DNA of 64,000 bases from an endosymbiont of Escarpia spicata (GTDB taxonomy: Bacteria; Pseudomonadota; Gammaproteobacteria; Chromatiales; Chromatiaceae). How positions within the stretch are numbered: position 1 is the first letter of the stretch; the number at the start of each line of letters is the position of its first letter. This document shows, piece by piece, positions 1 to 64,000 of this stretch. The notes beneath the pieces were generated by a model. The model saw only the letters and a program-made list of their open reading frames with translations. It was not told the DNA's origin and did not search any database. Made by a program: the position numbers and the translations under genes. Location of the stretch: positions 1 to 64,000 of the forward strand of contig QFXE01000013.1 of the NCBI GenBank assembly GCA_003349915.1, read 5' to 3'.

Positions 1-80
1 GCTAAAGTAAGTGCCATTCGGGGCCGACTCCTATAACCAGCGTATCCAGATTTTTCGATACCTGAAGGCGAGTGACTGAT

Positions 81-1877
81 ATGCGAAAAGTATCTGTATT
101 GTGTATGTATCTTCTGATTGTCTCGGCTGCCACCGTGGGGGACGTGGCAACTACCGTGCATAACCTGTCGTCCTCGGGACCGGGGACAGGGGCGTTTAAG
201 AGCCTGACTGAAGATCGGATCTGTATTTTCTGCCATACGCCCCACGCGGCCACGCCCGATACGCCTTTATGGAACAGGCTCTCCACCGGAGCTTATACCC
301 CTTATCAAAGCAGCACCACGGATGCAGCTGCAGGAAATATGAGTTCTTCTTCAGATTTATGCCTATCCTGTCATGATGGCACCATAGCTTTGGGTGACCT
401 GGTCAACCCTGGGACTGGAGTTACCAACGACCTGAGCACCACATTTCTGACCGGTCGGGCTCTCATCGGCTCCGACCTATCCAACGACCACCCTGTCGCA
501 ATCGTCTACGACCCAAATTTACTGGCCACCGACCCGGATCTGCTCTCCCCTGCCGTCGTGGATCTTCCACTAACAAATGGAGAGCTTCACTGCTCTTCCT
601 GCCACGATCCACACAAGGACACATATCCGCCCTTTCTTCGCAAGCCGACGCTTAATGGTGAACTATGCATCACCTGTCACATACCAACGGGGGCGACTTG
701 GGATTGGACAACCAGCTCCCATGCCACATCCGTCGCCTCACCGCCCCTGGGGACCGATCCCTGGCCCGAACGCAAACCGGCTTGGGTGGGCCAGAATGTA
801 AGTGAGAACGCCTGTATGAATTGCCATACGCCACACAACGCGGCTACGCCGGTGAGACTCATCAAGGATCAGGAGGAACAAACCTGTTACCTGTGCCACG
901 ATGGCACCGTGGCACAGGATATTCTCGCAGAAGAACTGAAATTTTCTCACCATCCGGTTGAGGTGACGCCCAATCTGGATCACGATTCCGTTCGAGCAGA
1001 GAACCCTCTTACCATGCAGCTCCACGTCGAGTGCGAAGATTGCCACAACCCACATGGCAGTTATAGTTCTCCACCAATGATCTCCTTCAATCCCGCCAAC
1101 CCAGCGGGTACAAACCACACGACGGCGCCATTCGTCAACGGCAGCATGGTGGGTGTGACAGGAATTGACAGCGGCGGAGCGGTGAAGCCAGAGGTGGATT
1201 ACGAATACGAGGTTTGCTTCAAGTGCCACGGTGTACCCGGAAAGAGTGCCTGCGACAACCAGCGCTGCTCAACTGCAACTGGTTACAACATGACCCGTCA
1301 GGACGGTGTTTACAACTTACGCGACAAGGTTGATTCCGGCAATCCGGCACTGGTTTCTTACCACCCTATCACAGCCAACAACCCTTTCAATAACGGCGAA
1401 GTCCCCAGTCTACGCGCTGACATCCCCCTGGATACGACCAGCAGCCTAATCTACTGTAGCGATTGTCATAGCAGCAATGTTTCGCCCGCCGCTGGCGGAG
1501 TGGGAACAGCAGGTTCCCATGGCTCCACGTACGAAGGCATTATGGCGCTGCCTTATGATTTTGATCCACAAACCGCCACTTCCGCAAACAACCTCTGCTA
1601 CAAATGCCACAATGCCGCCAGCCTAGAGGTCTCTTTCATACACAGCAAACACGTGGGTGCAAACACTACCTGCATCAACTGCCACGATCCCCATGGCTCA
1701 GCGAAGTTTCCCCACCTACTCAATTTCCTGACTTTTGCCAATGTCACAGGACCCATGGAGATCACCGGAACCGGTGCCTTTACTGAACCAACCTGGATAG
1801 ACAACGGACAGTACAGTGGCACTTGCCATTTAGTCTGCCATGGAAAAACACATGATGCATGGTCATACCCCCCCTGA
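81..1877 (+). CDS. Multihaem c-type cytochrome, doubled CXXCH family
   Basis: A secreted electron-transfer protein of about 598 residues. After a short hydrophobic N-terminus the chain carries eleven CXXCH haem-binding motifs (CIFCH, CLSCH, CSSCH, CITCH, CMNCH, CYLCH, CEDCH, CFKCH, CSDCH, CYKCH, CINCH). A twelfth candidate near the C-terminus is spaced CX3CH (CHLVCH). Many motifs are followed by TPH, DPH or NPH, the pattern of the doubled-CXXCH cytochromes, where the extra His is often an axial ligand. An in-frame GTG lies 9 bases upstream at 72, but the ATG at 81 gives the better signal peptide start. Family membership is secure; the electron partner is unknown. It may shuttle electrons in the periplasm or at the surface. 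Confidence 0.85.
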   Translation: MRKVSVLCMYLLIVSAATVGDVATTVHNLSSSGPGTGAFKSLTEDRICIFCHTPHAATPDTPLWNRLSTGAYTPYQSSTTDAAAGNMSSSSDLCLSCHDGTIALGDLVNPGTGVTNDLSTTFLTGRALIGSDLSNDHPVAIVYDPNLLATDPDLLSPAVVDLPLTNGELHCSSCHDPHKDTYPPFLRKPTLNGELCITCHIPTGATWDWTTSSHATSVASPPLGTDPWPERKPAWVGQNVSENACMNCHTPHNAATPVRLIKDQEEQTCYLCHDGTVAQDILAEELKFSHHPVEVTPNLDHDSVRAENPLTMQLHVECEDCHNPHGSYSSPPMISFNPANPAGTNHTTAPFVNGSMVGVTGIDSGGAVKPEVDYEYEVCFKCHGVPGKSACDNQRCSTATGYNMTRQDGVYNLRDKVDSGNPALVSYHPITANNPFNNGEVPSLRADIPLDTTSSLIYCSDCHSSNVSPAAGGVGTAGSHGSTYEGIMALPYDFDPQTATSANNLCYKCHNAASLEVSFIHSKHVGANTTCINCHDPHGSAKFPHLLNFLTFANVTGPMEITGTGAFTEPTWIDNGQYSGTCHLVCHGKTHDAWSYPP

Positions 1878-2455
1878 CGTGATTAAGGGTTGATGTACAA
1901 CCCTACTGCCAACAGATGGGACATTGAATTGTAGAAGCGGCGAGGCGCCGCTCCTACTACTGCTTCGCAGCAAGCTACGGGGGATTAAACTCAAAGAGAT
2001 TAATGCACAACTTCTAAATCGTTGGAACAAGGAACATCGGAAGGAAAAAGTTTCTTGGAAAGCCCAAAGCAGGAACTCGTGCAGTGGTGAACTTTCCAGA
2101 CACGACATTCAGCAGGGCATACCGCATACATTGCCGTATTTTATGACAACAATCGACTGCATCATGCCTGGATTGTATGAGTCCTAATGATTCTTAACAG
2201 CAATTGACAGAACAAAAAAAACAGCCTGGTAAACACAACATCTTTCTTGCCAACTACCGATACGGTAGTCTACACATATCAGCCCCCAAACTTTTACCAG
2301 ATCCTTGACTGTTAGCCTCTAGTTGCTTTCGAAAATTCACAATATGCGAATATGGTTTCTTTGGCATAGAGCAGTCTAACGAGGATCAGTAGATTGGAGG
2401 CTGATTGTGAATTTATGGGTCAACAGTCGACTAGACTAAACCCGGTTTAATCGTA
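1878..2455. other. Gene-free stretch with one palindromic repeat
   Basis: No convincing coding frame is seen between the multihaem cytochrome and the convergent monohaem cytochrome. The only clear structure is the palindrome at 1931-1957. Open frames on either strand here are short and compositionally random. Confidence 0.6.
1931..1957. repeat. Short palindromic intergenic repeat
   Basis: The arms GTAGAAGCGGCG and CGCCGCTCCTAC are reverse complements with one mismatch and a 3-base loop. The form resembles the GTAGGAGCGGC-type extragenic repeats common in gammaproteobacteria. It sits between convergent genes and may act as a weak transcript end. No second copy was found in this window. Confidence 0.6.
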
Positions 2456-2785
2456 TCACTTCTTCGGAGGCGGAGCTGGCAACGTAGCATAATAGGCGGC
2501 AACGTCAGCCATATCCTGTTCACTCATATCCTCAGCTTCCATGTCCTCATTTTCATCGACCCGTTTACCCGACTTGTAGTCCATGAGCTCCTGGATATGT
2601 TCCTTTGGGTCCATCCCCGCAATCGGCGGATTATCTTCATCACCCAAGCCATCGTCACCGTGGCAGTCCTCACAATCCTCTTCCGCCAGCTTCTTGCCCT
2701 TGGCGACGTCACCAGCAGCCTGGACGCTGGCAACCGAAAATATGGAAACGAACATAGTGGTAACAATCAATTTCTTGATTAACAT
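2456..2785 (-). CDS. Small secreted monohaem class I cytochrome c
   Basis: About 109 residues: a signal peptide ending near VQAAG, one CEDCH haem motif close to the mature N-terminus, a plausible Met ligand in PPIAGMDP, and a helix ending MADVAAYYATLPAPPPKK typical of c553/c4-like domains. The middle is unusually acidic (DENEDMEAEDMSEQD). The start is the ATG at 2785, because AGGAGG ends 9 bases upstream of it; the in-frame ATG at 2794 abuts AGGAGG with no spacing. It is probably a soluble periplasmic electron carrier. It converges on the multihaem gene and may serve that system, which is inference. Confidence 0.85.
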   Translation of the reverse strand: MLIKKLIVTTMFVSIFSVASVQAAGDVAKGKKLAEEDCEDCHGDDGLGDEDNPPIAGMDPKEHIQELMDYKSGKRVDENEDMEAEDMSEQDMADVAAYYATLPAPPPKK

Positions 2786-2983
2786 ATTACACATCCTCCT
2801 CTAGGATTATAGTTAAGCTATCGTGTGAGCCCGACTTTATTCTGATTTGTCTGCATTAGTCGCCAAGCATGCATTATTGGACACGATGCTTTATAAAAAA
2901 TAGCTGCACATATACCAGCAGTCAAGTATTCCTAAAAATCAAATAGACGCTATCGCCTTATCAACAACCTGTTTTGTGAAAGC

Positions 2984-3088
2984 TTAAAAGTTATAACAGG
3001 GAAGGCGCAGCGCAGAACGATTATTATCAACTCTTGGAAAACGCTGTTCTTTACCCATTGGGTTGTGGCAAGTGGAGCACAGAATCAT
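2984..3088 (-). pseudogene. Cytochrome c fragment with one CXXCH motif
   Basis: A 34-codon frame reads ATG, then ...LCSTCHNPMGKEQR..., and ends ...ALRLPCYNF before TAA. CSTCHNPMG followed by an RLP segment is how doubled-CXXCH cytochromes usually look between two haem sites. The frame stays open upstream of the ATG for about 30 codons, without another start, until a TGA. There is no signal peptide and no clear ribosome site. I read it as the decayed remnant of a multihaem gene related to the one at 81-1877. A tiny functional protein is possible but less likely. Confidence 0.4.
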
Positions 3089-3349
3089 ACTTATTGATTC
3101 GCAGCCAGTCTGTTGAATATTATAGGCAAAAAGGCCACATACACTCTTAAATCTTTTTGTCTCAACGAGTGCAGCTCGTCAAACTGCATGCAGCATTTAA
3201 CCGCTGGGATAATAGCTATTCTATTAGCAGAAACCCTATAAAACAGGGTAATTCATATGTCTCATTGACTCTTAAGACCTACCCAGTGTTAGACGCATAA
3301 TCGATGACCTGCGAAATCACCGCGATGCAATAAACTCAATCCCCAACCC

Positions 3350-3391
3350 AACTACTTACTTTATATTAGCGGCTAACTACTTACTTTATAT
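3350..3391. repeat. 17-bp direct repeat upstream of the dihaem gene
   Basis: The sequence AACTACTTACTTTATAT occurs at 3350-3366 and again at 3375-3391, a 25-base period or about 2.4 helical turns. It ends about 50 bases before the start of the dihaem cytochrome/phosphatase-like gene, so it could be a regulator site or a small duplication in the promoter. Confidence 0.6.
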
Positions 3392-3440
3392 AAGTGATTT
3401 AAAAGGCTACCATCAACAACTCCATTACGGGGGGCAATCT

Positions 3441-4583
3441 ATGAAAAATCTCATCCAAATGTTGGTAGTACTGTCTCTACTTCTAATAATAACTCCTGAG
3501 GTATTAGCCGATCTTCCACCCGCCTTTGAGGGGAGAAAGTTATATGTTTCTCACTGTCAGTTATGTCACGCTGTCGATGGTAAGGGAGATGGCCCTCTCG
3601 CAAAAGCGATGCAGATCGAGGCGGATGATCTAACTACCATAGTACGCTCTGGAAGTGACAACACCCTCATAAACATCATCACCGGAAAGGGTCGACATGC
3701 ATCCACCCATCGCATCAGCCCCAGCATGCCAAAGTGGGAAGATGTATTCAGTGAGCATCAGATCAAAGCAGTGGTTGCATATCTACGCTTTCTCAGTAGT
3801 TCCAAACACGATCTGATAGGGGACCCTGAGATTGGCCTGCGACTCTACCAGAAATATTGCGCAATCTGTCACGGTGCTGAAGGCGACGGGAAGGGTGTCA
3901 TGACGGAACTCTTGCGAATCAAGCCGATTGATCACACCAATCCGTACAAGACTGACAAGCTTGACAATAATGAACTCGCATCAAGCATTCTGGATGGAAG
4001 AGGAAAATTCATGCCCGCTTTTCGCGGCATTCTCAACCAAGGCGAGGTTGATGGACTGGTCAGTTACATACGACTGCTTTACCAAATATGGGGACAGTTA
4101 GAGGATGGAGGGTTGGTTATTTTGATGAGACAGCCCACTGCGAAAATGGACGAAGAATACGGTAACTCCCTGCTTCGTGATCCATCATGTAAAAGCAAGG
4201 AGAATCTATCTGAAAAAGGTAAAATGAAGGCCGTCAGCATAGGAGAGCAATTTAAATCCAGAGGCGTACCAATAGGTAGTGTATTGGCAAGCCCTGATTG
4301 CCTCGCTAAAGAGACTGCAAAAACTGCATTTGGCCAAGTTGAACCAGTGGATTTTTTATCTTCAATGAAAACGCTTCCCGAACAACAGGCAGATTCGTAC
4401 ACCACACAATTAGAGCGCCGAATAGGATCATATTCAGGCAAGGGGAATCTTGTTTTGGTAACGCACGAATTAAATATCAATGCCATATCTTTTCAAACTT
4501 TAGAGGAAGGATACTTTCTCGTACTGAATCCCATGGGTAAAAACGAGTTTGAAGAAATTGGAATATATAGGTTGGATAAATAG
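3441..4583 (+). CDS. Dihaem cytochrome c fused to a degenerate histidine-phosphatase-like domain
   Basis: A 380-residue exported protein. A signal peptide (1-23) is followed by two class I cytochrome domains (about 27-118 and 127-215) with motifs CQLCH and CAICH and Met ligands in SPSMPKWE and GKFMPAFRG. From about residue 224 the C-terminus follows the histidine phosphatase superfamily: LVILMRQPTA where LxxxRHGxT/RHA is expected, NLSEKGKMKA, VLASPDCLAKETA, and a second-half LVLVTHELNI. The phosphate-accepting His of RHG/RHA is Gln here, and Arg residues usual in the 'QRNLS' and 'SxxxRxxxTA' positions are absent, so catalysis is doubtful. GGGGGG about 6 bases ahead of the ATG supports the start. 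Confidence 0.75.
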   Translation: MKNLIQMLVVLSLLLIITPEVLADLPPAFEGRKLYVSHCQLCHAVDGKGDGPLAKAMQIEADDLTTIVRSGSDNTLINIITGKGRHASTHRISPSMPKWEDVFSEHQIKAVVAYLRFLSSSKHDLIGDPEIGLRLYQKYCAICHGAEGDGKGVMTELLRIKPIDHTNPYKTDKLDNNELASSILDGRGKFMPAFRGILNQGEVDGLVSYIRLLYQIWGQLEDGGLVILMRQPTAKMDEEYGNSLLRDPSCKSKENLSEKGKMKAVSIGEQFKSRGVPIGSVLASPDCLAKETAKTAFGQVEPVDFLSSMKTLPEQQADSYTTQLERRIGSYSGKGNLVLVTHELNINAISFQTLEEGYFLVLNPMGKNEFEEIGIYRLDK

Positions 4584-4766
4584 TTCTGACGCCTGTAGAA
4601 AAAGCCTTTTAGTGGAGTTGAAGCAGTAAACTGATACGTCTTAGGGTCGGCGAAAAAATAACCCTCTGCTTTCAATTGAGCCTGAACTCGCAGTTCCACT
4701 TGGGGAGGTCGTCATCTCTAGTGATGGCAATCGCCCGAACCAGATTGAGTGGGTTCCGGTCCGGTA

Positions 4767-5771
4767 TCATATACGGGGGGCAGCCACACTATCGAGTAGA
4801 TCAGCGAGCACATCATCGGGCGAATAGCCTTCGATCTCCAGGTCGGTGGTCAGCCTGATTCTGTGCCGCAACACTGCGGTCGCTGCAGCCTTGACATCAT
4901 CCGGGGTGACAAAGGTACGGGATTGCAAAAAGGCCTCGGCCCTCGCCGCGCGCAGCAAGGAGATGCTGCCTCGTGGCCCTGGCCCCGCTTCAATACCACT
5001 CCATTCACGGGCGGAGCGTACGATACGCACCGCATAGTTGAGAATCTGCTCATCCATCTCCAGTGTTGCCACATGCTCTTGCAGCGGCAGAATCTCTTTC
5101 GCCTTTAACTGTTGGCGCACCGCCGAGGTGTCGAGTTGATCACCCACGGAGCCGACGGTTACCTGCTGCACCATCTGCTGCTCCTCCTCTTCTCCTGGAT
5201 AGTCGATGAAGACCTTGAGCAAGAAACGGTCGAGTTGGGCCTGGGGCAGCGGATAGGTCCCCTCCTGTTCGATGGGGTTCTGGGTAGCGAGCACCAGAAA
5301 GGGACGAGTTAGATTAAAGGTCCTTCCCTCGATAGTCACCTGTTGTTCCTGCATTGCCTCCAGCAGCGCCGACTGGGTCTTGGCCGGTGCCCGGTTGATC
5401 TCGTCCGCCAGCAGGAAGTTGCAGAATACCGGTCCACGGCGAACCCGAAACTCCTCCGATTTCATATCGAACATTATGTGGCCGGAGATGTCGCTGGGCA
5501 TCAGATCGGGGGTGAACTGCACCCGGTTGAACAGGCCACCGACCGCTGCAGCCAGACTGCGCACCAGCAGCGTTTTGCCGAGACCCGGCACCCCCTCCAC
5601 CAGCACATGACCTGCGGCAAACAGGGCAATCACCACCTCGTGAATCACCCGGTCCTGCCCGACCACTGCCCGCCTGATCTCTGCTTCCAGTCCTCTGGCA
5701 CGGCTCATCAGCTCTGCTGCAATGCCGCTTCCATCCGTTTGTTGTGAATCCATCATAAATTCAGTTTCCAT
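4767..5771 (-). CDS. MoxR-family AAA+ ATPase
   Basis: MoxR ATPases act as chaperones that assemble or activate partner complexes, often together with VWA-domain proteins. The 334 residues show Walker A (GVPGLGKT), Walker B (FLLADEINRAP), the MoxR signature GRTFNLTRPFLVLATQNPIEQEGTYPLPQAQLDRF (positions about 172-206) and the C-terminal helical lid. This is the last recognisable gene of a minus-strand operon with DUF4350, DUF4129, SpoIIM-like and RDD genes. A repeat at 5778-5851 separates it from the DUF4350 gene. The start could also be the Met codons at 5756 or 5753; no strong ribosome site decides. A DUF58 gene usually follows but is missing. Confidence 0.9.
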   Translation of the reverse strand: METEFMMDSQQTDGSGIAAELMSRARGLEAEIRRAVVGQDRVIHEVVIALFAAGHVLVEGVPGLGKTLLVRSLAAAVGGLFNRVQFTPDLMPSDISGHIMFDMKSEEFRVRRGPVFCNFLLADEINRAPAKTQSALLEAMQEQQVTIEGRTFNLTRPFLVLATQNPIEQEGTYPLPQAQLDRFLLKVFIDYPGEEEEQQMVQQVTVGSVGDQLDTSAVRQQLKAKEILPLQEHVATLEMDEQILNYAVRIVRSAREWSGIEAGPGPRGSISLLRAARAEAFLQSRTFVTPDDVKAAATAVLRHRIRLTTDLEIEGYSPDDVLADLLDSVAAPRI

Positions 5772-5777
5772 AAGTGG

Positions 5778-5851
5778 GTAGGTCGGGTTAGCGATAGCGT
5801 AACCCGACGAGCTATTAATTTTTTGGGTTACGCTGCGCTAACCCAACCTAC
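5778..5851. repeat. Inverted-repeat intergenic element inside the moxR operon
   Basis: The element begins GTAGGTCGGGTTAGCG and ends TAACCCAACCTAC. Internal palindromes (GGTCGGGTTAGCG...CGTAACCCGAC and TTGGGTTACG...CGCTAACCCAA) give it the form of a small non-autonomous mobile repeat. It fills the whole gap between the DUF4350 and moxR genes. Its right end supplies the TAG stop codon (5848-5850) of the DUF4350 gene. Confidence 0.65.
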
Positions 5852-7011
5852 ATTTGTTTGCGGCCATCCGGGTGTAGTGCGGCGAGCAATTTCTGCAGGT
5901 TCGCGCTGGCCTGGATCATCTTCTGCTCCTCCACCGGCACGACATAGAGTGTCTCATAGACCGTCTGTGCAGAGAGTCCCGACCGCTGCCCGATCCACAA
6001 ACAGCGCTGTTGCTGATCAAGCCGCACCAATTGGGGATGGCGCTGCAGCCAGCGCTTCTCCACGATGCCTGCAGAGCGTTCCCGCAGTGCGACCGCACGA
6101 TCCAGTTTCCAGAGATACTCACTCGCAGCCTGGAGGTGCTCCAGCAGATTACGTCTGGCATGCTCGCCCGTGTTCAGTATCGGCCCACTGCGATAGGTCA
6201 AGCGCCATATAGACAAGAGCAACAGCAGCATGGCGCTCAAAACGGCATAGGCCGCGTTTTTCCAGATCAGGGTCAGAAGGGTGGGCATGTTGGCGCTATA
6301 GAGCAGACGTACCGCACCCTGATCCTCCGTCAGCAGTGCCAACAACAGGGCGTGGTCATGCTTCACGATCCTGGTGTTGGTAAAGAACCGGTTATCGCTG
6401 AGGATAGTCAGAAAACCGCGGCCCAGCTGAAAACCTACCAGGTGGTAACCGTTCAAGCCCGGTACCAGCCAGTCGGTGTCATCCCTCTCCACCATCAGCT
6501 CCCGACGGATATCGAATTCCACCTGCAAGGGCTCGTCATACCCGGCATATTCCATACTCACCGGACTGTCAGCTTGCGATTCTTCCTCATCACTCTCCAC
6601 ATACTCCACCAGACTGACCCCGAAAGACTCCAGCAGATGGTTACCAGGTTCATCCTCATCCGGAGCCCTGCCAGGCGAAACGATCAGATGCCCACCCGCT
6701 TCTATCCACTCCAACAGCGCCGTCTCCCGTTCCGGAGCCAGGGATGGGCCCAGATCCTTGACCAGCAGTACCCCGACATCCGCATCCGGTTTGGTGAGGT
6801 ATTCCCGGCCCGAAAGACTTTTGACATCCAGACCCTGACGCTGGAGAAAGATCTCACCTGCCAGCAAGGGGTTCCGCCTGGCCTCCGCTGACATCCCCAG
6901 GCGCACCTCCGTACCCCTGCGTTCAAAGTTATCAAGGAACCAGGCAGCCATTCCAGCAACAACAGCCAGGAGCAGCAACAGGGCAACAAGGATCAGCAGC
7001 CTACTCTTCAT
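5848..7011 (-). CDS. DUF4350 membrane protein of the MoxR operon
   Basis: About 387 residues. An N-terminal transmembrane anchor (MKSRLLILVALLLLLAVVAG) precedes a soluble domain with the ThuA/GATase-like DUF4350 pattern (GVLLVKDLGPSL, LLEWIEAGGHLIVSPG, FLTILSDN). A second transmembrane segment (about 261-283) and a C-terminal cytoplasmic helical region follow. The start is the ATG at 7011, overlapping the end of the DUF4129 gene by 11 bases; an open frame continues upstream to 7239 but only antiparallel to nothing conserved and inside that gene. The stop codon lies in the repeat element at 5778-5851, so the native C-terminus may have been altered by insertion. Function is unknown; gene-order conservation points to work with MoxR. 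Confidence 0.8.
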   Translation of the reverse strand: MKSRLLILVALLLLLAVVAGMAAWFLDNFERRGTEVRLGMSAEARRNPLLAGEIFLQRQGLDVKSLSGREYLTKPDADVGVLLVKDLGPSLAPERETALLEWIEAGGHLIVSPGRAPDEDEPGNHLLESFGVSLVEYVESDEEESQADSPVSMEYAGYDEPLQVEFDIRRELMVERDDTDWLVPGLNGYHLVGFQLGRGFLTILSDNRFFTNTRIVKHDHALLLALLTEDQGAVRLLYSANMPTLLTLIWKNAAYAVLSAMLLLLLSIWRLTYRSGPILNTGEHARRNLLEHLQAASEYLWKLDRAVALRERSAGIVEKRWLQRHPQLVRLDQQQRCLWIGQRSGLSAQTVYETLYVVPVEEQKMIQASANLQKLLAALHPDGRKQM

Positions 7012-8503
7012 GCAACTCTCCGAAAACACGATCCCAATCCCGGCAAAGTGCCTCCAGTTCACCGGTGGACGGCAGACTGTGCCCATAGGCCATGCCCTGC
7101 CAGGCTGCCGTGAGTCTTTGAAAAAAGGCCGCACCGGAAAAATCCTGGCTCGACTCCACCTGCAACTGACACTCACCCTCGGTGGCGCCAATATTAATTT
7201 GCAGATGAAAACGAAACACCAAAACCGAGAGTGCACCACGATAAAGCAGACTCAATGCCGCCCTTCCCTCACCGGCAAGCAACAGAACCTCAGCTTGGCG
7301 CACCAGATCCTCGGGCAGGGATTCCGGGCGAATATCAAGTCCCGACAAAGTAACAGGCAGGGGTTGCCGACGCCGCAAACCGGGTGGAGTGTCCAGGTTG
7401 AGCCAGTCACGCATCTGTGACACACGGTAGAGCAAAAAGGCGATAATCAATCCAGCTGTCAACCACAGCAGAAACTCACCCACCGTCGCCATGCCCTGGG
7501 TATAACCTTCGAAAACATCGATCAACCACTGCAGCAACCAGGGCACATCTTCACCGGACTCATCCGTGTCCCCGACATACTCCCAATAATCGCGCATCTC
7601 GCGTTTGCCGAAGGCATCATCCTTCAACACCTCATGGATAGACTGCTGAACCGCATCCCGATCCGGCAATCCTGCAGCAATCGGCGGCTCACCGGGCAAC
7701 ACAAAACCCACCGCCATCAGCAGCAGACCGGCCGCCGCAGAGGAGAAGGAACGTTTGCTTTTCACCCGCTCGGCCAGACGTTTAAAGCCAAGCTCTATAT
7801 CCCACCCTTCCAGTTCACTACGACGGGTCAGATAGATACAAAAACCACCCGCGACATAAAATGGAGCAATCAGCGACATCGCCAACAGACTGCCGATATG
7901 CTGCAGCCAAACTTCAACACCACTCTCGGACATGATCAGACTATCCATCTGCAGCCAATCCAGCTCAGTTGGGATCAACAGCACCAGCAGCACGAGAAAA
8001 GAGAGTTCCAACAGAATTTCGAAATTAATACCGAAAAAGGTCAGCCAACCGGTCACATGCTGTCCTCGTCCCAGGACCGTGATACGTGTGCGCCGCTCAC
8101 TGCCCTTCAACCCCTCCAGCAAGGCTACCGGCATATTGAAGGAGCGTGCAGTGCTGAATCGCCGCCAGGTCAGGTTGGCGAACAACTGGGGGCGAACTAT
8201 GCGCCACCAGTGCTGCCTCATCTCGCTGAACCCGGGCCGTTCACCGAAGACGCGACGACTCAACCAAAACAGCAGTGGGGGCTCATAGAGCGGTTTGAAC
8301 CACCAGACCAGCAAGGCCACCAGTACCGGCTCACTCGCCAGCAACAGCACCAACAACAACAACAACAAATAAAAGGGTAGCGCCGAGGCCAGCCATAACA
8401 ACCAGAGGCGCAGAAATTCGCTGCGTGCGAGGGCAAATCCCAGATCAGCCCCTTCCCAGGGCGTTCGCGAACGCAGATTGATGGTAATTCTAGAGAGATC
8501 CAT
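7001..8503 (-). CDS. DUF4129 multi-pass membrane protein
   Basis: About 500 residues with several hydrophobic segments (LWLLWLASALPFYLLLLLLV near the N-terminus, ILLELSFLVLLVLLIP, a pair near 240 and 270, and FLLWLTAGLIIAFLLY near 350). The C-terminal DUF4129 domain shows LPEDLVRQAEVLL, GEGRAALSLLYRGAL and TEGECQLQV. I chose the ATG at 8503, which overlaps the SpoIIM-like gene by 14 bases and has AGG about 10 bases upstream; an ATG at 8521 is in frame. It is a standard member of the MoxR/DUF4350/SpoIIM/RDD gene set, whose role is poorly defined. It probably shares a translationally coupled transcript with its neighbours. Confidence 0.85.
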   Translation of the reverse strand: MDLSRITINLRSRTPWEGADLGFALARSEFLRLWLLWLASALPFYLLLLLLVLLLASEPVLVALLVWWFKPLYEPPLLFWLSRRVFGERPGFSEMRQHWWRIVRPQLFANLTWRRFSTARSFNMPVALLEGLKGSERRTRITVLGRGQHVTGWLTFFGINFEILLELSFLVLLVLLIPTELDWLQMDSLIMSESGVEVWLQHIGSLLAMSLIAPFYVAGGFCIYLTRRSELEGWDIELGFKRLAERVKSKRSFSSAAAGLLLMAVGFVLPGEPPIAAGLPDRDAVQQSIHEVLKDDAFGKREMRDYWEYVGDTDESGEDVPWLLQWLIDVFEGYTQGMATVGEFLLWLTAGLIIAFLLYRVSQMRDWLNLDTPPGLRRRQPLPVTLSGLDIRPESLPEDLVRQAEVLLLAGEGRAALSLLYRGALSVLVFRFHLQINIGATEGECQLQVESSQDFSGAAFFQRLTAAWQGMAYGHSLPSTGELEALCRDWDRVFGELHEE

Positions 8504-9479
8504 GCCGTGACCTGCCCACAAAAACCAGATAGAAAACCACCAGCGCCCAAAGCAGCACGGCTACGCCATATTTGATAGCGGCATCCAGTGTGCTGGAGGA
8601 CCAGAATGCTTCGACAAAGGCAGCCGCCAGCAGCATCAGCGCCGCCCCCAGCACCAGTTTCAGCGCTTCGGCTGCCGCTGCCTTCAGTGCAGGAATACGT
8701 TTTCGCTGACCGGGGGCCAGCAAGGCGTGGCCCAGCATCAGACCCGCAGCACCGCAGATTACAATGGCGGTCAGTTCAAAGGCACCGTGGCCGGAGACGA
8801 AAGACCAGAAGGTATCGTGAAAACCCAACCGGGTGAGATGACCGGCAACCCCACCCAATACCAAGCCATTGAAGAGCAGCATGAAGAGAGATCCAACACC
8901 CAGCAACATACCGCCGGCAAAGGTGCGGAAACCAATGCCGATATTGTTGAAGATATAGAAACCGAACATCATGAAGTCGGTCTCGGAACTGCGCGCCTCG
9001 GAGCGTCCCGGATGACTTCCGGCCGGGTCGTACATCGATTCCATCTCAGCCACCTGCTGCTCATCCATCAGCGAGTAGATCATGTCGGGGTCGACATAAC
9101 AGGCGAGGCCCAACAGCAAGGCAGGCAAGAGAAACGATGTCAATGCCAGCAGAAAATAGCCGCGATGACGACGGAGCGCGCGGGGGAATCCGCCGCCGAT
9201 AAAATCGAGTGTGCGCCACAACCAGGCACCGCGCTGACGATAGAGACGGCGGTGCCCCCGCAGCACAAGATGATGAAGCTGTTCCAGCAGTGCGGGGCTG
9301 AACCGCCGACTGCGTGCCAGGGCATAGTGACTGCAGACCTGACGATAGAGGGTGGGAAAAGCGGCGGCGCGGGCTTTATCGGGGTTGCGTTTGCTTCGGG
9401 GCAGTTCCATCTCATCGAGTAGCGCCCCAAGCTCATCCCACAGCGGCCTGTAGGCCTGTTCAAACTGTTCCTGGCGCAT
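8490..9479 (-). CDS. SpoIIM/DUF95-like integral membrane protein
   Basis: 329 residues. The N-terminal 100 residues are soluble and basic. The SpoIIM-like membrane domain follows, with helices near LALTSFLLPALLLGLACYV, a long loop, then FMMFGFYIFNNIGIGFRTFAGG and further helices; the HGAFELTAIVICGAAGLMLG segment is the family hallmark. In sporulating Firmicutes SpoIIM helps engulfment, but proteobacterial homologues sit in MoxR operons and have no sporulation role. The start ATG overlaps the RDD gene's stop (TAATG), which indicates coupling. Confidence 0.85.
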   Translation of the reverse strand: MRQEQFEQAYRPLWDELGALLDEMELPRSKRNPDKARAAAFPTLYRQVCSHYALARSRRFSPALLEQLHHLVLRGHRRLYRQRGAWLWRTLDFIGGGFPRALRRHRGYFLLALTSFLLPALLLGLACYVDPDMIYSLMDEQQVAEMESMYDPAGSHPGRSEARSSETDFMMFGFYIFNNIGIGFRTFAGGMLLGVGSLFMLLFNGLVLGGVAGHLTRLGFHDTFWSFVSGHGAFELTAIVICGAAGLMLGHALLAPGQRKRIPALKAAAAEALKLVLGAALMLLAAAFVEAFWSSSTLDAAIKYGVAVLLWALVVFYLVFVGRSRHGSL

Positions 9480-10171
9480 TAGCGTCCCTTAATCAACCAG
9501 TTGGCATATCCGTATATCCCGTCAACAGCCCGTTCACCGTTGTGTCCGGAGATTTCGCTCAGGATCTCTGCCAATTCGACGCGGCGTTCGGAGGATAGAC
9601 CCGATGCACGCTCGGCAAACGCCAATACCGCTTGTTGCTCCGATTCGGTCAGTTCCACCCCTGGTCTCTCTGCGGTCCTGGAGGGAAGTTCTGATCGTTC
9701 TTCATAATTGTCCCGATAGACTACCAGCGTTCCCGCCGCCAGATCACCCAACCGTTTGAACTCCCGATTGAACAGCATGCTCAACAGGCCAAAACCATAC
9801 ATCACCGGCATGAAGTCAACCGCACGCAGCAGGTTACGGATGACCGAAGCGGATACGGTGACCGGCGTGCCGTTGTCGTGGATCACCCAGATACCCATTG
9901 CCTTTTTGCCGGGGGTAGCGCCGTTCTTAACCTCGAACAGCACAGGATAGAACCACTCGATGAGAAAGAGGGCGATCAGGATGATCGCAACGCCGACCCC
10001 GCCAAAGTAGGAAAAGGACAAACCGATAACGATATAGAGTACCGCGCGGATCGCCGCGTCAATGGCCCAGGCGCTGGCTCGGACAAGCGGTCCCGCCAGA
10101 CGGAATTCCAACAACACACCTTCCGGAATCTCATACTGCCGGGTGGTGTCCACTTCCTCCGTTAATGCCAC
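9479..10171 (-). CDS. RDD family membrane protein
   Basis: 230 residues. The RDD domain occupies about residues 20-160: LAGPLVRASAWAIDAAIRA, two further transmembrane segments, NGATPGKKAMGI, VIRNLLRAVDFMP and FKRLGDLAAGTLVVYRDN. A cytoplasmic acidic tail follows. RDD proteins are small integral membrane proteins, some proposed to be transporters; no substrate can be inferred. Nine bases separate it from the preceding zinc-ribbon membrane gene, and its stop overlaps the next start as TAATG. It is probably co-transcribed with the MoxR set. Confidence 0.88.
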   Translation of the reverse strand: MALTEEVDTTRQYEIPEGVLLEFRLAGPLVRASAWAIDAAIRAVLYIVIGLSFSYFGGVGVAIILIALFLIEWFYPVLFEVKNGATPGKKAMGIWVIHDNGTPVTVSASVIRNLLRAVDFMPVMYGFGLLSMLFNREFKRLGDLAAGTLVVYRDNYEERSELPSRTAERPGVELTESEQQAVLAFAERASGLSSERRVELAEILSEISGHNGERAVDGIYGYANWLIKGR

Positions 10172-10180
10172 CGCAATATC

Positions 10181-11386
10181 CTATCGCGACTTGTTGAAAT
10201 AGATATCCCGATAACCCACATAGATTGAGGCCACCATCATCGGTAACACCACCAACAGACCCAATCCAAAAGGAATGGCGCCCAGAATAAAAAGCACTAT
10301 TCCCACGATACCGTAGACCAGAAACGGCAGGACATTTTTCAGACAGCCCCTGATGCTCAGCTTCATCGCATCAATCGCTTTCATACCATCCAGCACTACC
10401 AATGCAGGTGCAAACCAATATGCCATCATCAGAGGTATGGCAAGGGCCATGACCAGGAGGAACAGCAGCAGCATGGTTGGAGACAGCATCATCGCCGCCA
10501 TCGCCTCGGGATTCTGCATCATCTCCAAATCACCCATAGCCGCGAACATACCACCGGCAAATAGCGCAACGATCACCCCAAGCAGCAGAAAGCCTGCCAT
10601 GTAGATCACACCCACAAGTATCAGCTGTCCCATGTTGTTGGAGAATCCGGCGAACAGGTGGCCGATCTCGAATTTGTCACCTTCATCCTGCGCACGCGCA
10701 CCCAACATGAATCCTCCCATAATCACCGGCGCAAAAAGATTGGTCAGGATGCCCCCCAGTATCGGAACCAGGTTGGCCAGTATCGCGATCACAAACCAGA
10801 TTACCAACGCAAGCACCCAGGCGAGTGGACTCTGCTTGAAGTGCCACCAGCCCTTGACAATCCAGGCCCAGCCGTGACCTGCCGGCACGCTGTTGGGCCC
10901 CGTCATCTCACCCTGTTCATGATCCACAAGATCCGCCTGGGGCGCGGCATAGGGATCGGCATCATCTGTTTCGGCATCCTCCGCCTTGGCCTGAATCGCC
11001 AGATATTTGGACACTACCACCCCGCACTCGAGACAGGTGCCATCCTCCACCCGGTCAGCACCGCATTTGGGGCAAGGAGGCTCCGGCTGTTTTTCCTTCT
11101 CTTCAGCCTCCCCTGCATCCATGGGTTCAAGCGACATCTGATCCGCCATCGAATCTATACGAACAACCAGACCCGTCCGCTCCAACACGGCCTGATACTG
11201 CTCGGCCTGTTCCCGTGTCAGGTTTTTCTTAAGATCCACTTCACGGTCGGTCTTCAACAGATTCTGAGCCGTCTCTTCATCGACCTTGAAGCGCTCACTG
11301 AAGGCCACAACAACCTGCTCTGCCTCAGCACCAGACTGTAGCTGTCCGAAAAATACGACTTTGAACACTTCGTTCACTTTATCCAC
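10181..11386 (-). CDS. Zinc-ribbon membrane protein (BPSS1780-like)
   Basis: 401 residues in three parts. The N-terminus (1-70) resembles a small ribosomal L7/L12-like or DUF-type fold (FSERFKVDEETAQNLLKTD). A rubredoxin-like zinc ribbon (CPKCGADRVEDGTCLECGVV, about 104-123) and an acidic linker come next. A C-terminal domain of about five or six transmembrane helices follows, with the repeated GXXXG and Met-rich segments seen in BPSS1780-type membrane proteins. It is the first gene of the minus-strand operon that continues into RDD, SpoIIM-like, DUF4129, DUF4350 and moxR genes. Function is unknown. Confidence 0.75.
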   Translation of the reverse strand: MDKVNEVFKVVFFGQLQSGAEAEQVVVAFSERFKVDEETAQNLLKTDREVDLKKNLTREQAEQYQAVLERTGLVVRIDSMADQMSLEPMDAGEAEEKEKQPEPPCPKCGADRVEDGTCLECGVVVSKYLAIQAKAEDAETDDADPYAAPQADLVDHEQGEMTGPNSVPAGHGWAWIVKGWWHFKQSPLAWVLALVIWFVIAILANLVPILGGILTNLFAPVIMGGFMLGARAQDEGDKFEIGHLFAGFSNNMGQLILVGVIYMAGFLLLGVIVALFAGGMFAAMGDLEMMQNPEAMAAMMLSPTMLLLFLLVMALAIPLMMAYWFAPALVVLDGMKAIDAMKLSIRGCLKNVLPFLVYGIVGIVLFILGAIPFGLGLLVVLPMMVASIYVGYRDIYFNKSR

Positions 11387-11479
11387 TCCATGATTTTGGG
11401 ATGACTCGGTTGAGTCTAGGTCAACAAATCCACATTGTATGATTGCAATTCCTCGAATGCGGCAAAATTATGTGGGAGT

Positions 11480-11553
11480 GGGATCAGAGTCAAATCCGCT
11501 CGAAACCCCAAGACATATTTCCCGTGACATCCAGCAGATTTGACTCTGACCCC
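11480..11553. repeat. 16-bp inverted repeat pair of the 'GGGGTCAGAGTCAAAT' type
   Basis: GGGATCAGAGTCAAAT (11480-11495) and ATTTGACTCTGACCCC (11538-11553) are inverted copies with one mismatch, 42 bases apart. Sequences of this form are often found near REP-associated (Y1/RAYT) transposase genes in proteobacteria. No transposase gene is present here. It lies between two tandem minus-strand genes. Confidence 0.55.
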
Positions 11554-11605
11554 TTACGATTTACCGCAAGGCTTACCGATTCCGCAAGCGCCACGGACTA
11601 CTGAT

Positions 11606-12067
11606 TCACTCTATCGAATCCTTGACGATACCATCCAGCAGTTCAAGGATCTCTGCGGTCACCTTGTCCGCCTGACCTGCCAACGACTGGCTGCGGTAGG
11701 CCACATAGACCTGTTCCGGCTCATCCGCCTTGATATAGACTGCGATGGTAAAGGGGCAGACCACCAGGTTCTCCGGACTAACCTGGGTCATCTTATGGGA
11801 GATCACGGCACTGCAGAACTCCACCGACTCGGCCTTTTTGAAGACCTGCTTGTAACCAAGATCGGGACCTGTGCGATTGAGCATATCGCTGACGTGCAGA
11901 ATACCGCTGACCAGCATTCCCCGCTCTTCGACTGCCATCTTGATATTGTCGATCACATCTTCATAAGCCTCATCGGCTTTGTAGATCACAACCGGATCAG
12001 GGGCGGCTCCCCCCGCGAACGCCATACCGGCAACCGACAACATCAAAGCAAACAACAGAAATCTCAT
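11606..12067 (-). CDS. Secreted DUF302 protein
   Basis: About 153 residues with a signal peptide (MRFLLFALMLSVAGMAFAGG) followed by a DUF302 domain: YEDVIDNIKMAVEERGMLVSG, DMLNRTG, AVISHKM, NLVVCPFTIAVYI. The family is common in sulfur- and metal-metabolising bacteria; its biochemical role is not established. GGAGG lies 6 bases before the ATG at 12067; the nearby ATG at 12073 abuts the GGAGG and is disfavoured. It stands alone, upstream of the MoxR-type operon and downstream of the outer-membrane barrel gene. Confidence 0.85.
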   Translation of the reverse strand: MRFLLFALMLSVAGMAFAGGAAPDPVVIYKADEAYEDVIDNIKMAVEERGMLVSGILHVSDMLNRTGPDLGYKQVFKKAESVEFCSAVISHKMTQVSPENLVVCPFTIAVYIKADEPEQVYVAYRSQSLAGQADKVTAEILELLDGIVKDSIE

Positions 12068-12370
12068 ACGCATCCTCCAGTTTTTACCAGCCGCTCTTCG
12101 GCAACTATTTATAGTCAAGGGTAATCAAGAGACTAACGCCATCTGTTTCACTAATAAAGCCCAAAGATTCCTGGTCATCGGACGCAGCGAAAACCCGACC
12201 CCCCACCGACGGCATCAGCGAGCAGGCAGGTTTGCGGCAGAGTAGACTGGGGCCGATACAGAATTAAGACAAGCGATTGGTTTTTACCCGGCATTTACGC
12301 TTCACGATAGCCTGCCCGGCAGTTGAGTTCGATGTGTTTGGGCTATCGAGGATCGTATGCCAAAAATGGG

Positions 12371-12997
12371 TCAGGGAAAACGATATTCGACGCCTGCCGA
12401 GAAGAGTTGCACAGAGTCTCTGTCAATTTCATAGCGCTTCCACTCCACCCTCAGCGCCGTTTTTTTGTTGATATGGTATTTCACCCCTGCTCCAAATACC
12501 GGATCCACTCCCTGCTTGCTATCGAAGCTGATGGGCTGACCACCCAGCTCGAACCGCGCATCGATATCTGCGTCCCAAAAAAACAGCCCCACCTTTCCGA
12601 ATAGACGGAACCGCTGGGCCACCGGCAGTTCACCGATTATCGATGCACTGATACCCCTGGCGGAGTACGGATGCACCCTGGCCACATCGGCTACGAATGC
12701 ATCCAGGTCACCAAAGTTGCCGCTGATGCGGGATGTCACCTGGCCGAGATCAACCAGGGCCGCCTCCACCGCCAGGTTGGGATTCCACTGATATCCACCG
12801 AAGAGTTTCCAACCGATGTCGGTATCGTCCAGTGTGGAAGTGGTGGAATAGCCCAGCGCAGCCAAGTTCGCATCCAGCTCGGCAGCGTCGGCAGCGGATT
12901 TTGATGCCCCGACCGAGACTCCCATGTACCAGGATCCATCATCAGCCTGGGCTGGACGAGAAGACAGCCTTCCACCCGTTACCAGAAAGGCAAGCAT
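12371..12997 (-). CDS. Outer-membrane beta-barrel protein (OmpA/OmpW-like)
   Basis: The mature chain begins after PAQA and runs as alternating amphipathic strands (WYMGVSVGASKS, IGWKLFGGYQWNPNLAVEAAL, FRLFGKVGLFFWDADI, PVFGAGVKYHINKKTALRVEWKRY, QLFSAGVEYRFP), the layout of an eight-stranded OmpA-like barrel. The start is uncertain. The ATG at 12997 overlaps the TGA of the giant upstream gene (TGATG) but leaves a poor signal peptide. Starting at a TTG near 13039 or 13066 would add a basic RGRRR segment and a better signal sequence. It is probably co-expressed with the giant surface protein and could be a partner in the outer membrane, which is inference. Confidence 0.75.
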   Translation of the reverse strand: MLAFLVTGGRLSSRPAQADDGSWYMGVSVGASKSAADAAELDANLAALGYSTTSTLDDTDIGWKLFGGYQWNPNLAVEAALVDLGQVTSRISGNFGDLDAFVADVARVHPYSARGISASIIGELPVAQRFRLFGKVGLFFWDADIDARFELGGQPISFDSKQGVDPVFGAGVKYHINKKTALRVEWKRYEIDRDSVQLFSAGVEYRFP

Positions 12998-15900
12998 CAA
13001 TGCCACGGACAATTGGCCGAATCTTCGACGCCCGCGCAAGGCTCCGGCAATCCCGAGCCAGGCCAATAACAGCCACAGTTCCAGCCAACCGAATCCACCA
13101 CATCTCCTCCGGCTCCGGCCTTGGCGCTGACCATGACGTTGTCCGAGTCCTCGCCCGTCCCGTCGGACAGGGTCAGGCGCAGTACGTAACGGCCTTCTAC
13201 GTCCGGCGTGAAACCGGGGGTAGCGGTATTGGAATTGCTGAGATCAGCATTGTCCAGACTGCTGCCTTCCGGTATGGAGACGAAGATCCAGGCGTAACTC
13301 AGGCCTTGTGCCGGTGTGTCGGGGTCGGAGCTTGCACCGGCGTCCAGACTGACCGGGATCCCCTTTCCTGCCAGGGTGTCGTCTCCCGCATCGGCGTTGG
13401 GGGGTGTTTCAACCAGGTAGCCATGGACGCTTACCCGGTCGCTGCGCTGGGCCAGGCCGTCCGAGACCTCCAGATCCAGGCTATAGGTTCCAGCCACATC
13501 AGGCAGGAAAGAGGCCACTGCGGAGGTCGCGTTGGATATCGCCGCATCATCCAGTGCGCTGCCGGGCGGCAAGTTGGCGAAGGTCCAGCGGTACGTCAGC
13601 GGCTGAGGCGCCGCATCCGGGTCATAGCTCCCGCTGCCGTCCAGGACGGCCTGGTCCCCCACCAAGGCATTCCGGTCCGGTCCGGCATCCGCCTGCGGTG
13701 GCAGGTCCGCATCGTAGACACTGATCCGGATCGAGTCTGGATTGCTGTCCAGGTCGCCGTCCGTCACCACCAGCGCCAGTTCGTAGAGACCTGCCAGGTC
13801 GGGGGTGAAAGAAGGTTCCGGGGTAGTCGCGTTGCCGATATCGTCCTGGACCAGGGCGCTGCCCGCCGATGTCTGAGCCAGGGTCCAGCGATAGCGAATC
13901 AGATCCCGATCCGGATCGTGGGAACCGCTGCCGTTGAGGATCAGGGCTTCTCCGATCAGAACGGAGAGATCGGGTCCGGCATCGGCCACCGGCACCTGAT
14001 TCTCCACCTGGAAGGCCACCTCACGGGAATCCAACAGCAGTCCGTCGGATACGATAAGCTGCACCCGGTACTGGCCAGTCAGATCCGGTGTAAAAGAAGC
14101 CGAGACGGTATTCGCACCGGCGATGGCCTGATCGTCCAGGGCGCTGCCGGGCGGTACGGCGATGAAGCTCCAGGCATAGGACAGGGGCGCGGGTCCCTGA
14201 TCCGGGTCGGTGCTGTTGCTGCCGTCCAGCTGGACCAAGTCGCCCAAGTGGACAGTGCGATCGGCTCCGGGATCGGCCACCGGGTTCTGATTTGCAGTCT
14301 TCAGCAGGGCGGTCACCGTCCCACTAATTAGCGCGTTGCTCTGCGAATGGATAGTCACGTCCACGGTCCCCTCCCCAAAACTGCTCAGGCTGGCGTTGAG
14401 CAGGATAGCGCCGGTGGCGAGTCCGGGCAACCGGAAGCTGGGGATGGACTGGGTCGGCTGGCCGTCCAGCCCATCCAGGCTGGCGGCACTGATGGCGCCG
14501 CCGGTGCCGGTGATGGCAGCCGAGTAGGCGTCCTCACTGTTGCCGCTGTTTTGCACCAGCACCAGGAAGGCACCATCGCCCACGCCCGGCAGTTCAACCT
14601 CCACCGGGTCCAGGGTCAGGATCAGTCCCTGACTCAGGGGTATGTCGATCGCAGCTGCAGCCCGATCCTGTATGTTGCTATCGCTACGGGAGGTGGCGAT
14701 GACCACCAGATCCAGCGAACCGGGATAGGCGAAGTCGATATCGATGACGGTAACCGTCAGGTCCCGGGAAGCGCCTGCCGCCAAGGTGACTTCGGTAATT
14801 TCCAGGGTGGCGGCTGGGGCCAGGACCCCGCCCAGGCTCAGGTCGAAGGTATCCTGGCTCTGACCGGTGTTGGTCACCCGCATGAGGAAGGTACTGTCCG
14901 GCCTTGCGGCCAAGGCGGTCAGGGCCACATCGACCCCGAAGCCGGAGACGTTCAGCGTGCCCGCGGCCTGGTCTGTCACCCCGGACGTACCGGTGGAGGT
15001 GGCGGTTACGTTGAAGTTCTGGCCACCGACCGCGGTCCCAAGGGGCGCGATCAGGGTCAGCAGCACTTCACGATAGTTGTCGAGACCGGGCGCCACCGTC
15101 ACGCTCGCCTCGCCGAAGACACCCTGGATACCTACCGGCAACTGGCCGGTCAGGTCGTAGGTCTCGGTGACATTGCCGGTATTGATGATGCGCACCCGGT
15201 AAGTCGCCATCGTGCCCTGCCCTGCCGTATCCTGAATTGGATTCAGGGTGATCACCACGCCGTGAATTTCGGCCTGGATCACAGCAGCACCTTCAAGCGT
15301 CAGGTTGCTATAAGCCAATCCTCTGGCACCGCCGACCGTAGTCGCTGCTACTGTAAACCCATGTTCTCCCAGACTGGCAAGCGCATCTGCACGTACCGTC
15401 AGGGGAATATCGATCGACCCGGCTGCCGGCACATCCACGGAGGCCTGCAGGGTCACCCACTCCGGTGGAAGCCCCTGCAGCCCCAGATCGTAAGTCACTA
15501 CTGTAGCTGACGGATTTGTCAGTGTAACGGTATAGAGGCTCTCCTCACCCGGCCGCATCGTGCGGCTTTCCGGCGTCAGGGCCACGACCTGCTCCACCGC
15601 CACGGATGCGGCGGGCAGTTCAATGGAGCCCGCACTACCCCAGGCGGTGAAGTCAACCGTTCCACCGAGCGCTGCATCCCTGGCCTCGCCCGGCTGCAGA
15701 CCATCCAACTGGACCTGCCAGTTCAGGACATGGCTGAGCTGGCCAGTCTGCAGCAACAGATCCCACTGCAGGGTATCGAAACCGGCCCCCGGCATGGTAC
15801 TGTCCGGCGCCCGGTTGAACGAACCCGGCAGGATCACAGCGCTGCTGTCATTCGGGACCTGCACTTGTGCAGTCACTGGAATACCGGTCAGACCACCCAG

Positions 15901-18900
15901 ATCATAGACACCCAGACCAGAGTCGCTGGCGGTATAGAGCAACCCACTGCTGAACAGGGCTCCTCCAACTACACTCGCTGCGTCCACATCGATCACCCTG
16001 AGATTTGCGGGATCGCTGGCATCCACCAGGCGCAGTTTTGCCTGACCATTCAAAACTATATCTTCTATGACGAAGAGGTCCTCAGTAACACTGCGCACGG
16101 TAAAGAGTAAAAGTTTGTACAGCCCTCCACCAGCTAACAGTTCCGATCCCAGTATCACCGGATTCAGGGGATCGGTCACATCCAGCAGATGCAGTGTCAT
16201 TTGTCCGCTCTGCAAAGGGGAACCGTCACTGATGACAAACGGACCATCCGTACCCACAACCAGGGCTCTGTTCCCCTGAATGGCCATGCCACCCAGCAGC
16301 ACCGAACCGGGAAGATCAAAAACGCCGGCTTCGGTGACATTCTGCGGGTCGCTGACATCGAGCATCCGCAGCCGTCCTGTTCCCCCGGCGGCATCAGTCT
16401 CTGCCGAGCTGCTCATCAGATAGACCACGTTGTCCTTCCCGACTGCGCTCTCGCCGATAAAATAGTTACTACCTGGCCACTGCGGATAGGAACCCTGGGG
16501 TGTGTTGTAAAACAACCCCAGGCTCTGTGGATTCAGTGGATCACTCAGATCGTAAATGATGGTGTCGCCGCGAATTCCTACAATGCTGTTGCCCCAGATA
16601 AAGATTATTGTATTGATGAAGGCCAGATCACCCTGCACATAGAGACCCGATGCATGGGTTCCGGTGACGCCACTGGCGGCCGAGGCCAACAGCTCGGGCT
16701 GTTCCGGATCGGCCAGACCATAGACAGACAGATCGAGTTCATTGGCCACCAGCAGGTAGTCACCCTTGATCCAGGTGCGGTTGTTGCCGGCCAAGCCGAA
16801 AGTATGGATAACGTGCGGGTCCTGGGGAGTGCTGATATTCAGCACAGTAACGCCCTCGGTGCCGCCCAGATAGGCATAATCCCCCCGAACCGCCACAGAA
16901 CGCGCACCGCCAAGGGTATCGGTCAGACCGATCAGGCCGATGCCATTGGCGTCATAATTCACCAGGCTGTTGATCTGCAGAGTGACCACTGCCTGACCAT
17001 CCCCTGCCGGGAGGCTGTCCGGATCGACCGACAAGGCTGCGTTCAAAGGCGAGCCGACCAGCAGGGTTCCGCTACCGGAGCCACCCGCAAGCGGTGTGCC
17101 ATCGGACTCGGTGACACTGACCTCCAGTGTATAACTCCCAAGCGGCAGACCGCTGGTATCGAACGCACCCAGGGCGACAGTGGCCACCGATGAGAGCACG
17201 CTCATCTGCACGGCCTGTGGTGCGGAACTGAAGAGCTCCGCGCCACCTGCGTTTTTCACCCGATAGTTCACCAGCAGATCCCGCTCCCGGTTCAGCGCAT
17301 TGAGCAGCCGCGTGGTCACCGCCACACTGCCGCCGGGGTCGGTAAAGGCCGGGGTGCTGGTCACTGAGAGTACGCTCACCAACTCATCCCTGGCGGTGAA
17401 GCTGCCATAGGTTGAACGTTGTACTTGTGGCGCGCCATCGGCGGTCACCACCAGTTCAAAATCGAAGGCGGTCAACTCATCAGCCGGTTGGGTGAGAGTG
17501 ATGTTGACAGCGATCGGCAGGTGGTGGGTGCCGGTAACGCCGGGCTCGACCGCAAAGCCGGCGGGCAAAGTCACTGAGTCCTGACTCAGCGTGGCGGTGA
17601 TGCCGGCGGGCACACCTACGAGGCTCAGGTTATAGACGGTGGACTCGGCCCCCCGGTTCTTCAGATAGAGTCCAAAGTCGGTCGGACTCTGGGGCTGCGC
17701 CTCGGCGCTATTGGGCCGCAGGGCCAACTCGAAATCGTGGTCGGCCATGGCCGCCAGTTGGTCGCCGAATGGCGTCAGGGCGGCGGCCAGTATATCCAGA
17801 GCGCTGACCAGGGTGGCCGGCGTGCTGTCGGCTATGGCCTGTTGGGCGGCTGCAATATCTGCCGCAAAGGCACCCAGCAGGGGATCATCGATCTGCGCCA
17901 GCAACCCACTCAGACCGGTCAGCACCCGCTCCTTGCGGGTCTCATCGGCCTGATCCTGATAGAGACCGCTCAGATCCTGTCCCAGGGTTTCCAGGGTACC
18001 CGCCAGCTCGGGGCGGGCCAGGGTTTCGGCGTCAGTAGCTGCGTTCAGGGCCTGCAGAGAGCCAGGTGCCGCCACATGCAGGTGCAGTGAGACATGTGTC
18101 TCTAATTCGCCACTGGCACCGTAAGTGGCGGTCAGCTGGGTATAGTGATCACTGTCAAGATCAAGTCCTTGCGCCACAAAGCTAATGGTACGGAAAAGCA
18201 CCTCTCCAGGATTTAATACCTGTGGGCCACCAAGACCGGATACTGTGAAGCCAGGCAGCACGTCCAGATTGGCTCCTACCATTTGCACCACATTACCAGT
18301 ATTGGTGAAATTCACCTCGACCTGCACAGTCCCTAATGGAGTGGTATAAAGCATGTCGGGGTCTGCTTCCGCTCGAAGTGTGTAGACTTCGGGCATAGCA
18401 AAAGCCATATTCTGTGTGAGAGTAACGGCTGGATTATCCTCCCGGGTGATAGTGACCGAAAATGGAAGGGCTGTCCCTGGCAGTGGAAGCGAATCGTTGA
18501 GGCTAGGCTGCAGATAAACGCTTGCCCGACCCGTCTTACCGGCTGGTATTGGAATTGTATTGACAGATAACAAAACCTTCCCACCCACCGGATCAGTTGC
18601 CGAAAGCAGAATACTTCCCTCATTCCCCTCATTGGTAATCTTGATCTGAAAGGCCGAACTTATGCTTGCGTCACCAAATGCAACACTAAACGCGGGCTCT
18701 TCCAGTATCTCCATTGCCAACCCAGGTACAGAAACTGTGCTGCCAGAAAGAGAAGTAGGACCTGGACTCACTAATCCGACCACTTCAAGACCAAGACCTG
18801 CCCATCGAATTACACTTCCTTCCACACCTACCGGTATGCCAATGTACTCGGTAAACCGAATAGGTACAGGCACATCCTTGCCAAAAGGAACTTTCAGTAG

Positions 18901-21147
18901 AATATGGCCAATTATTGGGTTGCCGGTATTTGGATCGTTTTCACTGAAATTAAATCCAATACCCTTTTCATTTTTCAATGCCGCTTCCTGCTCCAGTGCC
19001 AACTGCGCTTCTTCAGTCTGATACCACCTTGCATAGTCCACCCAACTACTTTTCAGAGGATGGCCACTCAATCCGGAAGGAAGAGAACTGGGAGGATTGG
19101 CCAGGTATATCATCAATCTATCCCAACCAAATGTATTGATCAGCCACAGAATCCCTGTGACCTGAAGGACAACAGATAAGAGAGCAACATATTCCGCAAT
19201 TCCGTGTCTCCCATCTTCACTGACACCGATTAGTTCTCCGGTTGAATTATCAATTTCATACCAAGCAATAGCGGGATTGCCATCTACACTGACAGAGCGC
19301 ACAGGTATATTGACGGTTTTCTTCAATCGAAGTGCTTCAGTAACTCTGGCCTTGGCCTCTGACGATATCTCAAGACCCATAAGCTTCTGAATATCAGCCT
19401 CTCCAAAAAGATCGATGATCTCAATCTTCTGTTCGTTAGCCTTTTGAAAGACTTCAATCGCGGACGCTGAAAAGGCACCCACATCTTCATCTGGCTCGAG
19501 CATCTGCTCGACTGCATTCTTCTCCAGGATATTCTCCCTGATGCCTCTGATGGCGTTGAACAGGACATCGGCAATGCTGTTCTGCCTTGGGTATGGAATA
19601 ACCCGTATCCGATTTTTTAGAAGATCCAAAGAAGCATGCAAACTCGAATTATTGGTCGCTCTGTCCCCATACACAAATGAACTGCTGAGAATCACTCTAG
19701 GCGAACTAAAATAGGCGCGTACCAAGTGGCCTTCCGCAGTAGTCTCTGTCCAGTAGTCTGAATCCTTGAGAAATAAGATGCCCATATATCGCGTGCTCGC
19801 GATCTGGAGTTGCAACATTAGATCTTTGTAACGCTCAAGTTTGCTCTGTTCTTCCACTGTCCATAGTGATGGATCTTTTTGGCTTATCGGTAGAGTCTCG
19901 TCGCTTAATGCCCTGGATTCCATATAAAGATCGGCAAGCTGGCTGGTTATACTCACGACGGCAGATGTATCGATTTTTCCGGGAAGAATATTGATTGTTA
20001 TAACGTCGTGCTCGGTAATTGCAGGCATCTCGCTATCCACTGCCTGTGGACTATCCAAGCCATGTCGCGCAGCAAACCCAACTCTATCCAGGAGGTCTCG
20101 TGATAAGGTTTCCGTTTCCATACTTGGATCCTGCAGGTCAATTTCCAGTGTCAAACGGGTAAGGGTGGAATTTGCCAACACCGGAGGAAGATTGCTGAAA
20201 AATTCCTGGTAGTTTTGCCCCCGAATTATAGGATTGCTGTCTAATGTAGCTTTGTTGTCCAGTGTGGCTTCGTTGTCATCCACCATCAGAAAAGGTGAAT
20301 AAGTATATGTCTTAAACCCACCAATCATCGCAGATGGCTGATAGCTGCTTACAAAATGCGCTAGTGACAGCGCCTTTCCGTAAACTTCAGGTGTTGAAAA
20401 AGTGTGTTCTAAGGGAGTCTTATACGTAAAGTTAGAGAGAATATTGTGGAATTCCGCTCTGAGTCGGAGTGTCACTTTATGCCGTTCGGTATCAGGAACC
20501 TCGAAGTAGGATGATATTGCTATACCCCGTGCTACTCCGTCAGAATAACTGGGATCGAGCTGAGTCCCATCTTCAAGTTCAACCCACCAGTGATCGGTAG
20601 CTTCAACAATTAGATCAGGGTCGCTTACAGGATCAGCCTTAGCATATCTATCCGGGATATACCCCACGGCCTGAGCCATCAGTTCTGGATCGAACATCGA
20701 AGCGATCAATACCTTGGCATCCGCCTCGTCAAGCGTCCCCCGCACATAGCGCGCGCCTATGCCCTGCCCCCGTAGCAAAGCGATGAGCAGGCTGGCCTGG
20801 TCCAGGCTGTTGCCGGCATCGGACCAGAGGGTTCCGCGCGCGCCGCGCAGTGAGCCAGTATAGACTTCGAAGCCTATCTGATCCCGCACATAGACGAAGG
20901 AGGCATCCTTTCCGGAGCCGATCTCAACCAGCTTCTCCTGGATGAAGCGGTCCTCATGATCGGCATCCACCGTGGTGACAAGCCATTCCGGCACCTCCTG
21001 GGCCTGGACCGTGCTGATGCCCAGCAGGAAGAAAGGATCTATATCGGGGAGGGATAATCGGAGCGGTGGTGCCCCCTGGAACACCAGGAGGACAGAAAGA
21101 AGACGCGCCAGAAACCGAAACCATAGAGTCTGAGTCCAGTGTGACAC
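12997..21147 (-). CDS. Giant secreted protein: transglutaminase-like, LVIVD, NEW3 and PKD domains
   Basis: About 2716 residues from a GTG at 21147, preceded by GGGGAGGG. An open frame continues upstream to 21408 but crosses a terminator. Parts in order: a signal/TM segment near residues 15-45; a transglutaminase-like domain with the catalytic Cys position Ser (GNSLDQASLLIALL, about 112) and ATDHWWVEL (about 185); a long unassigned region; LVIVD-type repeats (about 1396-1752); NEW3-like Ig domains (AL.PESRTMRPGE...); and four PKD/K319-like repeats starting NQNPVADPGADR, VPVADAGPDL, PPQADAGPDR and PPNADAGDDT (about 2280-2670). The in-frame tail has no anchor, but another frame encodes a GlyGly-CTERM-like tail. 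Likely a surface protein. Confidence 0.85.
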   Translation of the reverse strand: MSHWTQTLWFRFLARLLSVLLVFQGAPPLRLSLPDIDPFFLLGISTVQAQEVPEWLVTTVDADHEDRFIQEKLVEIGSGKDASFVYVRDQIGFEVYTGSLRGARGTLWSDAGNSLDQASLLIALLRGQGIGARYVRGTLDEADAKVLIASMFDPELMAQAVGYIPDRYAKADPVSDPDLIVEATDHWWVELEDGTQLDPSYSDGVARGIAISSYFEVPDTERHKVTLRLRAEFHNILSNFTYKTPLEHTFSTPEVYGKALSLAHFVSSYQPSAMIGGFKTYTYSPFLMVDDNEATLDNKATLDSNPIIRGQNYQEFFSNLPPVLANSTLTRLTLEIDLQDPSMETETLSRDLLDRVGFAARHGLDSPQAVDSEMPAITEHDVITINILPGKIDTSAVVSITSQLADLYMESRALSDETLPISQKDPSLWTVEEQSKLERYKDLMLQLQIASTRYMGILFLKDSDYWTETTAEGHLVRAYFSSPRVILSSSFVYGDRATNNSSLHASLDLLKNRIRVIPYPRQNSIADVLFNAIRGIRENILEKNAVEQMLEPDEDVGAFSASAIEVFQKANEQKIEIIDLFGEADIQKLMGLEISSEAKARVTEALRLKKTVNIPVRSVSVDGNPAIAWYEIDNSTGELIGVSEDGRHGIAEYVALLSVVLQVTGILWLINTFGWDRLMIYLANPPSSLPSGLSGHPLKSSWVDYARWYQTEEAQLALEQEAALKNEKGIGFNFSENDPNTGNPIIGHILLKVPFGKDVPVPIRFTEYIGIPVGVEGSVIRWAGLGLEVVGLVSPGPTSLSGSTVSVPGLAMEILEEPAFSVAFGDASISSAFQIKITNEGNEGSILLSATDPVGGKVLLSVNTIPIPAGKTGRASVYLQPSLNDSLPLPGTALPFSVTITREDNPAVTLTQNMAFAMPEVYTLRAEADPDMLYTTPLGTVQVEVNFTNTGNVVQMVGANLDVLPGFTVSGLGGPQVLNPGEVLFRTISFVAQGLDLDSDHYTQLTATYGASGELETHVSLHLHVAAPGSLQALNAATDAETLARPELAGTLETLGQDLSGLYQDQADETRKERVLTGLSGLLAQIDDPLLGAFAADIAAAQQAIADSTPATLVSALDILAAALTPFGDQLAAMADHDFELALRPNSAEAQPQSPTDFGLYLKNRGAESTVYNLSLVGVPAGITATLSQDSVTLPAGFAVEPGVTGTHHLPIAVNITLTQPADELTAFDFELVVTADGAPQVQRSTYGSFTARDELVSVLSVTSTPAFTDPGGSVAVTTRLLNALNRERDLLVNYRVKNAGGAELFSSAPQAVQMSVLSSVATVALGAFDTSGLPLGSYTLEVSVTESDGTPLAGGSGSGTLLVGSPLNAALSVDPDSLPAGDGQAVVTLQINSLVNYDANGIGLIGLTDTLGGARSVAVRGDYAYLGGTEGVTVLNISTPQDPHVIHTFGLAGNNRTWIKGDYLLVANELDLSVYGLADPEQPELLASAASGVTGTHASGLYVQGDLAFINTIIFIWGNSIVGIRGDTIIYDLSDPLNPQSLGLFYNTPQGSYPQWPGSNYFIGESAVGKDNVVYLMSSSAETDAAGGTGRLRMLDVSDPQNVTEAGVFDLPGSVLLGGMAIQGNRALVVGTDGPFVISDGSPLQSGQMTLHLLDVTDPLNPVILGSELLAGGGLYKLLLFTVRSVTEDLFVIEDIVLNGQAKLRLVDASDPANLRVIDVDAASVVGGALFSSGLLYTASDSGLGVYDLGGLTGIPVTAQVQVPNDSSAVILPGSFNRAPDSTMPGAGFDTLQWDLLLQTGQLSHVLNWQVQLDGLQPGEARDAALGGTVDFTAWGSAGSIELPAASVAVEQVVALTPESRTMRPGEESLYTVTLTNPSATVVTYDLGLQGLPPEWVTLQASVDVPAAGSIDIPLTVRADALASLGEHGFTVAATTVGGARGLAYSNLTLEGAAVIQAEIHGVVITLNPIQDTAGQGTMATYRVRIINTGNVTETYDLTGQLPVGIQGVFGEASVTVAPGLDNYREVLLTLIAPLGTAVGGQNFNVTATSTGTSGVTDQAAGTLNVSGFGVDVALTALAARPDSTFLMRVTNTGQSQDTFDLSLGGVLAPAATLEITEVTLAAGASRDLTVTVIDIDFAYPGSLDLVVIATSRSDSNIQDRAAAAIDIPLSQGLILTLDPVEVELPGVGDGAFLVLVQNSGNSEDAYSAAITGTGGAISAASLDGLDGQPTQSIPSFRLPGLATGAILLNASLSSFGEGTVDVTIHSQSNALISGTVTALLKTANQNPVADPGADRTVHLGDLVQLDGSNSTDPDQGPAPLSYAWSFIAVPPGSALDDQAIAGANTVSASFTPDLTGQYRVQLIVSDGLLLDSREVAFQVENQVPVADAGPDLSVLIGEALILNGSGSHDPDRDLIRYRWTLAQTSAGSALVQDDIGNATTPEPSFTPDLAGLYELALVVTDGDLDSNPDSIRISVYDADLPPQADAGPDRNALVGDQAVLDGSGSYDPDAAPQPLTYRWTFANLPPGSALDDAAISNATSAVASFLPDVAGTYSLDLEVSDGLAQRSDRVSVHGYLVETPPNADAGDDTLAGKGIPVSLDAGASSDPDTPAQGLSYAWIFVSIPEGSSLDNADLSNSNTATPGFTPDVEGRYVLRLTLSDGTGEDSDNVMVSAKAGAGGDVVDSVGWNCGCYWPGSGLPEPCAGVEDSANCPWH
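13098..13110 (-). other. Probable frameshift before a GlyGly-CTERM-like sorting tail
   Basis: The giant gene's frame passes GGA GGA GAT GTG GTG. If the two bases at 13102-13103 are left out, it reads five Gly codons in a row, then FGWLELWLLLAWLGIAG, then LRGRRR. That is the layout of a GlyGly-CTERM signal (poly-Gly, transmembrane helix, Arg cluster). The current frame instead ends in a Cys-rich tail of about 25 residues. It may be a real mutation, an assembly error, or a recoding site. Confidence 0.55.
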
Positions 21148-21166
21148 GGTGCCCTCCCCAAATGAT

Positions 21167-21236
21167 CGCAACGGGGAACTTGCGGACTTCGCCGCATCCG
21201 AAAGATGTGCCTTTCCGGTTCCCCACCGGCAAACCG
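21167..21236 (-). other. Structured RNA segment between terminator and start codon
   Basis: GGGGAAC and GTTCCCC close a domain that contains CCGGAAAG/CTTTCGG and GCGG/CCGC hairpins, all on the minus strand just before the GGGGAGGG ribosome site of the giant gene. I do not recognise the fold. It may tune translation or protect the transcript after read-through. Confidence 0.4.
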
Positions 21237-21237
21237 C

Positions 21238-21300
21238 AAAAAATAAAAGCCGGACTGCCTGAACGTGACCCTGACGGAGGTCACACCCGGCAGCCCGGCT
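21238..21300 (-). terminator. Leader intrinsic terminator of the giant gene
   Basis: On the minus strand AGCCGGGCTGCC (21300-21289) pairs with GGCAGTCCGGCT (21259-21248), twelve pairs including one G-U. An inner hairpin GTGACC/GGTCAC extends the stem. TTTTATTTTTT follows directly. It lies about 90 bases upstream of the GTG start, so it is in the 5' leader, where it would stop transcription before the gene. Its 5' arm is also part of the proposed riboswitch aptamer. Confidence 0.85.
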
Positions 21301-21432
21301 TGCCTCAGACTCCCCCACCGCTACTCGAAGCTGCCGGCGTTCAACGCCTGAGCCTCCGCATGCGGGCGGGAACATCGAGCCCCGTTTGCTTTCCGTCCCC
21401 CGTAGCAACAGGGGGGTTGGCTTTTATCGGTA
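21286..21432 (-). promoter_or_regulatory. Candidate c-di-GMP-I (GEMM-type) riboswitch
   Basis: Read on the minus strand, this leader contains a sequence like the first GEMM half: AAAAGCCAACC, a CCCCC/GGGGG hairpin, then GGGGGACGGAAAGCAAACGG, against the consensus GGCAAACC, hairpin, GGGACGCAAAGCcACGG. The second half is GAGGCAAGCCGGGCTGCCGG, against AGCCGGGUUGCCG. An enlarged P2 arm (CTCGA/TCGAG, CTCAG/CTGAG) joins them, and AUACC/GGUGU can close P1. The last element is the same AGCCGGGCTGCC that forms the terminator's 5' arm, so ligand binding would prevent termination (an ON switch). The core deviates from consensus, so ligand identity is uncertain. Confidence 0.5.
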
Positions 21433-21859
21433 TTTTTACCTTTAATGTAAAATCTAGACTGCTTTCCCATGAACACAAGACCTGGAATAACGCAAGCTGA
21501 TCTGCGTCAACCAAATCTATTTTTTAATATAATAATTTGGCTATTTACCCCATGTCCTATGATATCCATACCTGCAATACCTTACCGTCCGAATAGGTTA
21601 ATACCGCATATATCACCGAGGTTCTGACTCTCTCCAAACGGCTCCCCCTAGACTGCCGGCGGCGTTCCCCGGGGTTTCTATCACCCATACCTGCAAAGAA
21701 CCAAAGGGGCATTTCTGCCTCAGGTTAACAGCCCAAAGATTCCAGGCGATTCCCATCAGACGCCCTATTTATTTTACAAATTCATTGCAGGATATTGGTG
21801 TAATACATGCTAATCTTCCGCCCACTTTCTTACCCTCCATGCAAAGGAACCTGATCGTC
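21433..21859. other. Gene-free divergent promoter region
   Basis: This stretch separates the leader of the giant gene from the divergent DUF481 gene. It includes an A/T-rich tract at about 21519-21541 that could hold minus-strand promoter elements for the riboswitch-led transcript. No coding frame is supported. Confidence 0.4.
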
Positions 21860-22801
21860 ATGCGCCTGACAACCTCGCTCTTTATCCTGATCCCTCTTTC
21901 ACTCTGCGCCTCCTTTGCGTCCGCTGCCACTATCCACTTGAAAAACGGCGATACCCTGAACGCACCGATCATTGCCGAGACGAATGAGAGCGTAACCCTG
22001 CTGCACGACTCCCTCGGCTCGGTCACCATCAACCGCTCACAGATCTCTGAGATTCTCGCAGAGAAGAAAGCAGGTGCACCGAAATCTGACACGCTCAAAA
22101 GCGAAGAACCGGCGAAACCAGAAGATCAAGGCCTGCTCGCCAGCGGCTTCATGAAAGATTGGAGTCGCGAACTCGACATCGGCCTTAGCGGTGCCGAGGG
22201 CAACAGCCAGAAATTCAACCTGCACGCCGGTTTCGGCGCCGACTATTCAGATGATGAGGATGTCTGGAAGTTCCGCACCGCTTACGACTCTGCACAAAGT
22301 GACAACGAGACCTCTCAAAATCAGTTTTTCGCAGATCTGCAAAAAGATTGGCTGCGCCCCGGCTCCCTCTGGTTTACTTATGCGCAAGGCCGCTATGACT
22401 GGGATGAGTTCAAGGATTGGGATCACCGGATATCCGGCTCCGGCGGCGTGGGTTACCAGTTCCTCAAAAACGATACATGGCTGGTAAAAGGCAAGGCCGG
22501 TCTCGGCGGTAACCAGACCTTCGGCGGCAACGACGAAAAGTTCAGCCCGGAAGCGATTCTGGGCCTGGATGCGGATTGGAAGATCTCAGGCAAAGAGTCC
22601 TTGTCGATGGGCACCACCTTCTATCCCAACCTGAGAGACAGCGGCGAGTTCCGCAACATCTCAACCCTCGACTGGAAGATCTCCATGGATGCTGCACTGG
22701 GCATCAAGATCGGTCTCTCCAACGAATACGACTCCGAAGCGATTGGGGACACAAAAGAGAACGACTTCAAATACAACGCATCGCTGGTCTGGGGGCTTTG
22801 A
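21860..22801 (+). CDS. DUF481 outer-membrane protein
   Basis: About 313 residues starting at the ATG at 21860, with AAGGA about 11 bases upstream. The signal peptide ends SFASA. The mature N-terminus (ATIHLKNGDTLNAPIIAE...) is a small beta domain common in this family, followed by a Lys/Glu linker and a DUF481 barrel: LDIGLSGAEGNSQKFNLHAGF, DVWKFRTAYDSAQSDNE, VGYQFLKNDTW and a C-terminal strand ending WGL. DUF481 proteins are predicted porin-like barrels, some induced by salt or envelope stress. It stands alone and is divergent from the giant surface protein gene. Confidence 0.85.
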   Translation: MRLTTSLFILIPLSLCASFASAATIHLKNGDTLNAPIIAETNESVTLLHDSLGSVTINRSQISEILAEKKAGAPKSDTLKSEEPAKPEDQGLLASGFMKDWSRELDIGLSGAEGNSQKFNLHAGFGADYSDDEDVWKFRTAYDSAQSDNETSQNQFFADLQKDWLRPGSLWFTYAQGRYDWDEFKDWDHRISGSGGVGYQFLKNDTWLVKGKAGLGGNQTFGGNDEKFSPEAILGLDADWKISGKESLSMGTTFYPNLRDSGEFRNISTLDWKISMDAALGIKIGLSNEYDSEAIGDTKENDFKYNASLVWGL

Positions 22802-23126
22802 CCAGGATCACAAAACAGGGCGAGCCTCATAGCTTCGCTTCCCTCAAACTCCTATTATTTCCAGATGTCGCATCAGGACAGGTGAATGGCGGGTTGTAAC
22901 CAGAACCATTCAGGTAAAACCCATAATCTGACCACACGACAAAGCAACGGAGTGAAGAGTGATGTATCAGGATCGAGAACAGAGGATGCAGCAGGACAGA
23001 ACCAGGACATCCAGAATGGCTGAATACCGCAGGCGTCATGCCACTGCCTTTTTTCAGACCTTCTCCCGGATCGCCTACGGAAGTCAGCAGTCAGAACAGG
23101 ATGAGTTCAAGGCCATACCGCATCAA
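22802..23126. other. Gene-free intergenic stretch
   Basis: Between the DUF481 gene and the convergent esterase gene I see no coding frame, repeat or terminator hairpin of note. Confidence 0.5.
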
Positions 23127-23906
23127 TCAGCAGTTTGAAAGAAACAGCGTTACCTGGCGGGAAAAGGCATCGGGCTGTTCCGCATAGAGCCAGTGTCCGG
23201 CACCGGTCAGTTGTCGCATCCGAGCATACGGAAACAGTGTTTTGATGACAGGGCGAGAGTCCGGCGACACATAGTCTGAATTACCGCCATGGATAAACAG
23301 CGCCGCCCCAGGAAACCTGGCGGCGGTCACATCGGGAAATCCCAGCAACTCCGGCATCGCGCTTTGCAACCCGGAGAGGTTCAACCGCCACTGCCAGTGA
23401 TTCCCAACCTTCACAAGATTCTGTAGCAGATATTGGCGTACCTCCAGGGACGGCACCAATCCCGATAAAAGAGTTTCCGCTGCTCTCCTGCCTGCGAGTC
23501 TCTCCATATCCAATCCGCTCATTGCCTGCAGAATCGGCTGAAAGTTGTCTGGGTAGGTCACCGGTGCAATATCCGCCACCACCAGTTTCTCCACCCGTTC
23601 CGACCTATTCAATGCCAGCCACATGGCAACCTTGCCACCCATGCTGTGACCCAGCAGATGTACAGTATCGAGATGCAGACGATCCATCAGCGCCAGCAGG
23701 TCGTCAGCCGTAGACGGATAGTCCATCTCAGCTGTGTGCGGGGAGCGGCCGTGATTTCTACTGTCAGGAACGATCAGATGAAACCGCTTCTCCAGCCGTT
23801 TAACTATGCCCATCCAGTTGGCTGAAGAACCGAACAGGCCGTGCAACAGGATCAGCGTCGGCAAGGCCGGGTCACCCGCTTCGCGATAGTGGAGCTCAAC
23901 AGGCAT
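23127..23906 (-). CDS. Alpha/beta hydrolase (YbfF-type esterase)
   Basis: 259 residues with the full alpha/beta hydrolase layout: oxyanion-hole segment LLHGLFGSSANW, NHGRSPH, nucleophile elbow GHSMGG, an acid residue in the NSDYVSP region, and the catalytic His in GAGHWLYAEQP. Sequence and length match the YbfF acyl-CoA/short-chain esterase group. No signal peptide, so it is cytoplasmic. Neighbours give no pathway context, and the natural substrate cannot be inferred. Confidence 0.88.
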   Translation of the reverse strand: MPVELHYREAGDPALPTLILLHGLFGSSANWMGIVKRLEKRFHLIVPDSRNHGRSPHTAEMDYPSTADDLLALMDRLHLDTVHLLGHSMGGKVAMWLALNRSERVEKLVVADIAPVTYPDNFQPILQAMSGLDMERLAGRRAAETLLSGLVPSLEVRQYLLQNLVKVGNHWQWRLNLSGLQSAMPELLGFPDVTAARFPGAALFIHGGNSDYVSPDSRPVIKTLFPYARMRQLTGAGHWLYAEQPDAFSRQVTLFLSNC

Positions 23907-23963
23907 CGATGATCAACGCTTCAGCATCAGTAGTCAGGACTTGGCCCAAAATCAGCACCTCTT

Positions 23964-24488
23964 CTATTCTCGCCATGAATCCTTGTTTTTTGGCAGCCGG
24001 TGAAAATCATCAATTACGATTACCTTGTGAGGCACCACACTGTCCCACACCCAAAAGACAAGATTCTTCCCATTCTCAGGGGCATTTTTTGCATAGGACG
24101 GGACAATAATGCCGGCAACCCCGTCTTCAATGAGTCGTTTGGACAGCGCCCAACTGGGTGGCACCCGGCCCTCTCCAGCCAGCATTTCCCAAGGAGATGA
24201 GAGATCGTCTGAATCAATCCCCAGCGCGCCTCTCTCTTCTGGGTTAGTGAGATCCGTGACGTCCAGGCAATCCACTTCATAGGTACACAGCGTGGCAGGT
24301 TGGGGACGATGAGGAAATCCCTGGTGGTATTCAGCCAGCGCCGCAGTCTCAGTCAGGGAAGTATAGAGTGCAGACGCGCCTTTTGGATTGAACCGGCCGC
24401 CGTGACGTTTGGCGCCATCTCCTGAGAGGGGATCGAATGACCAATAAGGATTATGTGCGCGATAGACCCATCCCTGGAAATGGATCAT
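23964..24488 (-). CDS. RES-domain toxin
   Basis: 174 residues covering one RES domain: VYRAHNPYW, GGRFNPKGASALYTS, ETAALAEYH and a late PSYAKNAPENGKNLVFW segment. The conserved Arg, Tyr and Glu of the family are present. Studied RES toxins consume or modify NAD+ (for example MbcT and ParT). The gene follows its antitoxin with a TAATG stop/start overlap, so translation is coupled. The motifs and the partner gene make a type II toxin-antitoxin assignment strong; activity is not testable from sequence. Confidence 0.88.
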   Translation of the reverse strand: MIHFQGWVYRAHNPYWSFDPLSGDGAKRHGGRFNPKGASALYTSLTETAALAEYHQGFPHRPQPATLCTYEVDCLDVTDLTNPEERGALGIDSDDLSSPWEMLAGEGRVPPSWALSKRLIEDGVAGIIVPSYAKNAPENGKNLVFWVWDSVVPHKVIVIDDFHRLPKNKDSWRE

Positions 24489-24847
24489 TAAGCAAATCCA
24501 CCTTCCGCAATGCGATCGATGTACTGCATGACCTGATCCGCATGCCCTTGCTTGACCAGTGCTTCAGCCGTGAGATCCCCGAAACCCGGAATACCTTCTG
24601 AGCGGTACCAGGCAAAAGCCTGGAAAGGGGTGCCACACCATGGGGTTACCCGATTGATGATCATGACCAGATCCCGCAAGCGTTTCTGCGATGATTTCGA
24701 ATGCACCCGGTCTTTCTTGCTGACCGCATCGACGGACAGGCCCGTGAGTTGCGCCACCTCTTTAATGGTAGTGTGGAATTCGTCAGCCACCATCCTGGGG
24801 ATTACAAAACCCTGGGGATCAATCAATTTTTGCGCCAATACACTCAT
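24488..24847 (-). CDS. RES-partner antitoxin (Xre/MbcA/ParS family)
   Basis: 119 residues. An N-terminal Xre-like helix-turn-helix (FHTTIKEVAQLTGLSVDAVS) precedes the DUF2384 (MbcA/ParS/Xre toxin-binding) domain: INRVTPWCGTPFQAFAWYRSEGIPGFGDLTAEALV and a C-terminal helix QVMQYIDRIAEGG that usually plugs the toxin. It neutralises the RES toxin and very likely represses its own operon at the palindrome just upstream (24855-24879). Confidence 0.88.
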   Translation of the reverse strand: MSVLAQKLIDPQGFVIPRMVADEFHTTIKEVAQLTGLSVDAVSKKDRVHSKSSQKRLRDLVMIINRVTPWCGTPFQAFAWYRSEGIPGFGDLTAEALVKQGHADQVMQYIDRIAEGGFA

Positions 24848-24854
24848 ACTTGCC

Positions 24855-24879
24855 GCCTATATCGCCCATTAATATAGGC
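24855..24879. promoter_or_regulatory. Palindromic operator of the RES/Xre operon
   Basis: GCCTATAT and ATATAGGC form a perfect 8-base inverted repeat with a 9-base spacer. It begins 8 bases upstream of the antitoxin ATG. A partial third half-site (ATTATAGG) lies just beyond. Its placement fits autorepression by the antitoxin/toxin complex. Confidence 0.65.
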
Positions 24880-24929
24880 AAATTATAGGACATATTGGTT
24901 ATTTGTACAGAGGGGAGACAAAACAGCGC

Positions 24930-26660
24930 TTACTTTTTCCGCCGCTTGGGGGGCAACAGATCGGTGATCGTCCCCTCGGCCATCTCGGCGGCAAAGCAGA
25001 TGGTCTCGTTAAGGGTCGGGTGGGGATGGATGGTCAATCCGATATCCTCTGCATCCGCGCCCATCTCCAGCGCCAACACGGTCTCACCGATCAGTTCCCC
25101 GGCGTTGGGACCCGTGATACCTGCGCCAAGAATGCGTTTGGTCTTTGGATCGAAGAGCAACTTTGTCAGCCCGTCATCCCGTCCGATGCCCAGGGCACGG
25201 CCGCTTGCGGCCCAGGGAAAAACCCCCTTTTCGTACTCGATACCTTCAGCCTTGGCCGTTGTCTCGGTCAGCCCCATCCAGGCGACTTCCGGGTCAGTGT
25301 AGGCCACAGAGGGGATGGTCATGGGGTCAAAAGAGGCGGGCAGACCGGCGATCACCTCTGCAGCCACCTTCGCTTCATGGGTCGCCTTGTGCGCCAGCAT
25401 CGGTTGACCAACCACATCACCGATGGCATAGATATTGGGGACGTTGGTGCGCATGTGCTCATCCACCGGGATGAATCCGTGTTCGTCCACCGTGATACCC
25501 GCCGCTTCGGCGTTGATCTGCTTACCGTTCGGACTGCGGCCAACAGCCACCAGCACCTTGTCGTAGACCTGCGGTTTGTCCGGCGCCTGCTTGCCTTCGA
25601 AGCTGACCTTTAACCCCTGTTTCTGAGCCTTTATCTCGGTCACCTTGGTGCCGAGCATGATGCGGTTGTAGCGCTTCTTGATGCGTTTCTGCAGCGGGCG
25701 CACCAAGTCCTTGTCACAACCGGGGATCAGACTATCCTGCAGTTCCACCACATCGATCTCGCTGCCGAGGGTGCCGTAGACCGTCGCCATTTCCAGGCCG
25801 ATGATCCCGCCCCCGAGCACCAGTAAACGTTTCGGCACGTCCGCCAGTTCCAGGGCGCCGGTGGAATCGATCAGGCGCGGATCGTCGTTGGGAAAGCCGG
25901 GGATCTGAACCGCGCTGGAGCCACAGGCGATGATCGCATCGGTAAAGGCGATTGCGGTCACACCTTCTGCAGTGTTCACGGAGATCCGGTTGGGGGATTC
26001 AAATCGTGCAATCCCCTGCACCAGCTCAACCTTGCGTTGCTTGGCAAGCTGCACCAACCCACTGGTGAGACGGGTTACCACCTTATCCTTGCCGGCCCGC
26101 AGCTTGTCGATATCCACCTTGGGCTTGCCGAAGCTGATCCCCATACTCTCCATCTCTGCCGCTTCATTGATGACGTCCGCAGCATGCAGCAGCGCTTTCG
26201 AGGGGATACAGCCGACATTCAGGCAGACGCCACCCAGAGCAGCGTAGCGTTCGATCATTACCACCCGTTTGCCCAGGTCGGCGGCACGGAAGGCAGCGGT
26301 ATAACCACCTGGACCCGCACCCAGCACCACCACATCGGTCTGGAGATCCGCCGTCCCTTTAACCGCTTCTGAGACAGGCGCGGCAGTCGACTCATGTTTC
26401 GTCTCTTCCGTTTCGCCTGCTGCCAGTTCGAGGGTCAGGATCGGCGCGCCTTGGGATATCCTGTCGCCAGCCTTGACCTTAATCTCCTTCACCCGACCGA
26501 CGTGGGGTGAGGGAATATCCATCGTTGCCTTGTCGCTCTCAAGGGTAATCAGAGAGTCTTCCGCCTCGACGTTGTCACCTGGCGATACCAGTACCTCGAT
26601 GATATCGACCTGGTCAAAATCACCAATATCGGGCAGCGTGACTTCAACGATGTTACTCAT
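24930..26660 (-). CDS. lpd: Dihydrolipoyl dehydrogenase (E3) with N-terminal lipoyl domain
   Basis: 576 residues, longer than typical E3 (about 475) because of a lipoyl domain at 1-80 with the lipoylation site ESDKATMDIP. A flexible linker leads to the flavoprotein: FAD site VVLGAGPGGYTAAFRAADLG, redox disulfide GGVCLNVGCIPSK, NAD site VLGGGIIGLEMATVYGTLGS, and the C-terminal His-Glu dyad HPHPTLNE. It reoxidises dihydrolipoamide of the pyruvate dehydrogenase complex with NAD+. It lies downstream of aceE, aceF and an AhpD-like gene on the minus strand. GAGGA upstream of the ATG supports the start. Confidence 0.95.
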   Translation of the reverse strand: MSNIVEVTLPDIGDFDQVDIIEVLVSPGDNVEAEDSLITLESDKATMDIPSPHVGRVKEIKVKAGDRISQGAPILTLELAAGETEETKHESTAAPVSEAVKGTADLQTDVVVLGAGPGGYTAAFRAADLGKRVVMIERYAALGGVCLNVGCIPSKALLHAADVINEAAEMESMGISFGKPKVDIDKLRAGKDKVVTRLTSGLVQLAKQRKVELVQGIARFESPNRISVNTAEGVTAIAFTDAIIACGSSAVQIPGFPNDDPRLIDSTGALELADVPKRLLVLGGGIIGLEMATVYGTLGSEIDVVELQDSLIPGCDKDLVRPLQKRIKKRYNRIMLGTKVTEIKAQKQGLKVSFEGKQAPDKPQVYDKVLVAVGRSPNGKQINAEAAGITVDEHGFIPVDEHMRTNVPNIYAIGDVVGQPMLAHKATHEAKVAAEVIAGLPASFDPMTIPSVAYTDPEVAWMGLTETTAKAEGIEYEKGVFPWAASGRALGIGRDDGLTKLLFDPKTKRILGAGITGPNAGELIGETVLALEMGADAEDIGLTIHPHPTLNETICFAAEMAEGTITDLLPPKRRKK

Positions 26661-26744
26661 GTTCTATCCTCGGAACAGTTTGAATGGCAGCGCTGGGCGA
26701 TGCCGTTAATTGAATTATTGTCATCTCGACCGCAGGGAGAGTCT

Positions 26745-26809
26745 GGTAGGGTGCGCCGCGCGCACCATGATTGCTGCAGCTTATTCTGGTGCCACGGCAC
26801 ACCCTACGT
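26745..26809. repeat. GTAGGGTGCGCC-type intergenic repeat, copy 1
   Basis: Starts GGTAGGGTGCGCCGCGCGCA and ends in the inverted form GGCACACCCTAC. It shares its core with copies at 33888-33935, 41667-41691 and 50916-50990. It sits in the gap between lpd and the AhpD-like gene. Confidence 0.65.
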
Positions 26810-26858
26810 TCTGTTCAAGCTTGTGGAAAAAGCATTTGCAGTGCCAACAAATTTGCCT

Positions 26859-26884
26859 GATCCGCTACGCTTGATCATGCCTAC
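26859..26884. repeat. GATCCGCTACGCTTGATC-type repeat, copy 1
   Basis: A 26-base sequence beginning GATCCGCTACGCTTGATC and ending TGCCTAC recurs at 50374-50399 with one difference. It appears to be half of a larger palindromic repeat, complete at the second locus. Confidence 0.6.
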
Positions 26885-26893
26885 ATACAGGTG

Positions 26894-27184
26894 TTACCCA
26901 AACGAATCGAGATCCACCTTAGACTTCCGCAACACATCCTGAACCTGCAACCGCTTCTGTCCGGCGGCAACAGCCATCACCTTTGCCAATACCTCGGACA
27001 ATTCACCTTTGCTGACCTGCGCGTCTTTTGCCTGTTGCAGATAGTAGTCCGTGCAGGGAGCGCAGTTCATCGCCATCGCTGCCGCCAACCCTACCAGCAC
27101 CTCACTCTTCCGGTCGAGATAGCGGTTATTGTGGGTTGACTCATAAAAGGCGTCGTAGAGCGCTTTTTGTTCCGCGTTCAACAT
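26894..27184 (-). CDS. AhpD/carboxymuconolactone decarboxylase-like protein
   Basis: 96 residues with the all-helical AhpD-like fold and the redox motif NCAPC. The His that follows CXXC by four residues in AhpD proper is Tyr here (CAPCTDYY). AGGAACC precedes the ATG at 27184. The gene sits between aceF and lpd on the same strand. In mycobacteria AhpD takes electrons from dihydrolipoamide acyltransferase and Lpd to support a peroxiredoxin, so a similar thiol link is possible here. That is inference from position; a carboxymuconolactone decarboxylase role is unlikely in this context. Confidence 0.8.
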   Translation of the reverse strand: MLNAEQKALYDAFYESTHNNRYLDRKSEVLVGLAAAMAMNCAPCTDYYLQQAKDAQVSKGELSEVLAKVMAVAAGQKRLQVQDVLRKSKVDLDSFG

Positions 27185-27246
27185 GCTCGGTTCCTTTTGA
27201 AAAAGAGACTCTGCACATGGTACGTCATTCCTGGAGAAGCGAACGA

Positions 27247-28578
27247 TCAGAGCAATAGTCGTCGGATCTCGGAGAGCAGGCCACCTAACAGGCTTGTGAA
27301 ACGCACACCGTCTGCACCATCGACCACCCTATGGTCGTAAGAGAGCGAAAGCGGCAGCATCAGGCGAGGCTGGAACGCATTGCCATCCCAGACCGGCTTC
27401 ATCGAAGCGCGGGAGACACCCAGGATCGCTACCTCAGGTGCATTGACGATGGGCGTAAAAGCGGTGCCGCCGATGCCGCCCAGACTGGAGATGGAGAAAC
27501 ACCCCCCCTGCATGTCGGCGGGCAGCAACTTGCCGTCACGCGCCCGGCCACTCACCGCCATCAACTCTTTCGCCAGTTCGAATACACCCTTTTTATCCAC
27601 ATCCCGGATCACCGGCACCACCAGTCCGTTGGGGGTATCCACTGCCACGCCGATGTGAATATAGTTCCGATAGATCAGGCTTTCACCATCCGCTGATATC
27701 GCAGCATTCAGAGTCGGCATCTCTTTCAGGGCCGCCGCCACTGCCTTCATCAGGAACGGCATGAAGGTAAGCCGGATATCCTGTTTCAGGGCCACCTCCT
27801 TCTGCGCCTTGCGGAATGTTTCCAGCTCGGTGATATCCGCCTCATCAAACTGAGTGACATGGGGCACCGTCAGCCAGCAGCGGTGCAGATGAGCGCCGCT
27901 GAGTTTCTTGATACGTCCCAAAGGCTGAGTATCGATTTCGCCAAACCGGGCGTAGTCCACCTCCGGTCCCGCAGGCATCTCAAACGGGGAACCTGTCACA
28001 CGTGTCGGCAGGCCGCCCTTGAGGGATTTTTTAACAAAGCCCTGCACATCATCCTTGGTCACCCGCCCTTTGGGACCGCTACCCTGCACCAGCGACAGCT
28101 CCACACCCAGTTCACGGGCAAATCTGCGCACAGCCGGGCTGGCGTGTGCCTTGCGATCAGTTTTGACGGCAGGGCTGTTCGGCACCGGTGGCGCACTCGC
28201 GGCCTTCTCGCCGGGAATACGCTCACCGGTGGCATCCCGTTGACTGGCCGGAGCAGGTGCCTGCACGGCTTCAATCTCTTCAGCTGCGGGGGCGGGTGAT
28301 GAGACATGCTTATCGGATGCCGTCTCTGCAACACCCTCATCAAGCTCCAGAGTCACTATCTTCTGGTCCTGGCCGATACGATCCCCAACCTTGATGAACA
28401 GCGCCTGCACTACCCCGGCATGGGGTGAGGGGATCTCCATGGTGGCCTTGTCACTCTCCAGAGTGAGCAGCGAATCCTCAACAGACACCCGGTCCCCCAC
28501 GGAGACCAGCAGCTCGATTACCTCGACTTCATCGAAATCGCCAATATCGGGCAACATTATTTCGGTCGTTTTACCCAC
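27247..28578 (-). CDS. aceF: Pyruvate dehydrogenase E2, dihydrolipoamide acetyltransferase
   Basis: 443 residues. One N-terminal lipoyl domain (ESDKATMEIP), an Ala/Pro-rich linker, the peripheral subunit-binding domain (SPAVRRFARELGVELS, GPKGRVTKDDV, about 145-185), and the catalytic domain with the HRVVDGADG active-site motif near the C-terminus. It carries acetyl groups from E1 to CoA. The start is a GTG with AGAGGA about 7 bases upstream. It is part of an aceE-aceF-(AhpD-like)-lpd order; both E2 and E3 here have lipoyl domains. Confidence 0.95.
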   Translation of the reverse strand: MGKTTEIMLPDIGDFDEVEVIELLVSVGDRVSVEDSLLTLESDKATMEIPSPHAGVVQALFIKVGDRIGQDQKIVTLELDEGVAETASDKHVSSPAPAAEEIEAVQAPAPASQRDATGERIPGEKAASAPPVPNSPAVKTDRKAHASPAVRRFARELGVELSLVQGSGPKGRVTKDDVQGFVKKSLKGGLPTRVTGSPFEMPAGPEVDYARFGEIDTQPLGRIKKLSGAHLHRCWLTVPHVTQFDEADITELETFRKAQKEVALKQDIRLTFMPFLMKAVAAALKEMPTLNAAISADGESLIYRNYIHIGVAVDTPNGLVVPVIRDVDKKGVFELAKELMAVSGRARDGKLLPADMQGGCFSISSLGGIGGTAFTPIVNAPEVAILGVSRASMKPVWDGNAFQPRLMLPLSLSYDHRVVDGADGVRFTSLLGGLLSEIRRLLL

Positions 28579-28646
28579 GTTGTTTCCTCTGCCGCATAGC
28601 GGAAAATTCTCTTCAGGGATATCGACAGATATCCCGCGTCCGGTTT

Positions 28647-31301
28647 TTATACCGTCGTTGGATTCGGCTTTTCCGGATCGATCTTGTACTTTTTGATCGC
28701 TTTGCTGACACTGGAGAGATCGATCTCGCCGTCATCCGCAAGTGTCTTGAGTGCGGCAACTACGATGTAGTAGCGATTCACCTCGAAAAACTTCCGCAAC
28801 TGGCTGCGCATATCACTACGGCCGAAACCATCGGTGCCCAACACGCTGTAGCTCGCCTTCACGAAGGGCCGGATCTGATCCGCATAGATGCGCATATAGT
28901 CAGTGGCGGCAACCACAGGACCCTTGGTTTCCGCCAGCTGGCTCTCAACATAGCTGCTGCGAGGGGTTTCGTCCGGATGCAACATGTTCCAGCGCTCCAC
29001 ATCGAGACCGTCTCGGCGCAGTTCGTTGAAACTGGTGACACTCCAAACATCCGCAGAGATACTGAAGTCCTTTTCCAGCAGCTCGGCTGCCGCGATTACC
29101 TCTCGCAAGATCGCACCACTGCCCAGCAACTGGACCCGTTTTTTGCGCTTGCCGCCCTTCTGGAAGAGATACATCCCGTTCACGATACCGCTCTCAGCAC
29201 CCTCCGGCATGGCGGGTTGCAGATAGTTCTCGTTCATCACGGTGATGTAGTAAAAAATATTCTCCTGTTCCTGATACATCCGCCGCATGCCATCCTGCAC
29301 GACCACCGCCATCTCAAAAGCAAACGCCGGATCATAGGCGACACAGTTGGGGATGGTGGCCGCCATCAGGTGGCTGTGGCCGTCCTGGTGCTGCAGCCCT
29401 TCGCCCGCCAGGGTGGTTCGCCCGGCGGTGCCACCGATGAGAAAACCCTTCGCTTGCATATCGCCGGCAGCCCAGGCCAGATCACCGATACGCTGAAAAC
29501 CAAACATCGAGTAGTAGATGTAGAACGGGATCATGGTGGTCCCGTGATTACTGTAAGCGGTGGCGGCTGCAATCCAGGAGGACATGGCGCCCGCCTCGTT
29601 GATACCTTCCTGCAGGATCTGTCCCTTCCTGTCCTCCCGGTAATACATCACCTGATCCGCATCCACCGGCTCATAGAGCTGCCCCACGGAGGAGTAGATA
29701 CCCAGCTGGCGGAACATGCCTTCCATACCGAAGGTACGAGCCTCATCGGGCACGATCGGCACTATATGCTTGCCCAGTTTTTTGTCCCTGATCAGCATAT
29801 TGAGCAGACGTACGAAGGCCATGGTGGTGGACTGCTCGCGGTCGCCACTGCCTTCCAGCAGTGCCTTGAAAGTGTCGAGTTCGGGCACGTCCACCTGGGC
29901 AACCTCAGTACGTCTCTGTGGCAGGTAGCCGCCCAGAGACTGACGACGCGCATGCATGTACTGCATCTCCTGACCGTCGGCCGACGGTTTGTAGAACGGC
30001 GCCGCACCAATCTGATCGTCGGAGATTGGGATGTTAAAACGGTCACGGAATGCCTTCAGCGCCGCCTCGCCCATCTTCTTCTGCGAGTGGGTGATATTCT
30101 GCCCTTCACCGGCGACACCCATACCGTAACCCTTCACCGTCTTGGCCAGGATTACCGTCGGCTGCCCCTTGTGGGCGGTCGCCTCCGCATAGGCGGCATA
30201 GACCTTGTGAGGATCGTGACCACCACGGTTGAGGCGCCAGATCTCTTCATCGGTCATGTTGGCGACCATGCCCTGCAACTCCGGATATTTACCGAAGAAG
30301 TGCTCGCGGGTATAGGAACCGCCTTTTGCCTTGTAGGCTTGATAGTCACCATCCACGCACTCTTCCATGCGTTTCAGCAGGTGACCACTCTTGTCTTTGG
30401 CGATCAGGGGATCCCAGTAACCGCCCCACACCACCTTGATCACGTTCCAGCCGGCACCACGATAGACCGCTTCCAGCTCCTGGATGATCTTGCCGTTGCC
30501 CCGTACAGGTCCATCGAGCCGTTGCAGATTACAATTCACCACAAAGACCAGGTTGTCGAGACGTTCCCGTCCGGCGAGAGAGATGGCACCCAGCGCCTCA
30601 GGTTCGTCCATCTCACCATCACCGCAGAAGGCCCAGACCTTACGGTTCTCAGTGTTGGATAAACCCCGGTCGTGGAGATAACGCATGAAACGCGCCTGAT
30701 AGATCGCCATCAGTGGGCCGAGTCCCATGGAGACGGTGGGAAACTGCCAGAAACCTGGCATCAGCCAGGGATGGGGATAGGAAGAGAGGCCTTGGCCATC
30801 GACCTCCTGGCGAAAACTGTAGAGCTGATCCTCGCTGATGCGCCCTTCAAGATAGGCCCGCGCATAGATACCCGGAGCGGAGTGCCCTTGAAAAAAGATC
30901 AGGTCACCTTCACTATTCTTGTTCGATGCGCGGAAGAAGTGGTTGAAACCCACGTCAAACAGGGTGGCAGCGGAGGCAAAACTGGAGATATGTCCGCCCA
31001 ACTCGGTGGAGATCCGATTCGCCTGCACCACCATCGCCATGGCATTCCAGCGAATGAATGAACGGATACGGCGCTCCATGGCCCGATCACCGGGAAACCG
31101 CTGCTGTTGGCTGACCGGGATAGTATTCACATAGGCCGTATTGGCGCTGAATGGCAGATGTGCACCAGAGCGGCGAGCCTTATCCACCAGTTTTTCTATC
31201 AGAAAGTGGGCCCGTTCAACCCCTTCATTTTCCAACACTGCCTCAAAGGCATCGAGCCACTCTTCAGTCTCCAGGGGGTCGATATCGGGTTTTGTCGCCA
31301 T
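28647..31301 (-). CDS. aceE: Pyruvate dehydrogenase E1, homodimeric
   Basis: 884 residues, the normal length of the AceE type. The thiamine diphosphate motif is GDGEMDEPE followed by NCNLQ. Other family blocks are GHSAPGIYARAYLEGRI, KTVKGYGMGVAGEGQNITH and the C-terminal GTDGFGRSD. It decarboxylates pyruvate and reductively acetylates E2. The ATG at 31301 matches the E. coli-type N-terminus; an open frame continues to 31382 without family similarity. First gene of the pyruvate dehydrogenase operon. About 290 bases upstream lie the sulfur globule genes and a shared terminator. Confidence 0.96.
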   Translation of the reverse strand: MATKPDIDPLETEEWLDAFEAVLENEGVERAHFLIEKLVDKARRSGAHLPFSANTAYVNTIPVSQQQRFPGDRAMERRIRSFIRWNAMAMVVQANRISTELGGHISSFASAATLFDVGFNHFFRASNKNSEGDLIFFQGHSAPGIYARAYLEGRISEDQLYSFRQEVDGQGLSSYPHPWLMPGFWQFPTVSMGLGPLMAIYQARFMRYLHDRGLSNTENRKVWAFCGDGEMDEPEALGAISLAGRERLDNLVFVVNCNLQRLDGPVRGNGKIIQELEAVYRGAGWNVIKVVWGGYWDPLIAKDKSGHLLKRMEECVDGDYQAYKAKGGSYTREHFFGKYPELQGMVANMTDEEIWRLNRGGHDPHKVYAAYAEATAHKGQPTVILAKTVKGYGMGVAGEGQNITHSQKKMGEAALKAFRDRFNIPISDDQIGAAPFYKPSADGQEMQYMHARRQSLGGYLPQRRTEVAQVDVPELDTFKALLEGSGDREQSTTMAFVRLLNMLIRDKKLGKHIVPIVPDEARTFGMEGMFRQLGIYSSVGQLYEPVDADQVMYYREDRKGQILQEGINEAGAMSSWIAAATAYSNHGTTMIPFYIYYSMFGFQRIGDLAWAAGDMQAKGFLIGGTAGRTTLAGEGLQHQDGHSHLMAATIPNCVAYDPAFAFEMAVVVQDGMRRMYQEQENIFYYITVMNENYLQPAMPEGAESGIVNGMYLFQKGGKRKKRVQLLGSGAILREVIAAAELLEKDFSISADVWSVTSFNELRRDGLDVERWNMLHPDETPRSSYVESQLAETKGPVVAATDYMRIYADQIRPFVKASYSVLGTDGFGRSDMRSQLRKFFEVNRYYIVVAALKTLADDGEIDLSSVSKAIKKYKIDPEKPNPTTV

Positions 31302-31533
31302 CGAATTTCTCAATTGTTGTAGAGAGCGGGTACCGTGCCGACTATTTGCACACGGCAAACAGAAGCTTTTTCGCTCTATCATTGAACAAACAAATACTTA
31401 GAATTAATACGCGCAATATACAACAAGGCAAGGTTTTTTGCAGATTTAATAGCGGAATAATCCCCGGAAATTATAATTGTTTTCAGGTGATTGGATGACA
31501 ATCACCGCTTCACACCAGACTTTCCAAATACAT

Positions 31534-31572
31534 AAAAAAAGGCGCGCCCGACAGAGTCGGACGCGCCTTTTT
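31534..31572. terminator. Bidirectional intrinsic terminator
   Basis: GGCGCGCCCGAC and GTCGGACGCGCC form a stem with one mismatch and an AGA loop. A7 lies on the left and T5 on the right, so each strand sees a U-tract. On the minus strand it ends the sulfur globule transcript just after the gene stopping at 31595. Confidence 0.88.
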
Positions 31573-31594
31573 CAGAGACTAAACGCTGTAACGC

Positions 31595-32236
31595 TTAGAT
31601 GTCCTTGCGAGTTGCGAAAGCAGGACGTTCGAAGGGTACGCGCTCCATAGAAACCTTGCGGCGCTCTTCCATCTGCTTCTGCATCTCTGCACGGCGGGCT
31701 TCCATCTCTTTGACCATCTCATCGCGGCGGGCATTGGACTCTTCAACGCGCTTGGCAATGGACTCAGGCATGGCTGGCATTGCAGGCATGCGGCTCTGCA
31801 TACGCTCTTCCATCATCTTGCGATCAGCTTCCATCCTCTCCTGCATGGACTTCATCTGTGCGTCCATGGAAGCCATTGGATCAACATTGTTGTACTGCTC
31901 GGCGTACTGACGCTGCGCGGCAACTGCCTGTTCGTATGCTTTCTGCTGTTCTGCAACCGCAGCCTGCTGCTCCGCAGTCGGGGCAGCAACAGCGGCAGGA
32001 GCGCCGTAGTAAGGTGCGTAACCGTAAGGACCATAACCATAATTGTCGTAACCACGACCCCAACCACTACCGTTGCCATGACCGCGAGCGCTCATGTTGA
32101 AATTAAAATCGAAGTCACCGGCGCCAAAACCGTCACCGAAGAAATCATCACCCCAATTGTTGCCCCACCAGGCGCTGGCGGAAGCGGAAGTTGCAGCCAG
32201 AACGATTGCAGCAGCAATAATAGATACCTTTTTCAT
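31595..32236 (-). CDS. Sulfur globule protein-like with long charged C-terminal coil
   Basis: About 213 residues. The signal peptide ([20 protein letters not shown]) is followed by [22 protein letters not shown] and [12 protein letters not shown], matching the Gly/Asn/Trp/Tyr-rich sulfur globule envelope proteins (Sgp) of sulfur oxidisers. Beyond about residue 85 the sequence turns into an Ala/Gln segment and a long Met/Glu/Arg-rich helix ([46 protein letters not shown]), probably coiled coil, which usual Sgp proteins lack. It would coat periplasmic-type sulfur globules. It is followed by a strong terminator and preceded by a second, shorter Sgp gene. The start is the ATG at 32236. Confidence 0.8.
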
Positions 32237-32337
32237 GTCACACACCCAAAAATTTGTTATTGAAAGCTAGTTAATTTGTTTGTTTGTTTTTTCTTGCACG
32301 TCCCTGTGCATGCGATCCCGTTTGCTGTCAGCTCGAA

Positions 32338-32664
32338 CTACTTAGCTGGAGCAGCCGGTGCCTGAGGGGCAACCGGAGCAGCGTAGGGATAGCCGCCGTA
32401 GCCGTAAGGCGCACCATAGCCATATGGACCGTAGCCGCCGTAACCACGGTTATAGTAGTTGTTGTAACCACGACCATAACCGGAACCGCGGGCACTGCCG
32501 CTCATGCCAAAATTGAAGCTACCGCTACCGTCGCCCCAGCCATCACCCAGCCAGTCGTTGCCCCAACCACGGTTGCCATAACCAGGACCACCCCACCATG
32601 CGGAAGCAGAAGCGGAAGCAGCGATCAAAACAGCAGCAGCTGTAGCTTTAATGATATTGTTCAT
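32338..32664 (-). CDS. Sulfur globule protein-like
   Basis: 108 residues. A signal peptide ends SASASA, then [50 protein letters not shown] and a Pro/Ala-rich tail. Composition, repeated GYG units and signal peptide match sulfur globule proteins such as SgpA-C of purple sulfur bacteria. AGGAGAG about 8 bases upstream supports the ATG. It lies about 100 bases upstream of the longer relative on the same strand, so the two may share a transcript. It would help enclose elemental sulfur. Confidence 0.8.
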
Positions 32665-32839
32665 TGCGCACTCTCCTAGATAGAATATGTACTTAGCAGC
32701 AAGTGGAAAGCAGATACTTCGTAGCTTTCGAGAGAAATAATATTAGTAATTTCTTAAATAGGCAAATACAATTATATTATTAATTTTCGCTTTTTATAGC
32801 GTTTATCTATCTGAATAATTATTTACACCCGGCCACACC

Positions 32840-33871
32840 ATGCATATCACACTAACCCAACCTGATGACTGGCACCTCCACCTGCGTGACGACGATGCTA
32901 TGGCCTCAGTCGTCGCCCATAGCGCCGAACGTTTTGGCCGGGCCATTATCATGCCGAACCTTAAGCCACCAGTTGCCGACACAGAGATGGCAAAGGCTTA
33001 CCGGGAGAGAATTCTCCGTGCACTGGAAAGCAGCTCAGACTTTCAGCCGCTCATGACACTCTATATGACGGACAATCTCTCACCCGCAGAGATAGTGTCT
33101 GCCAAAGAGAGCGGCATCGTGCATGCGGTAAAACTCTATCCGGCCGGCGCCACCACCAACTCCGACTCTGGCGTCACCGATATCAGGAAGATGTATCCCG
33201 TGTTGGAGGCAATGCAGAAGCATGGACTACCCTTGCTGGTGCATGCAGAGGTCACCGACAGCCATGTCGATATTTTCGATCGGGAGAAAACTTTTATCGG
33301 CCGGCATCTGGATCCGCTGGTCAAAGAATTTCCGGAACTTCGCCTGGTCTTTGAACATATCACTACCAAAGAAGCAGCGGATTTCGTCTCTGCTGCAGCG
33401 GACAATGTGGCAGCCACCATCACCGCGCACCACCTGCTCTTCAATCGCAATGCCATGCTGGCTGGCGGCATTCGTCCTCATTTCTACTGTCTGCCGATAC
33501 TCAAGCGGGAATCCCATCAGGCAGCTTTGATCAGCGCCGCAACCAGTGGCAATCCACGATTTTTTCTCGGCACCGACAGCGCTCCCCACTCACTTGGAGC
33601 CAAGGAGTGTGCTTGCGGCTGCGCGGGTTGTTACACCGCCCATGCCGCCATTGAGCTCTATACACAAGCCTTCGACCAGGCTGACGCCCTGGACAAACTG
33701 GAGGGATTCGCGAGCTTTTTCGGCCCGGACTTTTATGAACTGCCCAGGAACCAGGAACAGATCACCCTGAAGAAGCGGCCCTGGGAGGTGCCAAAGCACT
33801 ACAATTTCGGTAACGACACGCTGATCCCCTTATGTGCCGGGGAGCAGATTGACTGGCAGATAGTGAGATAG
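32840..33871 (+). CDS. pyrC: Dihydroorotase
   Basis: 343 residues, the type II (PyrC) length. Metal ligands are visible: HLHLRDD at the N-terminus, the carboxylated Lys in [26 protein letters not shown] and GTDSAPH. It cyclises carbamoyl aspartate to dihydroorotate in pyrimidine synthesis, in the cytoplasm. It starts a plus-strand unit of its own, divergent from the sulfur globule genes. The ribosome site is weak, but ATG at 32840 matches family N-termini. Confidence 0.96.
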
Positions 33872-33887
33872 GCCGGGAGGCAGACGT

Positions 33888-33935
33888 GTAGGGTGCGCCG
33901 CGCGCACCATGATTGGTGCGCATAGCGCACCCTAC
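33888..33935. repeat. GTAGGGTGCGCC-type intergenic repeat, copy 2
   Basis: GTAGGGTGCGCCGCGCGCACC and its inverted form GGTGCGCATAGCGCACCCTAC flank a few bases, forming a compact palindrome between convergent pyrC and mlaA. Confidence 0.7.
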
Positions 33936-33988
33936 ATCCTGGCTGGGTCTGCAATTATTACATTGATGGAGTACTAGTGAGATAGCAC

Positions 33989-34726
33989 TCAGAAATCTTC
34001 CAACAACAGATCATCTTCCAGTGGTGGATCACCATCATAGATATCGAAGCGGCGTTTCTGCAGATAGGACTCGCGCACGAAGGCATAGGGATCGATTGCA
34101 GCCTCCTCCACCACCTTGGTCGCACGCAATAGATCAGCCCGCAGATCAACGTATCTGAAGACAAGCAGCGTCCAGTAGATTCCCTCTGAAGTGTAGTAGA
34201 TCGGGTTCATGAAAACGTCCCCGGTCTTACCGATAAAATCCCTCACCGTGCTGGGGCCAAGCATCGGCAGCATAATATAGGTACTCTCCTCATAACCCCA
34301 GTACCCCAATGTCTGCCCCATATCCTCTTTGTATTCGGGAATACCGATATCAGAGGCTACATCGATAAAACCCAGCAGACCTACCGTAGTATTGACGCAG
34401 AGCCGCCCTACATCGGTAATCGCCCGCCCGGGCTTGAGTTGGAACAGATTATTGGCGGCGGAATTGATATCCGCAAGATTATGAAAAAAGTTAGTAAAAC
34501 CCCGATCCAGCGGGTCGGGTGTAATCGCCTGATATCCTTTGGCCACCGGTTTTGCAACGGTGTTGTCGAAGTCGGTGTTGAATCTATTGATGGAACGGTT
34601 CATCCCTTCCAGCGGATCAGCAATATGCTCCGTTCCCTCCGGCACGCTGGCGCAAGCCGACAGTCCCGACAAAATAAGCGGGAGCAGAAGCCCGATCATA
34701 ACCCTGTTTATCATTTGCACAGCCAT
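33989..34726 (-). CDS. mlaA: MlaA (VacJ) phospholipid-removing lipoprotein
   Basis: About 245 residues from the ATG at 34726, which has AAGG a few bases upstream. The lipobox is LSAC within GLSACASVPEG. Family blocks follow: DPLEGMNRSINRFN, PVAKGYQAITPDPLDRGFTNFFHNL, GRLCVNTTVGLLGFIDVA, EDMGQTLGYWG, YIMLPMLGPSTVRD and DPYAFVRESYLQKRR. The protein removes misplaced phospholipid from the outer leaflet of the outer membrane and passes it to the Mla system. The rest of the Mla genes are not in this window. An in-frame ATG at 34714 would also preserve the lipobox. Confidence 0.93.
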   Translation of the reverse strand: MAVQMINRVMIGLLLPLILSGLSACASVPEGTEHIADPLEGMNRSINRFNTDFDNTVAKPVAKGYQAITPDPLDRGFTNFFHNLADINSAANNLFQLKPGRAITDVGRLCVNTTVGLLGFIDVASDIGIPEYKEDMGQTLGYWGYEESTYIMLPMLGPSTVRDFIGKTGDVFMNPIYYTSEGIYWTLLVFRYVDLRADLLRATKVVEEAAIDPYAFVRESYLQKRRFDIYDGDPPLEDDLLLEDF

Positions 34727-34836
34727 TAAGCCTTGGGATCCCTTGTACCGAAACAATAACATACCAATGATCTGGAATACGACGAAACCCAACAGTCAGA
34801 TTCGTAAACCCTGCCGATTTTCTTTATCCTTTGCGC

Positions 34837-35502
34837 ATGAACGAGACAAGCTACAATCCACTCATCGCCCATCGTTTTCGGGGCTACCTGCCAGTGGTGG
34901 TGGACGTGGAAACCGGTGGTTTCGACGCAAAACGCGACGCATTACTGGAGATTGCCGCCACTACCGTCTGGATGGACGCCGGGGGACTGTTACACCTTGG
35001 AGAGACCCATGCCTGCCATGTGGAACCTTTTCCCGGGTTGAATATCGACCAAAAAGCACTCGACTTTAACGGCATCGACCCGCATCACCCTTTCCGGCTG
35101 GCCCTGCCGGAAGCTGAAGCGCTGAGGAAGGTTTTCTCCCCGGTCCGCAAAGCGGTCAAGGAGAGCGGCTGCAAGCGCGCCATTCTGGTGGGACACAACG
35201 CCTTTTTCGATCTGGGGTTTCTCAACGCCGCGGTGGAACGCAACGGGATCAAACGCAATCCGTTCCATCCCTTCAGCACCTTCGACACCGTATCCCTGGC
35301 GGGACTGGCTTATGGCCAGACAGTGTTGGCCCGGGCCGCCAAGTGCGCGGGCATGGAGTGGGACAGCGAGGCAGCCCACTCGGCAATCTATGACACAGAG
35401 CAGACCGCTGAACTGTTCTGCAGGATCGTCAACCGCTGGCAGACGACCAACTCACCCAACCCCTGGGATGGGGCGGTACTGGCCGGCGAACCAGAGCAGT
35501 AG
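34837..35502 (+). CDS. rnt: Ribonuclease T
   Basis: About 221 residues. The DEDDh exonuclease residues appear in [23 protein letters not shown] and [15 protein letters not shown]. RNase T trims 3' ends of tRNA and other stable RNAs and acts as a dimer; basic patches are spread through the sequence. An in-frame TTG lies upstream at 34831, but the ATG at 34837 is the likely start. Divergent from mlaA and convergent with grxD, the latter a familiar neighbour in gammaproteobacteria. Confidence 0.95.
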
Positions 35503-35537
35503 ATCCGCGTCAGTCCTGACAACCTACAGCGGACTGA

Positions 35538-35870
35538 TTATTCAGCACCACCAGCCTTCTCGGCCGCCTCCTTGACCATCGTCTGCAGTTCGCCGTTGGC
35601 GTGCAGTTCCAGGGTGATATCGCAACCGCCAACCAATTCTCCGTCGATATAGAGCTGGGGAAAGGTGGGCCAATCCGCATAGCGGGGCAGATTTTCAAAA
35701 ATCTCGGGATCCGACAACACATTCACGAAGGAGAAGGGAACTGCGCAATCCTGCAGGGCGGCAGCCGCACGAGAGGAGAATCCACACATGGGAAACTGGG
35801 GCGTGCCTTTCATGTAGAGTACCACCGGATTGCCTTCCACCTGCTCACGGATACGATCCAAAACGTCCAT
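35538..35870 (-). CDS. grxD: Monothiol glutaredoxin (Grx4 type)
   Basis: 110 residues with the CGFS active site (PQFPMCGFSSRA), WPTFPQLYIDGELVGGCDI and the KGTP segment near the N-terminus, all hallmarks of monothiol glutaredoxins. These bind a [2Fe-2S] cluster with glutathione and deliver or store iron-sulfur clusters. GAGG lies before the ATG at 35870. Relevant to the many Fe-S proteins of this genome, though not linked by operon. Confidence 0.96.
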   Translation of the reverse strand: MDVLDRIREQVEGNPVVLYMKGTPQFPMCGFSSRAAAALQDCAVPFSFVNVLSDPEIFENLPRYADWPTFPQLYIDGELVGGCDITLELHANGELQTMVKEAAEKAGGAE

Positions 35871-36126
35871 TTGACTACCTCTTCGAATGTTCAGTTGATC
35901 AATGCTAGATGAGGGTTTCCCCTGAGTAATTCAAGCGTTGATTGTATAAGAGAATACTAACCTTCCAGAGGCTGGGAGAAAACCTGGATTTAGGCAGGCT
36001 ATTATTATTGCGGACAAAGTGCACTGGATGTCATTTGATATAACAGCCAGTGCCAAATCATGGAAGGCCGGGTACCAAGAAGGTCAGCTCTCGAATATTC
36101 CATAGGGCCGGCACTCCCCCGCACCT

Positions 36127-37532
36127 TTAGTAGCCATATGCCGCTCCCAGCGCTTTTACCTGACTGCTGACGCTGCTCATATCCCGCTCCGGACAGAAAT
36201 CCTGCATCCAACTCAGCATGCTTTCTATGCCCACGATATAGGCCTCAACCTCTTCGCGGCCGACATCCACCGGCTTAAGGCCACTGAATGCCTCATGGTT
36301 TTTTTACATTGGCGCACATGGGTCATTTCATGATCATAGGTGGCATTGAAGATGATCATCGGCCGGCACTCCTTCAGCAGTTTCTCCTTGAATGCCTTGT
36401 CACCCTGCAGTTTGCAGTCGGTGCCAACCTCAAGCTCGACTTCACTCTCACCCGCCCCCCCACTATTCCCGTCCGGGTCCGGGCGGGAAAAATCACGTCC
36501 TGTATAGTTCTTGTAGGCCCGCTGGCTCACCAAGTCTTCATACTCCTGTTTGTCCGCGGCGAAGTCCTGTATCTTTCGATCACTATAGGCCTGCGCGAAA
36601 GCCAGGTCCTTGAGTATCCGGTCGACAACCTCCAGGCACGGATTCTTCGGCTTAAGACTCCATGAAGCGGTGGTGGTTTCCTGATAGTGAGTCTCTTTCT
36701 TCCTGTCGAGTTCCCGTTGACCCGACAACGGCTGGTCGGTCAGCTCCATCTTCTGATAAAAGCCGACGGTCATGGGTATAGGAGAGAGTGTGAACCACAT
36801 CTCCGAATTGAAATCATCCTCCCCGGTCGGCGGGGTGATATTCATACTCGGTTGATCACCACTGCGGTTGTGTAGCTCGTTGCGGACGACATGGCCACTG
36901 CAGACCTTCTTCTCCACACGAACATCATCCATCCGGTTGTCGATCAATGCCTGGCTGCCGACCTGCAACAGGTAGTGATCGCCCTGGCGGTGAAGCAAGG
37001 TAGCGGAGGCGTTACGGGCCAGGGTTTCCGCATCCTGCCCCGGATAGAGTGTCAGCGTCTCCCGCTTGGTGTGGATGGTTGAGTTACCAGGACGGCGTAT
37101 CTCCTGTTGCGCACGTTTCATGCGATTGAGGTTGCTGTGTTTCATCTCCTCGGGAGAGAGTGGACAGGTCACCTCCCTGCCCTGGATGCGCAGCTTCTCT
37201 GTGCTGTCATCCTTCAATTCCCACTTCGCCTGTTTGACATGGAGGAGCCCGCCTGCAGCACCACAGGCCTTTATCCTGACTTGCTGTTCTACCGTGCGCT
37301 CGTAGGATTTTGTGTTGATATAGCCGTCTTTGCTGAGATCCTTGTCATAACGACCGGAACCACTGCGCTCGATAACGACTTCCAGATGCCAGATATTGGG
37401 GTTATGCGGGATCCAATCCCGCAGCCCACCTTGGGCTTCCGCCCCCATAACGATACAGGCCAACAGGAAGAGGGCGTTCAGCAAAAATACCGATAGCCTC
37501 AACCGCTGATCCCTCTGCTGCCCGAATGGCAT
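36127..37532 (-). CDS. Secreted HExxH protein, split by a poly-A frameshift
   Basis: The single frame runs to 36225 and contains a signal peptide (ending MGAEA), a novel-looking body and, near residue 402, HEMTHVRQC, a metal-binding HExxH motif. Just after it a run of seven A (36305-36299) is followed by a short odd tail. Reading with one more A (or a -1 slip) gives KKNHEAFSGLKPVDVGREEVEAYIVG and on to TAA at 36127, a good protein sequence including an EAY that could supply the third metal ligand. The full product would be about 467 residues. Six bases separate its start from the DUF4412 gene. I do not recognise the N-terminal part; peptidase activity is inference. Confidence 0.65.
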
Positions 37533-37538
37533 GACCTG

Positions 37539-38138
37539 TCACCTCATAGGCGGCATCATGGGCATACCGCCCGGCATGCCGGGGATCGAGAACTTGTTGT
37601 AACCCGCAGGGACGCTGAAGAGGCTGTCCGGCAGACTCTTCTCCTGGATGTTCTCATAAGTCATCACGGATTTGCCGCCATCCAGATCCACCATCTCGAT
37701 CCTGATCGGGTATTGCAGTTTACGCGAGACCCAGACGGTGACCGCACCCTCAGGCGACTCTTGGTGATATTTATCGCACAGATAACCACTGACTTTCTCA
37801 GTACCCAGGGGCTTGCCGCCGGCCAGGTCGGAACCGGGTCCCTTGGCGAACATCGCCTGGTCCGGCGACATGGGTATCTCCATGAACATCCTTTCGCTCG
37901 GCATCAGCGTGATGATCTGGTGGCTCCCGGGATTGAACAGGACGATGCTCTCAGTCTGCCCCCGGTGCGTCATCTCCTCCCGGCGCTTATCACCCTTGAT
38001 GTAGACCTTGCTGACATCCTTCATCTGGCCATCTGTTTTCACGAAGTCGGCCGTCCATTCCGCAGCCTGGGCCGTGTTTATAGACAGCAGCAGGGTGAAA
38101 ATTGTTGAAATCGTAAGCACTAATTTTCTGATCATCAT
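37539..38138 (-). CDS. Secreted DUF4412-like protein
   Basis: About 199 residues with a signal peptide (ending NTAQAAE) and a beta-rich DUF4412-like domain: FVKTDGQMKDVSKVYIKGDKRR, VLFNPGSHQIITLMPSERMFMEI, TEKVSGYLCDKYHQE, VTVWVSRKLQYPIRIEMVD and DSLFSVPAGY. A Met/Pro-rich tail follows. AGGAG lies 6 bases before the ATG at 38138. The same type of domain forms the N-terminus of the VWA protein encoded just upstream, so these two genes share an origin. Probably a periplasmic or surface component of the three-gene cluster; no biochemical role is known. Confidence 0.8.
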   Translation of the reverse strand: MMIRKLVLTISTIFTLLLSINTAQAAEWTADFVKTDGQMKDVSKVYIKGDKRREEMTHRGQTESIVLFNPGSHQIITLMPSERMFMEIPMSPDQAMFAKGPGSDLAGGKPLGTEKVSGYLCDKYHQESPEGAVTVWVSRKLQYPIRIEMVDLDGGKSVMTYENIQEKSLPDSLFSVPAGYNKFSIPGMPGGMPMMPPMR

Positions 38139-38198
38139 TTCATACTCCTTCATATCGATCTGCCGCCCTGCCGGAAACATCGCCTGCCGCTTTTCAGA

Positions 38199-41100
38199 CT
38201 ACTTGATCACCTTCAAGGCCCTCTTGGCCAATATCTTCGTACCACGTGCCATAATGTAGCGCACCTCATACTCACCCGGTTTAGTGGGCGCCTTGAGTCG
38301 GGCCGGACTGCCAGTGCGGGTATAAACGTAGTTGTCATAACGGCCGGGGGAATCGCCGGACAGAGCCACGGTGATGTAATCTGACTGGTAGGCTGGCCCC
38401 TGCCAGGCGACCTGGAAATATTTTCCTGCCTTAGCAGACACCGGTGGAACCACCTCAGCAGAAACGGCATTCACCAGGATCGACGCCTTGGCCAGCAGCT
38501 TCGTCCCCTTGGCCTGGATATAGCGCACCTCGTACCGACCCGGTTCGGATGGCGCGAATAGTTTTGCCGGTGTCCCTTTGCGGGTATAGGCATAGTTATC
38601 GTAGCGGCCGGGGGCATCGCCAGGTGGGGCCACAGTGATGTAGTCCCCCTTATTGTCCGGACCCGACCAGACAACCTCAAATTCAGCACCCATATCGGCT
38701 GATGCCGGCGGCTGCACCAGGGCTGACACCGCCTGGATGGAGATGGGCGCACTGGCAAGCATCTTCGTGCCCTTCGCCTGAATGTAGCGCACCTCGTAAT
38801 CGCCTGGTTCCGACGGCGCGATCAGTGTGGCGGGGCTGCCCTTATGGGTATAGGCATAGTTGTCATAACGACCCGCAACGTCTTCGATATTCGCAATGGT
38901 GATGTAGTCACCCTTATTGTCCGGTCCCTGCCAGGTCACCTCAAACCTCGCAGCCGCATTGGCGGTTGCGGGTGGCTGAACCTGGGCGGTCACGCTCTTT
39001 ACTGTGAAGGGCGCCCGGGCCAACACTTGGGTGCCGCGGCTCAGGATGTATCGCACCTCATACTGCCCAGGCTCGGCGGGCGCCCAAAGTTTCGCCGGTG
39101 TCCCTTTGCTGGTATAGGCATAGTTATCGTAACGCCCCGCCACATCGCCGACCTTGGCGATGGTGATGTAGTCGCTTCTATAGGCTGGACCTGACCAGGC
39201 CACTTCTATCTCTGTGGCCACGCTGGCGCTCTGCGGCACTTTGACCTCTGCCTGGACCGGCGTCACCTGGATCGCCCTGCGGCCGATAATCCGGCTGCTG
39301 TGGGCATGCAGATAGCGCAGTTCATATTCCCCCGCCTCACCGGGAGCGACCAGTTCCAGAGGATTGTCTTTGCTGGTATAGGCGTAGTCGATAAAGGCGG
39401 AATCCCTGGGTTCTTTTTTCGCAATCGCCACATAGTCATTGTGGCTGTCCGGCCCCTCCCAGCCGACCTGGAAGGCTGCCCCCACTGGCACCGAGGCAGG
39501 CCCCGTCAACCGCGCCTCACCCGGATCCTCCACCACTGGCGGCGGCGGTTCCCTGACCTCATCCAACGTCTTTAACAGGGCATCGCGCAAGGTCTGGGCA
39601 TCGGACGCAGCGAGAAACAGGCCGCCGGTTCTATCGGCCATGCAGCGTAACCGTGTCTGCTCCTCTTGGCTGATGTCGAAGCCGATGACATGCACCGTGA
39701 AATCGACCCCGCTCATGGCCAGTTCCGCCACCAGGGCGCAGGGATCGGCATGGCAGGTCTCCAGGCCGTCACTGACCAGCACCACGCTGGCGCGCTCCTC
39801 GGTGTAGCGCAGGGCCTTGGCGGCCTGCCGCACCGACTCACTCAGGGGGGTCTTGCCCTTGGGGCTGATGCCCTGGACCTTCGCATTCATCGCGACCGCA
39901 TTGTGCGGTCCCAGCGGCACCAACATCTCGATGTCGTCACAGTCACCTTTGCGCCGGTGGCCATACACCATCAGGCCGGTCTGGAAATCGGTCGGCAACT
40001 CGCTGATCAGATCGGCCATCACCGCCTTGGCGATAGTGATCTTGGCCTTGCTCTTGATCTGCCCCCACATGGAGCCGGATGCGTCCAATACCAGCACCAT
40101 ACGCGCAGGTTCCACCTTGGCGGTGGCTGCTGGCGCCGGTTTGACCACCGGTTTGGTCGCGGGTGTTGAGACGGCCCTTACGACCGGGGCGGCCACTGCC
40201 TTGGTACCTGACTCATCGATGCGGATGCGCATGCCCCCCTGGCCGACGGGCACGGTGATCTGCAGGACGTCGTAACCCTTATCAGCTCCGAAGGTCCACA
40301 CTTTGGTCTCACCATTCTTTACTTCGAAGGGCAACTTTTCACGTGTTTTCGCCTTGTCGTTACGCACCAGGATCTCACCGCTGGTGGTGTCGCCGTCCGG
40401 ATTGTCGCCGGTCATGCTGAGGTGGGTATCCCGCTCCGGTGAGATCCGCTCCCAAGTGGTGACACCACCCCGATTGAAGAGGTCACGCACCTCTTTCCCC
40501 GGTTGGTCTACCACTACATGGGCCAGCCCCTTGCTGACCTTGACTACCACCTCGTCCACCTGGAAAGCGTCGCCGAACATATCCCTGTCCTTGTTGAACT
40601 CCCGGTTGAAGCTCGATCCCTTGTACTCAAGTTTTTGAAGAGTGACGCCGATGTTCTCCCGCTGTTTCCCTTGATGGAAGGGGAGGACCGTGGTCTCCGC
40701 CTCGCTCTTGAGCAGATTGATCACCCGCACCCTGACCCTGCGCATCTTGTCCACCTTGATGCGCAGTTCGCCACCCGCCTTCACCCGCCGACCCCAGGGC
40801 GCCTCGCCGCTGACTGAGCCGGTAACGGCAGAGAGAGTAGCCGGATCGGGAGCCCGTTTCTTCTGCGCGGGGTGTGGTTTCTTCTTAAAATCCCCAGGGA
40901 TCTGAAACAGAGCGGAGTTCACTGCGCCGGGTTTCAGATTCACCAACTCCACCTGGCGCGGAGGATCTCTGTTCAGACTCAGCTTCAGCGGCACCAGCGA
41001 CTCATCCGACATCCACAGAGTCATCAGATCCTGGCCGGCAGAATGGATCAGGGTCTTGTTGCAGTCGAAACCTTGAAGTGTTTCCCGACCCACGGAGCGA

Positions 41101-41444
41101 GTCTCATAGCGGGATGCCGATACCCGGGCCGCCTGAAAGGGATCATTGATCAGGCTGAACAGGTCATCGGCGGGGAGTTCATAGTAGATTTTCTCTGCGG
41201 GAATAACGATTCGTGTGAGGTTGGCAGCCTGATCAACAATGATATGCAACTGCTTGCCGTCTTCTCTCTTCTGCAGCAGGTAGCGGCCTTGTAAAACCTG
41301 GATATTGAAGTTTTCGACCTTGCCACCGTGGGTCTCCACCACGTCAGCGCTAAAGTCACCCGCCCACAGGGACGGGGTCAGCGCAAACAATGTCAGTGTG
41401 GAGAGGAGCAAGAATAGACACTTTGCAAACCACTTCCGCTTCAC
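38199..41444 (-). CDS. Secreted VWA-domain protein with DUF4412-like head and five Ig-like repeats
   Basis: 1081 residues from a GTG with AGGAGG 5 bases upstream. A signal peptide (ending LWAGD) is followed by a DUF4412-like domain (about 30-190), a linker domain, then a von Willebrand A domain (about 445-640) with the MIDAS motif DASGSMW, TPLSESV and SDGLETC. The C-terminus holds five tandem repeats of about 87 residues, each with a W.GP....DY.TIA, RYDNYAYT.KG.PA.L.AP.EPG.YEVRYI.A.GT..LA pattern. The repeats are alike at DNA level. It is likely a surface adhesion or scaffold protein. The two downstream genes (DUF4412 and HExxH proteins) form a unit with it. Confidence 0.85.
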   Translation of the reverse strand: MKRKWFAKCLFLLLSTLTLFALTPSLWAGDFSADVVETHGGKVENFNIQVLQGRYLLQKREDGKQLHIIVDQAANLTRIVIPAEKIYYELPADDLFSLINDPFQAARVSASRYETRSVGRETLQGFDCNKTLIHSAGQDLMTLWMSDESLVPLKLSLNRDPPRQVELVNLKPGAVNSALFQIPGDFKKKPHPAQKKRAPDPATLSAVTGSVSGEAPWGRRVKAGGELRIKVDKMRRVRVRVINLLKSEAETTVLPFHQGKQRENIGVTLQKLEYKGSSFNREFNKDRDMFGDAFQVDEVVVKVSKGLAHVVVDQPGKEVRDLFNRGGVTTWERISPERDTHLSMTGDNPDGDTTSGEILVRNDKAKTREKLPFEVKNGETKVWTFGADKGYDVLQITVPVGQGGMRIRIDESGTKAVAAPVVRAVSTPATKPVVKPAPAATAKVEPARMVLVLDASGSMWGQIKSKAKITIAKAVMADLISELPTDFQTGLMVYGHRRKGDCDDIEMLVPLGPHNAVAMNAKVQGISPKGKTPLSESVRQAAKALRYTEERASVVLVSDGLETCHADPCALVAELAMSGVDFTVHVIGFDISQEEQTRLRCMADRTGGLFLAASDAQTLRDALLKTLDEVREPPPPVVEDPGEARLTGPASVPVGAAFQVGWEGPDSHNDYVAIAKKEPRDSAFIDYAYTSKDNPLELVAPGEAGEYELRYLHAHSSRIIGRRAIQVTPVQAEVKVPQSASVATEIEVAWSGPAYRSDYITIAKVGDVAGRYDNYAYTSKGTPAKLWAPAEPGQYEVRYILSRGTQVLARAPFTVKSVTAQVQPPATANAAARFEVTWQGPDNKGDYITIANIEDVAGRYDNYAYTHKGSPATLIAPSEPGDYEVRYIQAKGTKMLASAPISIQAVSALVQPPASADMGAEFEVVWSGPDNKGDYITVAPPGDAPGRYDNYAYTRKGTPAKLFAPSEPGRYEVRYIQAKGTKLLAKASILVNAVSAEVVPPVSAKAGKYFQVAWQGPAYQSDYITVALSGDSPGRYDNYVYTRTGSPARLKAPTKPGEYEVRYIMARGTKILAKRALKVIK

Positions 41445-41735
41445 GACAACCTCCTCTGCTCAGCAGAGCCGTGTCGCCGGAACAGCAGAGCATGGCAGGG
41501 AATCCATTCATCCCTATTTCGAGCATAGATTACTCAATGCGGCTTTTCCAGCAGGTAGCCGGCAAAAGCTCCGCTTGAACTCCCAAAATGCCTACAGATC
41601 CAGGAACTTCTTTTTTCGCCTTCCGCCTTTCGCCTTTAACCTCTAGGTTGAAGGCAATAGAGATCTGTAGGGTGTGCCGTGCGCACCCTACATCCTGATT
41701 GAATCCGTCGTTATCACGCTGAAAGCAATAGAGTT
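41445..41735. other. Intergenic stretch with repeat
   Basis: Between the VWA gene and sdhE there is no coding frame; the only feature seen is the repeat at 41667-41691. Confidence 0.4.
41667..41691. repeat. GTAGGGTGCGCC-type intergenic repeat, copy 3
   Basis: A minimal copy: GTAGGGTGTGCC followed at once by GTGCGCACCCTAC, an almost perfect palindrome. It lies 45 bases past the end of sdhE. Confidence 0.6.
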
Positions 41736-42608
41736 CTAGAGCCGCAAGTTCACCGGCACGCCATGATACTTCAGCATCATGTCCTCAGAGGTCATGCCGC
41801 AGGCCAGGCCCACCAACTCAGGCAGAAACAGCACAGGCAGCTGGAAGTTCTTACCGGTCTGTGCCAGGGCCTTGGCCTGAGTGCCGTCCATGCTCTTGAA
41901 GCAGAGTGGGCAGGAGGTGACCATCAGGTCCACATCCTTGGTGTGGGCCCCCTCCAGCACATTGGAGGTCATCTTCATGTTGAGATCGTTATTGGGCCAG
42001 GCCAAATGGTAGCCGCAGCAGTCGTCCTTGGTATCGTATTCCACGATCTGTACGCCCAGGACTTCCAAGATATCTTCCAGGGAGGTGGGATTGTCCGCCG
42101 ACTCGTAACCCTGGATATCCGCCGGATTGCGTGTATGACAACCGTAGTAGGAGGCGACCCGCAGCCCGGTGAGCGGGTTGGTGACGCGCTCCTTCAACTT
42201 CTCCAGACCCACATCCTGGGCAAAGACCCAGAGGGTGTGAGTGAGCTTGCAGGTGCCTTTGTACTCCAGCCCCTGCTCGGCCAGGATCTCGTTGACCTGG
42301 GCGTGTACGGCAGGATCTTCCTTCATCCGTTTCTGGGCGTTGGAGATCACGTTGTAGCAGGTTGAACAGGGGGTGTAGAGGGGCAGCCCCATCTGTTCTG
42401 CATGGGCCATGTTCTTGGCATTCACCGCCAGGGAGGTCAGCTCGGAGCGCTCCTCGATGACGCCGGAGCCACAGCAAACCGCGTCTTCGATCAGATCCAG
42501 CTCAACATCAACCTTGGCGAATACATCCCTCAGGATGTCGAAAAATCGGGCGTCCGCGCCCTGAAAGCAGCAGCCGGAATAGAACCCGTAACGTATTGTC
42601 TCACTCAT
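41736..42608 (-). CDS. sdhE: SdhE-type subunit (HdrB-like, two CCG domains)
   Basis: 290 residues with two cysteine-rich CCG domains (GCCFQ, CCGSG, CSTC; then GCHTR, CCGYH, CPLC), the pattern of heterodisulfide reductase subunit B and of the third subunit of SdhABE/MfrABE complexes. In these complexes it replaces the cytochrome b membrane anchor and is thought to link the enzyme to the quinone pool through iron-sulfur chemistry. Its ATG overlaps the sdhB stop (ATGA). The gene name here denotes the type E subunit, not the flavinylation factor of the same name. Confidence 0.85.
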   Translation of the reverse strand: MSETIRYGFYSGCCFQGADARFFDILRDVFAKVDVELDLIEDAVCCGSGVIEERSELTSLAVNAKNMAHAEQMGLPLYTPCSTCYNVISNAQKRMKEDPAVHAQVNEILAEQGLEYKGTCKLTHTLWVFAQDVGLEKLKERVTNPLTGLRVASYYGCHTRNPADIQGYESADNPTSLEDILEVLGVQIVEYDTKDDCCGYHLAWPNNDLNMKMTSNVLEGAHTKDVDLMVTSCPLCFKSMDGTQAKALAQTGKNFQLPVLFLPELVGLACGMTSEDMMLKYHGVPVNLRL

Positions 42609-43615
42609 GTCTTGTTCTCTCCTTTGGCTTCAAGCTCTTTAACCTTGTCATAGATCTTCTGAGTGCTGCTTTGACCACCCAGCGTACACACTTGGCGTGT
42701 AGGCTCGATGCCGTGTTTCTCGAGATAGTTGTCTGCCGCCTCGACGGCGGCCCAACCCTTGGGGCCGTTGACGATCACCGGCAACATCGGTTTGTTGACC
42801 TGACCATATTTGGCTACATCGCCGGTGTATGCCTTGGCCCGGCGTGACCCTGCCGTGTCATGGATGCCGTCATCGATGGACATCTTGCGCATACGCTGGA
42901 TGGATACTGCCGGACGCGTATCCTTGGGGCAGACGTTGATGCATTTGCGGCACTGGGCGCAGGACCAGAGCCCCTGGTCCACCGCCGCCTGCATGCGCTC
43001 GCCCTGAAAGCTGTCCCGTACATCGGCAGAAAAGCGGTAGGCCTTGCCCAGGGTCAGCGGACCCGCGTAGTTGGGATCGGCGCTGGCGGCAGAGCAGGCG
43101 GAGTAACAGGAGCCGCAGAGGATACAGTCGGTAATGTAATCGAAGCGTGAATGCTCCTGTTTGGACATGATGGATTCCTGTTCCAACGTCTCCGGAATCC
43201 GCTCACGATTCTCCATCAGGTAGGGGTGCATCTTCGACAGTTTTTCGATGACGGGTTCGATATCCACCACCAGGTCACGCAGTACCGGCATGTTCTTCAA
43301 CGGCTGGATGCTGACGGAATCCTTTTTGAAATCCTCCAGGATCGGCATCAGCTGGGTGCTGCAGGCCAGCACCGGCTTGCCGTTGACGCGCACGGCGCAG
43401 GAACCGCAGATCTTGGAACGGCAGAAGGCGCGGAAGGTCAGTGAGCTGTCCTGGGTATTCTTGATCAGGCGCAGCGCCTCCAGCACCGTCATGCCGGTCT
43501 CCACGGTGACCTTGAAGTTATCGAAATAGGCCGATTTGTGTTCGCTTGGCGTAAATCTCTGAATGCGGATATTGGCCAGAATGCTCTTGCGGACGGGTGT
43601 GATTTTTTCAATCAT
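42605..43615 (-). CDS. sdhB: Succinate dehydrogenase/fumarate reductase iron-sulfur subunit
   Basis: 336 residues, longer than the usual 240. The [2Fe-2S] motif is in FCRSKICGSCAVRVNG...LAC, and two further clusters are in CILCGSCYSAC and CAQCRKCINVCP. It passes electrons between the flavoprotein and the SdhE-type subunit. A C-terminal extension of about 80 residues lies beyond the last cluster. It is translated between sdhA (12-base gap) and sdhE (ATGA overlap). Confidence 0.9.
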   Translation of the reverse strand: MIEKITPVRKSILANIRIQRFTPSEHKSAYFDNFKVTVETGMTVLEALRLIKNTQDSSLTFRAFCRSKICGSCAVRVNGKPVLACSTQLMPILEDFKKDSVSIQPLKNMPVLRDLVVDIEPVIEKLSKMHPYLMENRERIPETLEQESIMSKQEHSRFDYITDCILCGSCYSACSAASADPNYAGPLTLGKAYRFSADVRDSFQGERMQAAVDQGLWSCAQCRKCINVCPKDTRPAVSIQRMRKMSIDDGIHDTAGSRRAKAYTGDVAKYGQVNKPMLPVIVNGPKGWAAVEAADNYLEKHGIEPTRQVCTLGGQSSTQKIYDKVKELEAKGENKT

Positions 43616-43627
43616 GCCAGCATTTCC

Positions 43628-45319
43628 TTAGTAGGTACGAGCCTTGGGCTCGAATTCGGTGATGGTCACGGGACTGAAATCCAGTTTGGGGCGACCGTCA
43701 TCACCCAGGGTGGCCATGGTGTGAGCAAGCCAATTCCCATCATCCCGTTCAGGATGATCCTCGCGGGTATGCGCACCCCGCGATTCCTTGCGCTCCAGGG
43801 CACCGACGGCCACCACTTCCGCCAGATCGAGCATGTTTTTCAGCTCCAGCGCTGAGACCAGTTCGGTGTTGAAGGCCTTGGTCTTGTCCTGAATGCGCAC
43901 CGTCTTGAACTGCTCCTGCAGATCCGCCAGCTCACTGACAGCCGACTCCAGATCCTTGCCATTACGGTAGACGCCAACCTTTTCCGCCATCAGGTTACCC
44001 ATGGCACGGCGAATATCTGCAATGGATGCGCCGCTTTCGCCTTCCATCATGGAGGCGATCATCTGTGTGTCCGCCTCTTCCTGCCCGGTGTCCACCGGTG
44101 TAAAGCTATTGTTGCGGGCGTATTCCAGGGCGTGTTTTCCGGCACGTCTGCCAAATATCAGGATATCCAGCAGGGAGTTGCCGCCCAACCGGTTGGCGCC
44201 GTGCACCGAGACACAGCCCGCCTCGCCGGCGGCGTAAATGCCCTCGATGGAGGTCTGGCCATTGAGATCGGTATGGATGCCACCCATGGAGTAGTGGGCC
44301 GTGGGCTTGATCGGGATGGGTTCCTCGATCGGGTCCACGCCCTCGAACTCGATGCAGAGTTCGCGGATTTGCGGCAGTCTTTCCAGGATGCGCTCACGAC
44401 CCAGATGGGTAAGGTCAAGAAAGACTTCACCTTCGGGACCCGCGCGCCCTTCACGCACTTCGGTTTCACAGGAGCGGGAGACCAAATCGCGGGGACCCAG
44501 CTCCATCTTCTCCGGGGCGTAGCGGCTCATGAACCGCTCACCCAGACCATTTAGCAGGAAGCCCCCCTCGCCTCTCGCGCCCTCGGATACCAAAATGCCG
44601 GTACGGCGCAGTCCGGTGGGGTGGAACTGGATGAACTCCATATCCTTGATAGGCAGGCCAGCACGGAAAGCGATGGCCGTCCCGTCCCCGGTGTTGCCCA
44701 ATGCATTGGAGGTGCGCGTCCAGTAGATGCGGCCGTGACCGCCTGTAGCGAGGATCACCGCCTTGGCCTGAATGGTATGCACCCTGCCGGTCTGAGTGTT
44801 GATGGCGGTGACACCCTGGCAACGCTGGCCGTCATGCATCAGAGAGAGGACTTGCCACTCATTGAGAAAGTTCACGCCGTGGCGGATGCCTTGCTCATAC
44901 AAAGTATGCAACATGACATGACCGACCTTGTCGGCGGAGAAGCAGGCCCGCGGCTTGGAGGCGCCGCCGAAGGGGCGCTGGGCGATCTTGCCTTCATCGG
45001 TGCGGGAGAAGGGACATCCCCAGTGCTCCATCTCGCGTACCACCATCGGGGCTTCCCGCGTCATGATCTCCGCCGCATCCTGGTCGGCCAGATAGTCGGA
45101 ACCCTTGACGGTATCGAACCAGTGGTCCTGCCAGGTATCGGTCGGATCCAGATTGGCCAGGGCTGCGTTTACCCCCCCCTGAGCCGCACCTGTATGCGAA
45201 CGGGTTGGATAGACCTTGGTCAACACGCCTACCTGCAGATCCTCCTCCATCCGGGATTCGAGCGCGGCGTACAGACCTGCGCCCCCGGAACCCACGATCA
45301 GAATGTCATATGTCAGCAC
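43628..45319 (-). CDS. sdhA: Succinate dehydrogenase/fumarate reductase flavoprotein subunit
   Basis: 563 residues. FAD-binding N-terminus DILIVGSGGAGLYAALE, the covalent flavin His in RSHTGAAQGG, substrate-site blocks (HPTGLRRTGILVSEGARGEGG, RSCETEVREG) and the C-terminal H.R.DHPERDD. It oxidises succinate or reduces fumarate. The start is GTG at 45319, with AGGAGG 6 bases upstream. The order sdhA-sdhB-sdhE matches the non-classical SdhABE type, as in some archaea and the methylmenaquinol:fumarate reductase of campylobacters; the direction of catalysis here is not evident. Confidence 0.92.
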   Translation of the reverse strand: MLTYDILIVGSGGAGLYAALESRMEEDLQVGVLTKVYPTRSHTGAAQGGVNAALANLDPTDTWQDHWFDTVKGSDYLADQDAAEIMTREAPMVVREMEHWGCPFSRTDEGKIAQRPFGGASKPRACFSADKVGHVMLHTLYEQGIRHGVNFLNEWQVLSLMHDGQRCQGVTAINTQTGRVHTIQAKAVILATGGHGRIYWTRTSNALGNTGDGTAIAFRAGLPIKDMEFIQFHPTGLRRTGILVSEGARGEGGFLLNGLGERFMSRYAPEKMELGPRDLVSRSCETEVREGRAGPEGEVFLDLTHLGRERILERLPQIRELCIEFEGVDPIEEPIPIKPTAHYSMGGIHTDLNGQTSIEGIYAAGEAGCVSVHGANRLGGNSLLDILIFGRRAGKHALEYARNNSFTPVDTGQEEADTQMIASMMEGESGASIADIRRAMGNLMAEKVGVYRNGKDLESAVSELADLQEQFKTVRIQDKTKAFNTELVSALELKNMLDLAEVVAVGALERKESRGAHTREDHPERDDGNWLAHTMATLGDDGRPKLDFSPVTITEFEPKARTY

Positions 45320-45430
45320 GAACTACCTCCTCCCCAGTTTATTTTTTTATCGATGATTCGAGAAACAAAGCATCCCCCCAAGATATCTCGGAACTACACC
45401 TGTCGCCCATCACCTGTTACCTGTTACCTG

Positions 45431-47212
45431 TTACCTTGATATCTCTTGCCGCTGCAGCCAATACTCAAACACCGCGATGTGCCAAAGCTTACTGCCCTGA
45501 ATCCGCGTATGGTGCATTTCAGGTGCAGCCATCAGCATGTCGATGTATTCACGCCTGAAGATGCCTCGCTCACGGGCAACTTGGGAATCGAGGATATCAC
45601 GCATAAATTCGAGAAAATCCCCCCGCACATATTTCAGCGCAGGCATGGGAAAGTAACCCTTCGGCCGATCGATCACTGAATCCGGCAGAATCCCCCGCGC
45701 CATCGCCTTCAGCGGGTATTTGCCCCCCTCCTTCAATTTCAGCTCCGGCGGGCAACGGGCGGCCAGTTCCACCAACCCCTGATCCAGGAAGGGCACACGC
45801 GCCTCGAGCCCCCAGGCCATGGTCATGTTATCCACCCGCTTCACCGGATCGTCGACGATCAAGGTGGAGGTGTCCAAACGCAGCACAGCATCCATGAAGG
45901 TATCGGCATCCGGTTCCGCCAGCAGTTGCGCAATCAGCTTGTGAGTGTGGTCCTCGCCGCCAAACTCAGGATTGACCATGTGCAGGAACTCATCGTGGTC
46001 GCGATCGAAATAGTGTTTTGCAAACCGTTCCACCGGCTCGCCCTGGGTCTCCGCCAACATACGGTGATACCAGAAGTAACCACCAAACACCTCGTCGGCA
46101 CCCTGTCCCGACTGCACCACTTTGATCTGTTGTGATACCTGTTCTCCCAGCAGAAAGAAGGCCACAGCGTCCTGTCCGAACATCGGTTCCGCCATATTGT
46201 CCACTGCCTCCGGCAGACGCTTGAGTACATCGTCGTTGGGAATCAGGTACTTGTGGTGACGGGTGTCGTACATCACCGCCACCGGATCGGAGTATTCGAA
46301 CTCGCTTCCTTTCTCTTCCGGCTGATCCTCAAAACCCACCGAAAAGGTGCGCAGGTCCGAAACACCGGTCTCCGCCAACAGCGCCACCAGCAGGCTTGAA
46401 TCCAGCCCACCGGAGAGCAGGACGCCCACAGGCACGTCTGCCACTTCATTGCGTTTGCGCACGGCATAACGCAGCGAATCGTGAATCGCCTCCAGCCATT
46501 CACCTTCCGACAAGGGTTTCTCCAGGCGGGTGGCAGGAAAAGACCAGTAACGGCGCATCCTGGGCTCACCCATTTCGGACAGCACCATGCAGTGGCCAGG
46601 CGCCAGTTTGCGAATACCGTTGAAGATCGTATGCGGTGCCGGGACGACGCCATGCAGGGTAAACTGGTGGTGCAGCGCAACAGGATCGATGGAGGTATCC
46701 ACGCCGCCACCGGCAAGCAGGGCCTGTGTGTTGGAGGCAAAGCGAAGCCTGTTTTTGGTCAAAGAATAGTAGAAGGGTTTGATACCCAACCGGTCCCGCA
46801 CCATGAAAAGCTGCTTCTTTCCATAGTCCCAGACTGCAAAGGCAAACATACCCTGCAGATGGTCGACACAATCCTCACCCCAGGCATGCCAGGCCTTGAG
46901 AATTACTTCGCTATCGCCATGGGAGAAAAACGCATAACCTTTCCCGCGTAATTCTTCGCGCAGTTCCCGGTAGTTATAAATAGTCCCGTTGAAGACCAGC
47001 GCAAGACTCAGTGTCGAATCCACCATCGGCTGATTGGCATGTTCCGACAGATCGATGATGGAGAGACGCCGGTGACCGAAGCCGAGCAGACCATCACTGT
47101 AGCTGCCGCCATGATCCGGTCCCCTTCGCTCCAAGCGGGCAGTCATCCGCTGGATCGCACCCAGGTCCGCAGATTCACCATCAAACCGCAACTCACCGCA
47201 GATACCACACAT
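45431..47212 (-). CDS. Asparagine synthase-family amidotransferase
   Basis: 593 residues. The N-terminal glutaminase domain begins MCGICGELRF with the catalytic Cys at position 2, and includes RRGPDHGG, HRRLSIIDLS and FNGTIYNYRELR. The synthetase domain has the ATP-pyrophosphatase loop LLSGGLDSSLL and GQGADEVFGGY. Length and several blocks (LHHQFTLHGVVPAPHTI) look more like the N-acetylglutaminylglutamine amidotransferase group, which makes an osmolyte, than housekeeping AsnB. The usual neighbours of that pathway are not in this window, so substrate remains open: asparagine or the NAGGN dipeptide. Confidence 0.8.
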   Translation of the reverse strand: MCGICGELRFDGESADLGAIQRMTARLERRGPDHGGSYSDGLLGFGHRRLSIIDLSEHANQPMVDSTLSLALVFNGTIYNYRELREELRGKGYAFFSHGDSEVILKAWHAWGEDCVDHLQGMFAFAVWDYGKKQLFMVRDRLGIKPFYYSLTKNRLRFASNTQALLAGGGVDTSIDPVALHHQFTLHGVVPAPHTIFNGIRKLAPGHCMVLSEMGEPRMRRYWSFPATRLEKPLSEGEWLEAIHDSLRYAVRKRNEVADVPVGVLLSGGLDSSLLVALLAETGVSDLRTFSVGFEDQPEEKGSEFEYSDPVAVMYDTRHHKYLIPNDDVLKRLPEAVDNMAEPMFGQDAVAFFLLGEQVSQQIKVVQSGQGADEVFGGYFWYHRMLAETQGEPVERFAKHYFDRDHDEFLHMVNPEFGGEDHTHKLIAQLLAEPDADTFMDAVLRLDTSTLIVDDPVKRVDNMTMAWGLEARVPFLDQGLVELAARCPPELKLKEGGKYPLKAMARGILPDSVIDRPKGYFPMPALKYVRGDFLEFMRDILDSQVARERGIFRREYIDMLMAAPEMHHTRIQGSKLWHIAVFEYWLQRQEISR

Positions 47213-47351
47213 AACTGACTACCTGTTTTTCCTATTCAAGCACTTTCAATGGCTGTCAGATGCAATGCCCAGAGAACGCAATGTTCGCTAAGGTAGCTCT
47301 GAAAGACTCTGTAATTGTCATCTCTCCCTATGGTCGAAATGACAGCTTTTC

Positions 47352-48902
47352 CTATTCGCTCTGAGACTCCTTAAGCCCCCAACCACCACCACCCGGGGTT
47401 TCAATGATCAGACGCTGTCCCTCTTTCACCTGTAGGCTGGCCTTGCCAGGCAGGGGCTCACCATCGAGCAGGTTGCGCCCGGACAGACCGGGACTGCCGC
47501 CATCGATGCCCCAGGGCCGGTGGCGGCGGCGTTCCGTCAACAGGGAGACCTCTGCCGGGGAGAGGAACTCAAACTCCCTGATCAGGCCGTCACCCCCTGC
47601 TCTTCGGCCTGCACCACCGGAACCCCGGCGTAGTGCATAGCGTATCACCCGCAACGGGAACCGATTCTCCACCACCTCGATAGGCGTGTTAAGGGTATTC
47701 GTCATGTGGGTCTGCCGACCACTCAGGCCACCCCCGGCACCACCCGCTCCCATGCCGCCGCCGATGGTTTCGTAATAGTCCCAGCGGTTTCCCGCCTGGT
47801 CGCTGCCCATGGCCAGGTTGTTCATGCTGCCGTGGCTGGCAGCGGGGATAAACGCAGGCAATACCTGCGCCAATGCCCCAAGCACTGCATCCACCACCCG
47901 GCTGCTGGTTTCCACATTGCCCGCAGCCACGGCAGCAGGACGTCGGGCATTGAGCAGCGAACCCTCAGGGGCCTGCAGTTGGATTGGCCGGAAGGTGCCA
48001 GCACAAGCTGGAGTTTGCGGCGGCATCAGGCAGCGAAAGACGTAATAGACCGCCGCTGCGGCCACTGAGAATGGGCAATTGATGTTGCCCGGCACCTGCT
48101 CTGCCGTGCCGCTGAAATCCACCACCACCCGCCCCTTTTGCACCGTCAATCCCACACATATCGGGATATCGAGGGTTCCCTGACCATCGTCATCCATCAC
48201 ATCCTCAAAACGATAGTCACCATCCGGCACTATCGAGATCGCCTCCAACGACAACTTCTCGCCATAGTCATTGAGGGCAATGAGACCGAATAGATAGGAG
48301 CCCCGTCCCCACTCATCGATCATCTGCTCAAGACGCAGCAGACCGCAGCGGTTGGCACTGATCTGGGCGGAAAAGTCCCCAGCCGACTCTCCTGGATTTC
48401 GATTGTGACCCGACAACCACTGCAACTGCTCCCGATCCAGCACACCCTCCCGCATCAAGTGGCAGGGTGGTATGACCCTTCCCTCCTCCTCCAGACTGCT
48501 GGAGACCGGCATGGAGCCGGGAGCGTTTGCGCCAATATCGGCATGATGCGCGCGATTCACCACGAATGCCGTCAATTCGGTCTCAATAAACAGGGGGGCG
48601 ATAAGGGTGACATCCGGCAGATGGGTACCACCGAGGAAAGGGTCGTTCAGCACCACCATATCCCCCGGCCGCCAGGTAATACCGGAAACTATCCCCGCCA
48701 TGGCGAAGGCCATACTCCCAAGATGCACGGGGATATGGGCAGCCTGGGCAGAGAGTTCACCCTGCGCATCGAACACTGCACAGGAGAAGTCGAGCCGGTC
48801 ACGAATATTCGGGGAGAATGCGGCATTGCGGAGCATCGCACCCATCTCATCACAAACAGCCTCCAGGCGAGAGGCAAAGATATTGAGTTCAACCGGATCC
48901 AT
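47352..48902 (-). CDS. Hydantoinase B / 5-oxoprolinase beta-type protein
   Basis: 516 residues covering the HyuB family from end to end: FASRLEAVCDEMGAMLRNAAFSPNIRDRLDFS, VVLNDPFLGGTHLPDVTL, NRAHHADIGANAPGSMP, YETIGGGMGAG, TNTLNTPIE, RYALRRGSGGAG and the C-terminal TPGGGGWG. HyuB works with HyuA in ATP-dependent opening of hydantoin or oxoproline rings. No hyuA is adjacent, and the neighbours (asnB-like, sodB) do not suggest a pathway. Confidence 0.9.
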   Translation of the reverse strand: MDPVELNIFASRLEAVCDEMGAMLRNAAFSPNIRDRLDFSCAVFDAQGELSAQAAHIPVHLGSMAFAMAGIVSGITWRPGDMVVLNDPFLGGTHLPDVTLIAPLFIETELTAFVVNRAHHADIGANAPGSMPVSSSLEEEGRVIPPCHLMREGVLDREQLQWLSGHNRNPGESAGDFSAQISANRCGLLRLEQMIDEWGRGSYLFGLIALNDYGEKLSLEAISIVPDGDYRFEDVMDDDGQGTLDIPICVGLTVQKGRVVVDFSGTAEQVPGNINCPFSVAAAAVYYVFRCLMPPQTPACAGTFRPIQLQAPEGSLLNARRPAAVAAGNVETSSRVVDAVLGALAQVLPAFIPAASHGSMNNLAMGSDQAGNRWDYYETIGGGMGAGGAGGGLSGRQTHMTNTLNTPIEVVENRFPLRVIRYALRRGSGGAGRRAGGDGLIREFEFLSPAEVSLLTERRRHRPWGIDGGSPGLSGRNLLDGEPLPGKASLQVKEGQRLIIETPGGGGWGLKESQSE

Positions 48903-49059
48903 GGGACCATTCTACCTGGAAAAGGGGTGCTTGCATCCGCATCAAAGCACCGATAGTATAGAATACTGTTTTACTAGGTTTTATATTTCGGGACGGCTTT
49001 CAGCGATTGTCAGACCAGCCCGGCAACAAAATACTGAATGAATAAAGGAGCCTTGCAGC

Positions 49060-49641
49060 ATGGCACATGAACTTCCCGCTCTCCCTTTCGCCGACACCGC
49101 CCTTGAACCCGTAATCTCCAAGGAGACCCTGGAGTTCCACCACGGCAAGCATCACCAGACCTACGTCACCAATCTGAACAACCTGGTGCCTGGAACGGAG
49201 TTTGAAAACGCCTCTCTCGAAGAGATCATCATGAAATCAGAAGGCGGCATCTTCAACAACGCCGCTCAGATCTGGAACCATACCTTCTATTGGAACTGCC
49301 TGCGCAGCCCCGCTGATGACAACGCCCCCAACGGCGCTCTGGCCGATGCCATCAACAGCACCTTTGGCTCCTTCGATGCGTTCAAAGAGAAGTTTGCCAC
49401 TGCTGGCGCCACCAACTTCGGTTCCGGCTGGACCTGGCTGGTGCAGAACGAGGACGGCAGCCTGGAGATCTATAATACCTCCAACGCAGGCACCCCGATG
49501 ACCGCCGGCAAGAAGGCCCTGCTCACCGCCGACGTCTGGGAGCACGCCTACTACACCGACTACCGCAACGCCCGCCCGGCCTATCTGGGCGCGTTCTGGA
49601 AAATCGTCAACTGGGATTCTGTTGCTTCCAACATGAGTTAA
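49060..49641 (+). CDS. sodB: Superoxide dismutase, iron type
   Basis: 193 residues. Metal ligands lie in HHGKHHQTYV, NHTFYWNC and DVWEHAYYTDYRN; AAQIWNHTFYWNC and the Gln in the FGSGW region point to the Fe enzyme. It removes superoxide in the cytoplasm. A good AAAGGAG precedes the ATG, and a strong terminator follows. Expressed as a single gene, convergent with a TetR-type regulator. Confidence 0.96.
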   Translation: MAHELPALPFADTALEPVISKETLEFHHGKHHQTYVTNLNNLVPGTEFENASLEEIIMKSEGGIFNNAAQIWNHTFYWNCLRSPADDNAPNGALADAINSTFGSFDAFKEKFATAGATNFGSGWTWLVQNEDGSLEIYNTSNAGTPMTAGKKALLTADVWEHAYYTDYRNARPAYLGAFWKIVNWDSVASNMS

Positions 49642-49654
49642 GAGTTCCCTGTAA

Positions 49655-49690
49655 GCCCCGGCCGTGAGATTACGGCCGGGGCATTTTTTT
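49655..49690 (+). terminator. Intrinsic terminator of sodB
   Basis: GCCCCGGCCGT and ACGGCCGGGGC form a perfect 11-pair stem with a six-base loop (GAGATT), followed by A and seven T. The stop of the convergent tetR gene lies inside the loop region; the minus strand lacks a U-tract. Confidence 0.9.
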
Positions 49691-50272
49691 GCCCGCTGTT
49701 TTTTCGATCATCTGCAATCCCGCCTTCCGGCAGGCATCCAGCAACTGCTCCACCGACCGGTCATCATTCAGCGCTCGCGCCACCGCAACCCCACCAATCA
49801 TCATGGCGGACAGCGCCATTGCAGTCTCCCGCCTCGACCCGTTTTCACTCGGCAACTGCTTGCTGATCAGTGCCACCAAGCGACGAAAAACCTGAGTGTA
49901 AGCTGAACGGACATCACCCTCCCGATTGGCCACATCAGTGGCCAGAAACGCCAACGGACAGGGCGGATTCGCCTGCTGGACATGGGAGATATCAAGATAA
50001 CCCACCAACAACTTGGCCAGACGATCCTCTGCGGAGAGGGCCTCTTCCGGCAGTTTGGCCACAGCACTTCTTCTCGCTGCCTGCGTCACTGCCTGCTTAT
50101 AGAGTTCGCTTTTGGAACCGAAGTGGGCATAAAAGCCGCCATGGGTCATACCCGCCGCCTGCATGAGATCGCCGATGGCTACGTTATCGAAACCCCGCCG
50201 CGAAAAGAGATCGACGGCGCTGTCGAGAATCTTCTCCCGGCTCTTCTCTTTCTGTTCACTGGACCAGGGCAT
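49670..50272 (-). CDS. TetR-family transcriptional regulator
   Basis: 200 residues. The N-terminal helix-turn-helix is typical (ILDSAVDLFSRRGFDNVAIGDLMQAAGMTHGGFYAHFGSKSELY spans about 15-58). The C-terminal ligand domain follows the AcrR/YcdC-like group (NPPCPLAFLATDVANREGDVR). Such proteins repress a nearby gene until a small molecule binds. The divergent partner is the MAPEG gene at 50478, the likeliest target, but a clear operator is not evident between them apart from the repeat at 50316-50399. Confidence 0.9.
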   Translation of the reverse strand: MPWSSEQKEKSREKILDSAVDLFSRRGFDNVAIGDLMQAAGMTHGGFYAHFGSKSELYKQAVTQAARRSAVAKLPEEALSAEDRLAKLLVGYLDISHVQQANPPCPLAFLATDVANREGDVRSAYTQVFRRLVALISKQLPSENGSRRETAMALSAMMIGGVAVARALNDDRSVEQLLDACRKAGLQMIEKTAGKKMPRP

Positions 50273-50315
50273 GGATCACTCCAATAATCACACTATTCAT
50301 CACATCACGCTCACT

Positions 50316-50399
50316 GTAGGCCGGTTCAAGCATAGTGGAACCGGCAACCCTGTCGATCCTGTTAGGAACGCCCGATCCGCTACGCTTGATCGTGCCTAC
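50316..50399. repeat. Palindromic intergenic repeat, complete copy
   Basis: Left part GTAGGCCGGTTC...GAACCGGC and right part GATCCGCTACGCTTGATC ending TGCCTAC form a compound element bounded by GTAGG and CCTAC. The right part matches the partial copy at 26859-26884. It lies in the tetR/MAPEG divergent region. Confidence 0.6.
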
Positions 50400-50477
50400 C
50401 TCTGAAAATATTATCTTGATCATATAGTCGCAGAGATTAGTGTAGATCGCCACCTAGAGAACACATAGTGAACGATC

Positions 50478-50900
50478 ATGTTACAGATACTGATTTTCTA
50501 TCCCCTGATGGCAATGGCCGCCTTGACTTTCGGGGTAGGCATTTTGATGATTCGGCTGCGTTTTCTGGCAGTCAAACGCGGTGAGATCAACCCTCGCCAC
50601 TTCCTGCTGAACCGCGGCAGCAAGGTACCGGACTATCTGGCCAAGGTCGAGCAGAACTACCAAAACCTGCTGGAACTCCCGCTCCTGTTCTACACAATTT
50701 CGATATTGCTCTTGCTGACCAACAAGGTAGACCTTATCTATCTGTCCCTGGCCTGGTCCTATGTGGGGATGCGGCTGCTGCACACGCTCATTCACACCAC
50801 CGTCAACAAATTGAGAATGAGGATGTGGGCCTTTCTCGTAAGCTCGCTGATTCTGATAGCAATATGGCTGCGACTATTGCTGCAACTCGCAACCCTGTAG
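50478..50900 (+). CDS. MAPEG-family membrane protein
   Basis: 140 residues with four transmembrane helices and the MAPEG core: RGSKVPDYLAKVEQNYQNLLELPLLFY, SLAWSYVGMRLLHTLIHTTVN and RMRMWAFLVSSLIL. Eukaryotic MAPEG enzymes handle glutathione and eicosanoids; bacterial members have no firm role. Divergent from the TetR gene, which may control it. Confidence 0.88.
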   Translation: MLQILIFYPLMAMAALTFGVGILMIRLRFLAVKRGEINPRHFLLNRGSKVPDYLAKVEQNYQNLLELPLLFYTISILLLLTNKVDLIYLSLAWSYVGMRLLHTLIHTTVNKLRMRMWAFLVSSLILIAIWLRLLLQLATL

Positions 50901-50915
50901 CTTGTTCTGTATTCC

Positions 50916-50990
50916 GGTGCGCACGGCGCACCCTACGTTCTTCTAAATTACGGCATGAGCACCTGGTAGGGTGCGCCGTGCGCACCATGA
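50916..50990. repeat. GTAGGGTGCGCC-type intergenic repeat, copy 4
   Basis: GGTGCGCACGGCGCACCCTAC at the left and GGTAGGGTGCGCCGTGCGCACC-type sequence at the right are inverted copies about 27 bases apart. This is the longest copy in the window and lies between convergent MAPEG and CopD-like genes. Confidence 0.7.
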
Positions 50991-51013
50991 TTGATTGAAC
51001 CCCAAAACCTTAG

Positions 51014-51469
51014 TTAGAAGCCTGTGTATTTCCCAGCTACGGCGATAACACTCACCGTCAGGCCAAGAACGAGGTTGGTACCGATCAGCCTGCGAATCAG
51101 CGCCATCGCCGCGCCTGCCTTGGGCAGCTCGCCAGCCTGTAGTGCCTCACTCATACGACGATAGGGCACGGTATAGACAAAGACGAATATCGCGGCCATC
51201 AGGGTACCAACCACGGTCATGAACCAGACAGAAGTCGCTGCCTCGCCATCAAATACAGAGAACAGCACCCAACTGCCGGTAACGAGGATAAGAACAACTG
51301 AGAGCCAGACCCAGGGAAAAAAACCGTCGAAAACCTTCAGCATCAACGGCAACCGCTGTGGCGGCTCAAGCAGTTGCGCGACAGCGGGGCGCAATGCCAT
51401 ATGGGCAAAAAACATACCACCCACCCAGACGATGGCGGCGAGCAGATGCAGAGTCATGGCCAGGGACAT
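51014..51469 (-). CDS. CopD-like four-helix membrane protein
   Basis: 151 residues with four transmembrane helices. HLLAAIVWVGGMFFAHMALRP at the N-terminus carries the His residues seen in CopD/DUF2269-type proteins, and RRLIGTNLVLGLTVSVIAV is at the C-terminus. Such proteins may bind haem or copper. GGAG precedes the ATG. It stands alone on the minus strand, divergent from argD. Confidence 0.75.
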   Translation of the reverse strand: MSLAMTLHLLAAIVWVGGMFFAHMALRPAVAQLLEPPQRLPLMLKVFDGFFPWVWLSVVLILVTGSWVLFSVFDGEAATSVWFMTVVGTLMAAIFVFVYTVPYRRMSEALQAGELPKAGAAMALIRRLIGTNLVLGLTVSVIAVAGKYTGF

Positions 51470-51676
51470 TGATTACTCCAACGCTAGATTCATTCAGACG
51501 AGTGATTGTACCGCATCAATATCTATAGGGCCTGGTTGGCATCCACCCCATATATTTGAAAAGCAACGCCCTTGGCAGTAAACTAAATGGTTTTCCGCCA
51601 TCATTTTACGGCGAAAATCGATGCGAAGGCGTCCACTCCAGGATGCCTTTTGCTTTTCTGGGAAACGGGATTGGCA

Positions 51677-52864
51677 ATGTCAGACACACTGATGGCAACA
51701 TACAGGCGGCTGCCGGTTACCTTCGAGCGTGGCGAAGGAGCTTGGCTGTGGGACACTGAGGGCAAGCGCTACCTGGATGCCATCACAGGCATTGCGGTCT
51801 GCGGCCTGGGTCACGCCCATCCGGCAGTCAAAGCCGCGATCTGCGAGCAGGCGGGTGCGCTGGTCCACACCTCCAACATATACGGCATCCAGCAGCAGCA
51901 GATCCTGGGAGACAACCTGACTCGCCTCTCCGGTATGGACCGGGTCTTCTTCGCCAACTCCGGCGCGGAAGCCAACGAGGCTGCAATCAAGATCGCCCGG
52001 CTCTATGGCCACCGGAAAGGCATCAACAACCCCGCCATTCTGGTGATGGAGAACAGTTTCCACGGCCGCACCCTGGCCACTCTCTCCGCCACCGGAAACC
52101 GTAAGGTGCAGGCAGGCTTTGAACCCCTGGTGCAGGGATTCGTGCGCGTCCCCTTCGGCGACTTCGATGCGATCAAAGAGGTGGCGCAGAACGGCGCCAG
52201 CGTGGTTGCAGTACTGGTGGAACCGGTGCAGGGCGAAGGCGGCGTCAACATACCTCCCGCCGACTATCTGAACAGCATCCGCACGCTCTGCGACGAGCAG
52301 GGCTGGCTGATGATGCTGGATGAGATCCAGACCGGCATGGGCCGCACCGGCAGGATGTTCGCCCATCAGCACAATGGTATCCTGCCCGACGTCATGACTC
52401 TGGCCAAAGGGCTGGGCAATGGCGTACCGATCGGCGCCTGCCTTGCAAAAGGCGCGGCGACCGAGGTTCTCGGTCCGGGCAGCCACGGCTCCACCTTTGG
52501 CGGAAACCCCCTCGCCTGCAGGGTGGGTAACGCGGTAATCGAAACCCTGGAGTCCGAAAACCTCGTGGCGCGGGCAGCCGCCCTGAGTGAACGGTTTCTG
52601 ACGGGATTCCAGGCGGCATTTCAGTCTAATAAGAGTGTCACCGACATTCGCGCCAGCGGCCTTCTGATCGGCATCGAACTGGACCGGCCCTGCACGGAAC
52701 TCGTCAGTCAGGCTCTCAATGAGGGTCTGCTGATCAACGTTACCGCCGACAAGGTCATCCGGCTGCTGCCACCTCTGATACTGACAGATCAGGAAACGGA
52801 TCAGGTCATCGAAACAGTCGGCACACTGGTCGATAATTTTCTCAGCGCTTCACAACCCAAGTAA
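51677..52864 (+). CDS. argD: Acetylornithine aminotransferase
   Basis: 395 residues from the ATG at 51677. Class III PLP transaminase blocks: [63 protein letters not shown], the PLP Lys in [15 protein letters not shown], and [14 protein letters not shown]. It converts N-acetylglutamate semialdehyde to N-acetylornithine in arginine synthesis and may also serve in lysine synthesis. argF starts 7 bases after its stop, so the two are one operon. Confidence 0.94.
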
Positions 52865-52871
52865 CAGCAAC

Positions 52872-53786
52872 ATGAACCAGACACAGACCAGGCACTTTCT
52901 TGCCCTTACCGACCTCTCATCCGGCGAGTTGAAGGGTTTGATCAAACGCGCCATCGAACTGAAAGCGTCGCAGCGCCGGGGAGAAATCCACGAAACCCTG
53001 AAGAACCGCACCCTGGGTATGATCTTCGATAAATCCTCCACCCGCACCCGTATCTCCTTTGAGACGGGCATGACCCAGCTTGGTGGCCATGCGCTGTTTC
53101 TCTCACCACGAGATACTCAACTGGGACGCGGCGAGCCCATTGAGGACAGTGCCCGGGTGATGTCGAGCATGGTGGATATCATTATGATCCGCACCTTCGA
53201 CCATGAAAAAGTGGAGCACTTTGCCCAATACTCCACGGCGCCGGTGATCAATGCCCTCACCGACCTGCTCCATCCCTGTCAGCTGCTGGCTGACATGCAG
53301 ACCTATTTCGAGCACCGCGGCGATATTCGCGGCAAGACCGTGACCTGGGTCGGCGACGGCAACAACATGTGCCACTCCTACATGAATGCAGCCATCCGTT
53401 TTGGCTTTAAACTCAACATCGCCTGTCCGGAAGGTTACGATCCCGATACGACCATCCTGGACACTGCCGGTGATTCAGCCGAGATCATCCGCGACCCCAT
53501 GGCAGCCGCCGATGGCACTGATCTCGTGGTCACTGACGTCTGGGCCAGCATGGGTCAGGAAGAGGAGCAGGCACTTCGTGAAAAGGCCTTCGCCGGCTAT
53601 CAGGTCAACGATGCCTTGATGGCCAATGCAGACAAGGATGCACTCTTCATGCACTGTCTGCCCGCCCATCGCGGGGAGGAGGTCAGCGCCTCGGTAATCG
53701 ACAGAAAGGACAGCGTGGTCTGGGACGAAGCAGAAAACCGTCTACACTCGCAGAAGGCGCTACTGGAGTTTCTTCTTCTCAATTAA
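52872..53786 (+). CDS. argF: Ornithine carbamoyltransferase
   Basis: 304 residues. Carbamoyl phosphate sites [13 protein letters not shown] and DLLHPCQ, ornithine site region [11 protein letters not shown] and the [11 protein letters not shown] motif are present. It makes citrulline from ornithine and carbamoyl phosphate. Second gene of the argD-argF pair. No ARG-box-like palindrome could be identified with confidence upstream of argD. Confidence 0.96.
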
Positions 53787-53878
53787 CCACTCTTCAGCAG
53801 CAAAACTGCGGCAGACTTTGAAGAATTGCCGACGGGAAACTGAAACAATCACCTCTCCGACCACGCTGGACCCCCGTG

Positions 53879-54553
53879 ATGAATAAGATGAAAGTCCTAC
53901 TGCTCTGCCTGCTTCTACTGCTATCCGGCGCCCTTCAGGCCGAGACCCGCTACGTTACCGACATTCTCAAGGTCACCATGCGTTCCGGAGAAAGCTCCTC
54001 CCACCGCATCCTGCGCATGCTCAACAGCGGAACCGCCGTCGAGGTACTGGAGAGCAACAGCGAGTCCGGCTACTCCAAGATACGCACCAGCGGCGGCCAG
54101 ATCGGTTATATCCTGAATCGGCAGTTGATGGTCAAACCCAGCGCCCGCAGCCAGTTAACCTCAATGGAGCAACGGTTGCAGGAACTTCAGGAAGCGCCGG
54201 GGAAACTCAGCAGCAAACTGGCGGACCTGCAAAAGCAACACAAGGCGCTGCAGGCAGCCCACAAAGAACTCATGCAGATCAAGAAAAAACTGGATTCCAA
54301 TCTGCAGAACATTCAGCGCACCACATCCAGTGCTATCCGCATCTCCAATGAGCGCAACGAACTGCGCACACAGGTCAAGGAGCTGACCCGTCAGGTGGGA
54401 GAACTGAAACAGGAGAACCGGGATCTGAGCAACAAGGCCACCCGCGACTGGTTTCTTATCGGGGCCGGCGTCATCATCGCTGGCATCCTCATCGGCCTGA
54501 TTCTGCCGCACCTGCGCTTTCAGCGACGCCGTAATGAGTGGGGATCGCTCTAA
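53879..54553 (+). CDS. SH3-domain periplasmic protein with coiled coil and C-terminal anchor (YgiM type)
   Basis: About 224 residues. A signal peptide (ending LQAET) is followed by a bacterial SH3 domain (YVTDILKVTMRSGESSSHRILRML...IGYILNRQL), a long coiled coil (about 85-185, rich in Leu/Gln/Lys heptads) and a transmembrane anchor WFLIGAGVIIAGILIGLIL with a basic tail. This is the TIGR04211/YgiM architecture. The role is not established; SH3 domains of this type often contact cell-wall peptides. Confidence 0.88.
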   Translation: MNKMKVLLLCLLLLLSGALQAETRYVTDILKVTMRSGESSSHRILRMLNSGTAVEVLESNSESGYSKIRTSGGQIGYILNRQLMVKPSARSQLTSMEQRLQELQEAPGKLSSKLADLQKQHKALQAAHKELMQIKKKLDSNLQNIQRTTSSAIRISNERNELRTQVKELTRQVGELKQENRDLSNKATRDWFLIGAGVIIAGILIGLILPHLRFQRRRNEWGSL

Positions 54554-54562
54554 GGGCTGCTT

Positions 54563-55261
54563 CTAGGAAGCTGCCTGCTTCCCGTCGATAATCTGCTGCA
54601 GACGTTCATTCAACTGCTGTGATGTCTGCCCTGCCGGATCTATCACCGGATAGGGCGTGACTACTGCACGGCCCCGCAGCACCACCCCGGGAAATACATG
54701 CCCCTGCCCCCGCACGCCGGTAATGCGCAACGGAACCAGTGGGGCACCGGTAAATGCAGCCAGCCGTGAAGCTCCCGCCTTGAGCCGACGGGGTGGATCT
54801 GTGTCCAGATGGATCTTTCCGTGGGGAAAAATTGCCACCACCTCGCCATCGCGCAGCGCCCGAAACGCGGCTCGCAGAGCCTTCTCTGGAGATCTTTCCC
54901 GATCAACCGGGATACATCCGGCAGCCCTGAACAACCACTTCATGCCAAAACGTTCGTACTGCTCCCGAGCGATCATGAAACGCACCGGGCGGCGGCAGCA
55001 ACTGACCAGCAGCAGCGGATCAAGCCCGGAGATATGGTTGGAGACGATGATTGCAGGACCCTGCCCGGGAAGATCCAGCCTCACCGGCTGCAGGCGATGG
55101 TATCCACGGCAAAAGAGCCTGCTCAAACCATCGATACGGTTAGCCCAACCATGCCCCCAGTCGACTTCATTCGCCCGCAGAGAGATCCGGTTCAGCCGGT
55201 TTAATCCATAAACGACGACCGCAACAAGACAGAACAAGAGCAGCTGCCAGGTCTCCATCAT
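54563..55261 (-). CDS. Lysophospholipid acyltransferase-like protein (PlsC family)
   Basis: 232 residues. An N-terminal membrane helix is followed by the acyltransferase motifs: NHISGLDP (HX4D), the block around CIPVDRERSPEKALRAAF, and FPHGKIHLD, which corresponds to the FPEG motif with His-Gly. It probably acylates lysophosphatidate or a related lipid. The ATG follows the def stop directly. The gene order def-plsC-like is unusual but transcriptionally consistent. Confidence 0.85.
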   Translation of the reverse strand: MMETWQLLLFCLVAVVVYGLNRLNRISLRANEVDWGHGWANRIDGLSRLFCRGYHRLQPVRLDLPGQGPAIIVSNHISGLDPLLLVSCCRRPVRFMIAREQYERFGMKWLFRAAGCIPVDRERSPEKALRAAFRALRDGEVVAIFPHGKIHLDTDPPRRLKAGASRLAAFTGAPLVPLRITGVRGQGHVFPGVVLRGRAVVTPYPVIDPAGQTSQQLNERLQQIIDGKQAAS

Positions 55262-55786
55262 CTACTTCTTTTTCTTGCCGCCTTTCTGATAAACCTTGCG
55301 CTGAAAAAGATCGGTTCGGCGGCTTACCAGACGGTCGACGAAGAGCACACCATCGAGATGATCCACCTCATGCTGCAGGGCACGGGCCTCATACCCCTCC
55401 ATCTCGTACTCGTGGGACTCGCCAAACTTATTCTGTGCAGTAAGTTTGATCCGCTCGGCCCGAATCACGTTACCGGTATAGTCCGGCACCGACAGGCACC
55501 CTTCACGCCCCAACTCAAAACCGTCCCACTCGGTGATCTCCGGATTGACCAGGATCAGATGACCGTGATTGGCAACCGGCTTGCGTGTGTGGGAACAGTC
55601 GACGATGATGATGCGCTGATGGTGGCCCAGCTGGGGCGCCGCAATGCCCACCGCGGCAGGGCCGTCCCGGCGGGTCTCTTCCAGGTCATCAATGAAGGCA
55701 TGCAACGTTTCATCGAACCGCTCAACCGTCTCTGACACCTGTTTCAAACGGGCATCCGGCAGCTTCAGAATCTCCAGTATCGCCAT
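55262..55786 (-). CDS. def: Peptide deformylase
   Basis: 174 residues. Motif 2 EGCLSVPDY and motif 3 QHEVDHLDG, with the metal-binding Cys and two His residues, are intact. Motif 1 reads AVGIAAPQLG, so the first Gly of the usual GxGxAAxQ is Ala. It removes the formyl group from nascent proteins. A Lys-rich C-terminus (KKKK) is present. It is not next to fmt, so a canonical copy may exist elsewhere; this one could be a second, divergent deformylase. Confidence 0.88.
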   Translation of the reverse strand: MAILEILKLPDARLKQVSETVERFDETLHAFIDDLEETRRDGPAAVGIAAPQLGHHQRIIIVDCSHTRKPVANHGHLILVNPEITEWDGFELGREGCLSVPDYTGNVIRAERIKLTAQNKFGESHEYEMEGYEARALQHEVDHLDGVLFVDRLVSRRTDLFQRKVYQKGGKKKK

Positions 55787-55790
55787 TGGG

Positions 55791-56303
55791 TCAGCCGATC
55801 AGGGTTTCGATCGGCGAGATATTGAGTTCGATCTCTTCACCGCCAAGTCCGTCCAGCGCCGACTGCAGCCTTTCGAGCGTCTCTTCTGAGTAACCCTGAA
55901 TCGTCATGATGTAGACCGGCTGTTCAGCGCTTCCCGCCACGTCGGACTCCAGTTCCAGGACATTAAAACCACTCTCCGCCAAAGCGCCGGTCACCCCGGC
56001 TACGATCCCGGCGCGATCGGCGCCCACCACCCGCACCTGGAAATTAGGCACCCGGTGTTGGTGCAACGCTCCACGGATGAGATCAATATGAACCTGCAAC
56101 TGCAACTCATCCGCTACCTGGGCAATCAGGGTTTCCAGGGGCTGATCCCCTGCCGACACCATCATCATGATGGTAAAATTCCCCCCCAGACGCATCATCG
56201 AAGTCTCGCCCAGTGAACATCCACCCCGGTAGAGCGCATCCGTCACGCGGGAGACTATCCCCAGCCGGTCTTCGCCGACCAGCGTCATCATCTGCCAATC
56301 CAT
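55791..56303 (-). CDS. gcvR: Glycine cleavage system transcriptional repressor-like protein
   Basis: About 170 residues with two ACT domains (MMTLVGEDRLGIVSRVTDALYRGG and QVRVVGADRAGIVAGVTGALAES). This is the GcvR architecture. In E. coli GcvR binds GcvA and responds to glycine. The start is taken at 56303 with AGAGGA upstream; an open frame extends to 56336 and overlaps pgeF. Four bases separate it from def. Confidence 0.88.
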   Translation of the reverse strand: MDWQMMTLVGEDRLGIVSRVTDALYRGGCSLGETSMMRLGGNFTIMMMVSAGDQPLETLIAQVADELQLQVHIDLIRGALHQHRVPNFQVRVVGADRAGIVAGVTGALAESGFNVLELESDVAGSAEQPVYIMTIQGYSEETLERLQSALDGLGGEEIELNISPIETLIG

Positions 56304-56322
56304 CAGGATCTTTCCTCTCTTG

Positions 56323-57057
56323 TCAGTCTGGATCAATCCAGATCAATGAAGCCAAACGGCCTGTCATCCCATCGCGTCGATAGGAGAAAAAGCGTTTCGG
56401 ATCGCTAACTGTACAGTATTGCCCACCCCCCACGAAACCTACAGAGCACTGCGCCAGACGCTGCCGGGCCAGGAGATAAATATCCGCCAGCCAGTGATCG
56501 CTGGATGCCGGACGAAACGCAACTTCAGCCTCGGGATTCTGATCCACGAATCTCTTGCGCACCTCCTCCCCCACCTCGAATTTTTCCGGCCCAATCGCCG
56601 GACCCAGCCAGGCAAGCACCTCGTCCCCCGGACAATCAAACCGCCGCAGCGCCGCTTCGATCACACCACCGGCCAAACCACGCCAGCCTGCATGAACAGC
56701 GCATACTCGCGTTCCCAATCGGTCGCAGAACAGTAGAGGCAGACAGTCAGCGGTGAGCACGGCACAGACTTGCCCGGGCGTCGTGGCGCATATCGCATCC
56801 GCCTCACACCCGGCAGATGCCTGCTCACGGTCAACCACATCACAGCCATGTACCTGCTGCAGCCAAAGTGGTTCCCCAGGAAGTTTCAATGCGGACTGCA
56901 AGAGCGCCCGATTTTGCCTGACGTCCACGGGATCATCCCCGACATGGCCACCAAGATTCAGGCTTGAATATTGACCTCGGCTAACTCCGCCGGTACGGGT
57001 GGTCATCGCCGCCTTCACCCGGCTCGGTGCAGGCCAATCGGGGTGGATGATATTCAT
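56323..57057 (-). CDS. pgeF: Multicopper-like purine nucleoside phosphorylase/laccase domain protein (YfiH)
   Basis: 244 residues. Family motifs are TRTGGVSRGQYSSLNLGGHVGDDP, LQQVHGCDVV, VLTADCLPLLF and VCAVHAGWRGLAGGV, with Cys and His ligands for zinc. E. coli PgeF edits wrongly built peptidoglycan precursors, and relatives act on purine nucleosides. Its ATG overlaps the rluD stop (ATGA), the common rluD-pgeF pair. Confidence 0.92.
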   Translation of the reverse strand: MNIIHPDWPAPSRVKAAMTTRTGGVSRGQYSSLNLGGHVGDDPVDVRQNRALLQSALKLPGEPLWLQQVHGCDVVDREQASAGCEADAICATTPGQVCAVLTADCLPLLFCDRLGTRVCAVHAGWRGLAGGVIEAALRRFDCPGDEVLAWLGPAIGPEKFEVGEEVRKRFVDQNPEAEVAFRPASSDHWLADIYLLARQRLAQCSVGFVGGGQYCTVSDPKRFFSYRRDGMTGRLASLIWIDPD

Positions 57058-58037
57058 AAAGCCGCGCTGTCTCTCTCCAATTCATCCAGCAGTTGCCGCA
57101 TATCCTCCGGCAAGGTTGCTTCCCAAGCCATCTCCTCGCCGCTGACCGGATGTATCACTCCCAACCGCCGCGCGTGCAACGCCTGATGCCTGAAGGATTG
57201 CAGTACCGCCACCAAGCCAGGAGAAGCACCGGCTGGCAGACGCAGCCTGCCACCATAGTCAGGATCACCCAACAGCGGGTGGTGAATATGGGCCATGTGC
57301 ACGCGAATCTGGTGGGTGCGCCCGGTCTCCAGATTGATTCGCAGCAGCGTGTGAGCCCGATAATGCGCCTCCACCCGGTAGTGGGTCACCGCCGTCTTTC
57401 CCGAGGGATGTACCGCCATGCGGGTGCGGTGGACAGGATGACGGCCGATGGGTGCATCCACCTTGCCCCCTGCGGTCATCACACCCTGGGCGACCGCCAC
57501 ATACTCCCGCTTGACGCTTCTCTCCTGCAGCTGTCCCACCAGGGAGGTCTGCGCCTGCAGCGTCTTAGCCACTACCAGGAGGCCACTGGTCGCCTTGTCG
57601 AGACGATGCACTATGCCGGCCCGGGGTATCTGGTTCAGATCCGGATGGTGGTACAGCAGGGCGTTCAGCAACGTCCCGTCGGGATTGCCCGCTGCCGGAT
57701 GCACCACCATGTCCACTGGTTTGTTGACCACCAGCAGACTTTCATCCTCGAAGAGAATCTCCAGCGGGATCGCCTGGGGCCGGGAGACGACCTCCGTCTC
57801 CAACACCGGTTCCAATGACACCTGCTCACCGCCCCAGACCTTGTCTTTGCTGCGACAGGGTTTGCCATCCAGCAGCACCCGTCCATCCTTGATCCAACGC
57901 TGAAGACGGCTGCGCGAATAGTCGGAAAACAGCGATGCCACCACCTGGTCCAGCCGCTTGCCCGCCTGATCTGCACCGACTTGCGCAATCAGCCGCTCCG
58001 CCGCCCCTCCCGTCCCCACGTTGTCAGACTTGGCCAT
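57054..58037 (-). CDS. rluD: 23S rRNA pseudouridine(1911/1915/1917) synthase
   Basis: About 327 residues. An N-terminal S4 RNA-binding domain (GKRLDQVVASLFSDYSRSRLQRWIKDGRVL) precedes the RluA-type catalytic domain with the Asp in AGIVHRLDKATSGLLVVAKT and ETGRTHQIRVHMAHI. It modifies helix 69 of 23S rRNA. The ATG at 58037 is preferred over a GTG at 58049. Divergent from bamD, as in many gammaproteobacteria. Confidence 0.93.
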   Translation of the reverse strand: MAKSDNVGTGGAAERLIAQVGADQAGKRLDQVVASLFSDYSRSRLQRWIKDGRVLLDGKPCRSKDKVWGGEQVSLEPVLETEVVSRPQAIPLEILFEDESLLVVNKPVDMVVHPAAGNPDGTLLNALLYHHPDLNQIPRAGIVHRLDKATSGLLVVAKTLQAQTSLVGQLQERSVKREYVAVAQGVMTAGGKVDAPIGRHPVHRTRMAVHPSGKTAVTHYRVEAHYRAHTLLRINLETGRTHQIRVHMAHIHHPLLGDPDYGGRLRLPAGASPGLVAVLQSFRHQALHARRLGVIHPVSGEEMAWEATLPEDMRQLLDELERDSAAL

Positions 58038-58104
58038 GCGTTGCCCCACGCTTTCCGCTATACTGCCGGGATTTCAAATGTCCCAATTTACCGATTCCCG
58101 ATAG

Positions 58105-58923
58105 ATGCATACTTTTCGTTTTCTCTGGATTCTTACTTTCCTGTTCACTTCCGGATGCTCTCTGCTGCCCGAGCAGATCGACCAGACCAAGGACTGGAGC
58201 GCAAGCCAATTCTACTCTGAAGCCAAGGAGGCGATGAGGGACTCGGACTATGATCAGGCAATCAAATATTACGAAGGGCTGGAAGCCCGCTTCCCGTTTG
58301 GCCGTTTCGCCACTCAATCGCAGCTCGACATCATCTATGCCTATTACAAAAACAATGAGCCGGATTCCGTTACTGCAGCAGCCGACCGGTTTATCAAACT
58401 GCACCCCCAGAACCCTTACGTGGATTACGCCTACTATCTGAAAGGTCTGACAAACTATAACCGCGACCACAGTTTCACCAGCCGTTTTATACCGTCCGAT
58501 CCATCACAGCGGGATCCGGGGGCAGCGCTGGAGTCATTCAAGGATTTCGAGCAGCTCCTGCTGCTCTACCCGGGCAGCAAGTATGCCGATGACGCCCGCC
58601 AGCGCATGCGCTATCTTCGCAACAACCTTGCCAAATACCAGATACACGTCGCCAGGTACTATATGAAACGGGATGCCTATCTGGCCGCAGCCAACCGGGC
58701 CAACCGCGTGGTAGCCAACTTCCAACGCAGCACCGCGGTTCAGGAGGCGCTGGAGATCATGGTTGAGGCTTATACCCGGCTGGAGATGGAGGATCTGGCC
58801 AACGACGCCAAGCGAGTCCTGACGCTCAACCAACAGAAGGGTACTTTTGACGTGCCCGGACAGGACGACGACGAAAGCCTGACCGAAACGATCTGGAACT
58901 TCTTCGAACTGGATAAAAACTAA
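58105..58923 (+). CDS. bamD: Outer-membrane assembly lipoprotein BamD
   Basis: 272 residues. Lipobox FTSGC, then tetratricopeptide repeats: AKEAMRDSDYDQAIKYYEGLEARFPFG, ADRFIKLHPQNPYVDYAYYLKGL, FEQLLLLYPGSKYADDARQRM and VARYYMKRDAYLAAANRANRVV. It is the essential lipoprotein of the BAM complex that folds outer-membrane proteins. The usual divergent arrangement with rluD supports the call. Confidence 0.95.
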   Translation: MHTFRFLWILTFLFTSGCSLLPEQIDQTKDWSASQFYSEAKEAMRDSDYDQAIKYYEGLEARFPFGRFATQSQLDIIYAYYKNNEPDSVTAAADRFIKLHPQNPYVDYAYYLKGLTNYNRDHSFTSRFIPSDPSQRDPGAALESFKDFEQLLLLYPGSKYADDARQRMRYLRNNLAKYQIHVARYYMKRDAYLAAANRANRVVANFQRSTAVQEALEIMVEAYTRLEMEDLANDAKRVLTLNQQKGTFDVPGQDDDESLTETIWNFFELDKN

Positions 58924-58972
58924 CCGTTCTCAGGAAGAGGCCCGTGCCTCTTCCTGTTGAAAACGACAATAT

Positions 58973-59374
<402 letters not shown>

Positions 59375-59474
59375 TTAGCGACTTTTCCCTCTGGAATGTA
59401 GATAGAACCCTTTCGGAAACCTGCATTCCGCTTTTAACGCTGCGGGACGGATGCTGGATATACGCTTAACCCAC

Positions 59475-61076
59475 TCAACTCCCGGTCAGTGGATAGCGCC
59501 GATCCCGGCCAAAAGCCCGGCGGGTAATCTTAACCCCCGGCGGAGCCTGGCGCCGTTTATATTCATTACGGTTTACCAGTCTTACCACACGATCTACGGT
59601 CTCTGCGTCAAAGCCGGCGGCAATAATCTCCCCGGCACTCTGATCCCGCTCCACATAGCGCTCCAGGATCGAATCCAGCACATCGTAGGACGGCAGAGAG
59701 TCGCTGTCTTTCTGGTCCGGCGCCAACTCAGCGGATGGCGGTCGGTCTATCACCCTTTGAGGTATCACCTGGGAGAGGGTGTTGCGATATTCGCAAAGCC
59801 GGTAGATCAGCGTCTTGGGCACATCTTTGATCGGAGCGAACCCACCTGCCATGTCACCATAAAGCGTGGCGTAACCCACCGCCATTTCGCTTTTATTGCC
59901 AGTGGTAAGCAAAATGCGTCCTTTCTTATTGCTGATCGCCATCAGAATAATGCCGCGGCAACGCGCCTGGATATTCTCTTCGGTCACATCCGTCGAACAA
60001 TCCGAGAACGTTTCAGATAGCATGTCGACAAAGGCGTTGAAGGCCGGTGCGATCGGAATGGAACGGTGTTCGACGCCCAGAATCTCCGCCTCTTCCACCG
60101 CATCCTCATTGCTCATCTGCGCAGTATAGCGGGAGGGCATCATCACCACCTCGACCTGATCACCCCCCAATGCGTCGACCGCCACCGCCAGGGTGAGCGC
60201 TGAATCGATTCCGCCCGAAAGTCCGAGAATGGCACCGTTAAAGCCGTTCTTCAAAACATAGTCACGAGTGCCCAGCACCAACGCCCGGTAGACCGCTTCC
60301 GCTTCCTCCGGAATCCTGGACACATCAGCCGCCACCGGTTCGGGGTGGGCACCGATACGCCACTCACTGAGAACCTCAGCCTCCTCAAAAAAGGGCAGCC
60401 GCTGAGTCAGGTTTCCCTGTGCGTCCACCACAAAGGAGCCACCGTCGAAAACCAGTTCATCCTGCCCTCCTACCAGATTGGCATAGATGATCGGGATCGC
60501 GTTTTCCTTTGCCCGCTGCTGTATCAACGCCTCCCGCTCCGGCGCCTTTCCGGTATGGTAGGGCGAGGCATTCAGGTTCAGCATCAGCTGCGCACCGGCC
60601 TCGCAGGCTTGGGCAATGGGGGCTGACTCCCAGACGTCCTCGCAGACCGTAAGACCAATCTTGATGCCGTTGACGCTGAAGAGTCCGCTCTCACAACCCG
60701 AGGCAAAATAGCGCTTCTCATCAAACACACTGTAGTTTGGCAGCCGTTGCTTGCGATATTCGACGACCACTTTCCCATCGCGCAGTACCCCCGCCACGTT
60801 ATAGAGGGCGCCGTCAGCGCGTTTTGGATAACCCACCACCAGGCAGATACCGCTGACCTCTCTGCGAATCCGTTCAACCGCAGCCTCCACCCGGTCGATA
60901 AAATCCGGCCGCAGCAGCAGATCTTCCGGCGGGTAACCGGTCAAACTCAACTCTGGAAAGACAACCACATCCGCCTGATCACGGGCCTTTAGCGCCACAT
61001 CGATGGCACGCTGGGCATTGCCCTCGATATCCCCCACCAGCAGATTGTGCTGGGCAATCAGAATACGCAGATTCAC
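59475..61076 (-). CDS. nadE: Glutamine-dependent NAD+ synthetase
   Basis: About 533 residues from a GTG at 61076 that has GAGG 5 bases upstream; an upstream extension of the open frame to 61256 overlaps the divergent gene. The N-terminal amidase (nitrilase fold) has PELSLTGYPPEDL, the Lys in RKQRLPNYSVFDEKRYF and LTVCEDVWE. The C-terminal synthetase has the P-loop LGLSGGIDSALT and TGNKSEMAVGYATLYGD. It makes NAD+ from deamido-NAD+. Divergent from the pilS unit. Confidence 0.94.
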   Translation of the reverse strand: MNLRILIAQHNLLVGDIEGNAQRAIDVALKARDQADVVVFPELSLTGYPPEDLLLRPDFIDRVEAAVERIRREVSGICLVVGYPKRADGALYNVAGVLRDGKVVVEYRKQRLPNYSVFDEKRYFASGCESGLFSVNGIKIGLTVCEDVWESAPIAQACEAGAQLMLNLNASPYHTGKAPEREALIQQRAKENAIPIIYANLVGGQDELVFDGGSFVVDAQGNLTQRLPFFEEAEVLSEWRIGAHPEPVAADVSRIPEEAEAVYRALVLGTRDYVLKNGFNGAILGLSGGIDSALTLAVAVDALGGDQVEVVMMPSRYTAQMSNEDAVEEAEILGVEHRSIPIAPAFNAFVDMLSETFSDCSTDVTEENIQARCRGIILMAISNKKGRILLTTGNKSEMAVGYATLYGDMAGGFAPIKDVPKTLIYRLCEYRNTLSQVIPQRVIDRPPSAELAPDQKDSDSLPSYDVLDSILERYVERDQSAGEIIAAGFDAETVDRVVRLVNRNEYKRRQAPPGVKITRRAFGRDRRYPLTGS

Positions 61077-61150
61077 AAGATCCTCGATCAGCTTAAACTT
61101 TAAGATTGATGGTATTATTCCAAAAACCACTCGCGGACTAAATAACTCAT

Positions 61151-61384
61151 ATGGGATTTCGTTACTTACTTCTGGCTGCTGCGATCTGGGTAGGCTACCT
61201 GATTGTCCGCCATCTGCTGCGCCAACGCCTGACAAAACCCAAGACCACATCCTCACAAAAGTCGGTCAACAGCGTGCAGTGCAAATACTGCGGGTTACAT
61301 CTGCCGAAAGAGGAGGCCGTCAGGGACGGGGAAGACCACTTCTGCAACGCCGAACACCGGGATGCAGCCCGGAAACAGAAATAG
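61151..61384 (+). CDS. PP0621-like small membrane protein
   Basis: 77 residues: an N-terminal transmembrane helix (YLLLAAAIWVGYLIVRHLL), a basic linker, and a C-terminal metal-binding-like segment with CKYCGLHLP and FCNAEHRDAA. This PP0621-type protein is frequently found just upstream of pilS. It starts 74 bases from nadE on the opposite strand. Role unknown; possibly linked to the sensor kinase. Confidence 0.85.
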   Translation: MGFRYLLLAAAIWVGYLIVRHLLRQRLTKPKTTSSQKSVNSVQCKYCGLHLPKEEAVRDGEDHFCNAEHRDAARKQK

Positions 61385-61401
61385 ACCGGAGAGCGAATTC
61401 C

Positions 61402-63048
61402 ATGCAAGGATGGTTTGAGTCTCTGCTCGATACACTACAACCCGATCCCGTCGACGCAGACGCAAAAAACCTCCAGACCTGGAATGCCCTGCGCCTGTTC
61501 CTGCTCTACCGGCTGACCCTCTCGCTCTCCCTGCCATTCTTCTTTTTCACCGGCACAGGCCCCGGCTTTCTGGGACAGTTTGCACCGGAGTTGTTCGCCT
61601 TTGTTGCCACCATCTATCTGGGCCTGGTGCTGGCCAGCGGCATCTTCTGGTACTGGCGCTCTCCTGAGGTGGAGCAGCAGGCCCACATGATGATCTTCAT
61701 CGATATCCTGGCGATCGCCCTGCTAATGCACGCCAGCGGCGGACTGGAGAGTGGACTGGGCATGCTGATCGCCATCTCCATAACCGGCGGCGCCGTGATG
61801 ACAGGGGGCCGGGCCGCGCTGCTGTTTGCCTCTCTTGCATCGCTGCTGGTGATAGCGGAACAGATCTATGCCGAACTCACCGGCAGTTTTCCCGCCCTTT
61901 TTACCCAAGCCGGATTCCTTGGCGCGGTCTTCTTTGCCCTGGCGCTGCTCACCCATGTTCTCTCCAAACGCGCCAGAGAGAGTGAAGAACTGGCCCACCA
62001 TCGCGCCCACGATCTGGAAAACATGGCCCGTCTAAACGACTATGTCATCCAGCATATGCAAACCGGTGTATTGGTGATCGATGATCAGGGAAAGATTCTG
62101 CTGATGAACGAACCCGCCTGGCGGCTGCTCGGCATGCCCGATGCCCAACCCGGCAACCGCCTGGGAGCCGCTTCCCCTGAACTGGCTGAGATGCTGGTGG
62201 AGTGGAAACGCACCCGCCGTTGCGACTGCCCCCCATTTCGGGCCATTCCAAGGGGGAAGGAGCTGAGACCCCGTTTCAATGCACTCGGCAGAGGCAATCT
62301 GGGTGGTGTTCTGGTGTTTCTGGAGGACACATCCCGGGTTCTACTCGAGGCGCAGCATCTCAAACTCGCTTCCCTGGGCCGGCTCACCGCCAGCATTGCG
62401 CATGAAATCCGCAACCCTCTCGGGGCCATCAGCCACGCCAATCAGTTATTCAGCGAGTCACCCAATCTGGATAAAGCCGACCAACGCCTGATCGAGATCA
62501 TCAAGGTCAACTCCGGGCGGGTCAATCAGGTGATCGAAAACGTTCTGCAACTCTCCCGGCACAAACCTGGAGAGTGGGCCAAATTCAATCTGCACAGCTG
62601 GTTCGAGGAGATCATAGCGGAGCTGGTCAGAAATCAGGGGTTCGGCAGTGATATATTCAGTCTGCAGATAGAACCGCAAGAGACCCAGATCCAGGCCGAC
62701 CCGGAGCAGCTGCGACAGATTGTTACCAACCTCTGCAATAATGCCCTGCAGCACTCGCAGGAACGCGTTGCACTGAAGGTCACCATCGTCGGGGGGCGGG
62801 TACCGGAACTGGATACTCCCTTTGTGGATATCATCGACAACGGTCCGGGCATTCCCCCGGATGTGGCGAAGCAGATATTCGAACCCTTCTACACTACCCA
62901 TAACAGCGGCACCGGGCTGGGACTTTACATCGCAAGGGAGTTGAGCGAGAACAACCAGATTCGTCTGGAGTATATTCCGGGCCCCACCGGGGGCAGCTGC
63001 TTCCGTCTTATTTTCGACAACTCGGCCGAAGAGGTCACCCAGGCATGA
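61402..63048 (+). CDS. pilS: PilS-type sensor histidine kinase
   Basis: 548 residues. About six transmembrane helices in the first 190 residues, then a PAS domain (about 210-310), the phosphoacceptor helix ASLGRLTASIAHEIRNPLGAIS, and ATPase motifs NLCNNALQHS, DNGPGIP and GTGLGLYIA. PilS responds to pilin levels in the membrane and phosphorylates PilR to control type IV pili. GGAGAG precedes the ATG. pilR overlaps its end (ATGA). Confidence 0.93.
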   Translation: MQGWFESLLDTLQPDPVDADAKNLQTWNALRLFLLYRLTLSLSLPFFFFTGTGPGFLGQFAPELFAFVATIYLGLVLASGIFWYWRSPEVEQQAHMMIFIDILAIALLMHASGGLESGLGMLIAISITGGAVMTGGRAALLFASLASLLVIAEQIYAELTGSFPALFTQAGFLGAVFFALALLTHVLSKRARESEELAHHRAHDLENMARLNDYVIQHMQTGVLVIDDQGKILLMNEPAWRLLGMPDAQPGNRLGAASPELAEMLVEWKRTRRCDCPPFRAIPRGKELRPRFNALGRGNLGGVLVFLEDTSRVLLEAQHLKLASLGRLTASIAHEIRNPLGAISHANQLFSESPNLDKADQRLIEIIKVNSGRVNQVIENVLQLSRHKPGEWAKFNLHSWFEEIIAELVRNQGFGSDIFSLQIEPQETQIQADPEQLRQIVTNLCNNALQHSQERVALKVTIVGGRVPELDTPFVDIIDNGPGIPPDVAKQIFEPFYTTHNSGTGLGLYIARELSENNQIRLEYIPGPTGGSCFRLIFDNSAEEVTQA

Positions 63049-64000
63049 CTCAACCATTGGCGCTGATAGTGGATGACGAACCCGACATCTGCGAACTGCT
63101 GGAGATCACCCTGATGCGCATGGGCATAGATACCCGCTCCGCCCTCACCCTGGGAGACGCTCGCGAACTGCTGACGCAAAACACCTTCGACCTCTGCCTT
63201 AGCGACATGCGGCTGCCGGACGGGAACGGCATCGAGCTGGTCCGACACATTAATGAAACCTATCCGCAGACTCCCGTTGCCATGATCACCGCCCACGGCA
63301 ATATGGAATCAGCGGTGGAGGCCCTCAAGGCGGGGGCCTTCGATTTTGTCTCCAAGCCAGTGGATCTGGATGTACTGCGCAAACTGGTGGAAAAGGCACT
63401 CAACCTAAAGCGGCCCGATCCTGTACCCGCGAAAGAGAGTGGCAAGGTCACCTCAGCCAGCCCTCTGCTGGGCACATCTGAGCCAATGGATCGCATCCGC
63501 CATTTGATCGCCAAACTGGCCCGCAGTCAGGCGCCTGTATACATCAGCGGGGAGTCGGGAACCGGCAAGGAGCTGGCAGCCCGCCAGATCCACGCCCAGG
63601 GACCGAGGTCAGCGCAGAATTTCGTTGCCGTCAACTGCGGCGCCATTCCCAGTGAACTGATGGAGAGCGAACTGTTCGGCCACGTCAAAGGGAGTTTCAC
63701 CGGCGCCACAACTGACCATGAAGGACTGTTCCACGTAGCGGACGGCGGCACCCTCTTTCTCGATGAAGTGGCCGACCTGCCGCTTTCAATGCAGGTCAAA
63801 CTATTGCGCGCCATACAGGAGAAACAGGTACGCCCCGTTGGTGGACACCGGGAGATCCCGGTGGATATCCGTATCATAAGCGCCACCCACAAGGATCTGG
63901 CCGAACGGGTGAAGCAAGGTGAATTCCGCCAGGATCTCTTCTACCGCATCAATGTCATCGAACTGACCATCCCACCGCTACGCGAACGCTCAGGAGATAT
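63045..64000 (+). CDS. pilR: PilR-type sigma-54 response regulator (partial)
   Basis: The first 318 residues are in the window; the gene continues past its end. A receiver domain with the phosphorylated Asp in LCLSDMRLPDG precedes the sigma-54 AAA+ domain: Walker A GESGTGKE, GAFTGA-loop equivalent GSFTGATTDHEG, Walker B GGTLFLDEVADLP and the sensor RQDLFYRINVIEL. With sigma-54 it activates pilA transcription. ATGA overlap with pilS shows coupling. Confidence 0.93.
   Translation, partial: MTQPLALIVDDEPDICELLEITLMRMGIDTRSALTLGDARELLTQNTFDLCLSDMRLPDGNGIELVRHINETYPQTPVAMITAHGNMESAVEALKAGAFDFVSKPVDLDVLRKLVEKALNLKRPDPVPAKESGKVTSASPLLGTSEPMDRIRHLIAKLARSQAPVYISGESGTGKELAARQIHAQGPRSAQNFVAVNCGAIPSELMESELFGHVKGSFTGATTDHEGLFHVADGGTLFLDEVADLPLSMQVKLLRAIQEKQVRPVGGHREIPVDIRIISATHKDLAERVKQGEFRQDLFYRINVIELTIPPLRERSGD

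Follow-up and report, generated by a model that had tools for sequence, protein, structure and literature searches.

The window, by which we mean the whole 64,000-nucleotide stretch of DNA analysed here, encodes a secreted dihaem c-type cytochrome fused to a C-terminal histidine-phosphatase (HP) domain. The nucleophile histidine and a pocket arginine of this domain have been replaced in every copy of the fusion that we found, most of the domain is under purifying selection, and the gene lies at the end of a cluster of multihaem cytochrome genes. These domains, motif losses, selection patterns and gene neighbourhoods were observed directly. From them we infer a periplasmic location, a loss of activity, a partner and a docking role: the protein would be a periplasmic dihaem carrier for a conduit resembling the undecahaem electron transfer (Uet) system, with the dead HP fold serving as a docking or assembly module. 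We give this explanation a probability of about one half.

Structure of the fusion protein

The fusion gene (ORF 3441-4583, + strand) encodes 380 aa, comprising a signal peptide, two c-type haem domains and the HP domain. The features discussed below are the following.

81..1877 (+): undecahaem cytochrome gene (11 CXXCH, with a doubled CXXCH), UetJ-like, upstream of the fusion gene
3441..3509 (+): signal peptide, aa 1-23, from the translation; predicted cleavage after VLA, no lipobox seen
3513..4082 (+): dihaem cytochrome region, aa 25-214, from Pfam and NCBIfam
3555..3569 (+): haem-binding motif CQLCH, aa 39-43; Cys, Cys and His invariant in eight aligned fusions
3858..3872 (+): haem-binding motif CAICH, aa 140-144; Cys, Cys and His invariant in eight aligned fusions
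4077..4091 (+): linker-free junction, VSYIRLL straight into YQIW, from comparison with dihaem-only relatives and lone HPs
4086..4580 (+): pseudo histidine-phosphatase domain, aa 216-380 (165 aa), from NCBIfam, alignment and profile
4125..4172 (+): former RH nucleophile loop, aa 229-244, with Gln231 for His, hypervariable, from alignment, omega and codon windows
4302..4304 (+): Leu288 for the pocket Arg (CLAKE, nine of nine fusions), from alignment and the yeast phosphoglycerate mutase profile match
4464..4466 (+): retained second His, His342 (THE), from alignment

The N-terminal part matched Pfam Cytochrome_CBB3 (3.4e-24) and Cytochrom_C (2.6e-18). With two CXXCH motifs inside Pfam cytochrome c domains and a signal peptide, it is a secreted c-type dihaem cytochrome, and its nearest solved structures are the CcoP subunits of cbb3 oxidase (1.2e-10). 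It shares the two Cytochrome_CBB3/Cytochrom_C haem domains and the signal peptide with periplasmic dihaem shuttles and CcoP-like cytochromes. Unlike them, it is fused to a C-terminal HP domain, and no transmembrane helix besides the signal was seen in the fusion protein. A direct repeat, aactacttactttatat occurring twice, is located immediately 5′ of the gene, at about 3345-3410 of the window.

The C-terminal domain was matched below threshold by Pfam His_Phos_1 (PF00300, E 0.084) and by the NCBIfam models PRK06193 (NF004842, 6.9e-18 over aa 217-375), PmrG (6e-4) and SixA (2e-3). It fell under every curated cut-off, the NF004842 score being 64.8 bits against a cut-off of 325. It aligned with intact lone relatives, reaching 45% identity to L028. 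When the domain sequence alone was compared with PDB using phmmer, no matches were recovered; a profile of eight HP rows matched yeast phosphoglycerate mutase (3pgm, 3.9e-6). Since the profile reached this structure, we consider the sequence-based assignment of the C-terminal 165 aa to a real histidine-phosphatase fold to be safe. The initial annotation had read the gene as a dihaem cytochrome joined to an HP-like domain, and the Pfam cytochrome domains, the PRK06193 match and the L028 alignment bear this out. An AlphaFold2 model made from five close sequences had a mean pLDDT of 36.9 and was discarded.

Distribution of the fusion

The full fusion was found in nine of 146 family genomes, six from the window's genus (its own genome included) and three from a second genus. 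Four of the nine appear to be tubeworm-symbiont assemblies, from Escarpia laminata, Lamellibrachia anaximandri (two isolates) and L. barhami. Chance or mis-assembly was ruled out as the source of the fusion, as nine genomes carry it. One copy, in G020, is cut: it stops near the contig edge and the rest is on another contig.

In wider samples the HP profile matched 33 of 369 class genomes and 57 of 398 phylum genomes. Among the matches listed, which were judged by frame length, these samples yielded lone domains besides the genomes already counted, and the fusion was not found outside the two genera. The long-frame matches that we examined (L156-L162, L184, L185) had no CXXCH in the frame, and no CXXCH gene was seen in nine lone-phosphatase contexts (L100-L108). 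Among the papers returned by our literature searches, none described a cytochrome-histidine phosphatase fusion, as judged by title or abstract opening.

Loss of active-site residues

The nucleophile His was absent from all nine fusions, its place being taken by Gln in the window protein (Gln231, MRQPT), by Pro in five and by Ser in three. The initial annotation had noted Gln at the catalytic position of the window protein, and the loss extends to every fusion found. An intact His elsewhere was looked for and was not found at an equivalent place; in L018 a His stands one place later (RPHT), off the motif position. The Arg preceding the lost His was retained in eight of nine fusions and was Lys in one. 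The pocket Arg was Leu in all nine (CR to CL), within a CLAKE motif identical throughout, and in the profile match Leu288 occupies the column of Arg59 of yeast phosphoglycerate mutase, which we take to be catalytic. The second His was retained in all eight readable fusions, the ninth being cut by its contig; in the window protein it is His342, in the second-half THE that had been pointed out. Two conserved arginines had also been described as changed. The change at Leu288 concerns the active site; the other, QRN to KEN, falls at a position without conservation in L028 and L030, the nearest intact relatives, and this part of the description did not hold.

The fusions resemble PRK06193/SixA/PmrG-type branch 1 phosphatases in the whole-domain profile, the second catalytic His, the apparent signal peptides and two conserved Cys (C250 and C287 in the fusion). 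They differ in having lost the RH nucleophile and the pocket Arg, and in the attached dihaem cytochrome. Compared with the features of an active branch 1 phosphatase, the window protein lacks RH(G/A) and the Arg of SxxCRxxxTA and possesses the second His.

We examined 36 lone HP loci, one of which failed to align. In the remaining 35 the pocket Arg and the second His were always present, and the nucleophile pair was RH in 31, RN in three and SH in one. RH was also found in all 18 further loci from the phylum search with a printed domain start (L165-L182). Since RH is kept in most lone relatives, the fused clade stands clearly apart and does not follow a habit of the family. The single SH locus, L049, is a lone HP that retained the pocket Arg and the second His. 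The three RN loci (L037, L053 and L061, from three families) are free-standing HPs that also have NH for TH. As they clustered into one group (100/97), they seem to represent a separate line that was inactivated independently.

Selection on the HP domain

Pairwise omega in the window's genus (six genomes giving 15 pairs that are not independent, with one of the genes partial) was 0.13 and 0.11 for the two haem domains, 0.19 for aa 245-379 of the HP domain and about 1.8 for the loop at aa 229-244. In the second genus, omega for the loop was 0.98 between G007 and G096 (four changes) and 0.30 over all three genomes; for the whole HP domain it was 0.15 and 0.13, respectively, and for the haem domains it ranged between 0.10 and 0.23. 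When the mature protein was scanned in the window's genus, 16-codon windows starting at aa 227-231 contained 18 amino-acid changes, the maximum of 340 overlapping windows (mean 4.1). Six residues of the former RH loop were deleted in L015.

The combination of a variable RH loop and a constrained remainder leads us to conclude from the sequences that the HP domain is a maintained pseudo-phosphatase, in which activity would have been lost. The view of the initial annotation, that a pseudo-enzyme is tethered to a periplasmic electron carrier, is supported by the loss of the His in all nine fusions together with the purifying selection on the domain. Because the loop was freed while the scaffold was kept, the old pocket is unlikely to bind phosphate, and a role for another face of the domain would be favoured.

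Junction and origin of the fusion

Dihaem-only relatives end in VSYIRLLSH or similar, and lone phosphatases start with xLLW or similar after the signal peptide. The fusions read VSYIRLL-YQ(I/V)W. As no linker is present, the dihaem and HP parts are expected to be held rigidly. In the HP tree, which included eight of the nine fused domains (the cut copy was left out), these formed one clade (100/99) adjoining the intact lone L028 and L030 of the same family (joint group 99/94). In the dihaem tree the fused rows were not one clade in the best tree, and forcing them together gave p-AU 0.10. Since the dihaem part did not group as one, the case for a single fusion event is made by the HP tree and the identical junction. 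Fusion genomes also contain dihaem-only paralogues that have no HP domain. The dihaem-only L002, L078-L082 and L022-L024 nested beside or inside the fused dihaem rows, and some of them may have shed the HP domain.

The predicted conduit gene cluster

An undecahaem cytochrome gene lay just 5′ of the fusion gene, on the same strand, in all nine fusion genomes, with a gap of about 0.08-1.6 kb. The fusion gene forms the end of a cluster containing undecahaem, tetrahaem and trihaem cytochromes, a putative beta-barrel and NHL propellers. Upstream of the undecahaem gene, in L090-L093, L134, L163, L010 and L011 as far as each stretch extends, we read genes for an NHL propeller, a 671-aa putative barrel, c7 trihaem cytochromes, a tetrahaem cytochrome and a second NHL protein. 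G063 has a collinear run of seven genes that begins with the tetrahaem and ends with the fusion gene, the final gap measuring 71 nt. The window's contig begins inside the cluster, and contig C16 of the same genome ends with a matching NHL gene in a fitting orientation. Between the undecahaem and fusion genes of the window there is a convergent gene for an acidic monohaem cytochrome of 112 aa (2456-2794, - strand), which was also found in L090 of the same genus and was absent from three second-genus stretches.

Amphipathic strands were over-represented in the 671-aa protein (z 4.3-4.6 in two copies, against -0.7 to 0.8 in three controls), which is regarded as a putative beta-barrel on account of this strand periodicity and its position. 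It had a strong match in eight of nine fusion genomes and one weak match (20%) among the 137 other family genomes. In G099 (contig C22, 108161-110442; L116, L118) the barrel matches were in two pieces, unlike in the other fusion genomes, which would reflect a frameshift, an insertion or an assembly fault.

The Uet conduit, found in Tenderiales and some Gallionella, is composed of undecahaem UetJ, tetrahaem UetA, trihaem UetDEG, NHL proteins UetHI and barrel UetC (PMC10734462), and the undecahaem cytochrome of Ca. Tenderia electrophaga has been considered a possible route of extracellular electron transfer (PMC5371394). By this published composition the present cluster is like Uet, with an undecahaem protein with a doubled CXXCH, tetrahaem and c7 trihaem cytochromes, NHL proteins and a putative barrel occurring together. 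L134 and L163 have the Uet-type composition and represent a predicted conduit, known from its genes. Unlike the published account of Uet, there are two trihaem genes here and not three, and the dihaem-HP gene is added; no peptidyl-prolyl isomerase (UetB) was recognised by eye in L134 or L163. PCC3 and Cyc2-like genes have been reported from tubeworm symbionts, in passages that do not mention the present cluster (PMC5566968). Our literature search gave no paper joining Endoriftia with extracellular electron transfer.

Possible functions

Under the carrier and docking explanation, a secreted lone phosphatase, probably active, would have been added at the end of a dihaem cytochrome. After fusion, the nucleophile loop would have been released from constraint, and the HP domain, its catalysis lost, would have been retained as a rigid module for docking or assembly. 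The dihaem carrier would then exchange electrons with a porin-cytochrome conduit of undecahaem, putative barrel, trihaem, tetrahaem and NHL proteins. Alternatively, the protein may serve some other periplasmic electron path and its neighbourhood may be incidental. The 1.3-1.6 kb separation in the window's genus counts against the conduit, as do the convergent gene inserted in the window and L090 and the proximity to CcoP among solved structures. However, the fusion adjoins the undecahaem gene in nine of nine cases and was not found in family genomes without this type of cluster, and we regard an incidental neighbourhood as unlikely. The HP domain could also be a passenger of an accidental fusion, kept solely because its fold stabilises the cytochrome. 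The linker-free junction would fit this, and the dihaem-only paralogues in the same genomes indicate that a dihaem protein as such can do without the HP domain. But purifying selection on the domain is near the level of the haem domains, new residues have been fixed (CLAKE in all nine), and the domain is present only in the copy adjoining the conduit genes, which makes a mere passenger improbable.

Two further explanations retain a role for the old active site. The initial annotation had suggested phosphate or phospho-ligand sensing, in which the dead domain would bind a phosphorylated envelope molecule and hold the carrier near the outer membrane or report the ligand to the redox chain. Flea acid-phosphatase-like proteins belong to another branch of the phosphatase fold. 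Those of flea saliva are catalytically dead and bind small ligands (PMC10728186), and as described there they resemble the fusion in having a phosphatase fold that is kept for another job without its catalytic residues, although they are eukaryotic, salivary and without a cytochrome. A sensor would also agree with kinship to PmrG (6e-4; 4.5e-7 for L019), a phosphatase of LPS core heptose-phosphate, and with retention of the RH-pair Arg and the second His. Every fusion has nevertheless lost two of the four canonical pocket residues, and the nucleophile loop is the most variable 16-codon window of the mature protein. Since a ligand pocket is not expected to evolve with a hypervariable loop, the suggestion was not supported, and we attach a low probability to it. 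The same retained Arg and His could point to an enzyme that is still active through another nucleophile or another chemistry. This is very improbable, given that no single residue took the place of the His (Q, P or S occur there) and that all nine fusions have Leu for the pocket Arg.

If the docking explanation is true, the protein would illustrate in detail how an enzyme can become a docking component of a redox chain, with the steps readable in the sequence: an intact free relative, the fusion, a released active-site loop and a preserved scaffold. An undecahaem-type outer-membrane conduit would then stand beside the PCC3 and Cyc2 published for tubeworm symbionts (PMC5566968), and the periplasmic partner of undecahaem-type conduits would become testable.

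Related clusters lacking the fusion

The undecahaem gene had matches in 20 of 146 genomes. The nine fusion genomes matched at 67-100% identity; G136 (second genus) and G126 had nearly full-length matches at 42-45% without the fusion, and nine further matches were part-length. The co-occurrence of fusion and conduit comes from two genera and does not represent many independent events. In ten clusters of the wider kind (L136-L143, L164 and L183), some of them cut by contig ends, the fusion was not found. Six of these (L136, L137, L138, L141, L164 and L183) contained a 7-haem gene, and five of the six an 8-haem gene too. A close homologue of the 7-haem protein was absent from the nine fusion genomes, where the best match among long frames was about 34%. 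The 7-haem proteins of G126 and G136 were 71% identical, and the 8-haem proteins 34%, over part of their length. Because the 8-haem protein is poorly conserved even between these two genomes, replacement of a multihaem partner by the fusion protein is only suggestive. A more specific model, in which the enzyme fold was recruited as a rigid adaptor that clamps the carrier onto the undecahaem cytochrome and takes the place of the multihaem carriers, is tentative, and we consider it less likely than not. Near the undecahaem cluster of L140 there is a phosphoglycerate-mutase-like gene with an intact RHG (4135-4830, - strand), which is probably a housekeeping gene placed there by coincidence.

Follow-up and report, generated by a model that had tools for sequence, protein, structure and literature searches.

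How does a protein-sorting tail come to sit at the 3' end of a giant gene but outside its reading frame, and why does the frame that encodes it run on into a barrel gene? Both questions arise on the minus strand of the window, the 64,000-nucleotide stretch of DNA from an endosymbiont of Escarpia spicata that was analysed here. We consider it likely that the locus is a disrupted version of an envelope-polyprotein gene, broken exactly at the sorting signal. This reading draws on comparisons with congeners, with other internal tails and with the known GlyGly-CTERM system.

Organization of the locus

The giant gene, delimited by its longest open reading frame and by Pfam matches, occupies 12997-21408 on the minus strand; its start codon is uncertain, the TTG at 21408 marking the longest reading. 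Pfam assigns it a transglutaminase-like N-terminal part, LVIVD and PKD domains, and we read it as an exported repeat protein. Its 3' end is shifted relative to congeners and closes in a Cys-rich ...SAKAGAGGDVVDSVGWNCGCYWPGSGLPEPCAGVEDSANCPWH*. A second frame overlaps the giant's end (GGFGWLELWLLLAWLGIAGALRGRRRFGQLSVALMLAFLV...RPAQADDGSWYMG) and yields GGFGWLELWLLLAWLGIAGALRGRRR, then a signal-peptide-like stretch and then the barrel, uninterrupted and with 0 stops between. Read along the minus strand, this frame contains a residual Gly motif, GGFG (13088-13099; GAGGGGFG in congeners), which would belong to an internal GlyGly-CTERM-type signal and is out of the giant's frame; the hydrophobic segment of the tail, WLELWLLLAWLGIAGAL (13037-13087), identified by hydropathy and helical in the structural model; the basic cluster RGRRR (13022-13036), at once the end of the sorting tail and the n-region of a second signal peptide; that internal signal peptide, FGQL...RPAQA (12944-13021), for which a signal peptidase I site is predicted after AQA; and the mature part of an OmpA-like eight-stranded barrel with its stop (12371-12943). 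Hydropathy across the junction gives two hydrophobic peaks with a charged loop between them. The barrel matches PF01389 (2.6e-22; 79.9 bits, above the gathering cut-off of 21), its AlphaFold2 model (pLDDT 83.5) shows two helices and then an eight-stranded barrel, and Foldseek leads from this model to solved OmpA structures (E 8e-13). It thus shares the eight strands and the fold of the OmpA-like barrels (PF01389/PF13505) and differs from them in standing at the end of a far longer chain. A TTG at 13066, listed as the start of the barrel gene, lies inside the first helix and can hardly be an independent start.

The earlier note on this DNA had described a GlyGly-CTERM-type tail where the giant ends, outside the giant's frame, and its account of the sequence holds: Gly motif, hydrophobic helix and RGRRR are present (and intact and in frame in four congeners), removal of the two bases 13102-13103 yields five Gly, and the alternative frame has no stop before the barrel gene. 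The continuity of tail and barrel, which that note considered odd, is real; congeners and other families indicate that it is the ancestral and widespread arrangement, and it is our principal finding.

The fused gene in congeners

Giant and barrel form one open frame in G002 (2941 codons), G003 (2807 codons, with the first part of the N-terminal region in another frame) and G005 (3084 codons, in a single-contig genome). Counting G001, where an in-frame junction lies behind a run of N elsewhere in the chromosome and a second barrel copy has an eroded Gly motif, the locus or its junction is known from four congeners. The order of the fused chain is exported repeats, GAGGGGFG, helix, RGRRR, a signal peptide ending in AxA and an OmpA-like barrel, and the junction reads SAKAGTGGDVVGAGGGGFGWLELWLLLAWLGIAGALRGRRRFGQLPVALMLAFLVTGGG...RPAQA/DDGPWYMG. 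The AxA of the second signal peptide is AQA, TQA or AEA among congeners, and nearly all other fused genes match the pattern. Because the tail is conserved and in frame in four congeners, a chance origin is excluded.

Other parts of the locus vary within the genus. In G001 (L037/L010, L043/L057) the giant is shortened before the PKD repeats, two tandem barrel copies lie ~1 Mb away with N runs nearby, one with an intact Gly motif and one with the eroded motif, and a separate upstream frame of 537 aa resembles the N-terminal part of the giant (84%). The N-terminal ~750 residues of the giant (18600-21400 in the window) have ~55% identity between sister species, against 75-90% elsewhere, a pattern that, with the separate G001 frame, could reflect allelic replacement or cassette exchange.

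A 16-bp deletion at the sorting signal

Alignment with G002, G003 and G005 shows a single 16-bp gap in the window, between GGTGG direct repeats, at about 13095-13104 on the minus strand, its placement being ambiguous within the repeats. A frame shift in the region of 13102-13103, as first suspected, stands, although its size by congener alignment is 16 bp and not 2. Relative to G002, the gap is the sole uncompensated indel that is not a multiple of three in the aligned coding part of 12.4-18.1 kb. Just downstream of it the two sequences are nearly identical, so that the lesion is either very recent or an assembly error. If it were an error of sequencing or assembly, the 16 bp would exist in the real genome and the window gene would be an intact fusion; the lesion alone would be affected, not the polyprotein. 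The lack of any sign of decay past the gap suits such an error, as does the Gly-rich repeat, a risky stretch to assemble, yet a clean loss of 16 bp flanked by 5-bp direct repeats is what slippage typically leaves, and the surrounding coding sequence contains no other uncompensated frame-breaking indel relative to G002. Furthermore, another internal-tail giant is also broken in the window's genome, which fits loss in this lineage, although errors in repeat genes would fit too. We regard an artefact as unlikely, if deserving of weight.

The Cys-rich ending was considered as a genuine tail and rejected: the same frame has early stops in G005 and G003, and the comparison of C-termini with homologues, set beforehand, found that the Cys-rich tail is not kept. 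On this comparison it is the product of the shifted frame. Programmed frameshifting in the window, which would restore the GlyGly tail and the barrel from two overlapping frames, the alternative one being meaningful, appears extremely improbable: relatives use an ordinary frame with 16 more bases, the early stops interrupt the Cys-rich frame, and no frameshift signal is seen. Recoding, which the earlier note had entertained, is not needed, congeners reading the tail in the plain zero frame.

If the window locus is indeed a broken polyprotein gene, the deletion would shift the tail out of frame and leave the strain with a giant that ends in a Cys-rich tail and lacks an anchor. The barrel would then need its own start. 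It could restart at TGATG (12995-12999, minus strand), a possible restart site made by the deletion, where the stop of the shifted giant frame (TGA, 12999-12997) overlaps an in-frame barrel ATG (12997-12995); its signal peptide would be short and poor.

Selection on the buried tail

Across four congeneric junctions, pairwise comparison of the segment comprising Gly motif, helix and basic cluster counts 46 synonymous differences against 7 that are non-synonymous (pN/pS 0.059). In the adjoining signal-peptide segment of the same junctions pN/pS is 0.50, as expected for a signal peptide, with the AxA pattern retained. The low ratio in the tail, together with the early stops in the Cys-rich frame, therefore argues that the buried tail is constrained as protein sequence; judged by these substitutions, it is under strong purifying selection within the genus.

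A second internal tail precedes Sco1/SenC

The window's genome contains a second internal GlyGly-CTERM-type tail outside the window, on another contig (C11, 34427-35968; L113/L189/L198), where SSGGGGGIGGWLLVLLLGVWLRNIRRESM continues in frame into a signal peptide and SCO1/SenC, so that the downstream partner need not be a barrel. The front protein has a choice-of-anchor-like end and, in G002, Calx-beta repeats. All six genus members have this fusion, with 90-100% identity, and in the five in which the junction was read pN/pS is 0.12. In the window's genome alone, the giant is broken into several frames upstream of the junction; pairwise indel lists for this gene are confounded by repeats, and the broken frame alone was used.

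Relation to the GlyGly-CTERM class

The known GlyGly-CTERM/rhombosortase system (TIGR03501/TIGR03902; PMC3237569, PMC6219818, PMC13393428) resembles the present case in its Gly-rich motif, hydrophobic helix and basic cluster, in the presence of a rhombosortase in the genome, sometimes next door, and in the presence of type II secretion. The three elements occur in this order in the congeners and in other fused genes, and the window keeps the order, out of frame; a rhombosortase is encoded in the same genome. The difference is that here the signal is internal: a second signal peptide and a further protein come after it, ~190 to >400 more residues succeeding the tail without a stop. C-terminal location was a curation criterion in the founding survey of the class, which also considered that this position may contribute to rhombosortase specificity (PMC3237569), a point that counts against an internal signal. 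Because the tail is not C-terminal, we do not file it as a GlyGly-CTERM member; that class is defined by C-terminal position, and the internal form is a new variant, the tail of which appears to work like GlyGly-CTERM. The literature searched, which covered few subscription papers, contains no description of internal CTERM tags or internal signal-peptide polyproteins.

At its default threshold the TIGR03501 model gave zero matches, even in the window's genome, and the searches were repeated with E allowed up to 10 and up to 3; among the resulting matches, those given with a locus were read for their distance to the stop. Relative to the curated cut-off of 15.5 bits, the internal tails of G286, G337, G577 and one Alcanivorax (L170) score above, whereas those of the window's genus, G377 and Thioalkalivibrio sp. 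AKL19 do not reach it; the junction of the window's genus itself has no score at E<=3, which weighs against the polyprotein reading.

Recurrence across Gammaproteobacteria

A profile of junction and barrel was searched against 369 gammaproteobacterial genomes, after which junctions were read and named genomes scanned; a case counted as fused on inspection of its junction, and signal peptides were recognized from the AxA pattern, hydropathy and the model. Fused genes occur in about 10 gammaproteobacterial families and include those of Nevskia sp., AKL19, Alcanivorax limicola (two, L132 and L170) and a Woeseiaceae MAG. In the 28 junctions examined, 41-66 residues separate the Gly motif from the predicted mature barrel, and nearly all close in a signal-peptidase-like pattern, mostly AxA. 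The front parts are unrelated, ranging from a lactonase-like propeller with DUF11, Big_1, He_PIG/cadherin and InlB repeats with a lectin domain to an M26-like N-terminal region with GLUG motifs, MBG, and HYDIN-like Ig with TSP3 repeats. A phylogeny of the barrel domains puts the fused members in at least two well-separated clades, one of plain barrels and one of full OmpA proteins, and forces at least three label changes.

In three other genes (L081, L085 and L100, from G310, G567 and G269), cadherin-like domains are joined straight to related barrels. These lack the Gly motif, the hairpin and the second signal peptide, and represent another way of joining the two parts physically; in G310 no rhombosortase scores above the cut-off.

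Could the fusions be two overlapping genes, the barrel being translated from an internal start of its own and the barrel part of the long chain a passenger of a lost stop codon? Shine-Dalgarno pairing is strong inside L115 (-11.7 kcal/mol), G337 (-10.8) and L117 (-9.5), and G371, too, has an internal start with a good ribosome-binding site, so that in these four the barrel may be partly made separately; fusions to differing partners could, moreover, be tolerated accidents. Pairing in the window's genus, however, is weak, across the fused genes overall it is weaker than at the starts of stand-alone barrels (medians -4.1 and -6.4 kcal/mol; p=0.03), and the open junction has persisted under purifying selection. 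With no stop between the parts in many families, every completed giant chain carries the barrel anyway. As a general explanation, two overlapping genes therefore seem doubtful to us.

Rhombosortase and type II secretion

The earlier note had proposed a search of the genome for a rhombosortase and would have taken absence of this enzyme and of GlyGly-CTERM proteins as refutation; both were found: one rhombosortase, at 140.9 bits against a profile cut-off of 84, and a terminal GlyGly-CTERM protein. In the class sample a rhombosortase scores above the cut-off in 126 of 369 genomes. It is present in 15/15 genomes with a fused gene (the window's broken copy counted) versus 47/117 with an unfused barrel match, which gives a Fisher probability of 4e-6, or 2e-4 when each family counts once in the fused set; members of this set are not phylogenetically independent, and the correction is crude. 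The copy in G087 falls below the cut-off because a contig end cuts it. The type II secretin GspD is found in 20/20 fused genomes, above the cut-off in 18.

In three unrelated genomes the rhombosortase gene lies directly 3' of the fused gene (L115, its ORF cut by a contig end, L123 and L127). The genome of L123, G516, encodes two rhombosortases, of which one neighbors an ordinary GlyGly-CTERM gene with a terminal tail and the second neighbors the gene with the internal tail. L127 is the fused gene of AKL19, which adjoins a rhombosortase gene though no TIGR03501 match exists in that genome at E<=3. The 2011 survey listed three genomes with a rhombosortase and no target, strain HTCC5015, Thioalkalivibrio sulfidophilus HL-EbGr7 and Verrucomicrobiae DG1235 (PMC3237569). 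When the family of AKL19 was searched for these, AKL19 alone gave a strong match; it may serve as a model for such genomes.

A proposed route of processing

We posit that the product of the intact locus is probably an envelope polyprotein that undergoes two cuts, one at the Gly motif, made by rhombosortase, and one behind AxA, made by signal peptidase; both cleavages, like the topology and the fates of the products, are inferred from the arrangement of signals. Sec would export the front part, an N-terminal signal peptide and a large repeat protein, into the periplasm. The first helix would stop transfer and leave the Arg cluster in the cytoplasm, and the second would restart translocation, forming a hairpin and delivering the barrel to the periplasm. 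Signal peptidase I would then cut after AxA and free the barrel for the outer membrane, and rhombosortase would cut at the Gly motif and join the front protein to a lipid-like group, upon which the lipid-linked protein would take the type II secretion route to the surface. For VesB of Vibrio, cleavage by rhombosortase exposes the second Gly, and a glycerophosphoethanolamine-containing group is added before T2SS export (PMC6219818).

Front domain and barrel could instead stay linked by a stable, uncut membrane hairpin, with no rhombosortase cut. The hairpin-less cadherin-like/barrel fusions described above make physical joining possible. A barrel tethered by an inner-membrane hairpin, however, could hardly get to the outer membrane, the Gly motif is conserved, and the fusion is found in rhombosortase genomes only, three times beside the protease gene; we hold an uncut product to be very unlikely.

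The doubly cut polyprotein that we prefer has partial parallels. In FbcH of Bradyrhizobium, a precursor of cytochrome b and c1, the internal signal peptide is thought to be cut by signal peptidase. Polyproteins of this type share the single frame, two envelope proteins and an internal signal peptide, an arrangement found in the relatives and broken in the window; FbcH has neither sorting tail nor rhombosortase, and its front part is an inner-membrane protein. In Myxococcus, the tagged surface protein TraA works with the OmpA-type partner TraB, and their genes overlap by four bases (PMC3325183). Here, too, a sorting-tagged surface protein is encoded directly 5' of an OmpA-type partner; the differences are two genes, a MYXO-CTERM tag and a myxosortase as the protease (PMC3325183).

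The Arg cluster, being common to both signals, explains how such fusions could originate when two secreted genes lose the stop codon that separates them: without that one codon, a GlyGly-CTERM gene and a secreted neighbor would give a topologically sound hairpin.

Implications

On balance, we favor the view, built on comparative sequence analysis, that many gammaproteobacteria set an internal rhombosortase signal directly against a second signal peptide, that a single round of translation would thereby yield a surface-anchored protein and a barrel (or a Sco1-type protein) in equal numbers, and that such proteins may be the missing targets of genomes that have a rhombosortase and no GlyGly-CTERM. 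If rhombosortase acts on internal signals, lists of its substrates are incomplete, since tails have been curated at C-termini only; labels such as "plain OmpA-like" or "repeat protein" would mislead for these giants, and bacterial polyproteins with two envelope products would be commoner than thought. The three target-less rhombosortase genomes of the 2011 survey would then have a candidate answer.
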